In this document: positions 1 through 64,000 of the stretch, one piece after another
Numbering within the stretch: position 1 is the stretch's first letter
How the letters are laid out: each line of letters starts with the position of its first letter
NCBI RefSeq assembly: GCF_012272815.1
Contig: NZ_JAAWWL010000002.1
Span: 1,394,280 to 1,458,279 of the forward strand
Origin: Croceivirga thetidis
GTDB lineage: Bacteria > Bacteroidota > Bacteroidia > Flavobacteriales > Flavobacteriaceae
Reading direction: 5' to 3'
Length of the DNA: 64,000 bases
Translations under genes and position numbers: made by a program
The notes under the pieces: model-generated
What the model was told of the DNA's origin: nothing
Databases searched by the model: none
What the model saw: only the letters and a program-made list of their open reading frames with translations

Positions 1-2809
1 CTTCAAGACTTCGCAACCTCAAATAAGAACCGTTTTCAACATAGAAGTCAGAAGGCAATTGATTACCCGCAGCATTTGGCAAAGAAGCCCTTGGAATATT
101 GGTATTCTCATTTTGCCCTAAGACGAAAGCGTCACGAACATAACCAAACTTGTTTCCATCTAAGAAGAAGGTTCCTGTAAAGCGTGTGGCATTAAATATT
201 TCCACACCTTGAACACCGTTAAAGTTTAATCCAAAGTCCCAATTCTTATAAGTGGCATTAAAATTAATACCATAAGTGAAGTCTGGAATTGGAGAGCCAA
301 GATTTGTTCTATCATCATTATTTATAACTCCATCACCATTTAGGTCAACCCTTCTAAAATCACCTGGCTGTAAAATAGCTCGGCGTTCTGGGTCATTGGC
401 AACACCTGGATCACTATCAATCTCAGCTTGACTTCTATATATACCGTCGTTTTGGAAACCAAAAAAGAAACCGATTGGTTGCCCGACTTCATATCTGTTG
501 GGCGTATTTCCTTCTTCATCAATTGAAGGACCTACCAAAGGATTTGGCAACTCAGTAAGTTCATTCTTAAGAGTCGCAAAAGTTAAACCAGCATTCCATT
601 GGAAATCCCCTCCATTGTCATGGGTATAATTCGCTTGCAATTCAAAACCTGAATTTCGGATAGAAGCGGCGTTTTGCGTTACTGGATTTCCGGAACCAGT
701 TGTTGATGGCACTGCTACTGGAGCCAATACATTGCTATTGTCTCTGACATAATAATCCGCGGCAAAGGTCAACCTGTTATTCAACATTGCCCCATCAATA
801 CCAACACTAGTTGATTTCGCAGTTTCAAAAGAAATATTTTGATCAACCAAATCGGTTATTGCAAAGCCCCCTGCAGTCGTATTGTTAAAACTAGCATTTG
901 ATGTAGAATTCAAAACAGATTGGAACAAATAGTCTCCAATATTCTGAGAAGCCAATTCACCGTAACCTGCACGGAATTTCAAGGTATTGAATAAAGAATC
1001 TTCAGGCCACCAGCTTTCGTTGCTGATTACCCAGCCAGCAGAAAATGCAGGTAGAACTATATTATTGAAATCATCCTCCGGAGAAAATCTCGAAGATGCA
1101 TCCCGACGTACTATGGCCGTGAACAAATACTTGTTATCAAACTTGTAGTTTACACGACCAAAGACTGAAAAAATTCTTGATAGGAATCTGCCACCACCTG
1201 AATTCACAATTTGATCTGCAAAACCTGCGATGTTAGTGATGTTGTTTGAAGGCAAACCCTCTGCATACACCGCTAATGAATTGTTATCGATTTGCTGACG
1301 TGCACCACCTAACAAAACATCAAGGGAGTGCTTACCAAATGTATTTTTATAATTTAAGGTAGGCTCAATGTTTGTTGAAATAATTTCTCCTCGTACCTCA
1401 GTCAAATCATTCAACTCATTTAGGTTGACTTGCTGGTCTGTTGGACTCATATTAAAGGTAGGCTGAAAGAAGTTGGAATATGTATTTCTATAATCTACAC
1501 CAACATTTACACTTGCCGTTAGGCCCTCTACGATTTCATAGTTGACCTTTAAATTCCCCAACACATTACGTTGTGTTGTTTGATCATTAAGTAGTTGAGC
1601 AAGCGCATAATTATTTGTACCGCCTGAACCGTTATACAAGTTGGAATCAATAGCTTCAAAACCACCTAAGTTTTCAGGCGCAGTTTCTCGAACAATGGGA
1701 GCAGTAAATGTACCGTTACCAAAGAATGGATTGGTATTCAAATCTCTTTGGTTGTAGGATAGTGATTCTTCGAAGGTGAATTTACCAGCTTTAAAACGAC
1801 TATTTAATCTAACATTAAGTCGTTCAAAACCTGTACTTGTAACAATACCTTCTTCATCGTAGTAATTGGTCGAGAAGAAATATGAGGAATCCTCACCTCC
1901 ACCCGAAATATTGAATCCGACATCGGTTATAGATCCTGAATTCAAAGTGAGATCTTGAAAATCAGTGTTTACTCCTGGATCTACAATATTAGCTGGTTGC
2001 CCTTCATTAATACTTCGCTGATTTAAAAAGGCAATAAATTCAGGACCATTCAAAAAGTCCAATGTCCTTCCAACTCCGTTTACCCCAGCTCGAACATCCA
2101 CTGTTACTAGAGGTTCAGAATTCATTGAACCACGATTTGTCGAAATGATAATAACACCGTTAGCGGCCCTTGTACCATAAATGGCGGCAGAGGTGGCATC
2201 TTTTAATACCTGGATATCAACAATATCCTTAGAGTTCAAAAAGGTAATATCGTCAACTATGGTTCCATCAACAACGTACAATGGAAAGGTATTGGTCAAC
2301 GAACTAATACCCCTAACGATAACGTTGGTTGGAGCACCAGGCTGACCACCGCCACTTTCAACTTGAACACCTGCCAAACGGCCCTGAAGCGCGTTTGTAG
2401 GGTCAGCATTTACGATTTGTCTTACTTCTTCTTGCTTAATTTGAGCAATAGCTCCAGTGACATCAACTTTGGCTTGGGAACCAAAACCTGTTATCACTAC
2501 TTCATCAAGAGCTTGGGCATCAGCGGCCAAACTGACATTAATACTGCTTCTTCCGGCAACTTCAACCTCTTGGGTCATGTACCCAATATAACTGAATACC
2601 AAAATGGCACCTTCAGAAACATCTATGGAGTAATTCCCATCAAAATCTGTGGTAACTCCGTTTGTGGTTCCTTTTTCAATAATGTTCACACCAGGAAGCG
2701 GACCTTGATCATCCGATACATTTCCTGTAACGTTGGTCTGAGCAATGGCCATACCTGAAAACAGAAAGGCCATAAAAACCAACAGTCTTTTTAAGTGGTT
2801 TCTTTTCAT
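1..2809 (-). CDS. SusC/RagA-family TonB-dependent outer membrane receptor (partial)
   Basis: About 936 codons are visible and the reading frame is still open at the left edge, so the C-terminal barrel end is missing. The start MKRNHLKRLL is followed by a signal peptide ending near AIAQ (residue 24), a carboxypeptidase-regulatory-like beta domain (about 25-100), a TonB-box-like EVVITGFG (103-110), the plug with repeated 'GVIIIST'-type strands, and then beta-barrel sequence. SusC proteins import oligosaccharides through the outer membrane with a SusD lipoprotein. The susD gene would lie beyond base 1. Placement after GH16 and GH17 genes suggests beta-1,3-glucan oligosaccharides as substrate; this is inference. 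Confidence 0.93.
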   Translation of the reverse strand, partial: MKRNHLKRLLVFMAFLFSGMAIAQTNVTGNVSDDQGPLPGVNIIEKGTTNGVTTDFDGNYSIDVSEGAILVFSYIGYMTQEVEVAGRSSINVSLAADAQALDEVVITGFGSQAKVDVTGAIAQIKQEEVRQIVNADPTNALQGRLAGVQVESGGGQPGAPTNVIVRGISSLTNTFPLYVVDGTIVDDITFLNSKDIVDIQVLKDATSAAIYGTRAANGVIIISTNRGSMNSEPLVTVDVRAGVNGVGRTLDFLNGPEFIAFLNQRSINEGQPANIVDPGVNTDFQDLTLNSGSITDVGFNISGGGEDSSYFFSTNYYDEEGIVTSTGFERLNVRLNSRFKAGKFTFEESLSYNQRDLNTNPFFGNGTFTAPIVRETAPENLGGFEAIDSNLYNGSGGTNNYALAQLLNDQTTQRNVLGNLKVNYEIVEGLTASVNVGVDYRNTYSNFFQPTFNMSPTDQQVNLNELNDLTEVRGEIISTNIEPTLNYKNTFGKHSLDVLLGGARQQIDNNSLAVYAEGLPSNNITNIAGFADQIVNSGGGRFLSRIFSVFGRVNYKFDNKYLFTAIVRRDASSRFSPEDDFNNIVLPAFSAGWVISNESWWPEDSLFNTLKFRAGYGELASQNIGDYLFQSVLNSTSNASFNNTTAGGFAITDLVDQNISFETAKSTSVGIDGAMLNNRLTFAADYYVRDNSNVLAPVAVPSTTGSGNPVTQNAASIRNSGFELQANYTHDNGGDFQWNAGLTFATLKNELTELPNPLVGPSIDEEGNTPNRYEVGQPIGFFFGFQNDGIYRSQAEIDSDPGVANDPERRAILQPGDFRRVDLNGDGVINNDDRTNLGSPIPDFTYGINFNATYKNWDFGLNFNGVQGVEIFNATRFTGTFFLDGNKFGYVRDAFVLGQNENTNIPRASLPNAAGNQLPSDFYVENGSYLRLRSLE

Positions 2810-2960
2810 ATAGATTTAGTTTAGATTAGCAGTTATTATACTATGATAGTCTATGCTACTTTGTCAAAAGTATAAAATTATTGTTAATTTCAAATTTTTA
2901 ATTAAATAAAATAAGGATTTAACAATTTAGAGGATGAATATTATCAATATCTAAATTGCA

Positions 2961-3992
2961 CTAAATTGACCCTCTTTCTAATAGGCTAGTTGGAATAATG
3001 GAATTGTCGTAGCTGAGATTTCTTATATTTTTGGCAGTAAGGGTTGCCATTTCTTTAAAATCGGCTGATATGGTTGTGATGCCACCTGATATTATTTCTT
3101 TTACCACATGATCGTTAAAAGAAAGTACTCCTACATCCTTTCCTATTCTAAAATCACTATTACGACAGTCCTTTAAAAGTAACCACAAGTCTGCATCATC
3201 AATACAGATGTAAAGCGTGTCCTTTACCACTTCTTCACTTTCGTACATCGGAAGAATTTGTTGGTCAATGTCATTTGCCGAACAAAATTCTTCGAAAGAC
3301 CTCTTAATACCTTGTGGGTAGTCTCGGTCTTCACGATAAAATAAAACAGACCGCTTGTATTTTTTCATTTTCGGTAGTAATTGATTGAATACTTTCAGGG
3401 TACTGTGATAGAATTCTTGAACAACATAACTGTATTCCTTCCCTATATCCAAATACCTGTCAATTACAATCAGTTTCTCGGGTTGCAAAGAAGCCAATAC
3501 TTCTTTACTCCGCTCATGCTCAATTGGGGCAACTACGTACATTCCATATTTGCCAACAATGTTGCCGAAAATGGTTTCAAAAACATCTTCATTGTTATGA
3601 TGAAAAAAAACGTCGATTTGAACCTTATCTTCCAAATTTTTACGCAGTGTATTGTAGAATTCCTGCTGGAATCGTTGAAATGAATACATAATAAGTGCAA
3701 TCCTCAAGAAAAGTTGGGTATTGCTGTTAACAACAAAATAACCTTTGGTCTTTTTAGATTCGACCAATCCTTTCGCTTTTAGCTCCTCATATGCCTTTAC
3801 GATGGTCTTACGAGCGAACCCAACTTCGTCGACCATCACATTTATTGAAGGTAATTGATCCCCAATGGTCAAATGGCCTGAATTGATAGTGTCAATAATT
3901 CCCAAAACCAACTGTTCGTGTTTTGACAATGTCTTGACTTCTTTAAGCTTGTCTATTAATTCTAAAAGCTTTTCGAGACTATTCGAATCCAT
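2961..3992 (-). CDS. GntR-family transcriptional regulator with periplasmic-binding-protein-like sensor
   Basis: 343 residues. Residues about 25-90 form a GntR winged helix (GDQLPSINVMVDEVGFARKT, then the wing SKKTKGYFVV). Residues about 95-343 resemble the LacI-type sugar-binding fold (PIEHERSKE, VIDRYL, VGVLSFNDH). GntR DNA binding combined with a LacI-like sensor is a known Bacteroidota regulator architecture for sugar loci. It lies between the GH17/MFS genes and susC on the same strand, so it probably represses or activates this glucan locus in response to an imported sugar. The ligand is not readable from sequence. An imperfect AT-rich inverted repeat stands just upstream of its start. 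Confidence 0.88.
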   Translation of the reverse strand: MDSNSLEKLLELIDKLKEVKTLSKHEQLVLGIIDTINSGHLTIGDQLPSINVMVDEVGFARKTIVKAYEELKAKGLVESKKTKGYFVVNSNTQLFLRIALIMYSFQRFQQEFYNTLRKNLEDKVQIDVFFHHNNEDVFETIFGNIVGKYGMYVVAPIEHERSKEVLASLQPEKLIVIDRYLDIGKEYSYVVQEFYHSTLKVFNQLLPKMKKYKRSVLFYREDRDYPQGIKRSFEEFCSANDIDQQILPMYESEEVVKDTLYICIDDADLWLLLKDCRNSDFRIGKDVGVLSFNDHVVKEIISGGITTISADFKEMATLTAKNIRNLSYDNSIIPTSLLERGSI

Positions 3993-4007
3993 TTTTTAGT
4001 TAAACCG

Positions 4008-4020
4008 ATTTTTGAAAAAT
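4008..4020. promoter_or_regulatory. Short inverted repeat upstream of the GntR-type regulator (possible operator)
   Basis: ATTTTT-G-AAAAAT is a perfect 13-base palindrome 16-28 bases before the regulator start codon. It could be an autoregulatory operator, but AT-rich palindromes of this size arise easily by chance in such DNA. Confidence 0.2.
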
Positions 4021-4175
4021 ACCAACTTTTTCGGAATTCAAGTTTTTAGTTGACGATAATTCCAACACAAATTGAATTGCTGTGTTAGCATAAAAACCAT
4101 TTGGAATTGAAATAAAACAATGCAGTTTCACTACAAACACTGCAAAGCCTTATCCAAGCAAAAATAAGTCAACGA

Positions 4176-5063
4176 TTAAAATTTTAGACGCTCTTCAGCA
4201 TCCCAAAGTCCCCAAAATGCCCCGACGTCGCCTTCAGCACCAACTTTCCATGACTCATCAAATGAAGAAAAATAAAAAATTTCCATTTGATCTTCCGTCG
4301 CCCATTTTTGGGTGTTCATGAAGTACTTTAAATAATTTTCAAAAGAAGGATAGGCGCCTTCCAAATTTGAGCCTTGACTAGGCCAGCCTGTTTCTGAAAT
4401 AATAACTTTCTTTCCTTTAGCTGCTCTTTCAGCTTGTCGGTACATATCTTTCATATACAATAAGGAGTAATCAGCATCACATCCTTCCCAGAACGGATAA
4501 CAATTTGCCAGAATAACATCACAAATCTCAGTTATACGAGGGCGTTCCCTAAACTCGTAATAGGCATCTACGTACCCGACAGGGATGTGGGTAATAGCTT
4601 CTTTACCGCGCTTAATAAAAGACAACAATTCTTCTTCCGTCAAGTCTCCCCTGTACATAACCTCGTTCCCAATTGCCGCAACATCAACATGCCCATCGTT
4701 CGCTAGTTTAATAAGGCCCTGCATTTCTTTTTCGTTGATCTCAGGGTCATCACCAAGCCAAGCACCCACCAAAGTCTTTATCCCATATTCTTTAGCAATC
4801 TTTGGGATGGCCTCGTTGCCTTCTGTACAGGAAAAAGACCTTATCCATTTGGTATACGGTTTTATTATTTGCATACGGCGATGAATCTGCTCTTCACTTA
4901 CCAAATCTCCAGGTTGCTGATTTTCCATATAGGGACTAAAGCAAAGGCCATGCATTCCCTCTTGAAGTACGGCCCGGGCCATTTCCTTGAGTTCATCAGT
5001 GGATTTACCATCATAATCCAGCGATGCGAGGGATAGTAATTTTTCTTTTCTACCAGATGACAT
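4176..5063 (-). CDS. Glycoside hydrolase family 17 protein, cytoplasmic (no signal peptide)
   Basis: 295 residues, the size of a bare GH17 (beta/alpha)8 barrel. The acid/base glutamate is E134 in AAIGNEV and the nucleophile is E224 in ISETGWPSQ. GH17 enzymes cleave or transfer beta-1,3-glucan. The N-terminus (MSSGRKEKLL) has no signal peptide or lipobox, so it should act in the cytoplasm on imported laminari-oligosaccharides. It follows the MFS gene by 9 bases and is surely cotranscribed with it. Transglycosylation instead of hydrolysis is possible and cannot be told from sequence. Confidence 0.9.
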   Translation of the reverse strand: MSSGRKEKLLSLASLDYDGKSTDELKEMARAVLQEGMHGLCFSPYMENQQPGDLVSEEQIHRRMQIIKPYTKWIRSFSCTEGNEAIPKIAKEYGIKTLVGAWLGDDPEINEKEMQGLIKLANDGHVDVAAIGNEVMYRGDLTEEELLSFIKRGKEAITHIPVGYVDAYYEFRERPRITEICDVILANCYPFWEGCDADYSLLYMKDMYRQAERAAKGKKVIISETGWPSQGSNLEGAYPSFENYLKYFMNTQKWATEDQMEIFYFSSFDESWKVGAEGDVGAFWGLWDAEERLKF

Positions 5064-5072
5064 AAGGGATTA

Positions 5073-6509
5073 TTAAGATTTCATCTCGCTTTTACGCGCT
5101 TCTAGCTGCAATCGTATTTCATTGGCCCGTTCTTCCGTAACATCGTAATCACGCATAATATACATGGCGGCGAGGGTCCCTAATAGCGGGAAAAAACAGA
5201 AAAAAGCATGTAATCCATTGACGGCGCCCAACTGCTCAGTAGTAGGCAAGTCTGAATTAAAACCAACGAGCCATATAATCAGGCCACTAAAAGCACCTGC
5301 TATTGCAAAACCAACTTTAACCATCCACCAATAAATAGCGCCAAAAATACCTTCTCTTCTTTTTCCGGTATTCAATTCATCGATATCGATTACATCAGCA
5401 GTCATTGACATCATTATGGTGAACAAACTACCGATACCAAATGAAAAGAATGGCAATGAGATGATATACATCCAAGGTTTTCCTGGAATAAAGAGGAAAA
5501 ACATCATGACGTATCCAATTATTGAAATAGCCTGCGAAAGCATAAATGCTTTTTTCTTGCCCATTTTTTTTGACATTCGGGCAACGATTGGAATAACGAT
5601 GAACGTTGTTCCCAAAGCCCCTAAACAACCAAATAACGAAACCCAGATACCGCTGGCTCCGGCGTCTCCGTTAAATAATTTATAGACAATAACAAAAAAA
5701 GTAAGTGAAGATACTGCCATGAAGGCGTTATAAATGAAGAAGGTGGCGCCGCACAACTTTCTGAACTCTTTTATTTTAAATGCTTCCTTAAAACTACCCA
5801 GAATTTTTTTCAAGCTACCACCAATGTTCGATAGGCTCAGTGGTTCATAATCCTTATCAAGAGTGGATTCACTTTTGATAAACAAAGCTGGAACGATTGC
5901 GCAAATTGCACATGGAACAGCAACCCATATGGCAAGTTCCCGGGCTGCAACATCAGCTGAAGGAAACCATTCAGGATCATACATTATTATCCAAAATAAA
6001 GGCGCTATTACCCAGGCCCACTGCCCTATCCACTGTGCTATCGCCATTATATTGGTACGTTCATGAAAATCATCACTCATTTCGTAACCCATAGCCACAT
6101 AGGGTACGCTAAAGAATGTAAGACCCAAATAGAAAACAACAGACCATAAAAAGAAGTACCAAAAATTATATTGGACAGAGTTCTCAATAAAAAGCTGCCA
6201 CATAAAGACATAGGCCACTCCCATAACAACTCCACCAATCAGCACATACTTGCGTCTTCTTCCCCATTTTGATTTTGTATTATCAGAGATGAAACCCATT
6301 AAAGGATCCGTAATTGCATCAAACAATCTTGGAAATAAGTAAATCATACCCCACATCAATCCGGTAAACTTCAAATCTTCTACCAAAACGACCATAAAAA
6401 TTCCTAATATCGCTGGGAACATTTGATTGGCGAACATACCTATGCCAAAGGCTATTTTCTGCCCTAAAGGCACTTTCTTTACGGTTGTCAATTGATTTCT
6501 ATTGCTCAT
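5073..6509 (-). CDS. MFS sugar transporter, GPH (glycoside-pentoside-hexuronide:cation symporter) type
   Basis: 478 residues with about 12 hydrophobic segments. The motif RLFDAITDPLMGFISDNTKS followed by WGRRRKY is typical of the GPH/MFS_2 symporters (MelB relatives). It lies in the inner membrane and would import a glycoside with a cation. It is sandwiched between two GH17 genes (20 bases from one, 9 from the other) and downstream of the phosphorylase-like gene, so the likely cargo is laminaribiose or longer beta-1,3-gluco-oligosaccharides. Confidence 0.92.
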   Translation of the reverse strand: MSNRNQLTTVKKVPLGQKIAFGIGMFANQMFPAILGIFMVVLVEDLKFTGLMWGMIYLFPRLFDAITDPLMGFISDNTKSKWGRRRKYVLIGGVVMGVAYVFMWQLFIENSVQYNFWYFFLWSVVFYLGLTFFSVPYVAMGYEMSDDFHERTNIMAIAQWIGQWAWVIAPLFWIIMYDPEWFPSADVAARELAIWVAVPCAICAIVPALFIKSESTLDKDYEPLSLSNIGGSLKKILGSFKEAFKIKEFRKLCGATFFIYNAFMAVSSLTFFVIVYKLFNGDAGASGIWVSLFGCLGALGTTFIVIPIVARMSKKMGKKKAFMLSQAISIIGYVMMFFLFIPGKPWMYIISLPFFSFGIGSLFTIMMSMTADVIDIDELNTGKRREGIFGAIYWWMVKVGFAIAGAFSGLIIWLVGFNSDLPTTEQLGAVNGLHAFFCFFPLLGTLAAMYIMRDYDVTEERANEIRLQLEARKSEMKS

Positions 6510-6529
6510 TTGTCTGGTGGTTTAATTTG

Positions 6530-7828
6530 TTATTGTTGATTCGCCATTACATCAGGTTTTGAAGGGGGTGTTTTTATGTAACTCATCAGGTAGTCGAAAT
6601 CACCATCGAAAGACTTCACGATTTCGTTACCGCCTCTGGTCAATCCTTTAAAAGCTCCTTGGTCCACTAAATCCCATATTACATATTTGGCCTCTCCGTC
6701 AACAGAAAAAAGTCCAAAATGGTTCTCAGAACCACCAGGATTTTCAGCATCTTTCCACGGTTCATCAAAGGCTTCAAAGTAAAAACAAGATATTCCTGAT
6801 TTATTGGTCCAATCGCGCATTAAATTATAAAATAGGGCTTCTTTATATTGATCGCAGGCTATGGAACCATCATCTCCATAAAAACCATTAGAAAAACTGG
6901 CCCAACCTGTTTCACCAATATGAACAGGCTTATCAATGCCCAAGGATTTCATATAAGCAACCACACTATTGTATTGGTTCTCTGCATAATTTTGAGCTCG
7001 AATCATTGCAGCTTTAATCTTCTCCGGTTCCGAAAAACTTTCTTCGGTTTCCAAAACTCCCCAAAAATTTGGATTGTAATGGGTATCATGCATTGGATAA
7101 GTGTGCATCGATATGTAATCCACAGCTGCTATCAATTTGTCTAAATCCTCAATATGGTATTCTGAATCACCACCGCCCCAAGAAGCAAAATTATCAGAAC
7201 TGGTAATCCATAGATCTTTGGAAAGTTCACCCTTCGATTTTAATTCTTGTAGATGGTTAACCCATTTCAAAATTACCCGAGGCTGCACAAAGTAACTTGT
7301 TGCCCATTTCACCATAGCTTCATTGCCAACCGCGATTACCTTAACAATTTCTGGATACTTTTTAGCTAGACGTACAGCTTCATCAATTTCAGCTGAATTT
7401 CGTTCACTTTCATATTCATGGTCAGGCTCTAAATCAGTCCATGCATTTTTGCAATCAATCCATGCGCCGAGCATCACATACATTTCAAAATTCGGATCTT
7501 CTTGTCTTAGTTCTTTTATTGCTTTCAATACATTTGAAGCATGTGGTAAATGAACCTTATAAGTGCGTAGCACTTTGATGCCCATTGCAGCAAGAATTTT
7601 CATGTCTTCTTTCAATTCTCCTATAGTAGGTTCAATTGAATGGTCGGCATGTCGATACCCTCCGTATGAAATTGCCTGATACTCCGAATTTCCTAAAATA
7701 TCTGAAGCTGTCACTTTTTTTTCAATTTGAGTTTTTGGTATACTTCTATTGTTCTGTTCTTTACATGAATTCATCAATATTACAATTGATACAGCGGTAA
7801 ATATTAAGATGCCTATCGTTCTTCTCAT
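6530..7828 (-). CDS. Glycoside hydrolase family 17 lipoprotein
   Basis: 432 residues. The N-terminal signal ends in a lipobox-like LMNSC (Cys22), so the enzyme is lipid-anchored in the envelope. The GH17 barrel follows with acid/base E170 in IAVGNEA and nucleophile E306 in HIGETGWAS. It is expected to cut beta-1,3-glucan oligosaccharides before inner-membrane import. Its ATG overlaps the stop of the preceding large gene by 4 bases, which implies translational coupling. It differs from the second GH17 of this operon mainly by export and by a longer C-terminal extension. Confidence 0.92.
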   Translation of the reverse strand: MRRTIGILIFTAVSIVILMNSCKEQNNRSIPKTQIEKKVTASDILGNSEYQAISYGGYRHADHSIEPTIGELKEDMKILAAMGIKVLRTYKVHLPHASNVLKAIKELRQEDPNFEMYVMLGAWIDCKNAWTDLEPDHEYESERNSAEIDEAVRLAKKYPEIVKVIAVGNEAMVKWATSYFVQPRVILKWVNHLQELKSKGELSKDLWITSSDNFASWGGGDSEYHIEDLDKLIAAVDYISMHTYPMHDTHYNPNFWGVLETEESFSEPEKIKAAMIRAQNYAENQYNSVVAYMKSLGIDKPVHIGETGWASFSNGFYGDDGSIACDQYKEALFYNLMRDWTNKSGISCFYFEAFDEPWKDAENPGGSENHFGLFSVDGEAKYVIWDLVDQGAFKGLTRGGNEIVKSFDGDFDYLMSYIKTPPSKPDVMANQQ

Positions 7829-10800
7829 CTTAATTGTGTTTCATTAATATTGAGTCTTATAGCGATGATTTCACCAGACCTGGCAAACAGTTTTTCTGTT
7901 AATTCTTCTGTTAGCTCATTGGTATCGAATATTGTTTCAGAACCATCGTTCAACACAACAACCATCTTAGGTTCACTAGAAATCATATAAACAATGGGAA
8001 CTTGACAAAGGGTAAATGCCAATTGACCTTCAATCAATTGTATTTCATTTTCATGACCCATCAAATCCCTAAACTGAAAAACTGAAGGCGTACTCAAGAA
8101 TTCGGATTTACGCAGGAGACCAAAAGCAAAACAAACCTTGCCATTTTTTAGTCGAACACCAAGTTCACCAAAACGACTTAAGATATCTTCTTTCACCTGA
8201 CCAGTCATACCTGGTTGCTGGGCTCCTTTACCTCCTGGAGTGTGTGAATATGGATCAGTGGGAAAGGCACCGTAAAGTTTAGGCGTCTTATGGACCCCAA
8301 TACCTTCATTAATCTCGTAATAGTGTTCCAATAAACGACCAATAACCTCGTCACTTGCCTCACTTTCAATGGCATTAAGACAGCATTCTTGGACTGCTAA
8401 TAACAATTTGGAAACCATATGCCAATAGATAGACCCAAGTCCTTCGTATCCATAAAATGTTCCCGATCGCCCCGTAAACGATTTATGGTTAAAAACACTT
8501 TCGAAAATATTCAAAATAGCTTCCTCCTCAGAATCTACCAGATTCGAATATTTTGTTTCACGAAGCTCGTCAAGAGCATTTTGAACATCATTTGCATTTC
8601 TAAAATTGCCATTGAAATGATAGGTACCCTTAACACTTTTTGAAATAAGGTCAAAGTTGCCCTCAGCTATCAACTGCTTTAGTAATTCAGATTTATCAAC
8701 ATCCTCTTCTGAAATACGATTCTTTTGAGCAAACAATGGCAAATCTTTATTGGGATAAAGTAAATAACTGTACTGATCCGCACGAAAAAGCTTGCTTTGT
8801 TTTAGCCCATCCAAAACCTCCAAAGCAGCTTCTGGACAAAGATATTTTGAACTCAAAACAGCCACTTGACCTTCTAACATTTCATCTAGGTGCGAAACGG
8901 AAATTTCTTTTTCATTCTCAACTGTCATTAAGTTGTAAGCATGGTACATATTGTCAGAACGCTTATTGGCTTCAATGGAATGCTCTAAGTAGTTTAGCGA
9001 AAGATGTAAGAAGTTCAACAGCTCTTTTTTTGAGATGTTTTCTTTTTTTCCAGAAAAGTGATTCTTGTAAATCTTAGTGCGGAATGTTCCTGCGGCATTA
9101 CCTAAACCGTCAGCCACCCTTTTTCTGGCAGTATTGTCCACTTTACCTTCAAGGATAAATTTTTCAGCTTCGAAAGTTGCATTGATTTCTTTGAATAGGT
9201 CGGCTAATTCATTTGCAACTTGAAATTCTGATGCCTCGGACTTTTCAAAAACGGCGCTAAAAAAAGACAAAAATCTGCGCAGGTAATAAAGGGTTGCCAT
9301 GGAGACCCCATTGCCTACCAATGCGTTGTTGGCATCATTCCATTCTGGGCGCTGGGTATTCATCCAAATACCAGCTTCTGGAATAAAATTCGAAACTTTT
9401 GCTAGTGCCGTGGCTAGGAGCTTTTCGACAAAATTAACGGTAATGATTTCGCCTTCCTTATTTCTTAAAAGTGCCCCATCTGCACCAACTTCATTCCTGG
9501 TTTTTCGAATTTCCTTATCTAAATCCTCGTCAAACTCTATGGTATCTTTGGGGTTCTTAAGAATATCATCATAGTCCTTGATTCGATAAGGTACATTAGC
9601 ATATACAAATACATCCTTTGTAAATAGCTTTTGTAATTCACCAGGAGCAGTGTCCTCATAAAATTCCAAAAACTTCAAGAGATAAATTATTTGGTGATCA
9701 CCCCAATAACCGATGTAACTCCAAGGATCGTCTGGTTCAATAATTTCCCAATCGAACCCACCCTTAGTTACCCGATATGGATTATATCCATCGAAAGTAG
9801 AAGCATTCAAAAACTTATGAATCATACTTTCAATGAATTGTGGATAGGATATCGCTAAAGCCTCCCAATTTTGAAAAATATCACGCCAGTTGCCTTCATA
9901 GTCCAAAATTTTCGAACCATCTTTCTCGCTTCGGGTATTTATTGAAAATCGATTCCATGGCCTACTTGGATCTCCGTGTCTTCTACTGAATTTTAGAGGC
10001 AGGTATTCTTTACAGAGTCGGGTGAAATTACTATCACCTATTTGATTCGCAAGTTCTTCTATGGTCTTACGATTAAAAGTTTCTGGTAGTCCATTTAGCT
10101 CCTTCCTTACTTTTTCAAATAAGGTTTTATTGGCGTTTTTGAAGTACTTTTCGATATCCCATTTCTCAAGAACATAACCGTGGTCAAAAATTCCACCGCG
10201 CATTATATTAAAGAGGGTATTGCTAAAATGTCGTGTATTTCGTTGAACATCTTTGGTTTTTTGTAAACCATCTGAAGCTGCACAAAGAGCGATCAAATTA
10301 TCCGTACCTAAATTTATGTCGTTTAGAAGTTTTGTGTCAAGATTTGGGTCATTTTTTATGGCGCTATCCAAACCAAATACGGCGGTATGGTCATGACTAA
10401 CGTTAGCAATTATTTTCCAATTCTTTTTTTGATCGGCCGATAAATGAAAATCATCTTGTACAAAGTATGCTCCTTTCTCCGCCTTAATATCAGTCTCTTG
10501 AAGCACTGATTCACCCTTTCTAAAATCATCTACCTGTAAAGAAGACAAGAGATGTTTAGGACTACTGAAACCCAACGACCAAACAACATTAGCCTTTAAC
10601 GCCTCACTTGGTTCTGCTTTGTCGACAATAATTGCACTTAAAGCAAAAATGCCCAAACCAGATTCTTCGAGCAGTTCAGTTCGTTTATAAGCATCGACCA
10701 AATTACTTGAATTGGTTTGCGTATAACTACCTACACCATACGGAAGAACATTTTGAATGCCATCCAAAACACTGACGTTAACTTCTAAGTCGCCATTATT

Positions 10801-11268
10801 GATAAGATCTACCGAACGAACAAAACCATATAAATTAGAATTGGCCCATTGATATTTGAAGGTGAGCTTTAAATCTAAATTGACTTCCTCAAAAATAATT
10901 TTGTTGCCATAACTATTTTTATAGAGATTTCTAGCTATGCGATATGCAGTGTCTCCTTTGTCTGAAAAAGGTTCCCAAATTGCTGTCGAATTTTGCTTTT
11001 GAATTCGAATGATGGTCTTACTTCCTGTGGTTTCAACTGATTCTGTAATTTTATCATCAGTGTAATACGGAAAAAGCGCATATTCAGAGTTTTTACGGCC
11101 TGCAGTTAACCCACCGTTACTTGAAATGAACATCCAGTGATTGGAATCACTGACAATACTCATGAAAAAAGGCCTCATGGAATCATGATTGCGAATCTTG
11201 AAATACAATTCGCCATCTATGGTAACATGCTCTAACTGATTGTCTTCCAAATTTTTGATTTGTGACAT
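7825..11268 (-). CDS. Probable GH149-type beta-1,3-oligoglucan phosphorylase
   Basis: 1147 residues without signal peptide, so cytoplasmic. An N-terminal beta-sandwich region (about 1-320) is followed by a helical (alpha/alpha)6-like region with YWGDHQ (521-526), PEWNDANNALVG with the probable catalytic acid D645, and a late glycine-rich GAQQPGMTGQ (1015-1024). This layout matches inverting phosphorylases of the GH94/GH149/GH161 group. The size, larger than GH94 (about 800), and the company of GH17 and GH16 fit GH149, whose characterized members release glucose-1-phosphate from beta-1,3-glucans. Family assignment is from recalled architecture; GH161 is the main alternative. Confidence 0.75.
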   Translation of the reverse strand: MSQIKNLEDNQLEHVTIDGELYFKIRNHDSMRPFFMSIVSDSNHWMFISSNGGLTAGRKNSEYALFPYYTDDKITESVETTGSKTIIRIQKQNSTAIWEPFSDKGDTAYRIARNLYKNSYGNKIIFEEVNLDLKLTFKYQWANSNLYGFVRSVDLINNGDLEVNVSVLDGIQNVLPYGVGSYTQTNSSNLVDAYKRTELLEESGLGIFALSAIIVDKAEPSEALKANVVWSLGFSSPKHLLSSLQVDDFRKGESVLQETDIKAEKGAYFVQDDFHLSADQKKNWKIIANVSHDHTAVFGLDSAIKNDPNLDTKLLNDINLGTDNLIALCAASDGLQKTKDVQRNTRHFSNTLFNIMRGGIFDHGYVLEKWDIEKYFKNANKTLFEKVRKELNGLPETFNRKTIEELANQIGDSNFTRLCKEYLPLKFSRRHGDPSRPWNRFSINTRSEKDGSKILDYEGNWRDIFQNWEALAISYPQFIESMIHKFLNASTFDGYNPYRVTKGGFDWEIIEPDDPWSYIGYWGDHQIIYLLKFLEFYEDTAPGELQKLFTKDVFVYANVPYRIKDYDDILKNPKDTIEFDEDLDKEIRKTRNEVGADGALLRNKEGEIITVNFVEKLLATALAKVSNFIPEAGIWMNTQRPEWNDANNALVGNGVSMATLYYLRRFLSFFSAVFEKSEASEFQVANELADLFKEINATFEAEKFILEGKVDNTARKRVADGLGNAAGTFRTKIYKNHFSGKKENISKKELLNFLHLSLNYLEHSIEANKRSDNMYHAYNLMTVENEKEISVSHLDEMLEGQVAVLSSKYLCPEAALEVLDGLKQSKLFRADQYSYLLYPNKDLPLFAQKNRISEEDVDKSELLKQLIAEGNFDLISKSVKGTYHFNGNFRNANDVQNALDELRETKYSNLVDSEEEAILNIFESVFNHKSFTGRSGTFYGYEGLGSIYWHMVSKLLLAVQECCLNAIESEASDEVIGRLLEHYYEINEGIGVHKTPKLYGAFPTDPYSHTPGGKGAQQPGMTGQVKEDILSRFGELGVRLKNGKVCFAFGLLRKSEFLSTPSVFQFRDLMGHENEIQLIEGQLAFTLCQVPIVYMISSEPKMVVVLNDGSETIFDTNELTEELTEKLFARSGEIIAIRLNINETQLR

Positions 11269-11317
11269 GTAGTAGGTTTTGGTTGTTGAGAGTTTTTCGA
11301 TTTTAAAAATGAAACAA

Positions 11318-11343
11318 AAAAGACCAGGAAGACCTGGTCTTTT
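11318..11343 (-). terminator. Rho-independent terminator after the GH16 gene
   Basis: Stem AAAGACCAGG with loop AAGA and a perfect complementary arm, flanked by A/T tracts on both sides. It stands between the GH16 stop and the phosphorylase start, so it separates two transcription units or attenuates read-through. Confidence 0.85.
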
Positions 11344-11363
11344 GTTTAATTATTTTAATCCAT

Positions 11364-13904
11364 TTATTGATACATTCTGATGTAATCAACTTCCATGGTA
11401 GATTCGGTAAAGGCTGGGTCGATATCGCCTCCAAGACTTCCACCCATCGCTACGTTGAGAATGAAGAAGAAATCTTTGTTGAAAGGTAAAGTCCCATCGT
11501 TTGTTACAGAATGGAATACAACTCCATCAACCGCGAACATAATACTGTCCTGTGTCCACTCCATTTCATATATATGGAATTCATCAGAAGCACCCTCAAC
11601 AGTAACTGTTCCTGTTCTGGAGTTACCACCGAAATTATTAGGATCATGCGTAGAACCTAAAACTACGTCTTGATTGTTTCCGACATGCTCCATGATATCC
11701 ATTTCACCAGCTCCAGGCCATGGGTTTGTTTGGTAGTCAGCACCCAACATCCATATTGCAGGCCATGTTCCACCACCTGTAGGAAGTTTAGCTCTGGTTT
11801 CTACCCTTCCATAAGTAAACTCTTGCAAGCCTTCAGATTTTATTCTAGCTGAAGAATAGGCTGGTGCAGCTGTTCCAGGGTTTCCAAAATCAAAGAAAAT
11901 CACAATCCTATCGTAGTTAAAGGTTGCCGCCCCGCTGAAATCAAATGTCAGTTCTTCCCAAGCTCCAGATGTGCTTGTAGTTGCATCAACTTCAGCAAAG
12001 TTATTTCCATCATTTGAATCTTCGATTTTCAAACGAACAACAGCATTGGCAATGGGTGACCATGTTTTTACTGATATTGTAGGGTTCGCTGGAACGTCTA
12101 TTGCTGGTGAAACATCAAAAAACGATGCAGCAAATGTCTCAGAACCAAGACTCTTTGTCGTTCTAGCCACTGTAGCCGAAGTGTTAACACCACTGGCATC
12201 AGGATTGGAGATTACCTCAGTTGTTGCACCTCCAAAATCGGTAAATGCTGGTGCTGCACCTTCAAAATCTTCAACAACACTTTGACTCACGCCTCCGGCA
12301 TCCAATAACTGAAAATCATCGAAATAATAAACTCCTTCACCAGTAGCCTCTTCTGCTCTTGCCGTAATTTTGAGGTTTCCTCCTTCAACGATAACATTTG
12401 TAGCATCACTAGTGTAAGACTGTATCTCACCATTGCCCCATCCATTATCACCTGTTCCTAAATCATAGTCCCAATTTGCTGCGTCAGGAGCACCATCGGT
12501 ATTGAATTCATCGGCCCATACTAAAGTGGTAAACACGGTAACCAAATCTTCGCCAACACCTTCACCAAGGGTATCGCTTCCGTCTCCTCCTTCTGTTAGG
12601 GATACATTATCGATGTTGACCATTCCGACTTCGCCACCATTGTCAAATAGTACACGGCTGTTTGCATCACCGAAACCATCCGCATTCAGATTTAAAGTAA
12701 ACGTTTGCATGTCCATAGTCAAATTAACAGGAACACTGGAATTAGCAAAATCTCCGCCACTGAGGCCGATACCTGCAATTATACTTCTATCGCGATCAGA
12801 CCATGCGTCAAATTGTAATACATAATTTGTTCCTGGAACTATATTCAAACCTGTCTGGCTTAAGTTTACACTAAAGACATCACCAGCAGTTTCAACCATT
12901 ACCGAATAGTAAGTATTGCCATCAACAGTTACTACCGGTGCTGGATCAGAACCGACGCCAACGGTCCATGGATCTGCTCCTGCTTCAAAATCACCGTTGA
13001 TAAGCTCACCGGTTCCCATTCCACCATCATCACCGCCATCATCTACTACAACATCGCTACCGTCACCTTTAACCATTTTGTAATTCCAATAGATACCCGC
13101 TGCGGTTTCAATAACAACGTTCATGGTTTCACCATCATCCGAAAGAGTTACATTGTATGTAATTGAATCCGGTAAATCGACATTTGGAAGTTCACCTCCA
13201 TTTACGGCTTTCGGTAAACCAAGATAGGCGCCTGCACCAGAAATGGTCAACGTACCAGCAGTTGGATCAAAAGAATAGGTTGCATCAGCAGAACCATCAT
13301 GAGGAGCTACTGGTGCTCCACAAGCATCTGCCATTCCACTTTGCCATCCTTCTAGCCATGTTTCATCACCAAGATTGTTTGTAAACGAACCATCATCACC
13401 AAAAACATAAGTATCATTAAAATAACAAGCTCGTTGAACAAGTCCTGCTGCATCTATAGCAAAGAAACTCACGTCTCCTGGAGCTGGTCCAACACCTAAC
13501 GATCCTGCTTCATTGGCCATTACCCATGAACCAAAAAGGGGTTCGTTCGGATCAGCTTCTACATTAACGTCAACTGTTTGCGTGATTGTAGCATTACCCA
13601 ATCCTTGTCCATAAGCTACGATTGTTATTGTGTAGCTTCCACCGACAGCATAGGTATAAGTCGCACTTTCACCCGCTTTTATAACGGACGAAGCACCCTC
13701 TTCAAAAGTAATCAAGAAACTGATTGCATTCTCCGCGGCGGGGGTAATGGTAACTGTACCTGAACCATCTGCCAAAGCATTTATTGCCGCAGTGACATTT
13801 GTAGGTGTTATTACCTGTTGTGTAATGTCATCATCCTCACAAGAGTTTAGGACGAAAAGGAGGCCAAAAATCAAAAGGCCATAAAGTGAGATTTTTTTTC
13901 TCAT
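11364..13904 (-). CDS. Multidomain GH16 beta-1,3-glucanase (laminarinase) lipoprotein
   Basis: 846 residues from the ATG at 13904 (MRKKISLYGLL), chosen over an upstream ATG because it opens directly into a lipoprotein signal with lipobox VLNSC. In order: a PKD-like domain (about 30-115), a lipocalin-like stretch (about 122-280), a CBM4/9-like domain beginning ELINGDFEAG (about 300-438), then GH16. The GH16 start (VWADEFN, about 462) is split from its core by about 150 residues of another beta-sandwich module; the core resumes at AYSSARIKSEGLQEF (about 682) and carries the catalytic EMDIMEH (734-740). It should cleave laminarin at the cell surface. Confidence 0.93.
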   Translation of the reverse strand: MRKKISLYGLLIFGLLFVLNSCEDDDITQQVITPTNVTAAINALADGSGTVTITPAAENAISFLITFEEGASSVIKAGESATYTYAVGGSYTITIVAYGQGLGNATITQTVDVNVEADPNEPLFGSWVMANEAGSLGVGPAPGDVSFFAIDAAGLVQRACYFNDTYVFGDDGSFTNNLGDETWLEGWQSGMADACGAPVAPHDGSADATYSFDPTAGTLTISGAGAYLGLPKAVNGGELPNVDLPDSITYNVTLSDDGETMNVVIETAAGIYWNYKMVKGDGSDVVVDDGGDDGGMGTGELINGDFEAGADPWTVGVGSDPAPVVTVDGNTYYSVMVETAGDVFSVNLSQTGLNIVPGTNYVLQFDAWSDRDRSIIAGIGLSGGDFANSSVPVNLTMDMQTFTLNLNADGFGDANSRVLFDNGGEVGMVNIDNVSLTEGGDGSDTLGEGVGEDLVTVFTTLVWADEFNTDGAPDAANWDYDLGTGDNGWGNGEIQSYTSDATNVIVEGGNLKITARAEEATGEGVYYFDDFQLLDAGGVSQSVVEDFEGAAPAFTDFGGATTEVISNPDASGVNTSATVARTTKSLGSETFAASFFDVSPAIDVPANPTISVKTWSPIANAVVRLKIEDSNDGNNFAEVDATTSTSGAWEELTFDFSGAATFNYDRIVIFFDFGNPGTAAPAYSSARIKSEGLQEFTYGRVETRAKLPTGGGTWPAIWMLGADYQTNPWPGAGEMDIMEHVGNNQDVVLGSTHDPNNFGGNSRTGTVTVEGASDEFHIYEMEWTQDSIMFAVDGVVFHSVTNDGTLPFNKDFFFILNVAMGGSLGGDIDPAFTESTMEVDYIRMYQ

Positions 13905-14192
13905 AACAAAATAATTTTGAAGTTTAGTTTTTGCAGGAAGACTAATGAATGTATGTAGCAAGCCTTAAAGCGCTTCGAAATTAAAAAGCATTATTAGGAA
14001 ATTCGTATTCTTGGCCACAACAAAAAATATACATAATTGAAAATAATGCTCATTTATTATCAAATAGCTATTTAGAGCCCTTGTTTATTGACAATTTATC
14101 AATTCGAGGTTTTCTTGGAAAAACTAACTGAATTGTGTGAAATTCGGATTTGTATAGGTGATGTTGAGGTTTAATTGCCTTTTGTATAGGAA

Positions 14193-16991
14193 TTATAGGT
14201 CTAAGATGTAGTCAGTCAAATTTTCATCATGAGACAAATTCATTTTTTTTCGCAATCGATATCGCTTTATTTCAACACTTCTAGGAGATATATTGAACAA
14301 CGGTGCTATTTCCTTAGAGGATAAATTAAGACGTAGATATGCACATAAACGGATATCATTTGGTGTTAATTTGGGATGGGCATTCTTTAATTTTTTCAAG
14401 AATTTACGATCAGCATTATTAAAAGCTTCTTGAAATAATTCCCAATCATCGTTTCTATTTAAACTATTATCAATTATATCATAAACCCCTTCTAATTCCC
14501 CTTCATCATCAAACTTTTCTTTCAATAAATTCTTGACCTCGGTCAAAACATTATTTTTTCTGATAAGGCTCATGGTTGACGCAGCGAGCTCGTTACTCTT
14601 CATTTTATAACGCTGGTTTAATTGTTCATTTTTCAACCGAATCAATTCCCGCTCATTTTTTGCTTTTTCCAACTGCATTTCGCGTTGTGTCTTGCTTATC
14701 AATTTTTCTTGTTTTCTTCGATAATATCGCCTGTATGAACTATGCAACAAAAGAAATCCAAGTATTCCACAGATAACGTAAGCTATCTGGGCAACCGTAC
14801 TTGCAAACCACGGTTTACGTATCGTAAAAGAATACGAAGCGATATTTTCAGAAAATGTCTTTCCAACCATAGAACGTGTTTCAAATTCAAATTCTCCGTA
14901 AGGTAGATTCTTGAATGAGATTGATGATTGATCTGACAATTCGCTCCAATTAGGATACAGGCCAAGAAGTCTATATTGATATAAAGGCTTGTCGTGTTTA
15001 TTGTACTGAGCGGTAAACACCGAAAAGTTTATATTATTCTGGTTTTTGGAAAGTTGGACCGGACCTTCAAGGCTTAAGCGATTTTTGATTTCGTCTGGGT
15101 CCGTCTCTGAAATTTCTTCAATTTTACCAATCTGAATTAGATGTGGTTTTTGCTTTTGGCCATCTAGTTTCATTGTCAAGTAACCTGAACCACTGCTCAA
15201 TATATAATGTCCTTTTTTATTCAGATTAGTGATGTTCTCGTATCCTGCTATATTGTTATGAAGTTCTTCACTTAATGGAATTTTTTCAATAATAGGGTTA
15301 TTGGAAAGGTTACCAGAATTTACGGATGCTAAATGTGATTTTGCGAAAAACCACAACCTATCTCCATTGGAAATCATCTTACCAGAAACATATTCTTCTT
15401 CAATAAAAACCTTTGATAAGGAAGTATCTTTTTTAAATTCTTTAAGTCTCGAATCGTATTTAAAGACCCCTTCTTTATAGGTATAAATAATTTCATTTTT
15501 ATATTTAGCTAATCCGGAATTATGCCCTCGAATTGTAGTATCGACATTAATTTGCAAGGCTTTTGTTAGGTCTGTATCCGTTTCGATTCGAAATACCCCT
15601 TTGTATTCATGATTCACAAAAATTTGGTTGTCCCAATATTCAATAAATCGTGCTGAATTATCAAAACCCTTAACCTTATTTCTTACCCGCCAAACATCTT
15701 CTTTCTTTTCCAAAACATACAGGCCGTCGTAATTTCCCTGAAGAATACGTGTTTGATTCTTCATGCTTTTAAATGTCCAAGTTCCTGGAATAGAACTGAT
15801 TCTTCTCGCATTTACATCTTCAATAATGAATGTTCCGGTATGATGGCCGCAAAACAACTCGCCATTAATATTTTCCAACGACCAAACTTGACCTTGGGTA
15901 CCTTCGATTAATTGAAAACCAGCATCATTCTCTTTTTCCCTGACATAGAGACCTTGATTAGTGCCCAAAAACAATCTTCCATCGAATTCACTTGCGGTAT
16001 ATACACTCCCAACATTACCTTGAATTCCGTTGAAAATCTTAAAGGGTGCTTTGGTATTTATACAACTCAATCCGTAGTCTTGCCCCAACCAAATATTACC
16101 ATCAAAATCTTCGTGAAGTGATAACACCGTATTGTTTTGCAGTCCGTTTTTCTCATTTATTTGATAGATAAGATTACCTTCTTCATTAATTAGAAGATAG
16201 CCAGCGGAAACAGTACCAATGGCAATTTGTTTATTGGCAAGCTGTATTGCGCTATAAACCGTTGCTTGACTTAATATACCATCAACATTGGTATTCCATG
16301 GCTTCAAAGTATCATCTGAAATCTTAAAGAAACCCTGATGACGACTTAACACAATTAAATCGTCTTGAAGTTCAAAAAGGGATATAACCTCATCGTCAAT
16401 AAAAGGTGTAAAATCGTAAACCTTGGTCTTTTTTCCTTGGTTCAGCTTGAATAATCCCTTATTTGTTATGTGAAAATAAATTTGACCATCCACATACCAC
16501 ATTCTTGGAAAGGAGGAATTTGCCTCAATTGTCGTTAGGGATTGCTCTTTTAAATCATAGGTATAAATTCTTTTTTTGGATTGAAAAAGGACAAAATCTT
16601 CCACATGAAGAATGTTCCAAAACTCCTCATCTTCCAATTGTTGTGAAAAATCCTGGGAAAGAGATTTATAATCCAATATTCCAAATTCATTTTTTTGCCA
16701 GTAGCCAAACTCTCGGTAACATCCTGTGTAAATTCTATCACCGACCACTTCAACAGAACGAATAGTAGTTTGATTCGGTGTTTTGTACAGCGACCAGTCT
16801 GCCCCGTTAAATTCCAATAGGCCCTCATTATTTGCAATATAAATGAGTCGGTCATTGGATTGTGAAATTGACCAGTTCTGATTTTCACCATTATAGTCTA
16901 TGGGCGTGAAATAATTGATGGGAGGAATTTCCTGTGAAACTGCAACAGTGTTAATGGTAATAACACAAATCAATACTGTGAGAAGCCTCAA
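14193..16991 (-). CDS. Membrane-anchored transcriptional regulator: beta-propeller sensor, Y_Y_Y domain, LuxR-type HTH
   Basis: 932 residues. A signal peptide ends near AVSQ; residues about 25-640 are propeller-like repeats of the kind found in Bacteroidota hybrid two-component sensors (LWFFAKS, IWLGQDYGLS). A Y_Y_Y domain follows (about 655-725, YQYRLLGLYPNWSELS), then one transmembrane helix (about 732-751), a long basic coiled coil (about 755-830) and a LuxR-type HTH (868-932, LSSKEIAPLFNISPRSVEIK). There is no histidine kinase or receiver, so it would pass a periplasmic signal straight to DNA from the membrane. It heads the glucan locus and probably controls it. Confidence 0.87.
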   Translation of the reverse strand: MRLLTVLICVITINTVAVSQEIPPINYFTPIDYNGENQNWSISQSNDRLIYIANNEGLLEFNGADWSLYKTPNQTTIRSVEVVGDRIYTGCYREFGYWQKNEFGILDYKSLSQDFSQQLEDEEFWNILHVEDFVLFQSKKRIYTYDLKEQSLTTIEANSSFPRMWYVDGQIYFHITNKGLFKLNQGKKTKVYDFTPFIDDEVISLFELQDDLIVLSRHQGFFKISDDTLKPWNTNVDGILSQATVYSAIQLANKQIAIGTVSAGYLLINEEGNLIYQINEKNGLQNNTVLSLHEDFDGNIWLGQDYGLSCINTKAPFKIFNGIQGNVGSVYTASEFDGRLFLGTNQGLYVREKENDAGFQLIEGTQGQVWSLENINGELFCGHHTGTFIIEDVNARRISSIPGTWTFKSMKNQTRILQGNYDGLYVLEKKEDVWRVRNKVKGFDNSARFIEYWDNQIFVNHEYKGVFRIETDTDLTKALQINVDTTIRGHNSGLAKYKNEIIYTYKEGVFKYDSRLKEFKKDTSLSKVFIEEEYVSGKMISNGDRLWFFAKSHLASVNSGNLSNNPIIEKIPLSEELHNNIAGYENITNLNKKGHYILSSGSGYLTMKLDGQKQKPHLIQIGKIEEISETDPDEIKNRLSLEGPVQLSKNQNNINFSVFTAQYNKHDKPLYQYRLLGLYPNWSELSDQSSISFKNLPYGEFEFETRSMVGKTFSENIASYSFTIRKPWFASTVAQIAYVICGILGFLLLHSSYRRYYRRKQEKLISKTQREMQLEKAKNERELIRLKNEQLNQRYKMKSNELAASTMSLIRKNNVLTEVKNLLKEKFDDEGELEGVYDIIDNSLNRNDDWELFQEAFNNADRKFLKKLKNAHPKLTPNDIRLCAYLRLNLSSKEIAPLFNISPRSVEIKRYRLRKKMNLSHDENLTDYILDL

Positions 16992-17056
16992 TTTAGGGAA
17001 CTTTTGTTTAGAGGAATATACAAAAACTTCAACGAACAGGAGGACTCTAAGGGCGC

Positions 17057-17332
17057 TTATACAATTTCAGCACTTAATCCAGCATCCAATAATTTGGAAC
17101 ATCTTGGTTTAAGATCATTGTATTCACCGGTCTTTACAGTACACTTACCCTTATAATGAACAATCAAAGAACATTGTTCAGCCTGCTCAGGAGTATGTTC
17201 ACAGACGTTCATAAGGGTCTTTATAACGTGGTCGAAAGTATTCACGTCGTCATTGAAGAGAACGATTTCATTTAAATCGACAGTTTCTTCCTCAACTAAT
17301 AGTTCTTCTTGATGTTTTTCTTGAAAGCCCAT
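17057..17332 (-). CDS. clpS: ATP-dependent Clp protease adaptor ClpS
   Basis: 91 residues, normal for ClpS. The family core is plain: VLFNDDVNTFDHVIKTLM near the N-terminus, EQAEQCSLIVHYKGKCTVKTG in the middle and a C-terminal helix. ClpS delivers N-degron substrates to ClpAP. It closes a five-gene minus-strand operon and follows prmA by 19 bases. Confidence 0.96.
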   Translation of the reverse strand: MGFQEKHQEELLVEEETVDLNEIVLFNDDVNTFDHVIKTLMNVCEHTPEQAEQCSLIVHYKGKCTVKTGEYNDLKPRCSKLLDAGLSAEIV

Positions 17333-17351
17333 TAGTACTATGCTTATTTGC

Positions 17352-18179
17352 TCAATTTACATATTTTGACGAGACCCAACGATTCTTTTCATAATTTTTA
17401 TCAAATTTCAATCCAAAGGACTCGCATTTTGAATTTATAACGGTTAAATCTTCCAAATAGAAGCCACTTAAATAGAGTTCTCCACCTGTGTTCAATGACT
17501 TAGCGTAGATGGGTATGTCTTGTAAAAGAATGTTTCGATTGATATTTGCTATTATTACATCGTAGGTTTTTCCTTCCAAAAGACTTGAATCGCCTTGATA
17601 GACTTTTATTTTGGTACAATTGTTACGCCCTACATTTTCTATTGAATTTTCGTAGCACCATTCATCGATATCGATGGCATCTACACAAGCAGCTCCTTTT
17701 AATTCAGATAGTATGGCTAGAACACCGGTTCCACAACCCATATCAAGCACAGATTTTCCCTTAAAATCATTATCCAAAATTTGCTGAAGCATCATATGGG
17801 TAGTCTCATGATGACCCGTTCCAAAACTCATTTTTGGTTCAATGACGATTTCGAAGTCTACCTCAACGCTTTCATGAAAAGGGGCCCTAACCACACAAGT
17901 ATTTCCAACTGTAATTGGATGAAAGTTGGCCTCCCAAGCTTGATTCCAGTTTTGTTGTTTTACCTCTTTTGAGGTCCAGCTTATGGAAAAAGCTTCATTT
18001 TTGAGAATGTAAAGTTCTTCCAACTGGGAACTGCGAAAGTCTTCTTTAAGAATATAGGCTTGTAGACCCTTTTCATTCTCAACAAAGCTTTCGAAACCTA
18101 ACTCTCCCAATTCTGCAATGAGAATTTCAGAAGCGGGTTGGAGGGGTTGAATTATAAAATCGAATTCTAGATACGTCAA
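17352..18179 (-). CDS. prmA: Ribosomal protein L11 methyltransferase
   Basis: 275 residues. The SAM-binding motif I is DMGCGTGVLAI and the post-motif is NINRNILL; MSFGTGHHETT is the family's conserved loop. PrmA trimethylates ribosomal protein L11 in the cytoplasm. Its ATG overlaps the tpiA stop by 4 bases, so the two genes are translationally coupled, and clpS follows. Confidence 0.96.
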   Translation of the reverse strand: MTYLEFDFIIQPLQPASEILIAELGELGFESFVENEKGLQAYILKEDFRSSQLEELYILKNEAFSISWTSKEVKQQNWNQAWEANFHPITVGNTCVVRAPFHESVEVDFEIVIEPKMSFGTGHHETTHMMLQQILDNDFKGKSVLDMGCGTGVLAILSELKGAACVDAIDIDEWCYENSIENVGRNNCTKIKVYQGDSSLLEGKTYDVIIANINRNILLQDIPIYAKSLNTGGELYLSGFYLEDLTVINSKCESFGLKFDKNYEKNRWVSSKYVN

Positions 18180-18925
18180 ATTGCCTTTACAATATCGATG
18201 AAGTCATCACATTTTAAGGAAGCACCACCAATCAATCCACCATCCACATCAGATTGTGAGAATATTTCTTTGGCGTTACCTGGTTTTACACTACCACCAT
18301 AAAGGATAGTCACGTTTTCAGCAATACTTGAGTTAAATGCTTCTGAAATCGTTTTTCTTATGAAGGCATGCATTTCTTGCGCCTGTTCAGGAGAGGCTGT
18401 TTCTCCTGTTCCAATGGCCCACACAGGTTCATATGCCAAAACCAATTTGCTCCAAGCAGAATCTGGCAAATCAAAAAGTGCATTTTTAAGTTGACCTTCA
18501 ACCACATTAAAATGGTTGCCCGACTTTCTATCTTCCAACTCCTCGCCAAAACAAAAAATAATTCTAAGTCCCTTTTCTAGAGCTGTTTTTACTTTTTTGG
18601 CCAGTAGTTCATCTGTTTCCCCGAAGTGTGAACGTCTTTCTGAATGTCCCAAAATAACAACATCAACATCGATATCAAGCAGCATATCTGCTGAGATTTC
18701 ACCAGTGTAAGCACCGTTTTCAGCGAAATGCATGTTTTGCGCAGCTACTTGAATTATCGAAGATTCCAAATGTCTTGCCGCACGTTGTAGGTTCACAAAA
18801 GTTGGTGCGACAATTACTTCTGCCTTGGTGTCTGGAAGTTTTGCCGAAATCTCACTCAATAATGCTTCCGTTTCTGAAAGTGTTTTGTTCATTTTCCAAT
18901 TACCGGCTACTATTTTGGTTCTCAT
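18176..18925 (-). CDS. tpiA: Triosephosphate isomerase
   Basis: 249 residues, full length. Visible are the active-site lysine in GNWKMNKT, the catalytic histidine in LGHSERR, the catalytic glutamate in AYEPVWAIGTG, and the phosphate-binding YGGSVKPGN and GLIGGASL. It interconverts dihydroxyacetone phosphate and glyceraldehyde-3-phosphate in glycolysis. It lies between the BT_3928-type gene and prmA in the same operon. Confidence 0.98.
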   Translation of the reverse strand: MRTKIVAGNWKMNKTLSETEALLSEISAKLPDTKAEVIVAPTFVNLQRAARHLESSIIQVAAQNMHFAENGAYTGEISADMLLDIDVDVVILGHSERRSHFGETDELLAKKVKTALEKGLRIIFCFGEELEDRKSGNHFNVVEGQLKNALFDLPDSAWSKLVLAYEPVWAIGTGETASPEQAQEMHAFIRKTISEAFNSSIAENVTILYGGSVKPGNAKEIFSQSDVDGGLIGGASLKCDDFIDIVKAI

Positions 18926-18958
18926 TTGTTCTCTTTTGAAGTTTATTTGATTGAATAT

Positions 18959-20056
18959 TTAGAAGCTTAAATCTTCCAAATCATTGTAATGTACCTTTTG
19001 TTTGATTGTTCCCCTATTGAGCACCAAAACGCCCGGGTTTGAACGAACAATGGTCTTTAAAGTGGTTTCGTCAGTAAAGTAAAAATCAAAATTTAATTTG
19101 TATTCTTCCTTTATCGTATTTCCAATTTCGTTTCCTGAAGCTGACATGCCAATCACCTTATAACCTTTAGCAATTGCCTTATCTGTTATTTTCCTTATGC
19201 TTAAAAATGCCCGTAGGTCACTCTTGGCCAAATCGTAAGCGATTACCATTACAAGTTTGGGCTCTTCCAACATTTGGGCAGTAAAGTCCTCACCATCTCT
19301 CTCTATTGTAAAATCATGAACCGGGGGCTCGTAACCTTCTTGTATCAGTGTTGTCTCAACATCAACGAATTCACCATTTTCAACAGTAGGGTAATCTCCA
19401 CTGGTGGTCACTATTTTTTCTTGTCCATTAACCATGAACTTCCAAGCATAATCATACACTGCTTCAGGGGCATTTTCAGGAATCTCCATACCCTCTTGAA
19501 TGTTTGCAGAAATCTTATAGGGCCTAAAGTCTTTGGCTGGTAAATGATTCAAAACGTAATAGCAAAAAATAACACAACCAACCAATGAAGTTGCTGCTAT
19601 GGCTCGGGTTGTATTATTATTGAGAAAGGGTTTGATGTACCGCAAACCGATAAATAAAACCAATATCAAGACAAGCAGTACTACGTCTTTTGTAAAAGAT
19701 TCCCATGGGGTTAGTTTAATCGCATCGCCAAAACACCCGCAATCAGTAACCTTGTTGTAATAAGCCGAATACCAAGTAAGAAATGTGAAGAACACAATCA
19801 TTCCCAGTAAGCTCCAAACAGTTGTTTTGGGCCAAAAACCAAGCAAGAGCATTACACCTAACAATACCTCAATTATGACTACGATTATGGCAATGGAAAG
19901 TGCATAAGGCATAAAGAAGGGAAGGTCAAGTACGCCTTGACTAAAATATTCTTCGAGCTTGAATGAAAACCCTAGCGGATCATTAAGCTTAATCAATCCA
20001 CTGATTATAAATAAAATACCGACGAATACCCGACAGAATCCCACTAGATACTTCAT
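18959..20056 (-). CDS. BT_3928-type membrane protein: DoxX-like domain plus thioredoxin-like tail
   Basis: 365 residues. The first about 150 residues are a four-helix DoxX/MauE-like membrane domain (GILFIISGLIKLNDPLGFS; TDCGCFGDAIKLTPWESF). A fifth hydrophobic segment is followed by an extra-cytoplasmic part (about 175-365) ending in a thioredoxin-fold-like strand pattern (VLVLNRGTIKQK) without a CxxC pair. This architecture is widespread in Bacteroidota; its function is unknown. DoxX/MauE relatives are linked to redox or sulfur handling. It overlaps the DUF1599 gene by 4 bases and precedes tpiA. Confidence 0.85.
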   Translation of the reverse strand: MKYLVGFCRVFVGILFIISGLIKLNDPLGFSFKLEEYFSQGVLDLPFFMPYALSIAIIVVIIEVLLGVMLLLGFWPKTTVWSLLGMIVFFTFLTWYSAYYNKVTDCGCFGDAIKLTPWESFTKDVVLLVLILVLFIGLRYIKPFLNNNTTRAIAATSLVGCVIFCYYVLNHLPAKDFRPYKISANIQEGMEIPENAPEAVYDYAWKFMVNGQEKIVTTSGDYPTVENGEFVDVETTLIQEGYEPPVHDFTIERDGEDFTAQMLEEPKLVMVIAYDLAKSDLRAFLSIRKITDKAIAKGYKVIGMSASGNEIGNTIKEEYKLNFDFYFTDETTLKTIVRSNPGVLVLNRGTIKQKVHYNDLEDLSF

Positions 20057-20595
20057 GACTTTGATTTTAGGTGGATTAGAGCAAAGACCGCATAATTCAC
20101 AATATCTTGGTAATTCGCATCTATACCCTCGCTAACTACCGTATTGCCCTGATTATTCTCAATGCTTTTCACACGCAAGAGTTTCTGTAGAATTAGGTCG
20201 GTCAGCGAACTAACACGCATATCACGCCATGCTTCACCATAATCGTGATTTTTATTCTCCATGAGGGTTTTGGTAACCTCAACCTGTTCATTGTATAGTT
20301 TGAGTGCTTCGGCAGCATCAATATCAGGTTGTTCTGCAACACCTTTATTCATTTGAATCAATCCCATTAGGGCATAGTTGATAATGCCAATGAACTCTGA
20401 TTCCTGACCTTCATCAATTTTTTGTTCTTGATTTTCTTGAAGTCCTCGAATTCTTTGCGCTTTGATAAATAGTTGATCTGTTAATGAACGTAGTCTCAAT
20501 ATTCGCCAAGCGGTACCGTAGTCTTTTCCTTTTTTGGTAAAAAGAGACCTGCATTGGTCTATAACTTCGTCATACTCCGCCGATGTTTGCTGCAT
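20053..20595 (-). CDS. DUF1599 protein with two internal repeats
   Basis: 180 residues from ATG at 20595 (MQQTSAEYDEVI). Two copies of the DUF1599 unit are visible, each with a K-x-x-DYG-x-AWR-x-x-R-x-x-SLTD core (about 20-45 and 115-140). The upstream ATG at 20673 is rejected because it would overlap folP on the other strand and lie above a good -7 promoter box at 20650-20657. DUF1599 has been grouped with nucleotide-modification-associated families, but no function is established. It is the first gene of the DUF1599-DoxX-tpiA-prmA-clpS operon. Confidence 0.85.
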   Translation of the reverse strand: MQQTSAEYDEVIDQCRSLFTKKGKDYGTAWRILRLRSLTDQLFIKAQRIRGLQENQEQKIDEGQESEFIGIINYALMGLIQMNKGVAEQPDIDAAEALKLYNEQVEVTKTLMENKNHDYGEAWRDMRVSSLTDLILQKLLRVKSIENNQGNTVVSEGIDANYQDIVNYAVFALIHLKSKS

Positions 20596-20649
20596 GAATT
20601 GAAGGTGATTGTTGTAATTTCGCTTATCGGTATGCAAATCTGCACCCGC

Positions 20650-20684
20650 CAAAGATAAGGAAACCCATGACAATTAATTGCAAA
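20650..20684 (-). promoter_or_regulatory. Bacteroidota-type promoter of the DUF1599-tpiA-prmA-clpS operon
   Basis: Minus strand TTTG then 23 bases then TATCTTTG (-7 box 20650-20657), matching the TTG-N17-23-TAnnTTTG consensus. It overlaps the start of the divergent folP gene and gives a leader of about 50 bases to the start at 20595. Confidence 0.55.
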
Positions 20685-21500
20685 GGCGAGCTATTGGATT
20701 TGTCCCAATCCAAGGTAATGGGCATCCTCAATTTGACCCCTGATTCTTTCTATGACGGGGGGCGCTTCATAAAGGAAAAAGAGCTACTTCATCAAGTTGA
20801 AAAAATGTTGAATGAGGGCGCCTCATTTATTGATATTGGCGGATATAGTTCACGGCCAGGAGCAGACGACATTTCAATTGATGAAGAAAAGAAAAGGGTG
20901 CTACCGGTTCTTGAGGTTGTACTCAAAATGTTTCCCGAAACCTTGATTTCCATTGACACCTTCCGCAGCGAGGTTGCGACGGAATGCTTGGAAGGTGGAG
21001 CTGCAATGGTCAATGATATTTCAGGAGGAAGTCTTGATGAAAGAATGTTCGAAGTAGTAGCAAAATATCAAGTTCCCTACATCATAATGCATATGAGGGG
21101 TACTCCACAGACCATGAAATCAATGACGGATTACGACGACTTACTCAAAGAAATAATTTACTATTTCTCAGAGAAAATTGCCCTTGCCAATCAACTTAAA
21201 ATCAATGATGTAATCATAGATCCTGGTTTCGGTTTTGCAAAGACCGTTGAACAAAACTATTTCTTGCTTAAAAACCTTGCTCTTTTAAAAAACCTAGATA
21301 GACCAATACTGGCTGGTCTAAGTAGAAAATCAATGCTGTATAAAACACTTGGCATCTCTCCTGAAGGAGCATTAAATAGCACAACAGCAGCAAATATCTT
21401 AGCACTCGAAAATGGTGCTAACATCTTAAGGGTTCATGATGTAAAAGAGGCCGTGGAGTGCATAAAAATTCATGAAGCCTATAAAAGTTCTATTAGCTAA
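20667..21500 (+). CDS. folP: Dihydropteroate synthase
   Basis: 277 residues, full length. Signature motifs are MGILNLTPDSFYDGG near the N-terminus, SFIDIGGYSSRPGA (about 55-68) and DPGFGFAK (about 190-197). It joins para-aminobenzoate to the pterin diphosphate in folate synthesis. It is transcribed away from the DUF1599 operon and is followed at once by cdaA, whose start lies 25 bases after the folP stop. Confidence 0.97.
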   Translation: MTINCKGELLDLSQSKVMGILNLTPDSFYDGGRFIKEKELLHQVEKMLNEGASFIDIGGYSSRPGADDISIDEEKKRVLPVLEVVLKMFPETLISIDTFRSEVATECLEGGAAMVNDISGGSLDERMFEVVAKYQVPYIIMHMRGTPQTMKSMTDYDDLLKEIIYYFSEKIALANQLKINDVIIDPGFGFAKTVEQNYFLLKNLALLKNLDRPILAGLSRKSMLYKTLGISPEGALNSTTAANILALENGANILRVHDVKEAVECIKIHEAYKSSIS

Positions 21501-21525
21501 TGTGCATTTTTCTATTTTTACATTA

Positions 21526-22311
21526 ATGGATTTTTTGAATTTCCTTGATTTTAAGGTTACCGATTTTATAGACATTGTTCTTGTAGCCATTCTACTTTAC
21601 TATGTATACAAATTAGTCAAGGGTACTGTTGCCATCAATATCTTTATTGGAATAGTTATCGTTTGGGCACTTTGGAAATTGACCGAACTGCTTCAAATGA
21701 AAATGATAAGTAGTGTGGTAGGCGGATTCATGAACATTGGACTAATCGCCCTTATCATCGTTTTCCAACAAGAAATTCGGAAATTCCTGCTGCTCATTGG
21801 CTCCACAAATTTCGCCTCCAAACGAAGTTTCATAAGGCATTTCAAGTTTTTAAAGCAAGAAGCATTACCCACAGATGTGGATGTTGAGGCCATTTTAGGA
21901 GCTTGTAAGAATATGGGCATGAGCAAAACAGGAGCCATTCTGGTTATTGAACGGACCAACAACCTCGATTTTGTAAAATCAACGGGTGATGATATGAACA
22001 TTAAAATTACCCAGCCCATTCTTGAAAGTATTTTTTATAAGAATAGCCCGCTTCACGATGGTGCAGCCATTGTTCAAGACAATTATATCACTGCCACAAG
22101 GGTTATTTTGCCCGTTTCCAATGAAAGGAATATTCCACTGAGATACGGGTTGCGACACCGTGCGGCTATTGGTATCACCGAAAAAACAGATGCAGTCTGC
22201 CTTGTGGTTAGCGAAGAAACAGGGATGATTTCATATATCAAAAATGGAGAGTTCGTTCTATATAAAAGCTTGGAAGAATTGACCGCAATGATAAAAAAAG
22301 ATTTAGGCTAA
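21526..22311 (+). CDS. cdaA: Diadenylate cyclase CdaA (c-di-AMP synthase)
   Basis: 261 residues from ATG at 21526 (MDFLNFLDFKVTDFID); the earlier ATG at 21472 lies inside folP and adds an atypical tail. Three N-terminal transmembrane helices precede the DAC domain with LHDGAAIV and GLRHRAAIG, the ATP-binding and catalytic motifs. It makes the second messenger c-di-AMP at the inner membrane. Its stop overlaps the start of the next gene (TAATG), so the DUF3667 protein is probably coproduced. Confidence 0.96.
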   Translation: MDFLNFLDFKVTDFIDIVLVAILLYYVYKLVKGTVAINIFIGIVIVWALWKLTELLQMKMISSVVGGFMNIGLIALIIVFQQEIRKFLLLIGSTNFASKRSFIRHFKFLKQEALPTDVDVEAILGACKNMGMSKTGAILVIERTNNLDFVKSTGDDMNIKITQPILESIFYKNSPLHDGAAIVQDNYITATRVILPVSNERNIPLRYGLRHRAAIGITEKTDAVCLVVSEETGMISYIKNGEFVLYKSLEELTAMIKKDLG

Positions 22312-23075
22312 TGGAGTGTAAAAATTGTGGGCATTCCTTAAGAAGGGATTTCAGCTATTGTCCTGTTTGTGGTGCTAAGGTCATTCACAACCGGTTGACG
22401 CTAAAGAATATTTGGCAAGACATTAGTTTTCAGGTTTTTGATTTGGACAACACCATCTTAAAGACTTTCAGGCATATGTTCACAAAGCCCGAAGTAGTTG
22501 TGGAAGGTTATATCGGGGGCGCTCGAAAGAAATACATGAATCCAATAAGTTATTTTGCGATTGCCATTACACTTTCTGGATTACTCTTTTACATTCTTCG
22601 CAATTGGTATGGTATAAACATGACGCAAAACACTATTAACGGTCAGAAAGGTCCTGATATGGACTTTATTTTCGACTATCAGGGGCTTCTATCCTATCTT
22701 ATGATGCCCATATATGCCTTAATGACTTGGATTCTGTTTTTAGATAAAAGGAAACTCAATTTTACCGAACACCTGGTTACCAATGCTTATACAACTGCAC
22801 AAATGTCTTTTGTACAGTTCATCGTACTATTGCCCTTGTTCGGTTTATTTGACTTGAATTACCAATCGATAAATTGGTACGTGCTCTTGGTCATGATAGG
22901 ATTCCAATTTTATGTCTTTAAAAGAATACATGGTATTGGAATAGGTAGTACCATTATCAGAGCCTTGGCTTATGTCTTCCTATTTTTTATGGTATTTATG
23001 GTAATAGGAATAGTCATTGCTATTATTGGATTCATGACTGGTTTTATGGACATTGAAGATTTTAGGCCAAAATAG
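22311..23075 (+). CDS. DUF3667 membrane protein with N-terminal zinc ribbon
   Basis: 254 residues. An N-terminal zinc ribbon with two CxxC pairs (CKNCGHSL, CPVCGAK) is followed by the DUF3667 stretch TFRHMFTKPEVVVEGYIGG with KKYMNPISYF, and then four or five hydrophobic segments. The function of DUF3667 is unknown. It is coupled to cdaA by a one-base stop/start overlap, which raises the possibility of a link to c-di-AMP signalling or to the membrane. It is convergent with the ABC exporter. Confidence 0.87.
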   Translation: MECKNCGHSLRRDFSYCPVCGAKVIHNRLTLKNIWQDISFQVFDLDNTILKTFRHMFTKPEVVVEGYIGGARKKYMNPISYFAIAITLSGLLFYILRNWYGINMTQNTINGQKGPDMDFIFDYQGLLSYLMMPIYALMTWILFLDKRKLNFTEHLVTNAYTTAQMSFVQFIVLLPLFGLFDLNYQSINWYVLLVMIGFQFYVFKRIHGIGIGSTIIRALAYVFLFFMVFMVIGIVIAIIGFMTGFMDIEDFRPK

Positions 23076-23078
23076 CAA

Positions 23079-24851
23079 TCATACCAGTTCCTCAGCCATA
23101 AATTGGGCTTCATATAAATCACGGTAATACCCGTCAGATTTCAATAGCTCTTTATGCGTTCCCATTTCAACAATATTACCCGAATCCATAACCAAAATCT
23201 TATCAGCCTTTTTTATGGTCGCTAAACGGTGGGCTATGATAATTGAAGTTCTACCCTCGGTAATTTTTTCGGTTGCCCTTTGAATGAGTTGCTCAGAGTA
23301 GGTATCTACTGAAGAAGTCGCCTCATCTAAAACCAGAATGCTTGGATTACTGACATAGGCCCTTAAAAATGCTATCAATTGTCGTTGCCCGCTTGATAAC
23401 ATGGTTCCTCGTTCCTTCACGTTATATTGATACCCTTCGGGTAGACTGGATATAAATTCGTGCACCCCTATTTGCTTCGCGGCCTCTTCAATTTGAGTTA
23501 CAGTAACCGATTCGTCTTTTAAAGAAATATTATTGGCAATGGTATCAGCAAATAGGAACACGTCTTGGAGCACCACAGCAATATGGGAGCGGAGCGATTT
23601 TAATGAATATTGCTGAATATCAATATCGTCAACCAAAATTTGACCCGAATTGATTTCATAGAATCTATTCAAGAGATTTATGATAGTTGACTTACCAGCC
23701 CCAGTGGCCCCTACAATGGCTATGGTTTGACCTGCCTTGACATCAAAAGATATTCCATGGAGCACCTCTTCATCAGCTACATAACCAAAATGAACCTTAT
23801 CAAATCTAAGGTCACCCTTTATCTGTGGTTTTTCAATTGTACCACCATCTTGAATCTGACTTTCGGTATCCAGGATTTTAAAGACACGATTTGCGGCAAC
23901 CATACCCATTTGAAGGGTATTGAATTTATCAGCTATTTGACGTAAGGGACGAAATAGCATTCCTGAAAAAAGAATAAAAGTGAAGATGTCACCATATTCG
24001 TCAGGAGCAACGCCAGCTACGTTTTGCAATCCGCCAAACCAGACAATCAAACCAACGCTCACAGCAGCCAACAACTCAGCTACAGCGAAGAAAATACTGT
24101 TGTACCAGACCGTTCGTAACCAAGCGTTTTGGTGTTTTTCATTAATACGACGAAACTTTTCTTTTTCAATACGTTCACGATTAAACAACTGAACGATTTT
24201 CATTCCTGCAATTCGTTCCTGCACAAAGCTATTGAGATTAGCCACCTGAGCACGCACCTCAATAAAGGCAGATTTCATTGCCTGCTGAAAAAGACGTGTA
24301 GCATACAAGATTACCGGAAGTATAGCAAATACAATCAAGGCCAATTTCCAATTCATTACCAACATTATAACTGCAACGACCAACATCTTTAGTAGGTCGG
24401 CCACTATTACAAAAAAGCCCTGGCTAAAAATTTCACCAATACGTTGCATATCGGCAACTGCTCGGGTTACCAAAACACCAATTGAAGAGGTGTCAAAATA
24501 TTTCATTTTGAAACCGATAATCTTCTTAAAAAGTTCGATTCGGACGTCCTTAATAACAGATTCCCCTAAGAGGTTGGCAAAATAGGTAAACAGTAACTGG
24601 CAGGTCACCTCTCCTATCAAAACGCCTAACATGGCCAATACCAAGTATAAAAGTCTTTCGGCATTTTTATTGGTTATAGCTCCATCTACAATATCTCCAA
24701 TAAGAATTGGCGTCAAAACCGAGAATGCTGAAAGCAAAATTGCTATAAGCGCAACGGAATAAAACAATACCCGATACGGCCTCGTTTTTTCGAACACGCG
24801 CTTAAATAGCTTAAAATCAAATGCTTTTCCTGTCTCTTTTTCGTTACTCAT
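23079..24851 (-). CDS. ABC exporter, fused permease and ATPase (MsbA-like)
   Basis: 590 residues, the standard half-transporter length. Six transmembrane helices (about 25-310) precede an ATPase domain with Walker A GATGAGKST, signature MLSSGQRQ, Walker B ILVLDEATSSVD and the switch histidine in IIAHRLAT. Homodimers of this type flip lipids or export drugs. The cargo cannot be read from sequence, though the MsbA/YheI-like form is typical for flavobacteria. Its start overlaps the truA stop by 4 bases. Confidence 0.93.
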   Translation of the reverse strand: MSNEKETGKAFDFKLFKRVFEKTRPYRVLFYSVALIAILLSAFSVLTPILIGDIVDGAITNKNAERLLYLVLAMLGVLIGEVTCQLLFTYFANLLGESVIKDVRIELFKKIIGFKMKYFDTSSIGVLVTRAVADMQRIGEIFSQGFFVIVADLLKMLVVAVIMLVMNWKLALIVFAILPVILYATRLFQQAMKSAFIEVRAQVANLNSFVQERIAGMKIVQLFNRERIEKEKFRRINEKHQNAWLRTVWYNSIFFAVAELLAAVSVGLIVWFGGLQNVAGVAPDEYGDIFTFILFSGMLFRPLRQIADKFNTLQMGMVAANRVFKILDTESQIQDGGTIEKPQIKGDLRFDKVHFGYVADEEVLHGISFDVKAGQTIAIVGATGAGKSTIINLLNRFYEINSGQILVDDIDIQQYSLKSLRSHIAVVLQDVFLFADTIANNISLKDESVTVTQIEEAAKQIGVHEFISSLPEGYQYNVKERGTMLSSGQRQLIAFLRAYVSNPSILVLDEATSSVDTYSEQLIQRATEKITEGRTSIIIAHRLATIKKADKILVMDSGNIVEMGTHKELLKSDGYYRDLYEAQFMAEELV

Positions 24852-25615
24852 ATATGTATGGAATCTGGGTAGACCACTTGGGTCAAATATAGGCCTTTTG
24901 CAGGCACTGAAACACCGGCCTCACTGCGGTCCTTACTTTGTAAAACATGTTGCATCCATTCTACCGGTTTCCGTTTTAAACCTATTTCCAATAAGGTGCC
25001 AACAATAGCCCTTACCATGTTTCTGAGGAATCTATCTGCAGTAATATGAAATACTGCCTTTTCATCTCCTATTCTCCAAACTGCATTTTCAATGTTGCAC
25101 AAATACGTTTTTACATCGGTATTTGATTTTGAAAAACATTCAAAGTCCCGGTGTTCCAATAAATAAATGGCCGCTTTGTTCATAGCCTCAAAATCCAGAG
25201 GTTCCCTTATAAAATGAGCACTGTCTTTGTAAAATGGGGATTTATCTTGAACCAACCAATATTCATAGCTCCGTGCTATTGCATCAAACCGAGCGTGTGC
25301 CTCCACGCCAACCTCAAAAATTTGTTGAATAGCTATGTCTTCTGGTAGAAAGGCATTCAATCTTCTTTTAAGTTCAGGGCAATCAATGGCATCCTCAAAA
25401 TCGAAATGTGCAAAAAGTTGCTTGGCATGAACACCAGCATCAGTACGACCGGCACCCATCAATTCAATTTTGTTGCGCATTAAAGTTGAAAGGGCTTCTT
25501 CTAGGGTTTGTTGTATGGAAACAGCGTTGGGCTGACGTTGCCAACCATGATAACCCTTGCCGAAATACGAAAGTTCAATGAAAAACCGCAAAAAAGTGTT
25601 TGAATTGGTATGCAT
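24848..25615 (-). CDS. truA: tRNA pseudouridine synthase A
   Basis: 255 residues from the ATG at 25615. The catalytic aspartate is in MGAGRTDAGVHA; FIELSYFGKGYHGWQRQ and DRFLRNMVRAIVGTLLEIG are also family motifs. It makes pseudouridine at positions 38-40 of tRNA anticodon arms. The start is uncertain: an ATG at 25639 gives 8 more residues, while a TTG at 25591 gives MRFFIELSY, which aligns best with family N-termini and lies properly below a TATCTTTG -7-like box (25616-25623). Confidence 0.94.
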   Translation of the reverse strand: MHTNSNTFLRFFIELSYFGKGYHGWQRQPNAVSIQQTLEEALSTLMRNKIELMGAGRTDAGVHAKQLFAHFDFEDAIDCPELKRRLNAFLPEDIAIQQIFEVGVEAHARFDAIARSYEYWLVQDKSPFYKDSAHFIREPLDFEAMNKAAIYLLEHRDFECFSKSNTDVKTYLCNIENAVWRIGDEKAVFHITADRFLRNMVRAIVGTLLEIGLKRKPVEWMQHVLQSKDRSEAGVSVPAKGLYLTQVVYPDSIHI

Positions 25616-25680
25616 CAAAGATAACCTAATAGCTTCCATACTGCTTTGCCGACAAATTACTTTAGCATATTTTTAGCGTC

Positions 25681-26175
25681 ATGACCAAAATCCTCTTGCT
25701 TTCCGATACCCATGGCCATATGGACAAGTCCATATTGAAGTATGCTGAACAAGCTGACGAAATTTGGCATGCGGGTGATATTGGCAGTTTAGCGGTGACC
25801 GATAAGTTGGCGGCCATAAATACGCTAAGAGGGGTTCACGGTAATATTGATGACCATGTTATCCAAAAAGAATTTCCAGAACACAATCGTTTTTTCTGTG
25901 AGAAGGTCGATGTTTGGATAACTCATATTGGCGGATATCCTGGCCGATATAACATTCGTGTTCGTGATGAAATAAGGGCCAATCCTCCAAAACTATTTAT
26001 TTGTGGCCACTCGCATATTTTAAAGGTCATGAATGATAAAAAGTTGCAAGTATTGCACATGAATCCAGGTGCGTGCGGAAAACATGGTTTTCACCAAGTT
26101 AGAACCATGCTTAGATTTGTTATAGATGGTGATAAAATCAGTGACCTTGAAGTAATTGAGTTAGGAAAAAGATGA
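25681..26175 (+). CDS. Metallophosphoesterase of the YfcE/MJ0936 family
   Basis: 164 residues. Metal-binding motifs of the calcineurin-like fold are visible: LSDTHGH near the N-terminus, HAGDIGS, GVHGNID, WITHIGG and CGHSHI. Such enzymes hydrolyse phosphodiesters; the natural substrate here is unknown. The start codon is the first base after a 65-base divergent gap to truA, and the stop overlaps the next gene by 4 bases. Confidence 0.93.
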   Translation: MTKILLLSDTHGHMDKSILKYAEQADEIWHAGDIGSLAVTDKLAAINTLRGVHGNIDDHVIQKEFPEHNRFFCEKVDVWITHIGGYPGRYNIRVRDEIRANPPKLFICGHSHILKVMNDKKLQVLHMNPGACGKHGFHQVRTMLRFVIDGDKISDLEVIELGKR

Positions 26176-27095
26176 AATACTTACTTCTATTCATATCGCT
26201 TATTTACGCTATTCCCAGTAATGCGCAAAACAAAGGGGTTACCTTACTTATTTTAGGTACGGTTCAAGATGGTGGAAGCCCACATATAGGGTGCCAAAAA
26301 GAATGTTGTGCTGTTCTTTTTGACGAACCTGACCCTTCAAGAAAGGTGGTTTCCCTTGGGGTTATTGACCATGAAAATCAACGAACATACATTTTCGATG
26401 CCTCACCTGACTTTACAACGCAACTCAAAATGGTTCAGGAATACACACTACCTGAGCGAAAAGCACCTGACGGTATCTTTTTAACCCATGCACATATTGG
26501 TCACTATACAGGGTTAATGTATTTGGGAAGGGAAGCTCTGGGCGGCAAAGATGTTCCGGTTTATGCCATGCCTAAAATGAAACTTTTTTTGGAGAAAAAT
26601 GGACCTTGGGACCAATTGGTCAACCTAAAAAACATCGAATTAATCGAAATGACAACTGATGAAAAAATGCAGTTGACACCAAACCTAACCGTAATACCTT
26701 TCCTTGTTCCACATAGAGGGGAGTATGCTGAAACGGTTGGATTTAAAATAATTGGCAGTAAAAAATCTGCACTTTTTATCCCAGATATTGATAAGTGGTA
26801 TTTGTGGGAGAAATCAATTGTCGAAGAGTTGAAAAAGGTCGACTTTGCCTTTTTGGATGCCACCTTCTTCGATGCAAATGAGGTAAACCATAGAGACGTT
26901 TCTGAAATTCCACACCCGTTTGTGATTGAGAGCTTGGAGCTATTTAAAGACCTTCCAGAAAACGAAAAATCAAAAATTCACTTTATCCATTTAAACCATA
27001 CCAATCCATTGCTTGATTTAGAAAGCAAAGCATCAATGGAAGTCCGTTCAAAAGGGTTTCAAATAGCCCAATTCAGTGGCACTTTCAAACTTTAG
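26172..27095 (+). CDS. Exported metallo-beta-lactamase-fold hydrolase, PqqB-like
   Basis: 307 residues with a signal peptide (MKYLLLFISLIYAIPSNAQ). The core looks like the coenzyme PQQ synthesis protein B family: GTVQDGGSPHIGC with a CxxxCC cluster, and THAHIGHYTGL in place of the usual HxHxDH. No other pqq gene is in the window, and export argues against a role in cytoplasmic PQQ synthesis. A periplasmic hydrolase of unknown substrate is the safer reading. It overlaps the phosphodiesterase gene by 4 bases. Confidence 0.85.
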   Translation: MKYLLLFISLIYAIPSNAQNKGVTLLILGTVQDGGSPHIGCQKECCAVLFDEPDPSRKVVSLGVIDHENQRTYIFDASPDFTTQLKMVQEYTLPERKAPDGIFLTHAHIGHYTGLMYLGREALGGKDVPVYAMPKMKLFLEKNGPWDQLVNLKNIELIEMTTDEKMQLTPNLTVIPFLVPHRGEYAETVGFKIIGSKKSALFIPDIDKWYLWEKSIVEELKKVDFAFLDATFFDANEVNHRDVSEIPHPFVIESLELFKDLPENEKSKIHFIHLNHTNPLLDLESKASMEVRSKGFQIAQFSGTFKL

Positions 27096-27172
27096 TTCCT
27101 GTTTTTAATTAGCATAGTAAGTTACTAGGTTTTTATCGTCTAAGAGGGTAAACAACTTTTAAAGAGAACAAC

Positions 27173-28033
27173 ATGAAATCTAATTTTTTAGGAATTTTTG
27201 TTTTAGCCAACCTAGTGCTCATCTTTTCTTGTGCTGAAAAGGCGAAAAAGGAAAACGCAAAAGACGAGCTAATGGCTGAAGAAATGGTGGCAGAACCTGT
27301 TTACGATACCAATAACCTAACTTCAGTTTTTGCTGCAATGGAGTATGCACATGGGGGCTGGGACGACCTTTACAGCAAAAAAGATGTTCAATATACCTAC
27401 CGTTATCATAGTCCTGCAGCTAATAAAACGGATCTTTCAACGGAACGCTATATCTTTTCGAATGAAGCTAGTTATGGCAAATACACCCAACATGAAATTA
27501 ATGTAATGCCTGATAAAGAAGGTGTAGTGGAGCAACATTTTGATGGTTCGGCGACTAAAGTTATGGTTGATGGAGAAGTAAACGAAGACCCTCAAAATAT
27601 TGGCATGGGTGAATTTTTACGTAGGGCCAATTTCTTCTGGTTTGTAATGCCCTATAAATTGAATGATTCGGGAACCATTTCTGAGTATATAGGTCAAGAA
27701 GATTTCGAAGGAAAAATCTATGATAAGGTTTTGGTCACGTATGACCCAGCAGTTACGGGTAAAGAACAAAACGACACCTATATACTATTTATCGACCCAG
27801 AGACCAAAATGGCGAGCCGTTTTCTATTCTCACTACCAGCCTTAGGGGTCAATGAACCAATACTTATTGCAAATTATGATTATACCAATGTGGGCGGGCA
27901 AATGATAGCTACAAAACGTACTTATTTTCTACCCAATGAAAAAGGTGAGTTTTCAGAAGAACCCAGCTTGGTACAGACATTGACGGATATTAGTTTCAAC
28001 AACGGATTTACCGTTGAAAACATCATGGAGTGA
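27173..28033 (+). CDS. DUF6503-like lipoprotein
   Basis: 286 residues with a lipoprotein signal (VLIFSCAEK). After an acidic/Lys-rich linker comes a beta-rich domain starting AMEYAHGGWDDLYSKKDVQY; this 'HGG-W-DL' start and the length recall the DUF6503 family of Bacteroidota lipoproteins. These may bind lipophilic ligands like LolA folds, but no function is known. It ends just before a perfect bidirectional terminator. Confidence 0.75.
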   Translation: MKSNFLGIFVLANLVLIFSCAEKAKKENAKDELMAEEMVAEPVYDTNNLTSVFAAMEYAHGGWDDLYSKKDVQYTYRYHSPAANKTDLSTERYIFSNEASYGKYTQHEINVMPDKEGVVEQHFDGSATKVMVDGEVNEDPQNIGMGEFLRRANFFWFVMPYKLNDSGTISEYIGQEDFEGKIYDKVLVTYDPAVTGKEQNDTYILFIDPETKMASRFLFSLPALGVNEPILIANYDYTNVGGQMIATKRTYFLPNEKGEFSEEPSLVQTLTDISFNNGFTVENIME

Positions 28034-28069
28034 CACCATTTCAAAAAAATAAAATAGTCAGAAACAAAA

Positions 28070-28091
28070 AAGCCCCTGAATTCAGGGGCTT
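28070..28091. terminator. Bidirectional rho-independent terminator
   Basis: Perfect 22-base palindrome AAGCCCCTGAATTCAGGGGCTT preceded by an A tract, between two convergent genes (plus-strand lipoprotein, minus-strand DUF4293). Confidence 0.9.
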
Positions 28092-28120
28092 CTCGCACTA
28101 ATACTACTAAGATGTTAGGT

Positions 28121-28531
28121 TTAACGTAAACGATCAACAGATTTTACAAGATCTTCATCCTTTTTGATAGCCCTGTTGGCCAGGACCAGAAAAACGATAG
28201 AAAATACAGGAATCAGCATCCCAATACCCTTCTCAGAAACCGCCGTCTCTCCGGATAAGTTTAGCGATCTGTAAACGAAAAATCCTAGTAAAAGAAGATT
28301 TAATATCATGTTCAGTCTGTTCACCACAAACTGGTTTTGTCTTTTCTTATATAGAAATATAGAAATCACGGCAAGCAGCGCAATCAAAACAAAAGCAACC
28401 AGAAACAGCATGTTGTTTTTGGCGAAGATTGGTCCACTTTCTTCTTCAACCCATAAACTGACAAAGAACGGTAAAACTAGGTTCAACAAGGCAACCAGTG
28501 TCAAGTAAAACGTCTGTATGCGTTGTATCAT
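28121..28531 (-). CDS. DUF4293 membrane protein
   Basis: 136 residues with four hydrophobic helices and short loops. The start MIQRIQTFYLTLVALLN is the hallmark of the DUF4293 family, which is nearly always beside rho in flavobacteria. No function is known. It is divergent from rho, with 193 bases between them, and has a TATTTTTG -7-like box on its strand at 28555-28562. Confidence 0.9.
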   Translation of the reverse strand: MIQRIQTFYLTLVALLNLVLPFFVSLWVEEESGPIFAKNNMLFLVAFVLIALLAVISIFLYKKRQNQFVVNRLNMILNLLLLGFFVYRSLNLSGETAVSEKGIGMLIPVFSIVFLVLANRAIKKDEDLVKSVDRLR

Positions 28532-28554
28532 TGTTTCATTTCCACTTTAGAGGG

Positions 28555-28562
28555 CAAAAATA
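28555..28562 (-). promoter_or_regulatory. -7 box for the DUF4293 gene
   Basis: TATTTTTG on the minus strand fits TAnnTTTG, about 24 bases before the start codon. No clear TTG -33 element is at the right distance. Confidence 0.3.
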
Positions 28563-28724
28563 AAGGTCTTTTCGATAAATTGGCATTGTTGTTACGATTT
28601 TATTTGTATCATTGCACCGTAATGGTTTGAGACTTACCCCGGGAATTCTTATCCCCTCGTTATCTACAACCTATTTCACTTCAAATTTTTTTTAGAAAAC
28701 AAGTACAATTAACCTTATTAATTA

Positions 28725-30281
28725 ATGTTCGAGATTACGGATCTTAAGGCAAAAAAACTTGCCGAACTTCACGAGATTGCCAAAGAAATGAACGTTCCCA
28801 AGTTCAAATCTTTGAAAAAATTGGATTTGGTCTATCAAATCCTAGATGTTCAAGCATCAAACCCGAAAAAAATTACAGCTAAAGTTGAAGAAACAAAAGC
28901 TGAAGCCCCAGCAAAAAAATCAAACGAGGCTCCAAAGCAAAAGCGAGAACGAACTCCTAAAAACGAGTCGCAAGGTGGTTCTGAAAAGTCTGACGGAGAC
29001 AAGGGTAATGGCCAGAAAAATGCCAGAAACCATGACAACAATCGTCAAAACAACAAAAACCAGAACAACCGAAAAAACCATCAGAACAATCGCAACAACC
29101 GACAAGAAAAAAATAGCAATTACGACAAGGACTTGAAAAACCGTTATCGGGAACCTGAGTTCGAGTTTGATAGCATCATAACCAGTGAAGGTGTGTTGGA
29201 TATTATGCAGGATGGCTATGGATTCTTGCGCTCTTCTGACTACAATTACTTGTCTTCGCCTGATGACATTTACGTTTCACAATCGCAAATTCGATTGTTT
29301 GGACTAAAAACAGGTGACACGGTTTTGGGTAATATTCGCCCTCCGAAAGAAGGGGAAAAGTATTTTCCACTGATTAAAGTGAACAAAATCAATGGCCTTG
29401 ACCCACAAGTCGTTCGCGACCGTGTGTCATTTGAGCATTTGACACCACTTTTCCCAAAAGAGAAGTTCAATGTTGCCGATCGTCAAAATTCATTGTCAAC
29501 ACGTATAATCGACCTTTTCTCACCTATTGGTAAGGGGCAACGTGGTATGATTGTAGCACAACCAAAGACAGGTAAAACGATGTTATTAAAAGACATCGCG
29601 AACGGTATTGCTGCCAACCACCCAGAGGTGTATCAAATCATTTTATTGATTGACGAACGCCCTGAGGAGGTTACCGATATGCAACGTAACGTTCGTGGCG
29701 AGGTGGTTGCTTCTACTTTTGATAAAGAGGCTACCGAACACGTGCGTGTGGCGAACATCGTTATTGAAAAAGCCAAACGTTTGGTGGAATGCGGTCATGA
29801 CGTTGTAATTCTCTTGGATTCGATTACACGTTTAGCGCGTGCGTACAATACGGTTCAACCAGCATCAGGTAAAGTACTTTCCGGTGGTGTGGATGCTAAT
29901 GCACTGCATAAACCAAAACGTTTCTTCGGTGCGGCTCGTAACATCGAAAATGGAGGTTCACTTTCAATCATTGCGACTGCATTAACTGAAACAGGCTCCA
30001 AGATGGACGAGGTGATTTTTGAGGAATTCAAGGGTACCGGTAATATGGAGCTTCAGTTGGATAGAAGAATCTCTAATCGTAGAATCTTCCCAGCTATTGA
30101 CCTGATTTCTTCTTCAACACGTCGTGACGATTTGTTGTTGGATGAACAGACCATTCAACGCATGTGGATCATGCGCAAATATTTGGCAGACATGAACCCA
30201 GTTGAAGCCATGGAATTTATGGAGCAGCGTATGAAGCAAACTAGAAATAACGAAGAGTTTTTGCTTACGATGAATGAGTAA
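28725..30281 (+). CDS. rho: Transcription termination factor Rho with disordered insertion
   Basis: 518 residues, about 100 longer than E. coli Rho. The N-terminal SAP-like domain (1-42, [16 protein letters not shown]) is followed by a low-complexity stretch rich in Asn, Lys, Arg and Gln (about 45-140), then the RNA-binding cold-shock-like domain ([13 protein letters not shown]) and the RecA-like ATPase with Walker A AQPKTGKT (278-285) and [13 protein letters not shown]. The hexamer ends transcription on untranslated RNA. The insertion is typical of Bacteroidota Rho. Confidence 0.98.
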
Positions 30282-30324
30282 TTCAATTTAAAAGCACTTA
30301 AACGATACCTATTAAAATTGTAAG

Positions 30325-30351
30325 AACCCCACCGAAAGGCTGGGGTTTTTT
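30325..30351 (+). terminator. Rho-independent terminator of rho
   Basis: Stem AACCCCA-CC with a GAAA tetraloop, one bulged C, and a six-T run, 44 bases after the rho stop. Confidence 0.88.
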
Positions 30352-30461
30352 CTTAACATTATTTAAGAAAAGCCATATCTTTAGGTTTCAACTTAGCCAT
30401 TAAAATTGGTTGGGTAAATGAAATCCCCCAAAAAACAGAACACTAATTAAAATCGTGTAAA

Positions 30462-31100
30462 ATGAAAAAAACACTTAAAACCATTTCTGGGTTTGCAATG
30501 GTAACGCTTTTGCTTATGGGGGCTTGCCAAGAAAAACCCAAGGAGTCAAAAGACGAAGAACCGATGGAGGAAACGGAAGTACTAGTTACTCCGAAACAAA
30601 TTATTTCAATTGATCAAGCCGATTCGCTTTTCGTAAACTACAAAAGAAGACGGGCCAACAGCATTCAAAAGTTTGAAATGGGCTTGCAAGACGAGGGTGA
30701 CAAACCCTTTGAGCCTACCCAGTTTGTGACCTTTAATCTTGAGGTGGTAAAAAACTATATCGCTTATGTTGAACAAGAGGCCTACAAAGCTGGAACAACG
30801 GTTGATAGCTTGCGTTTGTATTTAGGCAACTATGGCAACACTGAAAAAGGCTGGAAAAAGAAAAGAAGAAATACGGTCTTTATAGTGCCTGCGGCAGAAG
30901 CTGAGGATGGCTATGGAGGCATTTATATTGGTGAAGACGGTAAGGCCAAACTAATACGGAATTTATTCAATGGAGGACAAGAGGGCGAACCGAGACAAAA
31001 GGCATCCCTATTACCGTCATTTAATACTTCATTATACAATGGTGGTAGTCTAATTTTGAACAGAGGAGATGCAGGGCCACCACCTTTTGGGGATTTCTAA
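30462..31100 (+). CDS. Lipoprotein of unknown function, cassette copy 1
   Basis: 212 residues with a lipoprotein signal (LLLMGACQE). After an acidic linker it has a helical motif ISIDQADSLFVNYKRRRANS, then NYIAYVEQEAYKAGTTVDSL, a strand NTVFIVPAAE, and the C-terminus GGSLILNRGDAGPPPFGDF. The same blocks occur in the lipoprotein at 31873, so the two are paralogs. I do not recognise a named function. It is followed after 3 bases by a membrane protein that is also duplicated, which points to a two-gene unit. Confidence 0.85.
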   Translation: MKKTLKTISGFAMVTLLLMGACQEKPKESKDEEPMEETEVLVTPKQIISIDQADSLFVNYKRRRANSIQKFEMGLQDEGDKPFEPTQFVTFNLEVVKNYIAYVEQEAYKAGTTVDSLRLYLGNYGNTEKGWKKKRRNTVFIVPAAEAEDGYGGIYIGEDGKAKLIRNLFNGGQEGEPRQKASLLPSFNTSLYNGGSLILNRGDAGPPPFGDF

Positions 31101-31103
31101 AAA

Positions 31104-31793
31104 ATGATTCAAGAGCTATTTGAATTCGCACTAAAGCGATATAACATAATCGCTTATTTAGTAGCACTTATTCTAAGCATCAGATATTATGGAAAGTACT
31201 TTGACACTGCGTTAAAGTACTTTCCAATGATTATAGCCTATACTTTATTCAATGAACTCTTGGGTTACTTCGTAAGAAATTACGATGATTTTGCATTCTT
31301 TTCAGATAATATTTCGGCAAACGATTTAATCTACAATTTTTATGACCTAGTGATATATAGCTATTTCTACTTTCTTTATTGGAGACTAGTTGATAACAAG
31401 GTAGCCAGAAAATGGATTAAAATTTTATCTATTTCTGTTTTGATTTCATATATCATAAGTAGTTTTTATCAAAACCCTCTTAAGATGTCACTTTTCTATG
31501 CAACTTGTTATGGATCATTGATTATTGCAATCTGTGTAATATTCTATTTTGCAAACCGAATAAAATCAGGAGGTTGGAATTGGAACTGGGAAAAATATAA
31601 CTTAATGACATGGGTTTCGATAGGTCTTTTCGTTTTTTATCTACTATTTCCAATTATTTATCTAATTGGTTTTTTAAGATATGACTTATGGCAAAAGTTC
31701 AATCTTCAAACTACGCTTTTGATTCTAATAACCTGCATGTACATATCTTTCTCAATTGGCTTTTTAAAAAGTAGTCGGCGGTTTTTTAGATAA
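31104..31793 (+). CDS. Multi-pass membrane protein of unknown function, cassette copy 1
   Basis: 229 residues with about six or seven hydrophobic segments. Conserved with the protein at 32540 are the blocks KYFDTALKYFPMIIAYTLFNELLGYFV, SFYQNPLK and the W-x-x-IG-x-x-VF-x-x-FP-x-x-YL pattern. No known family comes to mind. It starts 3 bases after the lipoprotein gene stop, so the two should be cotranscribed and translated together. Confidence 0.82.
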   Translation: MIQELFEFALKRYNIIAYLVALILSIRYYGKYFDTALKYFPMIIAYTLFNELLGYFVRNYDDFAFFSDNISANDLIYNFYDLVIYSYFYFLYWRLVDNKVARKWIKILSISVLISYIISSFYQNPLKMSLFYATCYGSLIIAICVIFYFANRIKSGGWNWNWEKYNLMTWVSIGLFVFYLLFPIIYLIGFLRYDLWQKFNLQTTLLILITCMYISFSIGFLKSSRRFFR

Positions 31794-31872
31794 TTCGTCT
31801 TAACAAACCCTCTTCTAGATACTACCACTTTTTCTTACTTTTAGAACACTGTTAATTCAAATAACTAACTAC

Positions 31873-32430
31873 ATGAAATTAAAACAATTAGGAGGTGTTG
31901 CCCTAGGTGCGTTCGCCTCATTCTTGGTCATCATTGCGTGCCAAGAAGATTCAGAAGATTTAAATCAAGATGCGGAACAAGGTGCTATCGAAGCACCGGC
32001 AAAGCTTATTAGCTTTAGTGCTGCCCAAAACATGCACAACAATTATATGGTAAACCGTGCCAGTGTTATTGAGAAGTACGAACGCGAGGTGAACCAAAAA
32101 GACGATTTTGTAGCCATTCAATATTCTGAGTGGGATTTGGAAACCATCGAAGAATACATTGCCTACGTTAAACAAGAGGCAAATGCAGCCAATGTTAATG
32201 TGAATACCTTACGTTTCTATTTTGGTCAATACGACCAATCACAAGATGGAAAAAGCAACCTATTTATTGTACCAACTACCGATTTTGATGGTGTCAACCT
32301 CGGCTTTTACATTGATGGGTCTGGTGCTGCCTCTCCATTAAAAGGCAAAGGTGATACATCGAGCAAAAATGGAGGGAGTTTAATCTTAAACTACAGCCAA
32401 GGAGGACCTCCACCACCGGACGATTTTTAA
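31873..32430 (+). CDS. Lipoprotein of unknown function, cassette copy 2
   Basis: 185 residues with a lipoprotein signal (LVIIACQED). The paralogous blocks are ISFSAAQNMHNNYMVNRASV, EEYIAYVKQEANAANVNVNTL, NLFIVPTTD and the end GGSLILNYSQGGPPPPDDF. The Pro-rich acidic tail with terminal Asp-Phe is shared with copy 1 although the region before it has diverged, so it is probably under constraint. A strong terminator follows directly. Confidence 0.85.
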   Translation: MKLKQLGGVALGAFASFLVIIACQEDSEDLNQDAEQGAIEAPAKLISFSAAQNMHNNYMVNRASVIEKYEREVNQKDDFVAIQYSEWDLETIEEYIAYVKQEANAANVNVNTLRFYFGQYDQSQDGKSNLFIVPTTDFDGVNLGFYIDGSGAASPLKGKGDTSSKNGGSLILNYSQGGPPPPDDF

Positions 32431-32440
32431 AAATTATTTG

Positions 32441-32465
32441 AAAAGGGAGCAATTTGCTCCCTTTT
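32441..32465 (+). terminator. Rho-independent terminator after lipoprotein copy 2
   Basis: Stem AAAAGGGAGC, loop AATTT, complementary arm, then T run. It separates lipoprotein copy 2 from membrane protein copy 2, unlike copy 1, where the two genes are 3 bases apart. Confidence 0.85.
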
Positions 32466-32539
32466 TTAGTTTCTAATTTTGATAATTCGTTTAAAATTCT
32501 ACATTAGCGTTTTATCAAATTATTTCTTAGTAAGGGCCT

Positions 32540-33202
32540 TTGATTCCATATTACATAATTTTTTATTTCATCGCACTGGTGGCTTCGCTGGTGACCTTTA
32601 AGAAGTACTTTGATACACCCCTCAAAATATTTCCGTTACTTATCGCTTATACTTTTTTCAATGAAATTCTAGGGTACTTTGTTTTATTCTATGAAGAATT
32701 TTCATTTTTCGACGAAGAGGAATACAGTTGGCATACGGTAATTATCTACAACATCTACGATATATTCTTTTATACCTATTTGTACTGGCTGTATTACAAA
32801 CTTTTAAAAGATGCTAAAAATCGACTCCTGGTAAAAGTCTTTGCCGCGATAACACTGGTTGCGGTACTCATATCGTTATTCTTTCAAGACCCTTTTCATT
32901 CAGGGCTATATTTTGCGAATTGTTTGGCCTGTATTTTTATAATAATAATCATTAGTCTTCACTTTCAACAATTATATCGACTTAACAAAACCCAACCAAG
33001 TCGTTACAACCATATGATTTGGTTCAATATTGGAATGTTGGTTTTCCATTTTTTCTATCCATTCTATGTATTAAATGGCTACCATAATGTGGAGTTCTTT
33101 CTAGAGTACAACCTTCGCTTAATTTTATGGTGGGCCATCAGCATTATGTATGTCTTTTTTATCATCGGTTTTTTATTGGGCAAACGACCGTATTTCGGTT
33201 AG
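32540..33202 (+). CDS. Multi-pass membrane protein of unknown function, cassette copy 2
   Basis: 220 residues, about six or seven hydrophobic segments, paralogous to the protein at 31104: KYFDTPLKIFPLLIAYTFFNEILGYFV, LFFQDPFHSG, and MIWFNIGMLVFHFFYPFYVLNGY. The start is TTG; no in-frame ATG lies near and the reading MIPYYIIFYFI begins at the expected first helix. A terminator and about 75 bases lie between it and the lipoprotein, so it may have its own promoter or depend on read-through. Confidence 0.82.
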   Translation: MIPYYIIFYFIALVASLVTFKKYFDTPLKIFPLLIAYTFFNEILGYFVLFYEEFSFFDEEEYSWHTVIIYNIYDIFFYTYLYWLYYKLLKDAKNRLLVKVFAAITLVAVLISLFFQDPFHSGLYFANCLACIFIIIIISLHFQQLYRLNKTQPSRYNHMIWFNIGMLVFHFFYPFYVLNGYHNVEFFLEYNLRLILWWAISIMYVFFIIGFLLGKRPYFG

Positions 33203-33226
33203 GTAGTTTTAAAATTTAGGACAAAA

Positions 33227-33256
33227 AAAATCCTGACGGTTTACCATCAGGATTTT
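33227..33256. terminator. Bidirectional terminator between membrane protein and rpsT
   Basis: Stem AAAATCCTGA with an apical GGTTTACC and a complementary arm TCAGGATTTT, flanked by A and T tracts, between convergent genes. Confidence 0.85.
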
Positions 33257-33277
33257 CAATAGATTTTTAGTGTAAGC

Positions 33278-33529
33278 TTACATAGCCGCAACCTTGCTGG
33301 CCAATTTACTTTTTAAGTTGGCAGCCTTGTTTTTGTGTATGATGTTACGCTTTGCAAGCTTGTCAATCATGCCTACAACAGAAGGCAAGAAAGCTTCAGC
33401 CTCTTTTTTATCTTCTTCATTCCGCAGTTTCTTGATTGCATTACGAACTGTTTTGTGCTGGTAACGGTTACGTAAACGTACTGCTTCGTTTCTTCGAATT
33501 CTTTTTAATGCTGACTTATGATTCGCCAT
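33278..33529 (-). CDS. rpsT: 30S ribosomal protein S20
   Basis: 83 residues, the usual length. The start [15 protein letters not shown] and the end [16 protein letters not shown] type sequence are those of S20, a helical 16S rRNA-binding protein. The gene stands 24 bases after the 3' end of a tRNA-Glu gene on the same strand, with no promoter motif in between, so it is probably made from the same transcript as the two tRNAs. Confidence 0.98.
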
Positions 33530-33553
33530 TGTCTTAATTTAAATTTTTTCTTG

Positions 33554-33625
33554 TAGCCCGTAGGGGAATCGAACCCCTGTTACCAGGATGAAAACCTGGC
33601 GTCCTAACCCCTAGACGAACGGGCC
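33554..33625 (-). tRNA. tRNA-Glu (TTC)
   Basis: 72 bases. The acceptor arm starts GGCCCGT, closes with ACGGGCT plus discriminator A, and the first pair is G-U. The anticodon stem CCAGG/CCTGG encloses the loop TTTTCAT with anticodon TTC. The T-arm GGGGTTCGATTCCCC is standard. CCA is not encoded. It is identical to the copy at 33689-33760. Confidence 0.97.
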
Positions 33626-33688
33626 GTGTATTGGAAACTTAGAAATCGAAGGATGAAACCATCCATTTTTAACCTTCCACCACATCAG

Positions 33689-33760
33689 TAGCCCGTAGGG
33701 GAATCGAACCCCTGTTACCAGGATGAAAACCTGGCGTCCTAACCCCTAGACGAACGGGCC
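33689..33760 (-). tRNA. tRNA-Glu (TTC), second identical copy
   Basis: Same 72-base sequence as the downstream copy, 63 bases away. It is the first gene after a strong promoter at 33802-33831. Confidence 0.97.
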
Positions 33761-33801
33761 AAATGTTTTGCAAAGAACGTTAGTTGCATAATTTGCGGAC
33801 G

Positions 33802-33831
33802 CAAAAATACAACTATTTTGCAGTATTGCAA
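33802..33831 (-). promoter_or_regulatory. Promoter of the tRNA-Glu pair (and probably rpsT)
   Basis: On the minus strand TTG, exactly 19 bases, then TATTTTTG (33802-33809). This is a full match to the Bacteroidota sigma consensus. The predicted start of transcription is about 35 bases before the first tRNA. Confidence 0.75.
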
Positions 33832-33857
33832 GTGGGTATATTTATTTTTTGAGCCTT

Positions 33858-35333
33858 CTAGTAAGCCTTGGCAAAAAGTACGCGATAAGGTGAGGATGCT
33901 CCCGTCACCATACATTTGCCCTCTTCCTTTTCGACATTCAAAGGAATGCAGCGTATCGTAGCCTTGGTTTCTTCTTTGATTTTGTCTTCTGTGGCTGCTG
34001 TACCATCCCAATGGGCAGCAATAAATCCGCCCATTTCGTTAAGTACTTTTTTGAATTCCTCATAGGAGTCTACATTCGTAATGTTCGCATCGCGATAGGT
34101 CTGCGCCTTGTTGAATATGTTGTCTTGAATAGCCACTAACAGGGTTTCAATTTTTTCAATGACTGCATCGAACGACACCGATTCTTTTTCTAAGGTGTCC
34201 CTTCGCGCCACCTCAACAGTACCGTTTTCCAAATCGCGTTGACCGATTGCCAGACGTATTGGAACTCCTTTTAATTCATACTCGTTGAACTTGAAACCTG
34301 GCTTGTGGGTATCACGATCATCGAACTTTACAGAAATTCCTTTAAGCTGCAATTGTTTTACCAAAGGGTTGACTTTTTCCGCAATAGCAGCCAACTGCTC
34401 CATTCCCTTATATATTGGAACGATAACTACTTGAATTGGAGCAAGTTTAGGTGGTAATACCAGCCCGTTATCGTCGCTATGGGTCATAATCAATGCCCCC
34501 ATCAGTCGGGTTGAAACACCCCAAGATGTTGCCCAAACATGTTCCTGTTTTCCTTCTTTGGTTGCGAACTTTACATCAAAGGCTTTTGCAAAGTTTTGGC
34601 CTAAAAAGTGTGAGGTTCCTGCCTGGAGTGCTTTACCATCTTGCATCAATGCCTCAATACAATAGGTCTCTTCTGCCCCTGCAAAACGCTCACTTTCGGT
34701 CTTTAAGCCGCGAACAACTGGCACGGCCATGTGTTGCTCAGCAAAAGTGGCGTAAACGTCTAAAATCAATTCCGCCTCCTTCACGGCTTCTTCCCGTGTT
34801 GCATGTGCCGTATGCCCTTCTTGCCATAAGAATTCTGCCGTTCTCAAGAACAAGCGTGTACGCATTTCCCATCGAACCACATTGGCCCATTGGTTTAACA
34901 ACAAGGGGAGGTCACGGTAGGACTGAATCCATTTTCTATAGGTGTCCCAAATAATGGTTTCTGAGGTAGGTCGAACAATGAGTTCCTCTTCAAGTTTTGC
35001 ATCTTCATCCACAACAATGCCGCTACCGTCTTCCGCATTCTTTAATCGATAATGGGTAACAACAGCACATTCTTTAGCAAAACCCTCAACATGGCTGGCT
35101 TCCTTACTCAGATATGATTTCGGTATAAAGAGCGGAAAATACGCGTTCTGATGCCCTGTATCCTTGAACATTTTATCAAGACCAGCTTGCATTTTTTCCC
35201 ATATGGCAAAACCATAGGGTTTGATGACCATACAACCACGAACCCCAGAATTTTCAGCTAAATCAGCCTTAACGACCAATTCATTATACCATTTTGAATA
35301 ATCTTCAGTTCTACTCGTAAGATTTTTACCCAT
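33858..35333 (-). CDS. proS: Prolyl-tRNA synthetase
   Basis: 491 residues, the shorter archaeal/eukaryotic-like type without the editing insertion, as usual in Bacteroidota. Class II motif 2 is [20 protein letters not shown] and the motif 3 region is [24 protein letters not shown] is the ATP-site loop. The C-terminal domain ends in tyrosine (VLFAKAY), as is typical of this type. It charges tRNA-Pro in the cytoplasm. Confidence 0.97.
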
Positions 35334-35385
35334 TTAGAATAGTTTGGCACAAAACTTGTGACTTATTAAATGAAAAATAGAAGGT

Positions 35386-35417
35386 CAAAACTAACTATTT
35401 TTTAATTTGTTGAACAA
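35386..35417 (-). promoter_or_regulatory. Promoter of proS
   Basis: Minus strand TTG, 21 bases, TAGTTTTG (35386-35393), matching TTG-N17-23-TAnnTTTG. It leaves a leader of roughly 45 bases before the start codon at 35333. Confidence 0.6.
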
Positions 35418-35431
35418 TTAAAGCAGATATA

Positions 35432-36763
35432 ATGAGTAACATTTTACCCCGCCAAAATAAATACATCCTTCCAGCATTTTTGATGGTAGGAGTGTTGATT
35501 CTTTCTTCCTGTGGTTCGTACCAGCAAGCCTCTTATTACGAGGAAGATGGCATCTATTCAAATGGTAATCGTGTAGTTGTGGTTGAAAAGAAGTCGGCTG
35601 AAGCGGTTCGAAACGAAACACGGGAACAAAACCTTTACGGTGATTATTTCGGTCAAAAAGCAGACCAATATGCAGAGATATTGGATTCCGAGATATTCAC
35701 TGATGTAGATGGTTATTATAGCGGAACGGAAAATGATAGTATTCCGTTAGGGGAACAAACTGATTATTTTGCATACAATAATACCTATGAGGGAAATCCT
35801 GGCTGGGGAGATAACCCTACAAACCTGACCATCAACGTTATTGACAACGGTTGGGGTTGGAACAACTGGGGCTGGGGCGGAGGCCTTGGCTGGGGCTGGG
35901 GCTGGAACGACCCTTGGTTATGGAATGGAGGCTTTGGTTGGGGCTGGAACCGCTGGGGCTGGGGCTGGAACAATCCATGGCGCTGGAACCGTTGGGGCTG
36001 GGGCTGGAACGCAGGCTGGGGCTGGAACAACTGGGGTTGGAACGGTGGCTGGGGCTGGAACCAATGGGGTTATGCCGGTAACTGGGGTAGATATGGTAAC
36101 TACTATAACCGATTCAATAGAAGAGGATACAATAATAGCTTCATCAATAACAATGGCGTTGCCAGAACCTACAATAGAGGACGGTCAAGTGCAAATTACC
36201 GAGGTACAGCAGGACGTTCGTCTGCAGTTAGACGTGCAAGTTCAGGAAGGAGTAATATCTCTGGTAGAAATTCCACCGCCTACAGGCGAAGTGGTACGGC
36301 TACGTCACGAAGCTCCATAAATTCTTCGGCAGCACGTAATAGACAATATCGAAGTAGCAGAAGCACTAGAGCGGTACCGCGTTACAATGGTATTACGCGA
36401 TCAGGAAGAACCTACAGTAGTACTGCACCACGCAGTCGAAGTGCCAATAGCAATATTTATCGCAGTAGCAGATCTTCTCGTGCCAATAGCTCTGGTTACC
36501 GAACCTCAAGAAGTTCGTCACCGCGCAGCAGCACCTATTCAAGAAGTGCTCGAAGCAGCTCTTCAAGAAGTTATGGTAGCAGCTCTCGAAGCAGCAGAAG
36601 TTCCAGCTATGGAAGGTCATCAAGTGGCGGAAGAAGTTCAGGAAGCTTCAGCAGGAGTTCCGGTGGGAGCAGAAGCTCGAGCGTAGGCAGAAGTTCTGGC
36701 GGCGGGAGGTCTTCTGGCGGTAGAAGTTCAGGAGGTCGATCTGGAGGTCGCGGAAGACGCTAA
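35432..36763 (+). CDS. Trp/Gly/Asn-rich and Arg/Ser-rich lipoprotein of low complexity
   Basis: 443 residues. The lipobox is LILSSCGS (Cys about 27). Residues about 28-130 are ordinary sequence; about 135-225 are repeats of the type WGWNNWGWG with Arg, Pro or Gly substitutions; about 235-443 are rich in Arg, Ser and Gly (RSSSxRSS units) and end in GGRGRR. Similar proteins occur in flavobacteria, sometimes annotated vitellogenin-like, with no proven role. The basic tail would be exposed in the envelope and could bind polysaccharide, lipopolysaccharide or nucleic acid; this is inference. Confidence 0.85.
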   Translation: MSNILPRQNKYILPAFLMVGVLILSSCGSYQQASYYEEDGIYSNGNRVVVVEKKSAEAVRNETREQNLYGDYFGQKADQYAEILDSEIFTDVDGYYSGTENDSIPLGEQTDYFAYNNTYEGNPGWGDNPTNLTINVIDNGWGWNNWGWGGGLGWGWGWNDPWLWNGGFGWGWNRWGWGWNNPWRWNRWGWGWNAGWGWNNWGWNGGWGWNQWGYAGNWGRYGNYYNRFNRRGYNNSFINNNGVARTYNRGRSSANYRGTAGRSSAVRRASSGRSNISGRNSTAYRRSGTATSRSSINSSAARNRQYRSSRSTRAVPRYNGITRSGRTYSSTAPRSRSANSNIYRSSRSSRANSSGYRTSRSSSPRSSTYSRSARSSSSRSYGSSSRSSRSSSYGRSSSGGRSSGSFSRSSGGSRSSSVGRSSGGGRSSGGRSSGGRSGGRGRR

Positions 36764-36796
36764 TCATTCAATCAAAAATCATAGAAAATTAAACTG

Positions 36797-38302
36797 ATGA
36801 AAAGGACACTATTTTTCATAATGGGATTGGTATGCACCATTGCATCCGGTCAAAACATAAATGATGTATTACGGTTCAGCTCGGAAGACCTACAAGGGAC
36901 GGCACGATTTCAAGCGATGGGCGGTGCATTCGGTGCCCTCGGCGGCGATTTATCTTCCTTAAATGTGAATCCTGCAGGCTCAGCGGTTTTCAAATTCAGT
37001 CAATTTGCAATTACCGGAGGAGTATACGATCGCGATAACGATGCCTTTTTTGGAAATTCATTGGTGAATTCAGAGGTCAATTCTTCAGAATTGAACCAAG
37101 CAGGAGGAGTATTTGTATACAAGTCAAATAATAGTCCTTGGAAACGATTAGCGTTGGCGGTTAACTACGATCTGGCACAAAATTTTGACAACCAGTTTCG
37201 AGCCATTGGTAATACCAGTCAAGGAATTGACAATTACTTTCTAAACTATGCCCAAGGCGTTCCTTTTGGACCGATTCAAATTCAGAATGGCGAATTAATT
37301 GAAGACGCTTATTTAGATATTGGGGCTAGTTTGGGCTTTCCTGACCAGCAAGCTTTTTTAGGGTACCAAGCTGGACTCATAGCACCCGTTGACAATACTG
37401 CTGATAACTCGGCCTATGTTTCAAATGCGGCTTATTCAAATGTTACCCAAGATTATTTGCAATCGACCAACGGCTACAACGGCAAATTCACTGTTAACTT
37501 TGCCGGTCAGTACGAAGAAAACCTTTTTGTTGGGGCGTCTGTAAATTTTCACTCGGTTTTGTATGAACGTTTAACCTCACTAATTGAAACAGGTTATGAT
37601 GCCGATTCTAGAATACAGCGTACCACATTCGATAATTTTCTGAGAACACAAGGTGAAGGATTTTCCTTTAGCCTAGGTGCCATTGCCAAGGTCAATCAAT
37701 CTCTGCGATTGGGAGCAAGTTATCAATCACCTATTTGGTATCGTTTATTGGATGATTTTTCACAACGCATTGAAACAAACGCTCCAGAAACCAACGAATT
37801 ATCATTCATTGATTTCAATATTGTAAACCTTTATCCGGAATACCGAATAAAAACGCCATCAAAATTTACAGGTAGTGCTGCCATTATTTTTGGCCCACAA
37901 GGGTTGCTTAGTTTTGATTATAGTTACCAAGATATGTCGCAAGCCGAATTAAGGCCGACATCGGATCCTTCTTTTGCGAGCGAAAACGATTTTATAGCAT
38001 CACAATTAAAACCGGTCAACACCTATAGAATCGGAGGTGAATATCGCATAGAACGGGTTAGCCTTCGAGGTGGTTATCGCTTTGAGGAAAGTCCTTACGA
38101 AGATGAAACCATTATGGGTAATCTAGAAGGTTTCTCGGCGGGAATCGGTTATAGTTGGGGACCAAATAGGCTTGACTTAGCATTTGCGCGTACGGAAAGA
38201 GATGTCAATGAACTGTTCTACGAATCTGAAATCATTGGAAATTCGACAGACATTACGAGGATTAATTCAAACATAAGCTTGGGATATACCCTAAAGTTCT
38301 AA
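36797..38302 (+). CDS. OmpP1/FadL-like outer membrane transport protein
   Basis: 501 residues with a signal peptide (CTIASGQ) and alternating beta strands ending in aromatic LGYTLKF, as outer membrane barrels do. The early motif ARFQAMGGAFGALGGDLSSLNVNPAGSAVF is the family signature (N-P-A-G). FadL relatives carry hydrophobic compounds across the outer membrane; flavobacterial members are often called hemin receptors without proof. It starts 33 bases after the Trp-rich lipoprotein. Confidence 0.88.
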   Translation: MKRTLFFIMGLVCTIASGQNINDVLRFSSEDLQGTARFQAMGGAFGALGGDLSSLNVNPAGSAVFKFSQFAITGGVYDRDNDAFFGNSLVNSEVNSSELNQAGGVFVYKSNNSPWKRLALAVNYDLAQNFDNQFRAIGNTSQGIDNYFLNYAQGVPFGPIQIQNGELIEDAYLDIGASLGFPDQQAFLGYQAGLIAPVDNTADNSAYVSNAAYSNVTQDYLQSTNGYNGKFTVNFAGQYEENLFVGASVNFHSVLYERLTSLIETGYDADSRIQRTTFDNFLRTQGEGFSFSLGAIAKVNQSLRLGASYQSPIWYRLLDDFSQRIETNAPETNELSFIDFNIVNLYPEYRIKTPSKFTGSAAIIFGPQGLLSFDYSYQDMSQAELRPTSDPSFASENDFIASQLKPVNTYRIGGEYRIERVSLRGGYRFEESPYEDETIMGNLEGFSAGIGYSWGPNRLDLAFARTERDVNELFYESEIIGNSTDITRINSNISLGYTLKF

Positions 38303-38315
38303 AGTATAGAAAAGG

Positions 38316-38339
38316 AAAGGCCGGCAATTGCCGGCCTTT
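38316..38339. terminator. Bidirectional terminator (perfect palindrome)
   Basis: A 24-base perfect palindrome, AAAGGCCGGCAA and its complement, followed by a T tract, between convergent genes. Confidence 0.92.
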
Positions 38340-38341
38340 TT

Positions 38342-39805
38342 TTATCGTTTTAATGTAAAGTGTCGCCTAACGGTTCTGGCCACAAGAACGGTCTGCTCAT
38401 CACGTTCATAATCCAACTTAAACCAATAATCTGAGCTTGGCAGGTCCCTACCATTAAAGGTACCGTCCCAACCTGTGGAATTCTGATTTAATTGTTTGAG
38501 CAATTTGCCATAACGGTCGAAAATAAAAACCGAAGGTTCGGTCAATTCTTCGATGCCCAATATCTGCCAAAAATCATGTATACCATCGCCATTGGGGGTA
38601 AAGAATTTTGGATAACCCACCACTAAGAACTCTATAGGTTCAGTAGTACCACAGCCATTTTTATCATTAACGATTACGGTATTGATTCCCGGAGGAACAT
38701 CAAGGAAGGTAGGGTCATCTTGAAACTCGCCACCATTTATCGCATATTCATAATCGCCATCCCCATCAAGTTCAAATCTGATATTATAAGGGTCTGTTTG
38801 ATCGCTATTTAGAAAATCGTCGATAACAATAATATCATCGGGCTCTACAACAGGAATACCATAGAAGGTTATCAATATATCATCCGATACTGGATTATTG
38901 AACCCTGAAGATGGAATGACTTCGACAAAATAGCGCCCAGAATTTGGACTAGTAACGGTTAATTGGGCTCCAAAAGGACCTTCACCGGTTAGGGTATCGT
39001 CAATTGTACCATCATCATCATAGTCAACTGTCCAAATTACATTCGCGATATCAGCGCCCAAAGGTGTATTCAAAGCACTCAAGACGATATCTGGGTCTCC
39101 TTCGCAAGCAATAATATCCAATCCTAAAAATTCATCACGTAGGGTACAATCCAGTGCGGTATCTTGATTTGCATTTACCGATGACCCTGTAAAAGTAAGG
39201 GTAAAGGGTTCTGGGTCACCATTAGGATTATCATTGTAATTATTAATGAACAAATAGTAGATTTCCCCGGCAAGAACATCAATGAATTCATCATAGGTAT
39301 TTTGGGAACCTGGAACATTTATACCTCCTTGCTGACCAGTAACTGGATTGACGCCCAAGCCGGTAAAATTACTGGTGTTGTATTCGTAATTACATCGGAT
39401 TGGCTGTATGGTACCATCACCAATTGTTGTACAGAAATTTTCACCTGAAAGCTGGTCAAAAGGCCCATAAAGTGCAAAGTCAAGGTCTGAAAAAACCAAA
39501 TCTCCAGGGTTTACTGGCAAGGCCTCAAGGTCGAATCCTATTTGACCATCGGTACCAGCCCTGAATACATACCAAGCCGTATTATGTTCAATTCCGCCAG
39601 GTCCAAGTTGTCCTCTTTCGAGACATCCGGATTGACGAATAACATCGGGGTCAAAATCTTCAATATCCCCTAAATCATCAACAGAAGATTGAATTGGGCC
39701 ATCTGCACAGACCGGTACGGCTGTTCTACAATCACCCGAACTTTGGGCAGAACTTTTGGCGTACAAAAGAAGGCACGCACAGCTCATAAATAATAGTGTT
39801 CGCAT
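38342..39805 (-). CDS. T9SS type B sorting domain protein
   Basis: 487 residues with a signal peptide (LLYAKSSAQ). An N-terminal module of about 190 residues (CRTAVPVCADGP, TAWYVFRAGTDGQIGFDL, IYYLFINNYNDNPNG) is shared with the next gene. The C-terminal domain begins FFTPNGDGIHDFW and runs to FIFDRYGKLLKQL, GWDGTFNGRDLPSSDYWF and HFTLKR, the type B sorting signal for the type IX system. It is exported to or past the cell surface. The function is unknown, with adhesion the usual guess. Confidence 0.92.
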   Translation of the reverse strand: MRTLLFMSCACLLLYAKSSAQSSGDCRTAVPVCADGPIQSSVDDLGDIEDFDPDVIRQSGCLERGQLGPGGIEHNTAWYVFRAGTDGQIGFDLEALPVNPGDLVFSDLDFALYGPFDQLSGENFCTTIGDGTIQPIRCNYEYNTSNFTGLGVNPVTGQQGGINVPGSQNTYDEFIDVLAGEIYYLFINNYNDNPNGDPEPFTLTFTGSSVNANQDTALDCTLRDEFLGLDIIACEGDPDIVLSALNTPLGADIANVIWTVDYDDDGTIDDTLTGEGPFGAQLTVTSPNSGRYFVEVIPSSGFNNPVSDDILITFYGIPVVEPDDIIVIDDFLNSDQTDPYNIRFELDGDGDYEYAINGGEFQDDPTFLDVPPGINTVIVNDKNGCGTTEPIEFLVVGYPKFFTPNGDGIHDFWQILGIEELTEPSVFIFDRYGKLLKQLNQNSTGWDGTFNGRDLPSSDYWFKLDYERDEQTVLVARTVRRHFTLKR

Positions 39806-39917
39806 TAGGTTTTGAGGCTTTGGGGTGCTTAGGTTAAAGTGATAACTTTAATTGAGGCACTTTTAGTATACGATTCGCAATAAAACAACAACTATTCGAT
39901 AAAAAACCCTACAATTC

Positions 39918-41723
39918 TTATCGCCTCAATGAAAAGTGATTTTGTATGTACTTGGCCTCTACCCTATTACCTGTATTATTCACATACGTCAATTTAAACC
40001 AATAGTCGCTGGCAGGTAGCAACTGTCCATTGAATAGACCATCCCAACTTTGATTTAAATCGTTCAGCTGTGCCAATAACTTACCGTAGCGATCATAAAT
40101 GGAAAGAATTGGTTGATTGACCGCAGATAATCCTTCAACTTGCCAGTTCTCATTGGCGCCATCCCCATTCGGAGAAAAATGATTTGAAAAGCCCATTACA
40201 ACAATGGGTTCGGTTATCGAACCACAACCCTCTAAATCGATAATGGTAACCGTATGTTCTCCGGGAAAGACTCCATTAAAACGATTACTTGATTGAAATC
40301 GACCATCATCCAAACGAAATTCATAGTTACCATCGAATTCGGGTATAATGGTTACGGAATTATCACTCTGAAGGTCGTTTACTTGAACAGAACCGATTCT
40401 TGGAGATAAAGACTCGAGCACATTGATTACCTGGGTTTGGGAACAGGTTGCCATTCCATGGGAATTTGTAACTGTTAGTGAATAACTTCCTGGTCCCGCA
40501 ACTGCAATTGTTGGCGTTAATTCACCTGTACTCCATTCATAACTAAAATTCGGATTAGGATTTTCTTCACCAATGGTGATTGAAGCTGCATTCTCACAAA
40601 TGGAAACTTCGCTAGCGATATTAGAAATATTGACACCCAAGGCATTCAGGCGAAAACTTTGAAATGAGTCGTAACATTTTGGATTTTGAACCGATGTGGT
40701 TCGAATAAAAATCGTTTCATCACCCAATGTCTTTTGATATTCTTTGGGTAGAGGATTGAGTCCTAAATCTGCATCAACCTGACTGCTATGGTAACTTACT
40801 GTAAATTCTTGAGGGGCAAGAGGACCTCTCGCTGTTGCGTCAATTGCAGATAAATCGAAAATCGAATTCGAATCATCAAAACAATAGATGATATCTTGAA
40901 CTGCCTGTGTTACGGGCACTTGGTTAAAAGCAACTTGTACATCACTGATGATTGATTCTGTAGGTGTTATTACACGAACCCTATAAAAGGCGTCTTGAAG
41001 CACCTGCAACGTAGCATTATTGGCACCTAAAATCTCGTTGAAACCCATGCCTAAATCTTCGTACCATGCGTAGGAACTTGCATTTGGTGTAGTGGCGTCC
41101 AAAATTACCGTTTCGTTCTCACAGGCGGCAATAGGTGGCCCCAGTAAATTACTAACAATGGAACAGTCTAAAGCATCTGTGGGGTTGGTTGTAAAAACAT
41201 CACCTGAGAACTGAATTGAAAAACCGGAATTGTTGTTACTGAAATTATTGATGAAAAGGAAATAGTCTTGTCCTGGCTCTACCTGAATCCAATCCTCATA
41301 TTGCACATTTGCTGTATCACCAGAGGGGTCCATTCCGATTCCGATAAAGGTATTTTGATCTCTATTGTCGAAAAAATTACAGCGGATTGGGTCTCCTAAT
41401 GTATTACAGTCATCAGCTAAGTACAAAGCAAAATCCCAATCTTCACTTGAATCATGTCCGATATTAATGCCCAACTGACCAGAAGCCGCGGTTCTAAAAC
41501 GATACCAAGCTGAATTTGATTCTATGACCCCTGAAGTTGACACTTCCAAACAGCCACTGGAGTGGGCTCCGTTAAAATCGTCAACACCATAACTTAAAGT
41601 ACCCCCATTAACAGGAGTATTACTGCATATTGGAACAGCCGAAGAACAATCAGGAGAAACCTGACCTGAAAGAGGAAGGCTTAAAATTAGAAACGCCAAA
41701 AGAAGTTGACATTCAAATCGCAT
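39918..41723 (-). CDS. T9SS type B sorting domain protein, paralog of the downstream gene
   Basis: 601 residues. The signal peptide (LSLPLSGQ) is followed by the same N-terminal module (CSSAVPICSNTP, SAWYRFRTAASGQLGINI, DYFLFINNFSNNNSG). Ig-like repeats follow (AACENETVILDATTPNASSYAWYED; EVSICENAASITIGEENPNP), then the type B C-terminal signal (HFSPNGDGANENWQVEG to HFSLRR). It has its own strong promoter at 41750-41779. Confidence 0.92.
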   Translation of the reverse strand: MRFECQLLLAFLILSLPLSGQVSPDCSSAVPICSNTPVNGGTLSYGVDDFNGAHSSGCLEVSTSGVIESNSAWYRFRTAASGQLGINIGHDSSEDWDFALYLADDCNTLGDPIRCNFFDNRDQNTFIGIGMDPSGDTANVQYEDWIQVEPGQDYFLFINNFSNNNSGFSIQFSGDVFTTNPTDALDCSIVSNLLGPPIAACENETVILDATTPNASSYAWYEDLGMGFNEILGANNATLQVLQDAFYRVRVITPTESIISDVQVAFNQVPVTQAVQDIIYCFDDSNSIFDLSAIDATARGPLAPQEFTVSYHSSQVDADLGLNPLPKEYQKTLGDETIFIRTTSVQNPKCYDSFQSFRLNALGVNISNIASEVSICENAASITIGEENPNPNFSYEWSTGELTPTIAVAGPGSYSLTVTNSHGMATCSQTQVINVLESLSPRIGSVQVNDLQSDNSVTIIPEFDGNYEFRLDDGRFQSSNRFNGVFPGEHTVTIIDLEGCGSITEPIVVMGFSNHFSPNGDGANENWQVEGLSAVNQPILSIYDRYGKLLAQLNDLNQSWDGLFNGQLLPASDYWFKLTYVNNTGNRVEAKYIQNHFSLRR

Positions 41724-41749
41724 AAGTGGCCTAAATTGTTTGGGTATCT

Positions 41750-41779
41750 CAAAAATACCATGACTGGTTTCCTTAACAA
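41750..41779 (-). promoter_or_regulatory. Promoter of the 601-residue T9SS protein
   Basis: Minus strand TTG, 19 bases, TATTTTTG (41750-41757). A full consensus match about 27 bases before the start codon. Confidence 0.7.
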
Positions 41780-41832
41780 CAATTTATGTTGCGAAAGCCC
41801 GTATTGCGGATGTTAAGTAGGGTATTAATGTA

Positions 41833-41840
41833 TATCTTTG
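41833..41840 (+). promoter_or_regulatory. -7 box of folE
   Basis: TATCTTTG fits TAnnTTTG. Transcription would start near 41846, downstream of the earlier in-frame ATGs (41786, 41810 and 41828), which supports the start at 41861. No clear TTG stands at the -33 distance. Confidence 0.45.
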
Positions 41841-41860
41841 CTCTCTTTATCGCGTACCAA

Positions 41861-42541
41861 ATGAAAGTTGAGGATACTTTGCAAGAGCAAAATGAAGATA
41901 TTGGTGATGACCATATGTCATCATCTCAAGAAACACCGCTTAGAGAGGATGCTTTCGACCTTAGTGATGAGGAGAAAATAGAGCGTATTAAAACGAACGT
42001 TCGAGACATCATGCTAACCCTCGGATTGGACTTGGATGACGATAGTCTGCAAGGAACCCCGAACAGGGTAGCAAAAATGTACGTAAAGGAAATTTTTGGA
42101 GGGCTACATCCCGATAGAAAACCAACATCTTCTACGTTTGACAACAAGTACAAATACGGTGAGATGTTAGTGGAAAAGAACATTACCCTCTACTCCACTT
42201 GTGAGCATCATTTACTACCAATTGTAGGTAAAGCACATATTGCCTACATTTCAAATGGTACTGTTGTTGGTCTCTCAAAAATGAATCGCATTGTTGATTA
42301 CTACGCAAAAAGGCCACAAGTTCAAGAACGACTCAATATTCAGATTGTCAAAGAATTACAACGCGTATTGAAAACCCAAGATGTAGCCTGCGTTATTGAT
42401 GCAAAGCATTTGTGTGTAAATTCCAGAGGAATACGGGACATTGATAGTAGTACCGTCACAGCAGAATATGGAGGAAAATTCAAAGAGGAGGCCATTAGGC
42501 GCGAATTCTTGGATTATATCAATCTAGAAACCGAATTTTAA
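41861..42541 (+). CDS. folE: GTP cyclohydrolase I
   Basis: 226 residues from ATG at 41861 ([12 protein letters not shown]). Earlier in-frame ATGs would add a hydrophobic tail alien to the family and lie above the -7 box. The zinc site is [17 protein letters not shown] with a later Cys in [10 protein letters not shown], and [21 protein letters not shown] is the family core. It makes dihydroneopterin triphosphate from GTP, the first step of folate synthesis. The stop overlaps the cysS start by one base (TAATG). Confidence 0.96.
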
Positions 42542-44025
42542 TGCAACTGTTTCAAGAACAGACCTTAAAAGTCACTAATTCACTTAGCGGAAAAAAAGAG
42601 GAGTTTAAACCTATTAAAGAAGGCTATGTCGGCATGTATGTCTGTGGGCCAACGGTTTACAGCAACGTTCACCTAGGGAATTGTCGCACTTTTATGTCGT
42701 TCGATATGATTTTCAGATACCTTAAACATTTAGGGTATAAGGTTCGATATGTGCGCAATATTACCGATGCGGGGCACTTGGAGAATGATGCGGATGAAGG
42801 GGAAGATAAGATTGCCAAAAAAGCAAAGTTGGAGCAAATTGAACCTATGGAAGTCGTTCAGAAGTACACTGTTGATTTTCACGATACAATTCAAAAGCTG
42901 AATTTACTCCCACCGAGTATCGAGCCAACTGCCACAGGTCATATTATAGAGCAAATCGAAATCATCAAAGAAATACTTAAAAAAGGGTATGCTTATGAGG
43001 TCAATGGCTCTGTGTATTTCGATGTTGTGACCTTCAATGCCTCAAATGATTATGGCAAATTAAGTGGGCGCAAACTGGAGGATATGATTGCCAATACGCG
43101 AGAGCTTACGGCACAAGATGAAAAAAGAAATCCTCAAGACTTTGCGCTATGGAAAAAAGCGGAACCACAACATATCATGCGATGGCCCTCACCATGGGGC
43201 GATGGATTTCCCGGCTGGCATTTAGAGTGTACCGCCATGAGCACAAAGTATCTCGGTGAAAATTTTGATATACATGGCGGTGGTATGGATTTAAAATTTC
43301 CTCATCACGAATGTGAAATTGCCCAGGCTGAGGCCTGCAATTCAAAATCTCCAGTAAATTATTGGTTGCATGCCAACATGCTGACATTGAACGGCAAAAA
43401 AATGTCAAAATCAACTGGTAACAATATTTACCCTTCAGAAATGTTTACAGGGGAAAATGATATTTTAAGTAAACCATTCTCACCAGCTGTGGTTCGCTTT
43501 TTTATGATGCAAGCCCATTATACCAGTATCCTAGATTTAAGTGACGATGCGCTATTGGCTTCAGAAAAAGGATATCACAAGCTAATGGAAGCGGTAAAAA
43601 TCCTACCCGGCCTTGAAACAGGAAACACAACGGATTTTGATTTGGACGGTTGGAGGCAAAATTGTTATGACGCCATGAACGATGATTTCAATACGCCAAT
43701 TCTCATCGCTCATCTATTTGAAGCCGTTAAACAAATCAATTCGATAAAGGAAGGGAAATCCTCAATAACAGAAGAAGATAAAAAAGCCCTGCAATCTAGT
43801 ATTGATGCCTTTATCTACGATATTCTCGGACTCCAAAACCAGCAACAAGACAATTCGAGCCAGTCAAAAGCTCTAGATGGCGTTATGGATCTTTTGATTG
43901 ATATTCGGAATACAGCACGCGCCAATAAGGATTTTGGAACTTCAGACAAGATTAGGGACGAATTATCAAATCTTGGAATTCAGTTGAAAGATGGCAAAGA
44001 TGGAACCACATTCAACATCAAGTAA
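42541..44025 (+). CDS. cysS: Cysteinyl-tRNA synthetase
   Basis: 494 residues, full length. The class I HIGH motif appears as [13 protein letters not shown] and the KMSKS loop as [19 protein letters not shown] and [16 protein letters not shown] carry the zinc ligands. It charges tRNA-Cys. It is translationally coupled to folE and overlaps yidD by 35 bases. Confidence 0.98.
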
Positions 44026-44248
44026 ATTTAAAAAGGTCTTAGTCGCTCCCTTTATTTTTTTGGTAAGGGTTTATCAAAATGGTATTTCACCTTACACCCC
44101 AGCTACTTGTCGCTATCAGCCGACCTGTTCTCAGTATACAGTAGAGGCCCTTCAGAAGCATGGTTTATTCAAAGGTGGATGGCTGGCTATTAAAAGAATA
44201 TTCAGTTGTCATCCCTGGGGTGGTTCGGGGTACGACCCAGTACCTTAA
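43991..44248 (+). CDS. yidD: Membrane protein insertion efficiency factor YidD
   Basis: 85 residues, the family's usual size. The motif [22 protein letters not shown] and the end [16 protein letters not shown] are diagnostic. YidD is a small membrane-associated protein that helps YidC insert membrane proteins. The start at 43991 overlaps the end of cysS; an ATG nine bases later is equally possible. Confidence 0.95.
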
Positions 44249-44303
44249 AAAATACATCAATCCAATTAGCTAAATCGATATCTTCGTCAAAAATTAAAGT
44301 CCC

Positions 44304-45275
44304 ATGTATTTTCTTGGTTTTGTTTGGAATCCTGACGACACACTTTTCAAAATAGGCATTCTGCAGATAAAATATTACAATCTCATGTGGATTGGAGCCT
44401 TTGTCTTAGGCCTATTTATAATGAAACGAATTTTTAAGAGTGACAATAAACCTCTTGAAAAATTGGATTCCCTATTTGTGTATGCAGTTGTTTCGATAAT
44501 GCTCGGGGCACGACTTGGCCATGTCTTTTTCTATGATTGGGACTATTACAAAAATCATTTAATTGAAATATTACTGCCCATTCGTGAAAGTGCCAATGAA
44601 AGTTTATTTGGTATAATCAATGGTTATGAGTTTACCGGGTTTACTGGCCTGGCCAGTCATGGTGCCGCAATAGCTGGTGTGATTGGCCTTTGGTTGTTTT
44701 CTAGAAAAAATAAGGACATGAGTGTCTTGTGGCTTTTAGACCGGGTAACAATAACCTGTGCAATTGGTGGAGCAATGGTCAGATTGGGCAACTTTTTCAA
44801 TTCTGAAATCAATGGAAAAATTGTTGACAAGGCGTTCTTTATGGCGACCAAATTTGTTCGCGATTCCGATGATATGCCTGCTTATAAAGCCATGCAGATC
44901 ACTAAAGAAAAAACAGCAAGTGCAGCCTACAAAGCACTAGAAACCAACCCCGATTTTGCTACCTATCTCGAGGGCATACCCTACAGACATCCAGTTCAAC
45001 TCTATGAAGCATTAGGATATTTGGTGGTATTCATCATCATGTATTTTTGGATGTATCAAAAAACCAACCTTAAAAAGAAAGAAGGATTCCTTTTTGGATT
45101 TTGGTTGGCCACCATGTGGGGACCTATTCGATTTATTTTGGAGTATTATAAGAAAAGTCAAGGAGGCTTTGAAGAAACGTGGGGCACTTTCACCACAGGG
45201 CAATGGTTAAGTATTCCGTTCATATTGATTGGGCTTTACTTAATGTTCAGACCAACGAAAGAAGTTAAAGGATAA
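44304..45275 (+). CDS. lgt: Prolipoprotein diacylglyceryl transferase
   Basis: 323 residues, longer than the enterobacterial enzyme. Seven transmembrane helices, the Lgt signature MVRLGNFFNSEINGK and the helix HPVQLYEALGYL are visible. Extra sequence of roughly 50 residues between them (VRDSDDMPAYKAMQ onward) is typical of Bacteroidota. It attaches diacylglycerol to lipobox cysteines, needed for the many lipoproteins in this window. Confidence 0.96.
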   Translation: MYFLGFVWNPDDTLFKIGILQIKYYNLMWIGAFVLGLFIMKRIFKSDNKPLEKLDSLFVYAVVSIMLGARLGHVFFYDWDYYKNHLIEILLPIRESANESLFGIINGYEFTGFTGLASHGAAIAGVIGLWLFSRKNKDMSVLWLLDRVTITCAIGGAMVRLGNFFNSEINGKIVDKAFFMATKFVRDSDDMPAYKAMQITKEKTASAAYKALETNPDFATYLEGIPYRHPVQLYEALGYLVVFIIMYFWMYQKTNLKKKEGFLFGFWLATMWGPIRFILEYYKKSQGGFEETWGTFTTGQWLSIPFILIGLYLMFRPTKEVKG

Positions 45276-45286
45276 GAACAGCTATT

Positions 45287-45763
45287 ATGAAAAAAATACT
45301 TGCAATAGCTTTTATACTTACAATCTTTGTTCTTGCCTGCAAGGAAAAAGCTACCCAAGAAATTAAAACCGAAAAGGTGTCCTTCACTAAAGAAGGAGAA
45401 TTACAGATTTTTAAGGCCGACTCGTTATTAATCAATTTGGATATTGAAATTGCCGAAACTGACTACGAGACACAAACAGGACTTATGTATCGAGAGTCAA
45501 TGGAAGATAAACAAGGAATGCTCTTTATTTTTCCTGATGTGGCCATGCACTCCTTTTACATGAAAAATACGGAGTTCGCCCTAGATATCATTTTCATTAA
45601 TGAAAAATTGGAAATCGCCAGTTTTAAAGAAAATGCACAGCCTCTTGATGAGGCCGGATTGTCTTCTCAAGTACCTATAAAATATGTATTGGAGGTCAAT
45701 GCCGGTCTTGCTGAAAAATGGCTCCTAGAGGTCGGAGATAGCATTTCGTTCACACGGAATTAG
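45287..45763 (+). CDS. DUF192 lipoprotein
   Basis: 158 residues with a lipoprotein signal (FVLACKEK). The DUF192 core is clear: TQTGLMYRESMEDKQGMLF, then FYMKNTEFALDIIFI and VLEVNAGLAEKW. The family is a small beta barrel of unknown function, mostly exported. It stands between lgt and the alpha/beta hydrolase on the same strand with gaps of 11 and 2 bases. Confidence 0.92.
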   Translation: MKKILAIAFILTIFVLACKEKATQEIKTEKVSFTKEGELQIFKADSLLINLDIEIAETDYETQTGLMYRESMEDKQGMLFIFPDVAMHSFYMKNTEFALDIIFINEKLEIASFKENAQPLDEAGLSSQVPIKYVLEVNAGLAEKWLLEVGDSISFTRN

Positions 45764-45765
45764 GT

Positions 45766-46623
45766 ATGGGTTTCGTTCGGGAAGACGGGCTGCTCGATGT
45801 TGGCCGCGAATTTGAATTGGCCTACACAAAATTTTGTCCCGAAAGCGAAGTAAAAAAAGTACTTCTAATTTCTTCTGCTACCAGTGTGCCTCAAGAGTTC
45901 TATTGGAAATTTGCCGGATATCTCGCCGAAAACGGAATAGCCGTTTATACGTTTGATTATAGCGGAATTGGGCGTTCAGGGAGTTCGATTGAAGCTTTAA
46001 AACTTCATTCTGGTGGGGTGAAAAGTTGGGGAAGTGTTGACCAAACAAAAATTACAGAACTGGTATTAGGTGAATATCCAAATCATAAAATTTGCCTGGT
46101 AACGCACAGTATTGGTGGTCAAGTACTCGGCTTTAATCCCTTGAACCTTAAATTCGAAAAAGTAATCATGGCAGCATCGCAAAGCGCGTCGTGGTACATG
46201 TTCAAAGGTTTCTCGCGCTTTAAGATTTACCTTTTCTTTAATTTTTTCATGCGAAGGCTCACCCCCATTTTCGGATACTATCCAGGTTCAAAAGTTGGCA
46301 TATTTGAAGATTTACCCGGCAGTATGGCTATGGAATGGAGCCGTTGGGGAAATCAGAAAGAATACATGATGCAATTTCATAACGAAAATGAATATCACTT
46401 TGACCAATTAAAAGCAGAGGTCAGGTCGTATAGTTTTGAAAATGATTGGTTGGCCTCCAAAATTGGTGTTGACTGGCTGGCCAAACAATACCCCAAAGCA
46501 AGAGTGGACCGCATTCATTTCACTGGAAAAGTAAATGGACTAGAACCCAAACATTTTGGCTTTTTCAGGGAACACTTCAAAGAAACCTTTTGGGAATCAA
46601 CCCTAAATTGGATTTTAGAATGA
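45766..46623 (+). CDS. Alpha/beta-fold hydrolase
   Basis: 285 residues without signal peptide. The nucleophile elbow is THSIGGQ and the oxyanion-side strand is YTFDYSGIGRSG. The late HFGFFREHF carries a candidate catalytic histidine. The lid region is large and aromatic (SWYMFKGFSRFKIYLFFNFF). An esterase or lipase role is likely and the substrate is unknown. The stop overlaps the acetyltransferase start (ATGA). Confidence 0.85.
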   Translation: MGFVREDGLLDVGREFELAYTKFCPESEVKKVLLISSATSVPQEFYWKFAGYLAENGIAVYTFDYSGIGRSGSSIEALKLHSGGVKSWGSVDQTKITELVLGEYPNHKICLVTHSIGGQVLGFNPLNLKFEKVIMAASQSASWYMFKGFSRFKIYLFFNFFMRRLTPIFGYYPGSKVGIFEDLPGSMAMEWSRWGNQKEYMMQFHNENEYHFDQLKAEVRSYSFENDWLASKIGVDWLAKQYPKARVDRIHFTGKVNGLEPKHFGFFREHFKETFWESTLNWILE

Positions 46624-47150
46624 GGCTTAGTGAAAATCTTCTGCTTGAAAACCAAGAATCAGAACGCCTTTTATTCAGAAAGATAACGCCATCCGATTTC
46701 GAAAAATGGTTGCCTTTTTATTACGACCCAGATTCAACCAAACATTGGGATGGATTGCCAGAAGACCCAATAATTGCATGTCAACAACAATTCGATAGGG
46801 TATTTGAGCGATATGATAGTAATCTGGGCGGTATGAATGCCTTGATTTCGAAAGAAACACAGCAACTGGTTGGAATTTGCGGATTACTCGTGCAGGTGGT
46901 CGATGAAATTCAAGAACTTGAGATTGGGTATTCCCTTCTTCCAAAATTCAGAAAAATGGGCTTTGCCATAGAAGCAGCACAGCGTTGTAAAGATCATGCC
47001 ATGCAATTTGAATTGTCTGAGTCCTTAATTTCGATAATTCATGTTGACAATCTTCCTTCGCAAAATGTTGCCCAGAAAAATGGGATGCATCTTGACAAAA
47101 CCACTACCTACAAACAAAATCAAGTTCATATTTTTAGGGTTCATTTGTAA
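46620..47150 (+). CDS. GNAT-family N-acetyltransferase
   Basis: 176 residues from ATG at 46620, chosen because it forms a 4-base overlap with the preceding stop. The layout ESERLLFRKITPSDFEKW at the start and ELEIGYSLLPKFRKMGFAIEAAQ in the middle is that of RimJ/RimL-like acetyltransferases. The acceptor is unknown. Confidence 0.9.
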   Translation: MRLSENLLLENQESERLLFRKITPSDFEKWLPFYYDPDSTKHWDGLPEDPIIACQQQFDRVFERYDSNLGGMNALISKETQQLVGICGLLVQVVDEIQELEIGYSLLPKFRKMGFAIEAAQRCKDHAMQFELSESLISIIHVDNLPSQNVAQKNGMHLDKTTTYKQNQVHIFRVHL

Positions 47151-47152
47151 CA

Positions 47153-48385
47153 ATGAACTCGGCAATCCTCATATCAAGTCAAACCAAAAGCAATGACCTC
47201 ATCAAATCATTGAAGCAAGGGGTTTGGAGAGAATTTGAATGGTTGCAAAATGAAGAAGTCGGTATTTTCTCCACCCAAGAAATCGAACGATTTATTGAAG
47301 AAGAAGAGATACACGATAGAACTACACTCACAGAAAATAGCGCGCAATCACTGAAGTCTATGAGTAGCGGGGAGCGTAAAAACGCTTTACTGAATTATTT
47401 ACTGCAAAGAACTTTTCAAACCTTGATTTTAGTCAATCCTTATGACAATCTTGATACGGAAAAAGTTGGTCTCTTAAAAACGAAGCTCGAAGAAATAGGG
47501 AATCGAATACAACTAGTTCAACTGCTCACAAGAGCCTCTGATGCCTTGGAAATAACCCAAAGTTATTTTTGTTTCAGAAACAGCACGATTGAAAAATTTG
47601 CAGACCGACAAACATTTCTTAGGACGCAAGCAAACCATACAGAAATTGCAAATCAAATACCAGAACCTATAGAAGTTCTTGAACTGCCTATAAAAACATT
47701 GATATCATTTAAAAAGGTTAGTGTAAGCTTTAACGGTAAACAGGTCTTGCAAAATATTTGCTGGGATATTAGGCCAGGTGAGTTTTGGCAACTTAGGGGT
47801 CCGAACGGTAGTGGTAAGAGTACGTTATTAAATATGATAACCGGTGAAAGTCACAAAGGGTATGGTCAGGACCTTACGTTGTTTGGATTAAAAAAAGGAC
47901 ATGGAGAGAGTATTTGGGATATAAAAGAGCTTCTCGGCTACTTTACCCCGGCCATGATAGATAGGTTTCGGGGATACCACACCATCGAAAATATGTTGAT
48001 TTCTGGTCTTCACGACTCCGTCGGTCTATACCAAAAACCATCTCACAAAGAACAGGAATTGGCTTTGCAATGGTTGACAATATTAAATATGTCAAGTAGG
48101 AAGAATGATTATTTTCATCAATTGAGTCAGGGCGAAAAAAGACTGGTCATGACAGCTCGAGCAATGATAAAGCACCCTCCCCTACTAATTTTAGATGAAC
48201 CTACAGTGGGTCTTGACGACAATAGAATCAACTTTTTTGTAGCCTTGGTCAATAAATTTGCTCATGATAGTCGAAGTGCCGTTGTCTACGTTTCGCATCG
48301 AACTGAAAAAGGTCTCAGACCCCAAAAATGCTTTGATTTACTTCCAACCAAAGAAGGGTCAAAGGGGTTAATCAATATCACTTAA
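47153..48385 (+). CDS. ABC-family ATPase with one intact and one degenerate domain (ModF-like)
   Basis: 410 residues, no membrane segments. The C-terminal half (about 185-410) has a full ATPase set: Walker A GPNGSGKST (216-224), signature LSQGEKR and Walker B LLILDEPTVGLD. The N-terminal half has a signature-like MSSGERK (70-76) and a Walker-B-like LILVNPYDNLD with Asn for the acidic residue, but no Walker A. Twin-domain ATPases of this kind (ModF/PhrA-like) exist without a permease; their task is poorly known. Confidence 0.85.
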   Translation: MNSAILISSQTKSNDLIKSLKQGVWREFEWLQNEEVGIFSTQEIERFIEEEEIHDRTTLTENSAQSLKSMSSGERKNALLNYLLQRTFQTLILVNPYDNLDTEKVGLLKTKLEEIGNRIQLVQLLTRASDALEITQSYFCFRNSTIEKFADRQTFLRTQANHTEIANQIPEPIEVLELPIKTLISFKKVSVSFNGKQVLQNICWDIRPGEFWQLRGPNGSGKSTLLNMITGESHKGYGQDLTLFGLKKGHGESIWDIKELLGYFTPAMIDRFRGYHTIENMLISGLHDSVGLYQKPSHKEQELALQWLTILNMSSRKNDYFHQLSQGEKRLVMTARAMIKHPPLLILDEPTVGLDDNRINFFVALVNKFAHDSRSAVVYVSHRTEKGLRPQKCFDLLPTKEGSKGLINIT

Positions 48386-48456
48386 AAAAGAAGAGAGCCA
48401 AAAATTTGACTCCCTCCAAACCAACTAACCAAACTTATGGTTCAAGATTTTAAATT

Positions 48457-49026
48457 CTAGAGATCAAATGACCATGTGGTATACAGCTGAAATGCACCAT
48501 GCTTAACACGATTATTGTTCTTTGGAAAGTTACTTAGTCCAGCCGCATATCTCACACCAAATCCCAATCCTAAATCAGGTATTCTATATCCCGCACCGAA
48601 TGCCAATGCAAAGTCAACGGTTTTTATTTGCTGGGTAAATGTCGAATTAGCGACATTGGCATCGTTAGATTTTCCTACCGCTGAGAGAAGCACACCAACT
48701 TGAGGTCCCAATTCTCCATACAAACCATCTATAGGATGTATTTTAGCCATTATTGGTACATCAACATAATTATAAACCTCTTTTCCAGTATCAAAATTGG
48801 CTCCTTTAACTGAATACAAAAGTTCTGGTTGGATACTGAGTAAATCAATAATTTGAATTTCCACAATACCACCAACCTGTAAACCTGCTAAAGTTCTGTC
48901 GGTGGTAACCAAAGAACCCGTATAGTTGGCCAAATTCACACCTAGTTTGGGTCCTATCCTAATTTGGGAATGTGAGAATTGAACAGTCAAAAGTATTAGT
49001 ACTATTGTAATAATTGGATTTTTCAT
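48457..49026 (-). CDS. Small outer membrane beta-barrel protein (PorT/porin-like)
   Basis: 189 residues from ATG at 49026 (MKNPIITIVLILL), which opens into a signal peptide ending at HSQ; an ATG 60 bases upstream adds an unneeded tail. Repeated strands such as IRIGPKLGVNLANYTG, GGIVEIQIIDLLSIQPELLYS and a terminal aromatic LYTTWSFDL fit the eight-stranded outer-membrane-beta-barrel family common in flavobacteria. No specific role can be assigned. It is convergent with the ABC ATPase gene. Confidence 0.85.
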   Translation of the reverse strand: MKNPIITIVLILLTVQFSHSQIRIGPKLGVNLANYTGSLVTTDRTLAGLQVGGIVEIQIIDLLSIQPELLYSVKGANFDTGKEVYNYVDVPIMAKIHPIDGLYGELGPQVGVLLSAVGKSNDANVANSTFTQQIKTVDFALAFGAGYRIPDLGLGFGVRYAAGLSNFPKNNNRVKHGAFQLYTTWSFDL

Positions 49027-49090
49027 AATGTGCTTTATTAAAGTTGACACTAAGAAAAAAAGTGAGCCGCGGAGTAGAAAAAACAACCTA

Positions 49091-49111
49091 AAAAATACTG
49101 GTTTACCAGTA
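49091..49111 (-). terminator. Terminator of the histidine kinase/response regulator operon
   Basis: Palindrome TACTGG-TTTA-CCAGTA (49096-49111) followed on the minus strand by a T run, 23 bases after the regulator stop. Confidence 0.75.
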
Positions 49112-49133
49112 GTTTTTCTAGTGGAAAAAGTAA

Positions 49134-49760
49134 TCAGACCAACGCTTTTTCAATTGCTATTTTGACCAGTGAAGCAGTATTGGAAGCTTTCATCTTTTTC
49201 ATCAAATTTCGCCGATGGGTTTCAACGGTCAAGGGACTAATAAATAATTCTTCGGCAATTTGATTATTGGTTTTGCCCGAGACAATAAGTTTTAATATTT
49301 GCTTTTCCCTTTTTGTAAGACGAGGTGTGTTCCCCATAGAATGGAAAATCGTATTTGCCATTGCCTTCTGAACTTCTACACCGAAATATACGTTACCTCG
49401 GTAGACTTTATTTATGGCCTCTATAAGCTCTGTTTCAGTAACATTTTTAAGTAAATAGCCCTTTGCGCCATTCGATATCATTTGGTTGATAATACTTCTC
49501 TCACCATAGGTACTTAAACCAATTACAGCAATCGTGGGGTGCTTCTTTGATATTTGTTCGCAAATATCAATTCCACTTGTATCGGGTAAATTGATATCCA
49601 ACAAAACGATATCAACAAAGTTGTTCTGCAGGTATTGCAGGGCATGATATCCGTCATTACAACTTTCTACAACTTTAATGTCTTGGTTGCCCCTGAGCAA
49701 AGACTTCAATCCCTCTATTACAAGTGGATGATCGTCGACAATCAATACTTTTATTTTCAT
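49134..49760 (-). CDS. NarL/LuxR-type response regulator
   Basis: 208 residues from ATG at 49760 (MKIKVLIVDDHPLVIEG); an ATG at 49775 adds five residues. The receiver carries acidic D9/D10 and the phospho-acceptor D55 in LLDINLPD. The C-terminal LuxR HTH is LTKREKQILKLIVSGKTNNQIAEELFIS. It would be phosphorylated by the kinase encoded directly upstream and bind DNA as a dimer. The targets are unknown. Confidence 0.95.
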   Translation of the reverse strand: MKIKVLIVDDHPLVIEGLKSLLRGNQDIKVVESCNDGYHALQYLQNNFVDIVLLDINLPDTSGIDICEQISKKHPTIAVIGLSTYGERSIINQMISNGAKGYLLKNVTETELIEAINKVYRGNVYFGVEVQKAMANTIFHSMGNTPRLTKREKQILKLIVSGKTNNQIAEELFISPLTVETHRRNLMKKMKASNTASLVKIAIEKALV

Positions 49761-49775
49761 CGTACTCAGTGCCAT

Positions 49776-51782
49776 CTAGACTTCTATTACAATATTTACA
49801 TTAGTACCTTCATTGGGTATTGAATCAAAATCAATTTCGCCATTAAGATAGGCAACCCTAGTCCTCAAGTTGTTCAAACCCATACCTCCACTTGTGACCG
49901 ATTCCTTTGGTGAAAAGCCATTTCCATTGTCCTCGACCGTAATATGAATTTTATCATCTTCAATAAGGTATTGTACCAAGACTTCTTTTGCCTTAGAGTG
50001 TTTGACCGCATTATTAATCAGTTCTTGCATTATGCGATAAATTGTAAGAGATTTTGAATTTGATAGCTCTCGGTCATCATCATAGAATTGAATGATAAAC
50101 TTAATATCGTCAATACCAGAACTTATGGAAGAACAATAATCTTCAATAGCATTTTTAAGTCCGTACCTAAAAAGTGTTTCGGGCATTAGGTTCATGGCAA
50201 TTCCCCGGAGTTCACTAAGGGAATCATCAATATTTTTGGCAGCCTGTTTAAACTCTAGCTCCGCGGTTTGGCCATTGCTCTTTTTTGCCAATTTTTCTAA
50301 TTTAATTCTAGTGGCTGATAATCTTCCTGCCAATCCATCATGAAGGTCAATTGCCAGTCTTTGACGCTCGTTTTCTTGTCCTTCAAGCATAGCGCTGTAA
50401 ACTTTTGATTCCTGTTCATATTTCAGCTGATTGATTTCAGCTGACTTTAGCTGATCCTGCTTTTTAAAGTTTCGGTATCCGAAAAAAGTCAAACTCGCCA
50501 AAATGAACAATCCCAAAGAAATGGAAATTAAAAAGTAATTCTCTGATTGTTTCTTTGCCAATTCTAATTCGGTTTCATTGTTCTCTGACTTTAACTGAAA
50601 AATTTGGCGTTCTTTCTTTTCAGATTGGTACTGGCTCTCCAATCGATTGATCTCTTTTTCTAATTCTGATGTATTAATAGTATCAGAAATCGCCACATAG
50701 CTAGCCAAACTTTCTAATGCCTCACCATCCCTTCCTAGTTGATGTTGGTAATATGATAACTCCTTATATATTTCAGCCTCAATAATTTTGTTTTGATATT
50801 GCAGCGCTAATTCACGGCATTTTTGTGCATATTCCAGTCCTTTTCGATAATCTTTTTTAGCCCTATAAACATTCATAAATGTCATGTACAAGGGCAACTT
50901 ATTGGATTGGATTGGATTCTGATTTAAGAACCTTTCTGCCTTTTTTAAGTTAATTATGGCTTTATCATAAGCCTCAGTTCCTATAAAATATTCAGCAAGA
51001 ATGGTATGATAAAGTTGCTGCTTATCTTTTTTCGGTAGCGAATCAAGAACAGGCTTAACATTATCTAATTCCATTTTAGCCCTTGAGAGGGAATCCATTT
51101 GTAAGAGACAAGATGAGAATAAAAGTCGATTGGTGATGTAGCTTTGAAAATCATTGGATTTCAGGTGTTGGGGAGCGCCCAATTTAAAATATTCATAGGC
51201 CTTTTTATGTTGACCTTGATTAAAAAAACCAATACCAATATTGGTGTTGGCCTTTGCCAAGATTTCAAAGTAACCAATCTTTTCGGCAACTTTTGAAATC
51301 TTATTTATATAGTAAACGTCTTCATTAATTCCCTGCATTGAACGGACAACCCCAATATTAAAATTGGCCCTCACCCAAAGTTTTAAGTATTCTTCTGAAG
51401 AATCTTTTTTAATGACTTCACTGAGTACCGTATCTGCAGTTTTGAGATGATATTCAGCTTTGGTATGATTTCCATAACCATCATAAAAATCACCCAATAA
51501 AAAATGCCCTTTGCCAATTCCAAAGGCGTTATTTTTTTTCAACGCGCTTTCCAGTCCTTTGCGAACGTACCCTAAAGCTACCGCAGAATCTATTTCTTCA
51601 TACAACTCTGCAATATCATAATTGATAAATATGCTACTGGGATTTTCCTTTAAAAAGGAATCAAGACTGTCTATTTTTACTTGAATATCTTCTTGTGAAA
51701 AAAGAGCACTTAAACTGAAGAGTATAAGGATTATGCTTCCAAATAAGTTTGATGTTCTATTCAATTTAAGCGCTCTTGTCAA
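49776..51782 (-). CDS. TPR-containing sensor histidine kinase (NarX/DesK type)
   Basis: 668 residues. A signal peptide (ends near FSQ) is followed by TPR-like helical repeats (about 30-360), a coiled coil, one transmembrane helix (417-436), then HisKA_3 with the phospho-acceptor His481 in AIDLHDGLAGRLSATR and a HATPase domain with ELINNAVKHSKA and DNGNGF. The periplasmic TPRs suggest sensing through a protein partner. It lies between a small lipoprotein gene and its response regulator; its stop is a few bases before the regulator start. Confidence 0.94.
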   Translation of the reverse strand: MTRALKLNRTSNLFGSIILILFSLSALFSQEDIQVKIDSLDSFLKENPSSIFINYDIAELYEEIDSAVALGYVRKGLESALKKNNAFGIGKGHFLLGDFYDGYGNHTKAEYHLKTADTVLSEVIKKDSSEEYLKLWVRANFNIGVVRSMQGINEDVYYINKISKVAEKIGYFEILAKANTNIGIGFFNQGQHKKAYEYFKLGAPQHLKSNDFQSYITNRLLFSSCLLQMDSLSRAKMELDNVKPVLDSLPKKDKQQLYHTILAEYFIGTEAYDKAIINLKKAERFLNQNPIQSNKLPLYMTFMNVYRAKKDYRKGLEYAQKCRELALQYQNKIIEAEIYKELSYYQHQLGRDGEALESLASYVAISDTINTSELEKEINRLESQYQSEKKERQIFQLKSENNETELELAKKQSENYFLISISLGLFILASLTFFGYRNFKKQDQLKSAEINQLKYEQESKVYSAMLEGQENERQRLAIDLHDGLAGRLSATRIKLEKLAKKSNGQTAELEFKQAAKNIDDSLSELRGIAMNLMPETLFRYGLKNAIEDYCSSISSGIDDIKFIIQFYDDDRELSNSKSLTIYRIMQELINNAVKHSKAKEVLVQYLIEDDKIHITVEDNGNGFSPKESVTSGGMGLNNLRTRVAYLNGEIDFDSIPNEGTNVNIVIEV

Positions 51783-51803
51783 TGGTTAGTGTAAGATAGC
51801 AAA

Positions 51804-52202
51804 TCAGCTCTTTTCAAAAATTAGGGTACTATCGAAATTAACTCTCCAAGTCAATTTTCGACCTTCGATGTATATTTCAATGGCCTCATCACCGATATAA
51901 TAAAATCCTTCTTGAATGCTAAGATTTTCTGAACTATCAACTACTAACTCGCAACTACCATCTTGAAGTAAGTCCAATAAATAAAATTCTATTGTTTGGC
52001 CATCGCTTCGAATATAGGATTCTTGATAACAATCAAGATTCGAAACATCAGTATCGTTGATGGTAATTAAGAACCACTGCCCTTCGATGGGATCCCCTCC
52101 CCCATTATCAAAAAGCTCTCCCTCTTCTTCAGAAGTTGTTTCTGAACAAGCTGTTAGCAAGAACGTAAAAATTAGTATCCACAAGTTTAATTTGATTTTC
52201 AT
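51804..52202 (-). CDS. Small lipocalin-like lipoprotein upstream of the histidine kinase
   Basis: 132 residues from ATG at 52202 (MKIKLNLWILIF), which opens into a lipoprotein signal with lipobox LLTACSE. The mature part, after an acidic linker, reads EGQWFLITIND then beta strands with a Cys pair candidate (LDCYQES, GSCELVVD), like lipocalin-type domains. It is 21 bases from the kinase gene and may provide the kinase with a periplasmic partner. Function unknown. Confidence 0.8.
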   Translation of the reverse strand: MKIKLNLWILIFTFLLTACSETTSEEEGELFDNGGGDPIEGQWFLITINDTDVSNLDCYQESYIRSDGQTIEFYLLDLLQDGSCELVVDSSENLSIQEGFYYIGDEAIEIYIEGRKLTWRVNFDSTLIFEKS

Positions 52203-52348
52203 CCTAAATCGATTTAAGGTTACATTCAAAACAAACCCGTTTTATCATAGAAGAAAAAAGTGCGTTTATAAATACTGGTTTCTTGGTATTTTTTACTACT
52301 GTTATCATTGTAGTATTTCCCTACCAAAATTCTGATTACATTTAATAA

Positions 52349-52894
52349 ATGGACAAGGAACATATTATAAGCGCTATAGTTAGTAACCACGATGCATTCT
52401 TCGCCAAATTGGATTCGCTTTCAGATGAGGAATTTTTGAAACAACCTGGTAATAAGTGGTCTGCTGGCCAACAATTGGATCACCTTATTAAATCTGTAAA
52501 ACCCGTTGACATGGCCTTTGGGTTACCTATGTTCGTACTGAAGATGAAATTTGGAGTAGCCAATAGACCGAGTAAAAGCTATGAAGATTTGGTCACCAAA
52601 TATTTGAATGCACTAGGTAAGAAGAGTGACTTTAAAATACCAAGTGAATTTGACCCGAAACAAATACCCTTAGAACGCCGCAAAAAGGCCTCAGAAAAAC
52701 TTGACAAACTGGTTCATAAACTATGTAGCAGATTATCAAAGTTTTCAGAAGAAGAACTTGACAATTATATTTTGCCGCACCCTTTAATGGGTAAAGTCAC
52801 CTTGCGAGAAATGCTCTATTTTACGGCCTATCATGTGCAGCATCATGATAAACAAATTCTGGAGAACTTAGCCAATGCAGATTCGAACAGCTAG
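52349..52894 (+). CDS. DinB-family protein
   Basis: 181 residues. The DinB/YfiT four-helix pattern is visible with metal-ligand histidines in GQQLDHLIKS and YHVQHHDKQ near the C-terminus. Members are metal-dependent transferases, many for small thiols; this one's substrate is unknown. It overlaps the next gene by 20 bases. Confidence 0.9.
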   Translation: MDKEHIISAIVSNHDAFFAKLDSLSDEEFLKQPGNKWSAGQQLDHLIKSVKPVDMAFGLPMFVLKMKFGVANRPSKSYEDLVTKYLNALGKKSDFKIPSEFDPKQIPLERRKKASEKLDKLVHKLCSRLSKFSEEELDNYILPHPLMGKVTLREMLYFTAYHVQHHDKQILENLANADSNS

Positions 52895-53387
52895 AATTGA
52901 AGATGCGGAATATATCGCCTTATTGGGTCGTGTGACATTCACTGAAACCTTTGGACATTTATTTACAGACCCAAACGACTTATCGAATTATCTCAACCAA
53001 ACGTTTGGTGTTCAGAAAATCAGAAATAGCCTTACTAAAGAGAACAACGTTTTTTGGCTTGCTTTCGTAGAAGAATTACCAGTTGGTTACGCCAAACTCA
53101 AACTTAATTCACCTTCAGAATTCATATCAGAACAACCTATTTGTCAGTTGCAAAAAATCTATGTCTTAAAGGACTTTTTATCCAGAAAAATTGGCAAGGT
53201 TTTGCAAGATGAACTACTGAATCATAGTAAAAATCTTGGTTTTAAGAGAATTTGGCTATCGGTCTTAAAAAGCAATAAACGAGCAATCGGCTTTTATCAA
53301 AAAAATGGTTTTGAACTCATAGGTGACCACTCGTTCACAATCGGTAAAGAAAAATTCGATTTTCAAGCCATGAGCAAAGCGCTATAG
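52875..53387 (+). CDS. GNAT-family N-acetyltransferase
   Basis: 170 residues. The acetyl-CoA-binding region is QKIYVLKDFLSRKIGKVLQDE and the end KSNKRAIGFYQKNGFELIGDHSF is the classic motif B pattern. The acceptor is unknown. Its start lies inside the DinB gene, so the two are probably cotranscribed. Confidence 0.92.
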   Translation: MQIRTARIEDAEYIALLGRVTFTETFGHLFTDPNDLSNYLNQTFGVQKIRNSLTKENNVFWLAFVEELPVGYAKLKLNSPSEFISEQPICQLQKIYVLKDFLSRKIGKVLQDELLNHSKNLGFKRIWLSVLKSNKRAIGFYQKNGFELIGDHSFTIGKEKFDFQAMSKAL

Positions 53388-53431
53388 CCTTCGATTCCCT
53401 TATTTTTATTAAAATTTTACCGAATTACACA

Positions 53432-54886
53432 ATGGAGTCTACTTTAGATTTTTCACCTGAACATTTCAAGGATTTATTGGACAAAACAACTGAATTGGTT
53501 CTAAATCAATTTGAAAATATCAATACGTTGGATGGCTACAATGATTTTCCACAGCCTGAAGTAGAAAGTTGGTTCAATGAACCCTTGCCAATAGATGGAA
53601 TGGATGTTTCTGATTTACTTGAAATAGTACAAGAAAGGGTTTTGAAAACTGCCACAGGAAACTTGGGTCCACATATGTATGCATATGTCATGTCGGGAGG
53701 AAATCAAACTGCGATAATAGCTGAAAAATTAGCAACTACCATCAATCAGAATCAAACTAAATGGCACTTGGCACCTGCTTTAAATGAGATAGAAAAACGA
53801 GTGGTTTCTTGGACAGCTGAGCTGCTTGGTTTTCCAAAAGATTCGGGTGGTGTTCTTGTAAGTGGAGGGTCAGCAGCCAACCTTACCGGAATGACGGTAG
53901 GAAGAAACATCTTCTTTGAAAAGCAAAATATTCGTAAAACTGGACTTTTCAATCAAAAACCTTTTGTGGTATATGCTTCAGAAGAAGTTCACAGCTGTGT
54001 TGACAAAAGTGTTGAACTCCTAGGTATAGGAACCAATCATCTAAGAAAAATCACGACTGACTCAGAGTTTAAAATCAACCTTGATGAGTTGGAAACAACC
54101 ATCAAAACAGATATTGAAATCGGTTTGCAACCATTTTGTTTAATAGGTAATGCAGGAACCGTAAATACAGGTGCCATTGATGATTTAAATGCGCTCGCCG
54201 ATATTGCAGAGAAATATAACCTTTGGTACCATATTGATGGCGCTTATGGTTCGCTTGCAGGTATTCTAGATTCCTTAAAAGCTGACTATCGGGGAATGGA
54301 GCGAGGAGATTCAATTGCCATAGATTTTCACAAATGGCTATATGTGCCATTTGAAGGGGGCTGTACGCTAGTTCGAAGTTGGGATAAACTAAAACGAACA
54401 TACTTCAAGAAAGCCGCCTATTTGGATACTGAGTTGGCAAACGAAGGTAACCGTATGGAATTTAATGAGCACTATTTTCAGCTTTCGAGAAATTCTAAAG
54501 CGTTCAAAGTCTGGATGACCATGAAGGCCTATGGAATGCAGCGGATAAAAGAAATGATTCAAAAAGATATCGATTTGACTGATTATTTGAATGACTTGGT
54601 TCGTGAATCGAATGATTTTGAATTAGTAGCTGATTCAAAACTGGCCGTTTCTTGTTTTCGATATGTTGGCACCATGAAATCAAAAGATGAAATAGATGAT
54701 TTCAATAAAAAACTCATGCCCGAGTTGGAAAAAGATGGTCGAGTCTTTATTATGGGTACCACATTAAAGGGTGAATATGCAATCAGGGCTTGCCTAATCA
54801 ATCACCGTAAAACTAAGGATACCACTAAATATCTATTGGATGTTATTCGGGACGTTGCCCAAAAAATGCTCCTTATAAAGACTTAA
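53432..54886 (+). CDS. PLP-dependent group II amino acid decarboxylase
   Basis: 484 residues. The PLP lysine is K301 in IDFHKWLYVPFEGG, and D269 in YHIDGAYG contacts the cofactor nitrogen. GGSAANLTGM binds the phosphate. This matches the aromatic-L-amino-acid/glutamate/tyrosine decarboxylase fold. The substrate cannot be fixed from sequence. It starts 45 bases after the acetyltransferase. Confidence 0.93.
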   Translation: MESTLDFSPEHFKDLLDKTTELVLNQFENINTLDGYNDFPQPEVESWFNEPLPIDGMDVSDLLEIVQERVLKTATGNLGPHMYAYVMSGGNQTAIIAEKLATTINQNQTKWHLAPALNEIEKRVVSWTAELLGFPKDSGGVLVSGGSAANLTGMTVGRNIFFEKQNIRKTGLFNQKPFVVYASEEVHSCVDKSVELLGIGTNHLRKITTDSEFKINLDELETTIKTDIEIGLQPFCLIGNAGTVNTGAIDDLNALADIAEKYNLWYHIDGAYGSLAGILDSLKADYRGMERGDSIAIDFHKWLYVPFEGGCTLVRSWDKLKRTYFKKAAYLDTELANEGNRMEFNEHYFQLSRNSKAFKVWMTMKAYGMQRIKEMIQKDIDLTDYLNDLVRESNDFELVADSKLAVSCFRYVGTMKSKDEIDDFNKKLMPELEKDGRVFIMGTTLKGEYAIRACLINHRKTKDTTKYLLDVIRDVAQKMLLIKT

Positions 54887-54944
54887 ATTCAATTACTAGT
54901 GTAGGTTCAAAAAATTCGACTCTCGTCACTCTTAAAAACAAAAA

Positions 54945-54968
54945 AAACCACTGCATGAACAGTGGTTT
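54945..54968. terminator. Terminator between the decarboxylase and secDF
   Basis: Stem AAACCACTG, loop CATGAA, complementary arm, flanked by A and T tracts; it serves convergent genes. Confidence 0.88.
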
Positions 54969-55007
54969 AAAATTTGAGTTAGTTTCCTGATTAAATCAGG
55001 AATGGAA

Positions 55008-57971
55008 TTATTCTTTGCCCGAAGCAATTTTCTTTTTCAATGAATCGAACATTACTGGTGTTGCGATGAATACAGAGGAATAGGTACCAACGATAACACC
55101 TACAATCATTGCGAACATAAATCCGCGTAGGGATTCTCCACCAAATACAAATATGGCAAGCAATACGATTAATGTTGTCAAAGACGTATTCAGGGTTCGG
55201 CTTAATGTACTGTTCAAAGCTTCGTTTACGTGCTCGCCATTCTTCCAACCTTTTAGGCCTACTACCTCACGAATTCGGTCAAATACAACCACGGTATCAT
55301 TCAAGGAATAACCGATTACCGTTAGAATAGCAGCGATAAAAGCTTGGTCAATTTCCATATTAAAAGGCATCACCGCACTTGTAAGCGAGAAGATTCCGAG
55401 TACTATAAGCACGTCATGTGCAACAGCAGTAACGGCACCCAGTGAGAATTGCCATTTTCTAAAACGCAATAAGATATATAGGAAAACTACGGCTAGGGAA
55501 CCTAATATTGCCCAATATGCATTTTGTTTGATATCATCAGCAATTGTTGGTCCAACTTTGGTTGATTGTAGTATTCCTAATGACTTTTCAGAGGCTCCAA
55601 CTGTAAAGTCTTCAAATGTATATCCATCTGGCAAATACTTTTGAAGTGAGGAATACAGCTTGTTTTGAATTTCGGTATCAACTTCTATACCTTCTACATC
55701 AACTTTATACGGTGTAGTTACCTTTATCTGATTTGCTTCACCAAAAGTCTTAACATTGGTACCACTGCCAAAGACGGTATTCAATTCAGAAGCAATCTCT
55801 GAAGGATTTACCGCTTGTTCAAATCGAATTTGGTAAGAGCGTCCTCCAATAAAATCTACTCCTTCTTGCAATCCAGTAGTAAATAAAGAGAACAAACTTA
55901 CAGCAACCAATATTCCCGAAACCACATAAGCAATCTTTCTTTTACCTAAGAAATTGATACTCATACCGGTGAACAATTTCTTGGTCATTGGTGTTGAAAA
56001 CGCCAAATCCCTCCCCTTTTTCGCGGTATACGCCTCCACCATCAAACGGGTAATGAAAATTGCAGTAAATAAAGAAGTAACGATACCTATTAAAAGCGTT
56101 GTCGCAAATCCTTTAATTGGTCCTGAACCAAAAACAAAAAGGATAATAGCAGTTAGACCAGTAGTAATGTTCGCATCAAGTATTGACGATAAAGCATTGC
56201 TAAAACCATCTGAAATAGCTTGGGCCTTGCCTTTACCTCTGGCCAATTCTTCTTTAATACGCTCAAATATAAGTACGTTGGCATCTACCGACATACCGAT
56301 GGTCAATACTATACCTGCAATACCTGGCAACGTCAAAACAGCACCAAGGCTTGTCAAGACACCAAAAATTAATAAGATATTGAAAATCAAAGCGATATCA
56401 GCAAAAATACCGGCACGCCCATAGTAAAATACCATCCATAGAAGTACGAAAGCCATTGCAATCAAGAATGACATAAAACCACTATCGATTGCTTCTTGTC
56501 CCAATGAAGGTCCTACAACCTCAGATTGGATTATTTCCGCTTTGGCAGGAAGTTTACCCGCTCTAAGAACGTTTGCAATATCCTTGGTCTCATTAACAGT
56601 AAAAGTTCCTGTAATCTCTGAACGACCTCCTGAAATTGGACCTGTGGAAACACCTGGTGCAGTGTATACTTTATTATCAAGAACAATAGCAATACCTGTC
56701 TGATTGTTGAATGCATCGCCGGTCAATTTCTCCCAATCCCTTGCCCCTTTTGTATTCATGGTCATGCTTACCGCAGGCTTGCTAAATTGGTCAAAAGTGT
56801 CCTGAGCATCTGAAACAACGTCACCACTGATACGTGGTACATTATCACGATTAGATTTTAGTGCATAAAGCTCTGCTACTTCTGATTCTTTTGGAGGGCG
56901 CTCCCAAGCAAATTTGGTAAACTGAACATCTGCTGGCAACAACCTTCTAATTTCTGGCATTCTTAGGTATTCACCCACCTCTGCCGTATCGGTAAGGGCA
57001 ACCCTTGCAATTGCATGGCTTCCTGGATTTGCAGGGATTAATTTGCTTAAAAGTGGGTTACTACGTGCAATATCCAATGAATCTTCCGCAACATCAGACA
57101 ACAAAGAATCCAACTCTGATTCCTGTGCAGAAAGTGAATCTTGTTCCTCTTCTTCGGGTTTTAGAATTTCGGCCAAACGCTGGTCCGCATTCACGAAAAA
57201 TTGTCCAAGACTTTGATTACTCTGTTGGTAAGTCTCCCAAAATTCCAATTGGGCCGTACTTGATAAAAGCTCTTGAGCCCTTGCAATATCTTTAGCTCCC
57301 GGTAATTCAACTAGAATTCGCCCAGAAGTACCTTCACGCTGAATATTCGGTTGAGTTACCCCGAAACCATCTATACGTTCCCGTAGCACCTCAAAAGCAG
57401 AAACAATGGCTTCATCCAATTTTCTTCGAATTACTGGCTTAACCTCATCATCGGTCATTTGAAAATTGACCTCATCACTTAGTCCTTTGTTGGAAAAGAT
57501 TTCGGGAGATGCCAATTTGGTATCACCTTTAATTGCATCGAATGAATCGAAGAATAATTCAACATAGGAATCCTGGCTGTTCTTTGACGCTTCATCAGCA
57601 TCTGCCAAGGCCTTATTAAAAATCGGATTCTTTGTGTTATTGGCCAATCCTTTAAGGATATCCTTTACTGAAATTTGAAGGGTAACATTTATACCCCCTT
57701 TAAGGTCGAGCCCTTTGTTTAATTCCTTGGTCTTAGCATCGGCGTAACTTGTGTATCCCAAGACAGGATTGTCGGCTACTGAATCCAAATATTTGGCTTC
57801 TACAGCTTCGCGTTTTGAAACATAGTCTTCTTCAGCTTCTGAAATCTCATTCACTGCGAAAGTTGCAGCGTCTTTTTCAATTTTACTGGTTACGAAGGTG
57901 AAGGACAGTTGGTAGATGCTCACCAATCCGAATAGGATGGCAAATAGTCTTATAAGTCCCTTATTTTGCAT
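55008..57971 (-). CDS. secDF: Fused protein translocase subunit SecDF
   Basis: 987 residues from ATG at 57971 (MQNKGLIRLFAILFG); an ATG at 58016 adds 15 unneeded residues. The SecD half has GLDLKGGINVTLQ after the first helix, the P1 repeat LRERIDGFGVTQPNIQREG, and a helical bundle with GMSVDANVLIFERIKEEL. The SecF half begins near FTGMSINFLGKRK and has SLNDTVVVFDRIRE. Fusion of both subunits is normal for Bacteroidota. It uses the proton gradient to help export across the inner membrane. Confidence 0.97.
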   Translation of the reverse strand: MQNKGLIRLFAILFGLVSIYQLSFTFVTSKIEKDAATFAVNEISEAEEDYVSKREAVEAKYLDSVADNPVLGYTSYADAKTKELNKGLDLKGGINVTLQISVKDILKGLANNTKNPIFNKALADADEASKNSQDSYVELFFDSFDAIKGDTKLASPEIFSNKGLSDEVNFQMTDDEVKPVIRRKLDEAIVSAFEVLRERIDGFGVTQPNIQREGTSGRILVELPGAKDIARAQELLSSTAQLEFWETYQQSNQSLGQFFVNADQRLAEILKPEEEEQDSLSAQESELDSLLSDVAEDSLDIARSNPLLSKLIPANPGSHAIARVALTDTAEVGEYLRMPEIRRLLPADVQFTKFAWERPPKESEVAELYALKSNRDNVPRISGDVVSDAQDTFDQFSKPAVSMTMNTKGARDWEKLTGDAFNNQTGIAIVLDNKVYTAPGVSTGPISGGRSEITGTFTVNETKDIANVLRAGKLPAKAEIIQSEVVGPSLGQEAIDSGFMSFLIAMAFVLLWMVFYYGRAGIFADIALIFNILLIFGVLTSLGAVLTLPGIAGIVLTIGMSVDANVLIFERIKEELARGKGKAQAISDGFSNALSSILDANITTGLTAIILFVFGSGPIKGFATTLLIGIVTSLFTAIFITRLMVEAYTAKKGRDLAFSTPMTKKLFTGMSINFLGKRKIAYVVSGILVAVSLFSLFTTGLQEGVDFIGGRSYQIRFEQAVNPSEIASELNTVFGSGTNVKTFGEANQIKVTTPYKVDVEGIEVDTEIQNKLYSSLQKYLPDGYTFEDFTVGASEKSLGILQSTKVGPTIADDIKQNAYWAILGSLAVVFLYILLRFRKWQFSLGAVTAVAHDVLIVLGIFSLTSAVMPFNMEIDQAFIAAILTVIGYSLNDTVVVFDRIREVVGLKGWKNGEHVNEALNSTLSRTLNTSLTTLIVLLAIFVFGGESLRGFMFAMIVGVIVGTYSSVFIATPVMFDSLKKKIASGKE

Positions 57972-58079
57972 TTTACTATTTTTTTGTGTGAATAAAGTTT
58001 TTAGTAGCTGTATCAACTACAGCGAAGATTACTTTGAATTAAGTAATCGATTGTACATCAATTAAAGTAATTGAGAATT

Positions 58080-58703
58080 TTAGGCATTTATTTGATGAGA
58101 AGGGCCAGCCCTTATTTCAGGAATTCGATATGAAAATTTATCGAAGGCGATTAAAATATTGCTATTTATTTTGAGCGTTTGAACTGAGCTAGGACATGTA
58201 TTAAAATCTAAAGTTGCACCAAATGATAAGGTGTCCTGAAATGGCGATGTTTGTCTTACATCGCTTTTATTTTGATTGGAAACTAACGTTCCTTGTGTAT
58301 TGAAAGAGCCATCTACCTTAGCGTATAGGTCTGATACAACAAGTTGATAGTTCTTAGATTCATTTTCCTTTGGAAAATCCGTAGGAAACTCATCGCCATT
58401 TGATGTTGCCGTTTGGTTTTCATTGGTAAGAAATCGCTCAACGGTTTCAACATCTATCTCACTGTAATACCGTACACTTATTTGCCGTTGGTCATTTTCC
58501 ACTATTTCAATAGCTTCAATACCCAATAACTTCAGCTTATGCTGAATATCGGCCAAGACCTTAGCATGGTCAGTTTCTGAAGCTAATTCTAAGTCAACAA
58601 ATTGTAATACTATTTGTTGATTTAAAGCTTTATTGGGCGCCTTACTTAACCCAAATAAAACTAGAAGAATAAATAATGTACTTGCGTACCATTTTGCATT
58701 CAT
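58080..58703 (-). CDS. Unknown exported or membrane-anchored protein upstream of secDF
   Basis: 207 residues from ATG at 58703 (MNAKWYASTLFILLVLFGL), with one N-terminal hydrophobic helix. The part IQHKLKLLGIEAIEIVENDQRQISVRYYS has a strand-helix-strand rhythm like the P1 repeat of SecD; this is only resemblance. It stands 108 bases before secDF on the same strand. I do not recognise a family. The promoter ends almost on the start codon. Confidence 0.75.
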   Translation of the reverse strand: MNAKWYASTLFILLVLFGLSKAPNKALNQQIVLQFVDLELASETDHAKVLADIQHKLKLLGIEAIEIVENDQRQISVRYYSEIDVETVERFLTNENQTATSNGDEFPTDFPKENESKNYQLVVSDLYAKVDGSFNTQGTLVSNQNKSDVRQTSPFQDTLSFGATLDFNTCPSSVQTLKINSNILIAFDKFSYRIPEIRAGPSHQINA

Positions 58704-58707
58704 GCGG

Positions 58708-58736
58708 CAAATATAACTTAATTCGCTTCTAGACAA
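58708..58736 (-). promoter_or_regulatory. Promoter of the gene upstream of secDF (leaderless or nearly so)
   Basis: Minus strand TTG, 18 bases, TATATTTG (58708-58715). The -7 box ends only four bases before the ATG at 58703, so the transcript would have almost no leader. It also excludes an ATG at 58736. Confidence 0.5.
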
Positions 58737-58790
58737 TATATTTTTTTACAGTACCGAAAGGCGGAATGAACCATGACCTTACCAAAAAAG

Positions 58791-58825
58791 AAAACCCTTA
58801 ACTGAATACAACTGTAAAGGGTTTT
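58791..58825 (-). terminator. Terminator downstream of mdh
   Basis: Arms AAAACCCTT (58791-58799) and AAGGGTTTT (58817-58825) with a 17-base loop, then a T-rich stretch on the minus strand. Confidence 0.6.
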
Positions 58826-58849
58826 CGTTATTGTGTTTAGGCGCCAACG

Positions 58850-59776
58850 CTATAGCTCCAATAAACCGTTGGTTTTAGATACCCCCTCGGCACTTTCGGC
58901 CATTTTGGCCATTTCAGCATCGGAAAGGTTAATTTCAACCACCTTCTCTATACCATTCTTACCTAATATTACTGGAACACCGATACAGATATCGTTCAAG
59001 CCGTATTCACCTTCTAAATATGTTGAACAAGGGAACATCTTCTTTTGGTCACATGCTATTGCCTGTACCAAACCAGATACCGCTGCTCCTGGGGCATACC
59101 ATGCACTTGTTCCCAACAATTTGGTCAAAGTAGCACCGCCAACCTTGGTTTCTTGAACTACATAATCCATTTGGTCCTGCGTCAAAAATTCTGAAACCTT
59201 AACACTGTTTCTGGTGGCATGTCCGATTAAGGGCACCATACCTTTGTCACTATGACCACCAATGACCATTCCGTCTACATCAGAAATAGGTGCCTCACAA
59301 GCTTCGGCCAATCGATATTTAAAACGTGCACTATCTAGAGCACCACCCATTCCAATAATTTTATGTTTTGGTAAATCAGTTGTTTTATGCACCAAGTAGG
59401 TCATTGTGTCCATTGGATTACTGACAACAATAATGATGGCATTTGGGGAATGTTCCAAAAGACTTTGGGAAACGCTCTTCACGATTCCTGCGTTGATTCC
59501 GATAAGTTCTTCTCTGGTCATACCAGGTTTTCTTGGAATGCCCGAGGTAATTACAGCGATATCACTACCTGCTGTTTTTGAATAATCGTTTGTGCTACCT
59601 GTAATCTTCGTGTCAAAACCATTTAAAGAGGCCGTTTGCATTAAATCCATGGCCTTTCCTTCTGCATATCCTTCCTTAATATCCAGTAAAACAACTTCAG
59701 CTGCAAAATCCTTAATGGCAATATATTCTGCACAGCTTGCTCCAACTGCTCCTGCGCCAACTACGGTAACTTTCAT
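58850..59776 (-). CDS. mdh: Malate dehydrogenase
   Basis: 308 residues, the lactate-dehydrogenase-like type of malate dehydrogenase. The NAD site is VVGAGAVGAS; substrate and catalytic residues lie in IPRKPGMTR, VSNPMDTMTYL, ALDSARFKYRLAE and VIGGHSDKGMVP (catalytic His). It oxidises malate to oxaloacetate in the citric acid cycle. A TATTTTTG -7-like box stands about 35 bases upstream. Confidence 0.97.
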   Translation of the reverse strand: MKVTVVGAGAVGASCAEYIAIKDFAAEVVLLDIKEGYAEGKAMDLMQTASLNGFDTKITGSTNDYSKTAGSDIAVITSGIPRKPGMTREELIGINAGIVKSVSQSLLEHSPNAIIIVVSNPMDTMTYLVHKTTDLPKHKIIGMGGALDSARFKYRLAEACEAPISDVDGMVIGGHSDKGMVPLIGHATRNSVKVSEFLTQDQMDYVVQETKVGGATLTKLLGTSAWYAPGAAVSGLVQAIACDQKKMFPCSTYLEGEYGLNDICIGVPVILGKNGIEKVVEINLSDAEMAKMAESAEGVSKTNGLLEL

Positions 59777-59806
59777 TATTTGGTGTTTTTAAGTTAAAAA
59801 TTCGAG

Positions 59807-59814
59807 CAAAAATA
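59807..59814 (-). promoter_or_regulatory. -7 box of mdh
   Basis: TATTTTTG on the minus strand fits TAnnTTTG; no convincing TTG partner is seen at the right distance. Confidence 0.3.
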
Positions 59815-59993
59815 CGGATTTTAAGGGTATTGGTTTATGAATTGCCCCACTACTTCAGTTCAATAATTTTGTTAAAGAAATAGGTAACTCAACGAAAAAA
59901 TCCTGAACAGCTGTAGTTCATCGAAATCTTTGAAATACAGTTATTTCTATGTCGTTGTAGTAGTCCCAAATCTTAATTAACCTACTTAACCGC

Positions 59994-60365
59994 ATGAAGA
60001 AGCTCTTTTCATTGCTTGCTATCATGGCAATTCTTGTTGTGAGCAACTGTTCTAAAATTCCCGAGAATAATGACCCTATTCTGGGCACTTGGGAAAACGA
60101 AACCACTTTATCACCTTCTGGAAAATTGAATGTAGATATCAAAGAAGAATGGATATTTAACGACGTTTATCTTGGCCGTTACCATAAATTCGAAAATGGC
60201 CAGCTGACCATTATTTCAGATTTTCGTTGGAAAAAAGACGACGAACAATATACCATTTCATATCCAGGACTTGACCGCGCAGACGAAGAAGTAAACATGG
60301 ATTATGAAAATGAAAGTGAAGTGTTGGAAAGGATGGATGGCAAAATCTTCGCAAGAAGAAGATAA
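59994..60365 (+). CDS. Small lipocalin-like lipoprotein
   Basis: 123 residues with lipobox VVSNCSK. The mature part starts ILGTWENETT and is a short run of beta strands (EEWIFNDVYLGRYHK, SDFRWKKDDEQYTISY) ending ARRR, like small lipocalin-type domains of flavobacteria. The function is unknown. It stands alone between mdh and a convergent gene. Confidence 0.8.
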   Translation: MKKLFSLLAIMAILVVSNCSKIPENNDPILGTWENETTLSPSGKLNVDIKEEWIFNDVYLGRYHKFENGQLTIISDFRWKKDDEQYTISYPGLDRADEEVNMDYENESEVLERMDGKIFARRR

Positions 60366-60379
60366 CCGGAAATAAAAAA

Positions 60380-60402
60380 AGCCTCTCGAAGACCGAGAGG
60401 CT
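60380..60402. terminator. Terminator between the small lipoprotein and the DUF6588 gene
   Basis: Stem AGCCTCTCG, loop AAGAC, complementary arm, preceded by an A run and followed by a T-rich stretch; it serves convergent genes. Confidence 0.88.
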
Positions 60403-60420
60403 GAAATTGTTTTGTTTTTT

Positions 60421-61428
60421 CTATCTGAAACCGAAGTTGACTCCCAAGGTTGCTGTATTGAATTCGGCCATATTGTATTCGCCGTTTATTCTAAAGAAAC
60501 CTAGTTTTAGTTTAAAACCAACATTGGCATTGACACCACTAACATCATTATTGACACTAAAAGGGTCGTTGTAGGTAGTTTGAAATGGACCAGAGGTAAC
60601 GATATATTCCCCCAGAATATCAGCTTCAGACTTTCCAGAAATATATCCTAATCCACCATAAAAATTAATTACGGGGAGTTTGGTAGACACCACTGCGCTA
60701 AAATTCCATGTTGTTATATCTGCTTCAACCTTTTGATTGGAACCATCAATTCCACTGGCATCAGTGAAATCGTATTCCCCACTTAAGTTCGTGTAACCAA
60801 TTACTGCAGATATTGCAATTGGCAGAACCTTATCCGCAGGTAATAATTTTGTGAATTCATATTGAATACCAGCACCGAAAAGACCGATTTCAGCACTATC
60901 TTCAAACTTCAATTTAGGTAAAAAGCGCGCTTTTACCTCTAGGCCTTTTATAAGACCAACACTGCCTTGAATGTATCCTGAAGGCACAAAATTAAAATCC
61001 TCAGCCGCTAGACCTGCAGGCAAATCAAATTCTTCTCGGCCTAAACCATTTTCATCTTCAATGAATACACGAACACCTTGAATTTCACCCAATCCTGTTG
61101 AAACAGGTCTGGCAACACCAGGGTTATCAACAAAGTCCAAGTTTTCGTAATCATTGGGATCTAAAACAAAAGTTTTTTTGTCAGACTTATTTTTAAATCC
61201 TGTAATGTTACCGACAATGGATATTTCAAATCCAGCCAGGGGTTTGGCATCAGCTGTATTGTACCAACCATTCGAGATACTATAAATACCAGCTTCTGTT
61301 ACTGGGGCCAAATAATCGTTGGCATATCTTTCTGCATCCGCTACACCAGAAATTAAAAGTTGGTTAAAATCCTGAGCTTTGACAAGGGGCATTGCCAATA
61401 AAGCTAAAAGTAAGATTGATTTCCGCAT
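60421..61428 (-). CDS. DUF6588-like outer membrane protein
   Basis: 335 residues with a signal peptide (ALLAMPLVKAQ). The early sequence DFNQLLISGVADAERYANDYLAPV and later barrel strands ending in TLGVNFGFR match the DUF6588 group as I recall it. Its function is unknown. It is transcribed after gyrB but a terminator lies between them. Confidence 0.78.
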   Translation of the reverse strand: MRKSILLLALLAMPLVKAQDFNQLLISGVADAERYANDYLAPVTEAGIYSISNGWYNTADAKPLAGFEISIVGNITGFKNKSDKKTFVLDPNDYENLDFVDNPGVARPVSTGLGEIQGVRVFIEDENGLGREEFDLPAGLAAEDFNFVPSGYIQGSVGLIKGLEVKARFLPKLKFEDSAEIGLFGAGIQYEFTKLLPADKVLPIAISAVIGYTNLSGEYDFTDASGIDGSNQKVEADITTWNFSAVVSTKLPVINFYGGLGYISGKSEADILGEYIVTSGPFQTTYNDPFSVNNDVSGVNANVGFKLKLGFFRINGEYNMAEFNTATLGVNFGFR

Positions 61429-61453
61429 TTGTACTAATTTTCCTTAAAACTAA

Positions 61454-61481
61454 AAAACCCTGACGCTATGGTCAGGGTTTT
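61454..61481 (-). terminator. Terminator of gyrB
   Basis: Stem AAAACCCTGAC, loop GCTATG, complementary arm GTCAGGGTTTT with A/T tracts on both sides, 21 bases after the gyrB stop on the minus strand. Confidence 0.9.
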
Positions 61482-61501
61482 TGTTGTGAAAGTCTTATTA
61501 T

Positions 61502-63442
61502 CTATACATCAATGTTGGCATAAACGGCATTTTTCTCTATGAATTCCCGTCTAGGTGGTACTTCATCACCCATTAACATTGAAAAGATACGGTCAGATTC
61601 GGTAGCATTGTCAATACTAACCTGACGTAGTGTTCTGAATTCTGGATTCATCGTGGTGTCCCATAATTGTTCAGCATTCATTTCACCAAGACCTTTGTAG
61701 CGCTGTATTCCTGCTCCTCCACCCATGGATTCGACCAATTCATCACGTTCCTTATCATTCCATGCATAACGTTTCTTACTACCCTTTTTTACGAGGTATA
61801 GCGGCGGTGTTGCAATGTAAACGTGGCCTTGTTCGATTAATTCCTTCATATAGCGGAAGAAGAAGGTCAAAATCAAGGTTTCGATGTGGCTTCCATCAAC
61901 ATCCGCATCACACATGATCACTACTTTGTGGTAACGTAGTTTTTCAAGGTTCAAAGCCTTACTATCTTCTTCAGTACCGATAGTAACACCAAGAGCAGTG
62001 TAGATGTTTCGAATTTCTTCATTTTCAAACACCTTATGCTGCATTGCCTTTTCGACATTCAAGATCTTACCCCTGAGTGGCAGAATAGCTTGAAAATTTC
62101 TATCACGGCCCTGCTTAGCAGTACCGCCTGCAGAATCACCCTCTACCAAGAATACTTCACATTTGGTTGGGTCTTGTTCAGAGCAGTCCGAAAGCTTCCC
62201 TGGCAATCCACCAACGCTCATTGGGTTCTTACGTTGAACCATTTCACGGGCTTTTGCCGCAGCATGGCGCGCCTGCGCGGCCAACTTCACCTTTTCTACA
62301 ATTTGTTTCGCATCATCTGGATGCTCTTCCAAATAGTTGGTCAGCATTTCAGAAACAGCCTGACTGACCGCACTGGTAACTTCTCTGTTACCAAGTTTTG
62401 TTTTAGTCTGCCCCTCGAATTGCGGTTCTGCAACTTTAACCGATACGATCGCAGTTAACCCCTCACGAAAATCATCGCCTGAAATTTCAAACTTCAACTT
62501 ATCCAATAGGCCTGAGTTGTCGGCATACTTCTTTAAAGTACTCGTCAATCCTCGACGGAAGCCTGAAAGGTGAGTTCCACCTTCATGGGTATTGATATTG
62601 TTCACATATGAATGCAGGTTTTCGGAGTAACCCGTATTGTAAATCATCGCAACCTCAACTGGAATACCGTTTTTCTCCCCTTCCATGGAGACCACACTTT
62701 GAATAAGCGGGTCACGGGTTTCATCTAAAAACCGAATAAATTCCTTTAAACCTTCTTGCGAATGGAAAACTTCACCAATGAATTCCCCTTTCTCGTCTTT
62801 ATTTCTTTTATCTGTAAGTGAGATTGTTATACCCTTGTTCAAATAGGCGAGCTCTCGCATACGATTGGAAAGGGTCTCATAGCTATATTCCGTGGTTTGG
62901 GTAAAAATGGTATCGTCAGGAGTAAACGTAACGATTGTACCGGATTCTTTGGTTTCACCGACACTTTTTACTGGATATTGGGTTTTACCTCTTTCATATT
63001 CCTGCTCCCAAATTTTTCCTTCGCGATGAACAGTCGCCTTTAAATGACTTGATAACGCATTCACACAAGAAACACCGACACCGTGCAAACCACCGGAAAC
63101 TTTGTAAGAGTCCTTATCGAACTTTCCACCCGCCCCAATCTTGGTCATTACTACCTCAAGAGCAGATACTCCTTCTTTTTTATGCAATCCAACCGGTATA
63201 CCTCGACCATTATCCTGAACCGTAATTGAGTTGTCTTCATTGATGGTCACTTTGATGTTATCGCAGTGCCCACCCATGGCTTCATCAATAGAGTTATCGA
63301 CTACCTCATACACCAAATGGTGAAGACCACGCGTACCTACATCGCCAATGTACATTGAAGGACGCATTCTAACGTGTTCCATGCCCTCAAGGGCCTGTAT
63401 ACTATCCGCTGAATATTGTCCTTTTTTCTTCTCTTCGCTCAT
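61502..63442 (-). CDS. gyrB: DNA gyrase subunit B
   Basis: 646 residues, the short GyrB form without the proteobacterial insertion. The ATP site shows VDNSIDEAMGG, DNGRGIPV and GGLHGVGVSCVNALS; the TOPRIM domain has EGDSAGGTAKQGRDR and DADVDGSHI, and the end GLGEMNAEQLWDTTMNP is standard. It supplies the ATPase for negative supercoiling. A TATATTTG -7 box lies upstream at 63482-63489. Confidence 0.98.
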   Translation of the reverse strand: MSEEKKKGQYSADSIQALEGMEHVRMRPSMYIGDVGTRGLHHLVYEVVDNSIDEAMGGHCDNIKVTINEDNSITVQDNGRGIPVGLHKKEGVSALEVVMTKIGAGGKFDKDSYKVSGGLHGVGVSCVNALSSHLKATVHREGKIWEQEYERGKTQYPVKSVGETKESGTIVTFTPDDTIFTQTTEYSYETLSNRMRELAYLNKGITISLTDKRNKDEKGEFIGEVFHSQEGLKEFIRFLDETRDPLIQSVVSMEGEKNGIPVEVAMIYNTGYSENLHSYVNNINTHEGGTHLSGFRRGLTSTLKKYADNSGLLDKLKFEISGDDFREGLTAIVSVKVAEPQFEGQTKTKLGNREVTSAVSQAVSEMLTNYLEEHPDDAKQIVEKVKLAAQARHAAAKAREMVQRKNPMSVGGLPGKLSDCSEQDPTKCEVFLVEGDSAGGTAKQGRDRNFQAILPLRGKILNVEKAMQHKVFENEEIRNIYTALGVTIGTEEDSKALNLEKLRYHKVVIMCDADVDGSHIETLILTFFFRYMKELIEQGHVYIATPPLYLVKKGSKKRYAWNDKERDELVESMGGGAGIQRYKGLGEMNAEQLWDTTMNPEFRTLRQVSIDNATESDRIFSMLMGDEVPPRREFIEKNAVYANIDV

Positions 63443-63481
63443 AATTTTATAGCTAGGTTTTATTGCAAAAATTAAATCTTA

Positions 63482-63489
63482 CAAATATA
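63482..63489 (-). promoter_or_regulatory. -7 box of gyrB
   Basis: TATATTTG on the minus strand is a full TAnnTTTG match, with transcription predicted about 30 bases before the start codon. The -33 element is weak (CTG instead of TTG). Confidence 0.45.
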
Positions 63490-63546
63490 CCGAAAAGCCA
63501 GTGATTATGCAGCTTTGGTGCCTATCGGACTTGTTAAGTTATTAAC

Positions 63547-63576
63547 AAAAAAACGTTGATAAATCAACGTTTTTTT
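63547..63576 (-). terminator. Terminator downstream of asnB
   Basis: Arms AAAAAACGTTGA and TCAACGTTTTTT with loop TAAA; on the minus strand it follows the asnB stop and ends in a T run. Confidence 0.75.
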
Positions 63577-63625
63577 AACCTTTTTCAAAATTAGATAATT
63601 CGGACCCTAGCAAACCATTGAAAAG

Positions 63626-63647
63626 ACCCTTCGGCTTTACTCAGGGT
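63626..63647. repeat. REP-like intergenic hairpin
   Basis: ACCCTTCGGCTTTACTCAGGGT has complementary ends and resembles the CTTCGGCTTCGCTCAGG elements scattered between genes in many Bacteroidota. Only one copy is in this window. Confidence 0.35.
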
Positions 63648-63683
63648 GAATTCGACCAGCAAGTTTCCACAAAAACTTGGGTC

Positions 63684-64000
63684 TTATTTCACATAGGCAT
63701 CTTCATGAACATTTGCCACTGCCCTACCTGAAGGATCATTCATGTTTTTAAAAGCTTCATCCCACTCTAGAGCAATTTGTGTACTACAAGCCACAGAAGC
63801 CTCCTGAGGCACGCTCAAAGCGGCTGCATCCGAAGGAAAATGTTCTTCGAAAATGGAACGATAATAATACTCTTCCTTACTAGTAGGGGTTTGTATAGGA
63901 AACTTGAAATGGGCATTTGCCAATTTCTCGTCGCTTATTTCCTCTTCTACCAAAGCTTTTAGTGTATCTATCCAACTGTAACCCACGCCATCTGAGAATT
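63684..64000 (-). CDS. asnB: Asparagine synthase (glutamine-hydrolysing), C-terminal end (partial)
   Basis: The frame stays open to the right edge (reading FSDGVGYSWIDTLKALV), so a GTG at 63986 is an internal valine and not a start. The visible about 105 residues include FPIQTPTSKEEYYYRSIFE and SVACSTQIALEWD and end NVHEDAYVK, matching the C-terminus of class B asparagine synthetases. The enzyme makes asparagine from aspartate with glutamine and ATP. The amidotransferase and synthetase cores lie outside the window. Confidence 0.9.
   Translation of the reverse strand, partial: FSDGVGYSWIDTLKALVEEEISDEKLANAHFKFPIQTPTSKEEYYYRSIFEEHFPSDAAALSVPQEASVACSTQIALEWDEAFKNMNDPSGRAVANVHEDAYVK

Follow-up and report, generated by a model that had tools for sequence, protein, structure and literature searches.

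The lipoproteins (A1 and A2) and seven-helix membrane proteins (B1 and B2) encoded by a four-gene cassette next to rho in Croceivirga thetidis probably form the sensing part of a split two-component system, detached from its kinase and comparable in organization to UhpC-UhpB-UhpA. Gene order, co-conservation, co-variation, domain content and predicted topology all contribute to this reading. In the proposed arrangement of A, B, histidine kinase (HK) and response regulator (RR), members of the A family would be lipid-anchored periplasmic or surface partners of B, and members of the B family would be receptor-like membrane proteins with seven helices. A cue detected by A, by B, or by both would change the shape of B, which would relay the signal across the membrane to a histidine kinase, a separate protein with one helix and no sensor domain. 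This kinase would phosphorylate a regulator of the LuxR/NarL type. Physical contact among A, B and the kinase, the direction of the signal, its cue and the function of the system are inferred. The reading would give a testable role to two widespread families for which there is no convincing Pfam or NCBIfam model, and it predicts that, for many "sensor-less" histidine kinases of the Bacteroidota, the two genes immediately upstream encode the sensor.

The cassette and its neighbors

The cassette lies on the forward strand of the window, the whole stretch of 64,000 nucleotides that was analyzed, and its four reading frames are intact. They occur in the order A1-B1-A2-B2 and at the positions given in the original prediction. 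A1 (30462..31100) encodes a lipoprotein of 212 aa and is followed by B1 (31104..31793), whose start codon is 3 bases past the A1 stop codon and which encodes a membrane protein of 229 aa. A2 (31873..32430) encodes a lipoprotein of 185 aa, assigned by its similarity to A1 and its place in the A tree. B2 (32540..33202), with a TTG start, encodes a protein of 220 aa that is assigned to the seven-helix type by homology with B1 and by the B tree. BLASTP aligns A1 with A2 (70/211 identical residues, 33%, E 5e-31) and B1 with B2 (82/221, 37%, E 4e-33), and the blocks that the two A proteins and the two B proteins had been said to share are visible in these alignments. Family profiles detect no other copy of A or B in the window genome at E <= 0.001; single-sequence searches of the same genome to E 10 give extra matches that are weak (E 0.01-0.04), one of which is A1's own tail.

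Upstream of the cassette is rho (28725..30281, forward strand; Pfam Rho_RNA_bind and Rho_N), the conserved upstream neighbor of cassettes of this type. Downstream, on the reverse strand, is an ORF of 83 aa (33278..33529), which is presumably ribosomal protein S20 and is a frequent neighbor on that side. An intrinsic-terminator-like stem-loop of 12 pairs, recognized by its match to the consensus, lies between A2 and B2 (32440..32466, forward strand), and a match to the promoter consensus TTG-N17-TAATTTTG overlaps it 5' of B2 (32454..32481, forward strand). Terminator-like sites number 5 in the region against 2.0 expected; the promoter consensus has 2 matches in the window against 1.79 expected, and it is the position of this one that speaks for it. 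Since both elements fall between A2 and B2, expression of B2 may be separate from that of A2.

Features of the A and B families

None of A1, B1, A2 and B2 has a significant Pfam or NCBIfam model or a solved structure related to it by sequence. The wider families have scattered weak matches in these libraries, and no model is convincing for either. Among the strongest, one A member matches a model of a mycoplasma thiamine-binding lipoprotein (E 6e-5) and one A member matches TcaA_2nd (E 0.0008). Among the matches listed from the open-licence PMC literature, no publication deals with the A-B family or with the four-gene arrangement.

As read from the sequence, A1 carries a lipobox-like LMGAC-Q and A2 a weaker VIIAC-Q. 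A loose lipobox pattern is positive in 108 of 140 A-profile matches, a count in which several of the 24 rows scored "no lipobox" show a clear Cys after a hydrophobic stretch, L092_0, also among the 140, is probably a chance match, and two of the eight rows scored "none" probably have wrong starts. Most A proteins are lipoprotein-like. Reading by eye, six lack a signal peptide; these do not fit a purely extracytoplasmic A, and the split-sensor model does not explain them. The A1 model (mean pLDDT 79.8, moderate confidence) has two helices, one of them long, and a small sheet, and gave no informative fold match (best Z 3.4). The conserved domain of A, more than 100 residues modeled as folded, precedes a tail that the original prediction described as conserved and ending in Asp-Phe. 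A conserved tail is indeed widespread, as N-x(3-7)-PP is found in 92/96 rho-locus, 22/33 kinase-linked and 6/10 distant A proteins. The DF end is variable (40/96, 0/33 and 0/10, respectively), and the most conserved part of the tail is the Asn and the Pro-Pro pair, not the final Asp-Phe. Profile comparison unites the rho-locus A proteins and the mainly kinase-linked A set in one family (99.7%).

The B1 model has seven membrane helices (mean pLDDT 95.1, pTM 0.90). Positive residues concentrate in the inner parts of B proteins, where the mean number of K+R per protein is 2.95, 0.54 (a loop of only 3 residues) and 1.8, with 3.17 in the C-terminal tail; the outer parts have 0.6, 0.25, 0.21 and 0.51 (range 0.21-0.6). 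This distribution predicts that the N terminus is outside and the C terminus cytoplasmic. Across 99 B proteins, P41, Y46 and G219 are the only invariant residues. Foldseek returned nothing for the B1 model at E <= 0.001. The model can be aligned along the length of B1 with seven-helix receptors and rhodopsins (best Z 11.2, rmsd 4.9, 213 residues aligned), although for helical bundles a Z below about 13 may mean merely a common arrangement, and the likeness to proteins of rhodopsin or GPCR shape is possibly of that kind. The best match of a B member to a transporter or enzyme model, that of one protein to an ECF folate S-component (E 0.0007), is single and weak. Eight of 38 B members match DUF6768 (best E 0.0014, among the matches listed), and one of the 38 matches Peptidase_M50 at chance level (E 0.15). 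Kinship of B with ORFs of about 1100 residues was rejected; the two that were read are long proteins, which we take to be membrane glycosyltransferases, and they align over helices only.

Association of A with B

In single-sequence searches of 149 genomes of the bacterial family at E <= 0.01, 82 genomes had a match to A and 59 a match to B; some of these matches are weak, including those in which B aligns with the ORFs of about 1100 residues over helices only. With the window, 41 regions of the family were compared; A adjoins B in all of them, counting L072, a proportion that is biased by the choice of the other 40 regions from the A and B match lists. A simple gene-calling script had dropped A in L072 (match E 4e-23) and B in L262 and L273. 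The median gap from A to B is 11 bases (46 pairs). Adjacency is better judged by 80 named loci, the best 80 of 88 for a B query and the closest relatives of the cassette, and by a search of the phylum. A is directly upstream of B in 80/80 of these named loci. Their gene orders are A-B (42), A-B-B (34), A-B-B-B (2), A-B-A-B-B (1) and A-B followed by a kinase (1), and the frequency of A-B-B (34 of these best 80 of 88) indicates that the ratio of A to B is not fixed at 1:1.

Of 296 genomes of the phylum, 28 contain A and 46 contain B at E <= 0.001, and every genome with A also has B. B is just downstream in 39 of 41 A matches, the two exceptions being the weakest matches. The original prediction would have been refuted by homologs of A and B lying mostly apart, which is not the case for A. 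From the side of B, A was detected upstream for 39/76 matches, and the remaining 37, mostly outside the family, have no detected A. A closer look at 20 regions revealed an A-profile match beside five B genes that had earlier lacked one. A is found together with B, and B can occur without a recognized A.

Evolutionary distances also tie the two families together. The partial correlation of A and B distances, given rho and proS, is 0.48 (58 named loci, permutation p 0.0002). For a control gene, c7, which encodes a DUF4293 protein in the window, the value is -0.02 when paired with A (p 0.58) and 0.14 when paired with B (p 0.005); the second of these is also above chance and counts against the co-variation argument. 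The claim that A and B work together gains support from their adjacency in all 80 named loci (best 80 of 88) and in 39/41 A matches, along with co-variation beyond that with rho and proS. At 20 kinase-linked loci, the partial correlations given RR are 0.68 for A and B, 0.40 for B and HK, and 0.44 for A and HK. The B-HK value falls to 0.15 (p 0.07) given RR and A, and the A-HK value is still 0.25 (p 0.016) when RR and B are held constant. These two values do not single out B as the contact of the kinase, and the order of contacts is not the one predicted by the model, which slightly lowers our confidence in a split sensor. The partial correlations may also reflect cassettes that move as blocks, as block transfer would raise all of the values.

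Kinases and regulators downstream of A-B

A histidine kinase follows A-B in 26 of the 41 family regions, and the other 15 are of the rho kind. The usual kinase family after B has about 260 residues and is followed by a family of about 212 residues. All 25 of the aligned downstream proteins of about 260 residues have HisKA_3 and HATPase_c domains, and the protein of about 212 residues is a response regulator with a LuxR-type domain, as tested for one member and for that of L168. The reading frames of B and HK overlap in 19/24 cases when the first possible start is taken. Among 20 regions from more distant genomes, A-B-kinase occurs in 8, or in 10 counting two B genes missed by the caller. A kinase of fewer than 330 residues is directly downstream of the last A or B gene in 37/61 regions; each of these 37 kinases lacks an extracytoplasmic domain and has a single membrane helix, preceded by 5-26 residues, and a response regulator is recognized next in 29 of the 37 regions. 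L096 (by Pfam) and L268 (by similarity) have a LytS-type kinase and a LytTR regulator instead.

If A-B is a detached sensor module, a kinase of either type that follows it would be expected to lack a sensor, as observed. The relatives have a kinase without an extracytoplasmic sensor of its own and a membrane protein, B, encoded beside it, as in a split two-component system; at the window locus, the kinase and regulator of such a system are absent. The original prediction had guessed that the cassette is an envelope sensor, and the fit of A-B with the sensor-less kinases that follow it in other lineages favors that guess.

The transporter-like UhpC acts with UhpB, which has a large membrane part of its own. 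In glucose-6-phosphate sensing by UhpC-UhpB-UhpA, the sensor is a separate membrane protein, and it drives a kinase in the membrane and a response regulator in the cytoplasm (PMC11077982). We claim a shared organization with this system and no homology; B fits no transporter family convincingly, and A-B adds a lipoprotein. In LiaF-LiaS-LiaR of Bacillus, an accessory membrane protein, the inhibitor LiaF, is encoded with a kinase and a regulator (PMC3543457). LiaF has no lipoprotein partner, however, and B has no visible sequence relation to it; the lists of families for 38 B members (the best 25 from Pfam, and 9 in a second list) do not include a LiaF model. An envelope lipoprotein, QseG, acts on the histidine kinase QseE in QseG-QseE-QseF (PMC12691602). 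QseG binds the kinase itself; in contrast, the kinase after A-B has almost no extracytoplasmic part, and A could therefore hardly act except through B. The RAYM_RS09735/09740 system of Riemerella is a further candidate for comparison; the passages of PMC5399024 that concern it contain no word on an upstream A-B.

The kinase-less cassette at rho

By sequence, the window cassette belongs to the rho-locus group of Maribacter, Muricauda, Croceivirga, Arenibacter and Zobellia. Rho is beside the cassette in 79/80 named loci (best 80 of 88), and no HK or RR was seen in 79/80, although in three of these (L124, L127 and L131) the sequence runs no more than about 430 bases past the last B. The one exception, L168 (Cerina litoralis F89), has the order rho-A-B-HK-RR and is the first branch of the rho group in the B tree with moderate support (91); the A tree is unresolved here. 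Since this first branch retains them, HK and RR were probably lost after A-B had settled at rho, in one or more steps. In the A tree as first found, kinase-linked rows are nested among kinase-less rows. A tree in which the kinase-less rows are held together fits at least as well (p-AU 0.60), and a single loss is thus allowed, with the qualification that both trees are products of quick searches and that the B tree has many long branches.

No kinase was seen beside the cassette in the window. At E <= 0.001, the HK profile has eight matches in the window genome, each in an ORF of between 499 and 715 residues, and by this profile the genome has no short sensor-less kinase. The output assigned to A-B is therefore missing at exactly the locus under study. 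Among 16 genomes with A-B, a strong match to the short kinase (372 bits) is present only in G129, which also bears a kinase-linked A-B; short ORFs in G086, G102, G018 and G037 score at most 124 bits, and only from model position 45, beyond the membrane helix. One HK-profile match in the window, 16 kb from the cassette, contains TPR, HisKA_3 and HATPase_c domains. A-B at the rho locus may feed an unlinked partner, and one of the TPR-containing HisKA_3 kinases would, as a conjecture, be the simplest.

In the kinase-less copies, median dN/dS is 0.07 for A (21 pairs) and 0.10 for B (17 pairs), against 0.04 for rho (24 pairs), with ranges of 0.05-0.17 for A and 0.04-0.15 for B; the sample consists of 24 close pairs of relatives that are not independent, the window having no close enough pair. 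These ratios indicate that the kinase-less copies are under purifying selection. At the rho locus, HK and RR were probably lost, A-B was kept by selection, and B (or A) multiplied. If so, this lineage is a natural experiment in which a sensor has been kept by selection after loss of its kinase.

Alternative explanations

A-B might instead be an envelope transport or maintenance unit, such as a carrier or an export helper, with the following kinase and regulator merely controlling it. A-B could then persist without a kinase, as it does in 79/80 named loci (best 80 of 88), and the purifying selection on kinase-less copies would be expected as well. We consider this unlikely: the similarity of B to transporters and enzymes is limited to single weak matches, only three residues are invariant in the 99 B proteins, the kinases have no other sensor and their frames often overlap B, and A-B accompanies kinases of different families. 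A broader formulation, which we regard as a tentative possibility, is that the B proteins of the Bacteroidota are seven-helix receptors that stand on their own and, in the manner of animal receptors, work with exchangeable partners downstream (kinases of the HisKA_3 and LytS types, and possibly larger ones), and that their output in the kinase-less rho lineage is non-cognate or not a kinase.

It is quite improbable that A gives rise to a peptide signal, with B sensing the released Pro-rich C-terminal tail in the way that AgrC senses AgrD. The tail motif does recur at both types of locus, and the A gene adjoins the gene for a multi-helix receptor-like protein and, elsewhere, that for a kinase; yet the ends of the tail differ, and the conserved folded-model domain of A is unlike the short propeptide of Agr-type signaling. 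That the kinase-less copies of the window are decaying, functionless leftovers is scarcely credible. No kinase is beside the cassette and none of the short type is in the window genome, as this explanation would have it, but all four frames are intact, selection is evident among kinase-less relatives, and the cassette has been kept across many genera and re-duplicated. The split sensor is the reading that we prefer.

History of the duplication

The original prediction took the duplication of A and B as an ordered pair to imply their cooperation. The evidence above supports the cooperation; it does not show a simple copying of the pair. Window B2 clusters, with support of 99, with second-position B proteins from loci of Croceivirga and relatives in which there is a single A (A-B-B), and window A2 groups only with the A2 of genome G086, also with support of 99. 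These groupings point either to the gain of an A between two B genes or to the loss of an A in Croceivirga. Both the A and B trees place the second block of L150 (Maribacter luteus) with a different lineage than the first, which suggests that there the cassette was transferred as a unit.

Variation among cassette loci

The locus of Maribacter luteus RZ05 is an array of five genes, in which lipoprotein (A) and membrane protein (B) genes are ordered A-B-A-B-B. In the A tree and the B tree alike, the second block of this array falls in another lineage than the first, which suggests that the cassette has moved by horizontal transfer.

Six loci (L086, L087, L097, L100, L103, and L259) encode an A protein that, as judged by eye, lacks a signal peptide; three of them (L087, L097, and L103) also encode another A that does begin with a hydrophobic stretch. 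Pfam DUF6768 weakly matches 8 of the 38 B proteins in one B alignment (best E value 0.0014), and this similarity could reflect either a distant relationship or helix composition.

ORFs with CPPxC-like or CPP-containing C-terminal tails lie upstream of the distant B genes in L256, L258, and L269 through L272, and L270 has an additional ORF of this kind downstream of B. The upstream ORF of L272 is matched by the A family profile (E value 9e-6). A profile comparison of five such ORFs, from L258 and L269 through L271, gave 78.6%. In place of the short, sensor-less histidine kinase, L271 has a 684-aa ORF after B. This ORF matches the response regulator profile and, as read by eye, contains one helix as well as PAS-like and kinase-like parts.

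Genes near the cassette in C. thetidis

A 668-aa TPR-HisKA_3 histidine kinase and a LuxR-type regulator (49134-51782, minus strand) are located 16 kb from the cassette. By proximity alone, the kinase is a candidate for an unlinked partner, a kinase elsewhere in the genome to which A and B might signal. A 443-aa ORF with a lipoprotein-like start (35432-36763, plus strand) is very rich in Gly, Trp, and Asn and, further on, in Ser and Arg. Two tandem tRNA-Glu (TTC) genes (33553-33625 and 33688-33760, both minus strand) lie near the cassette on the opposite strand.
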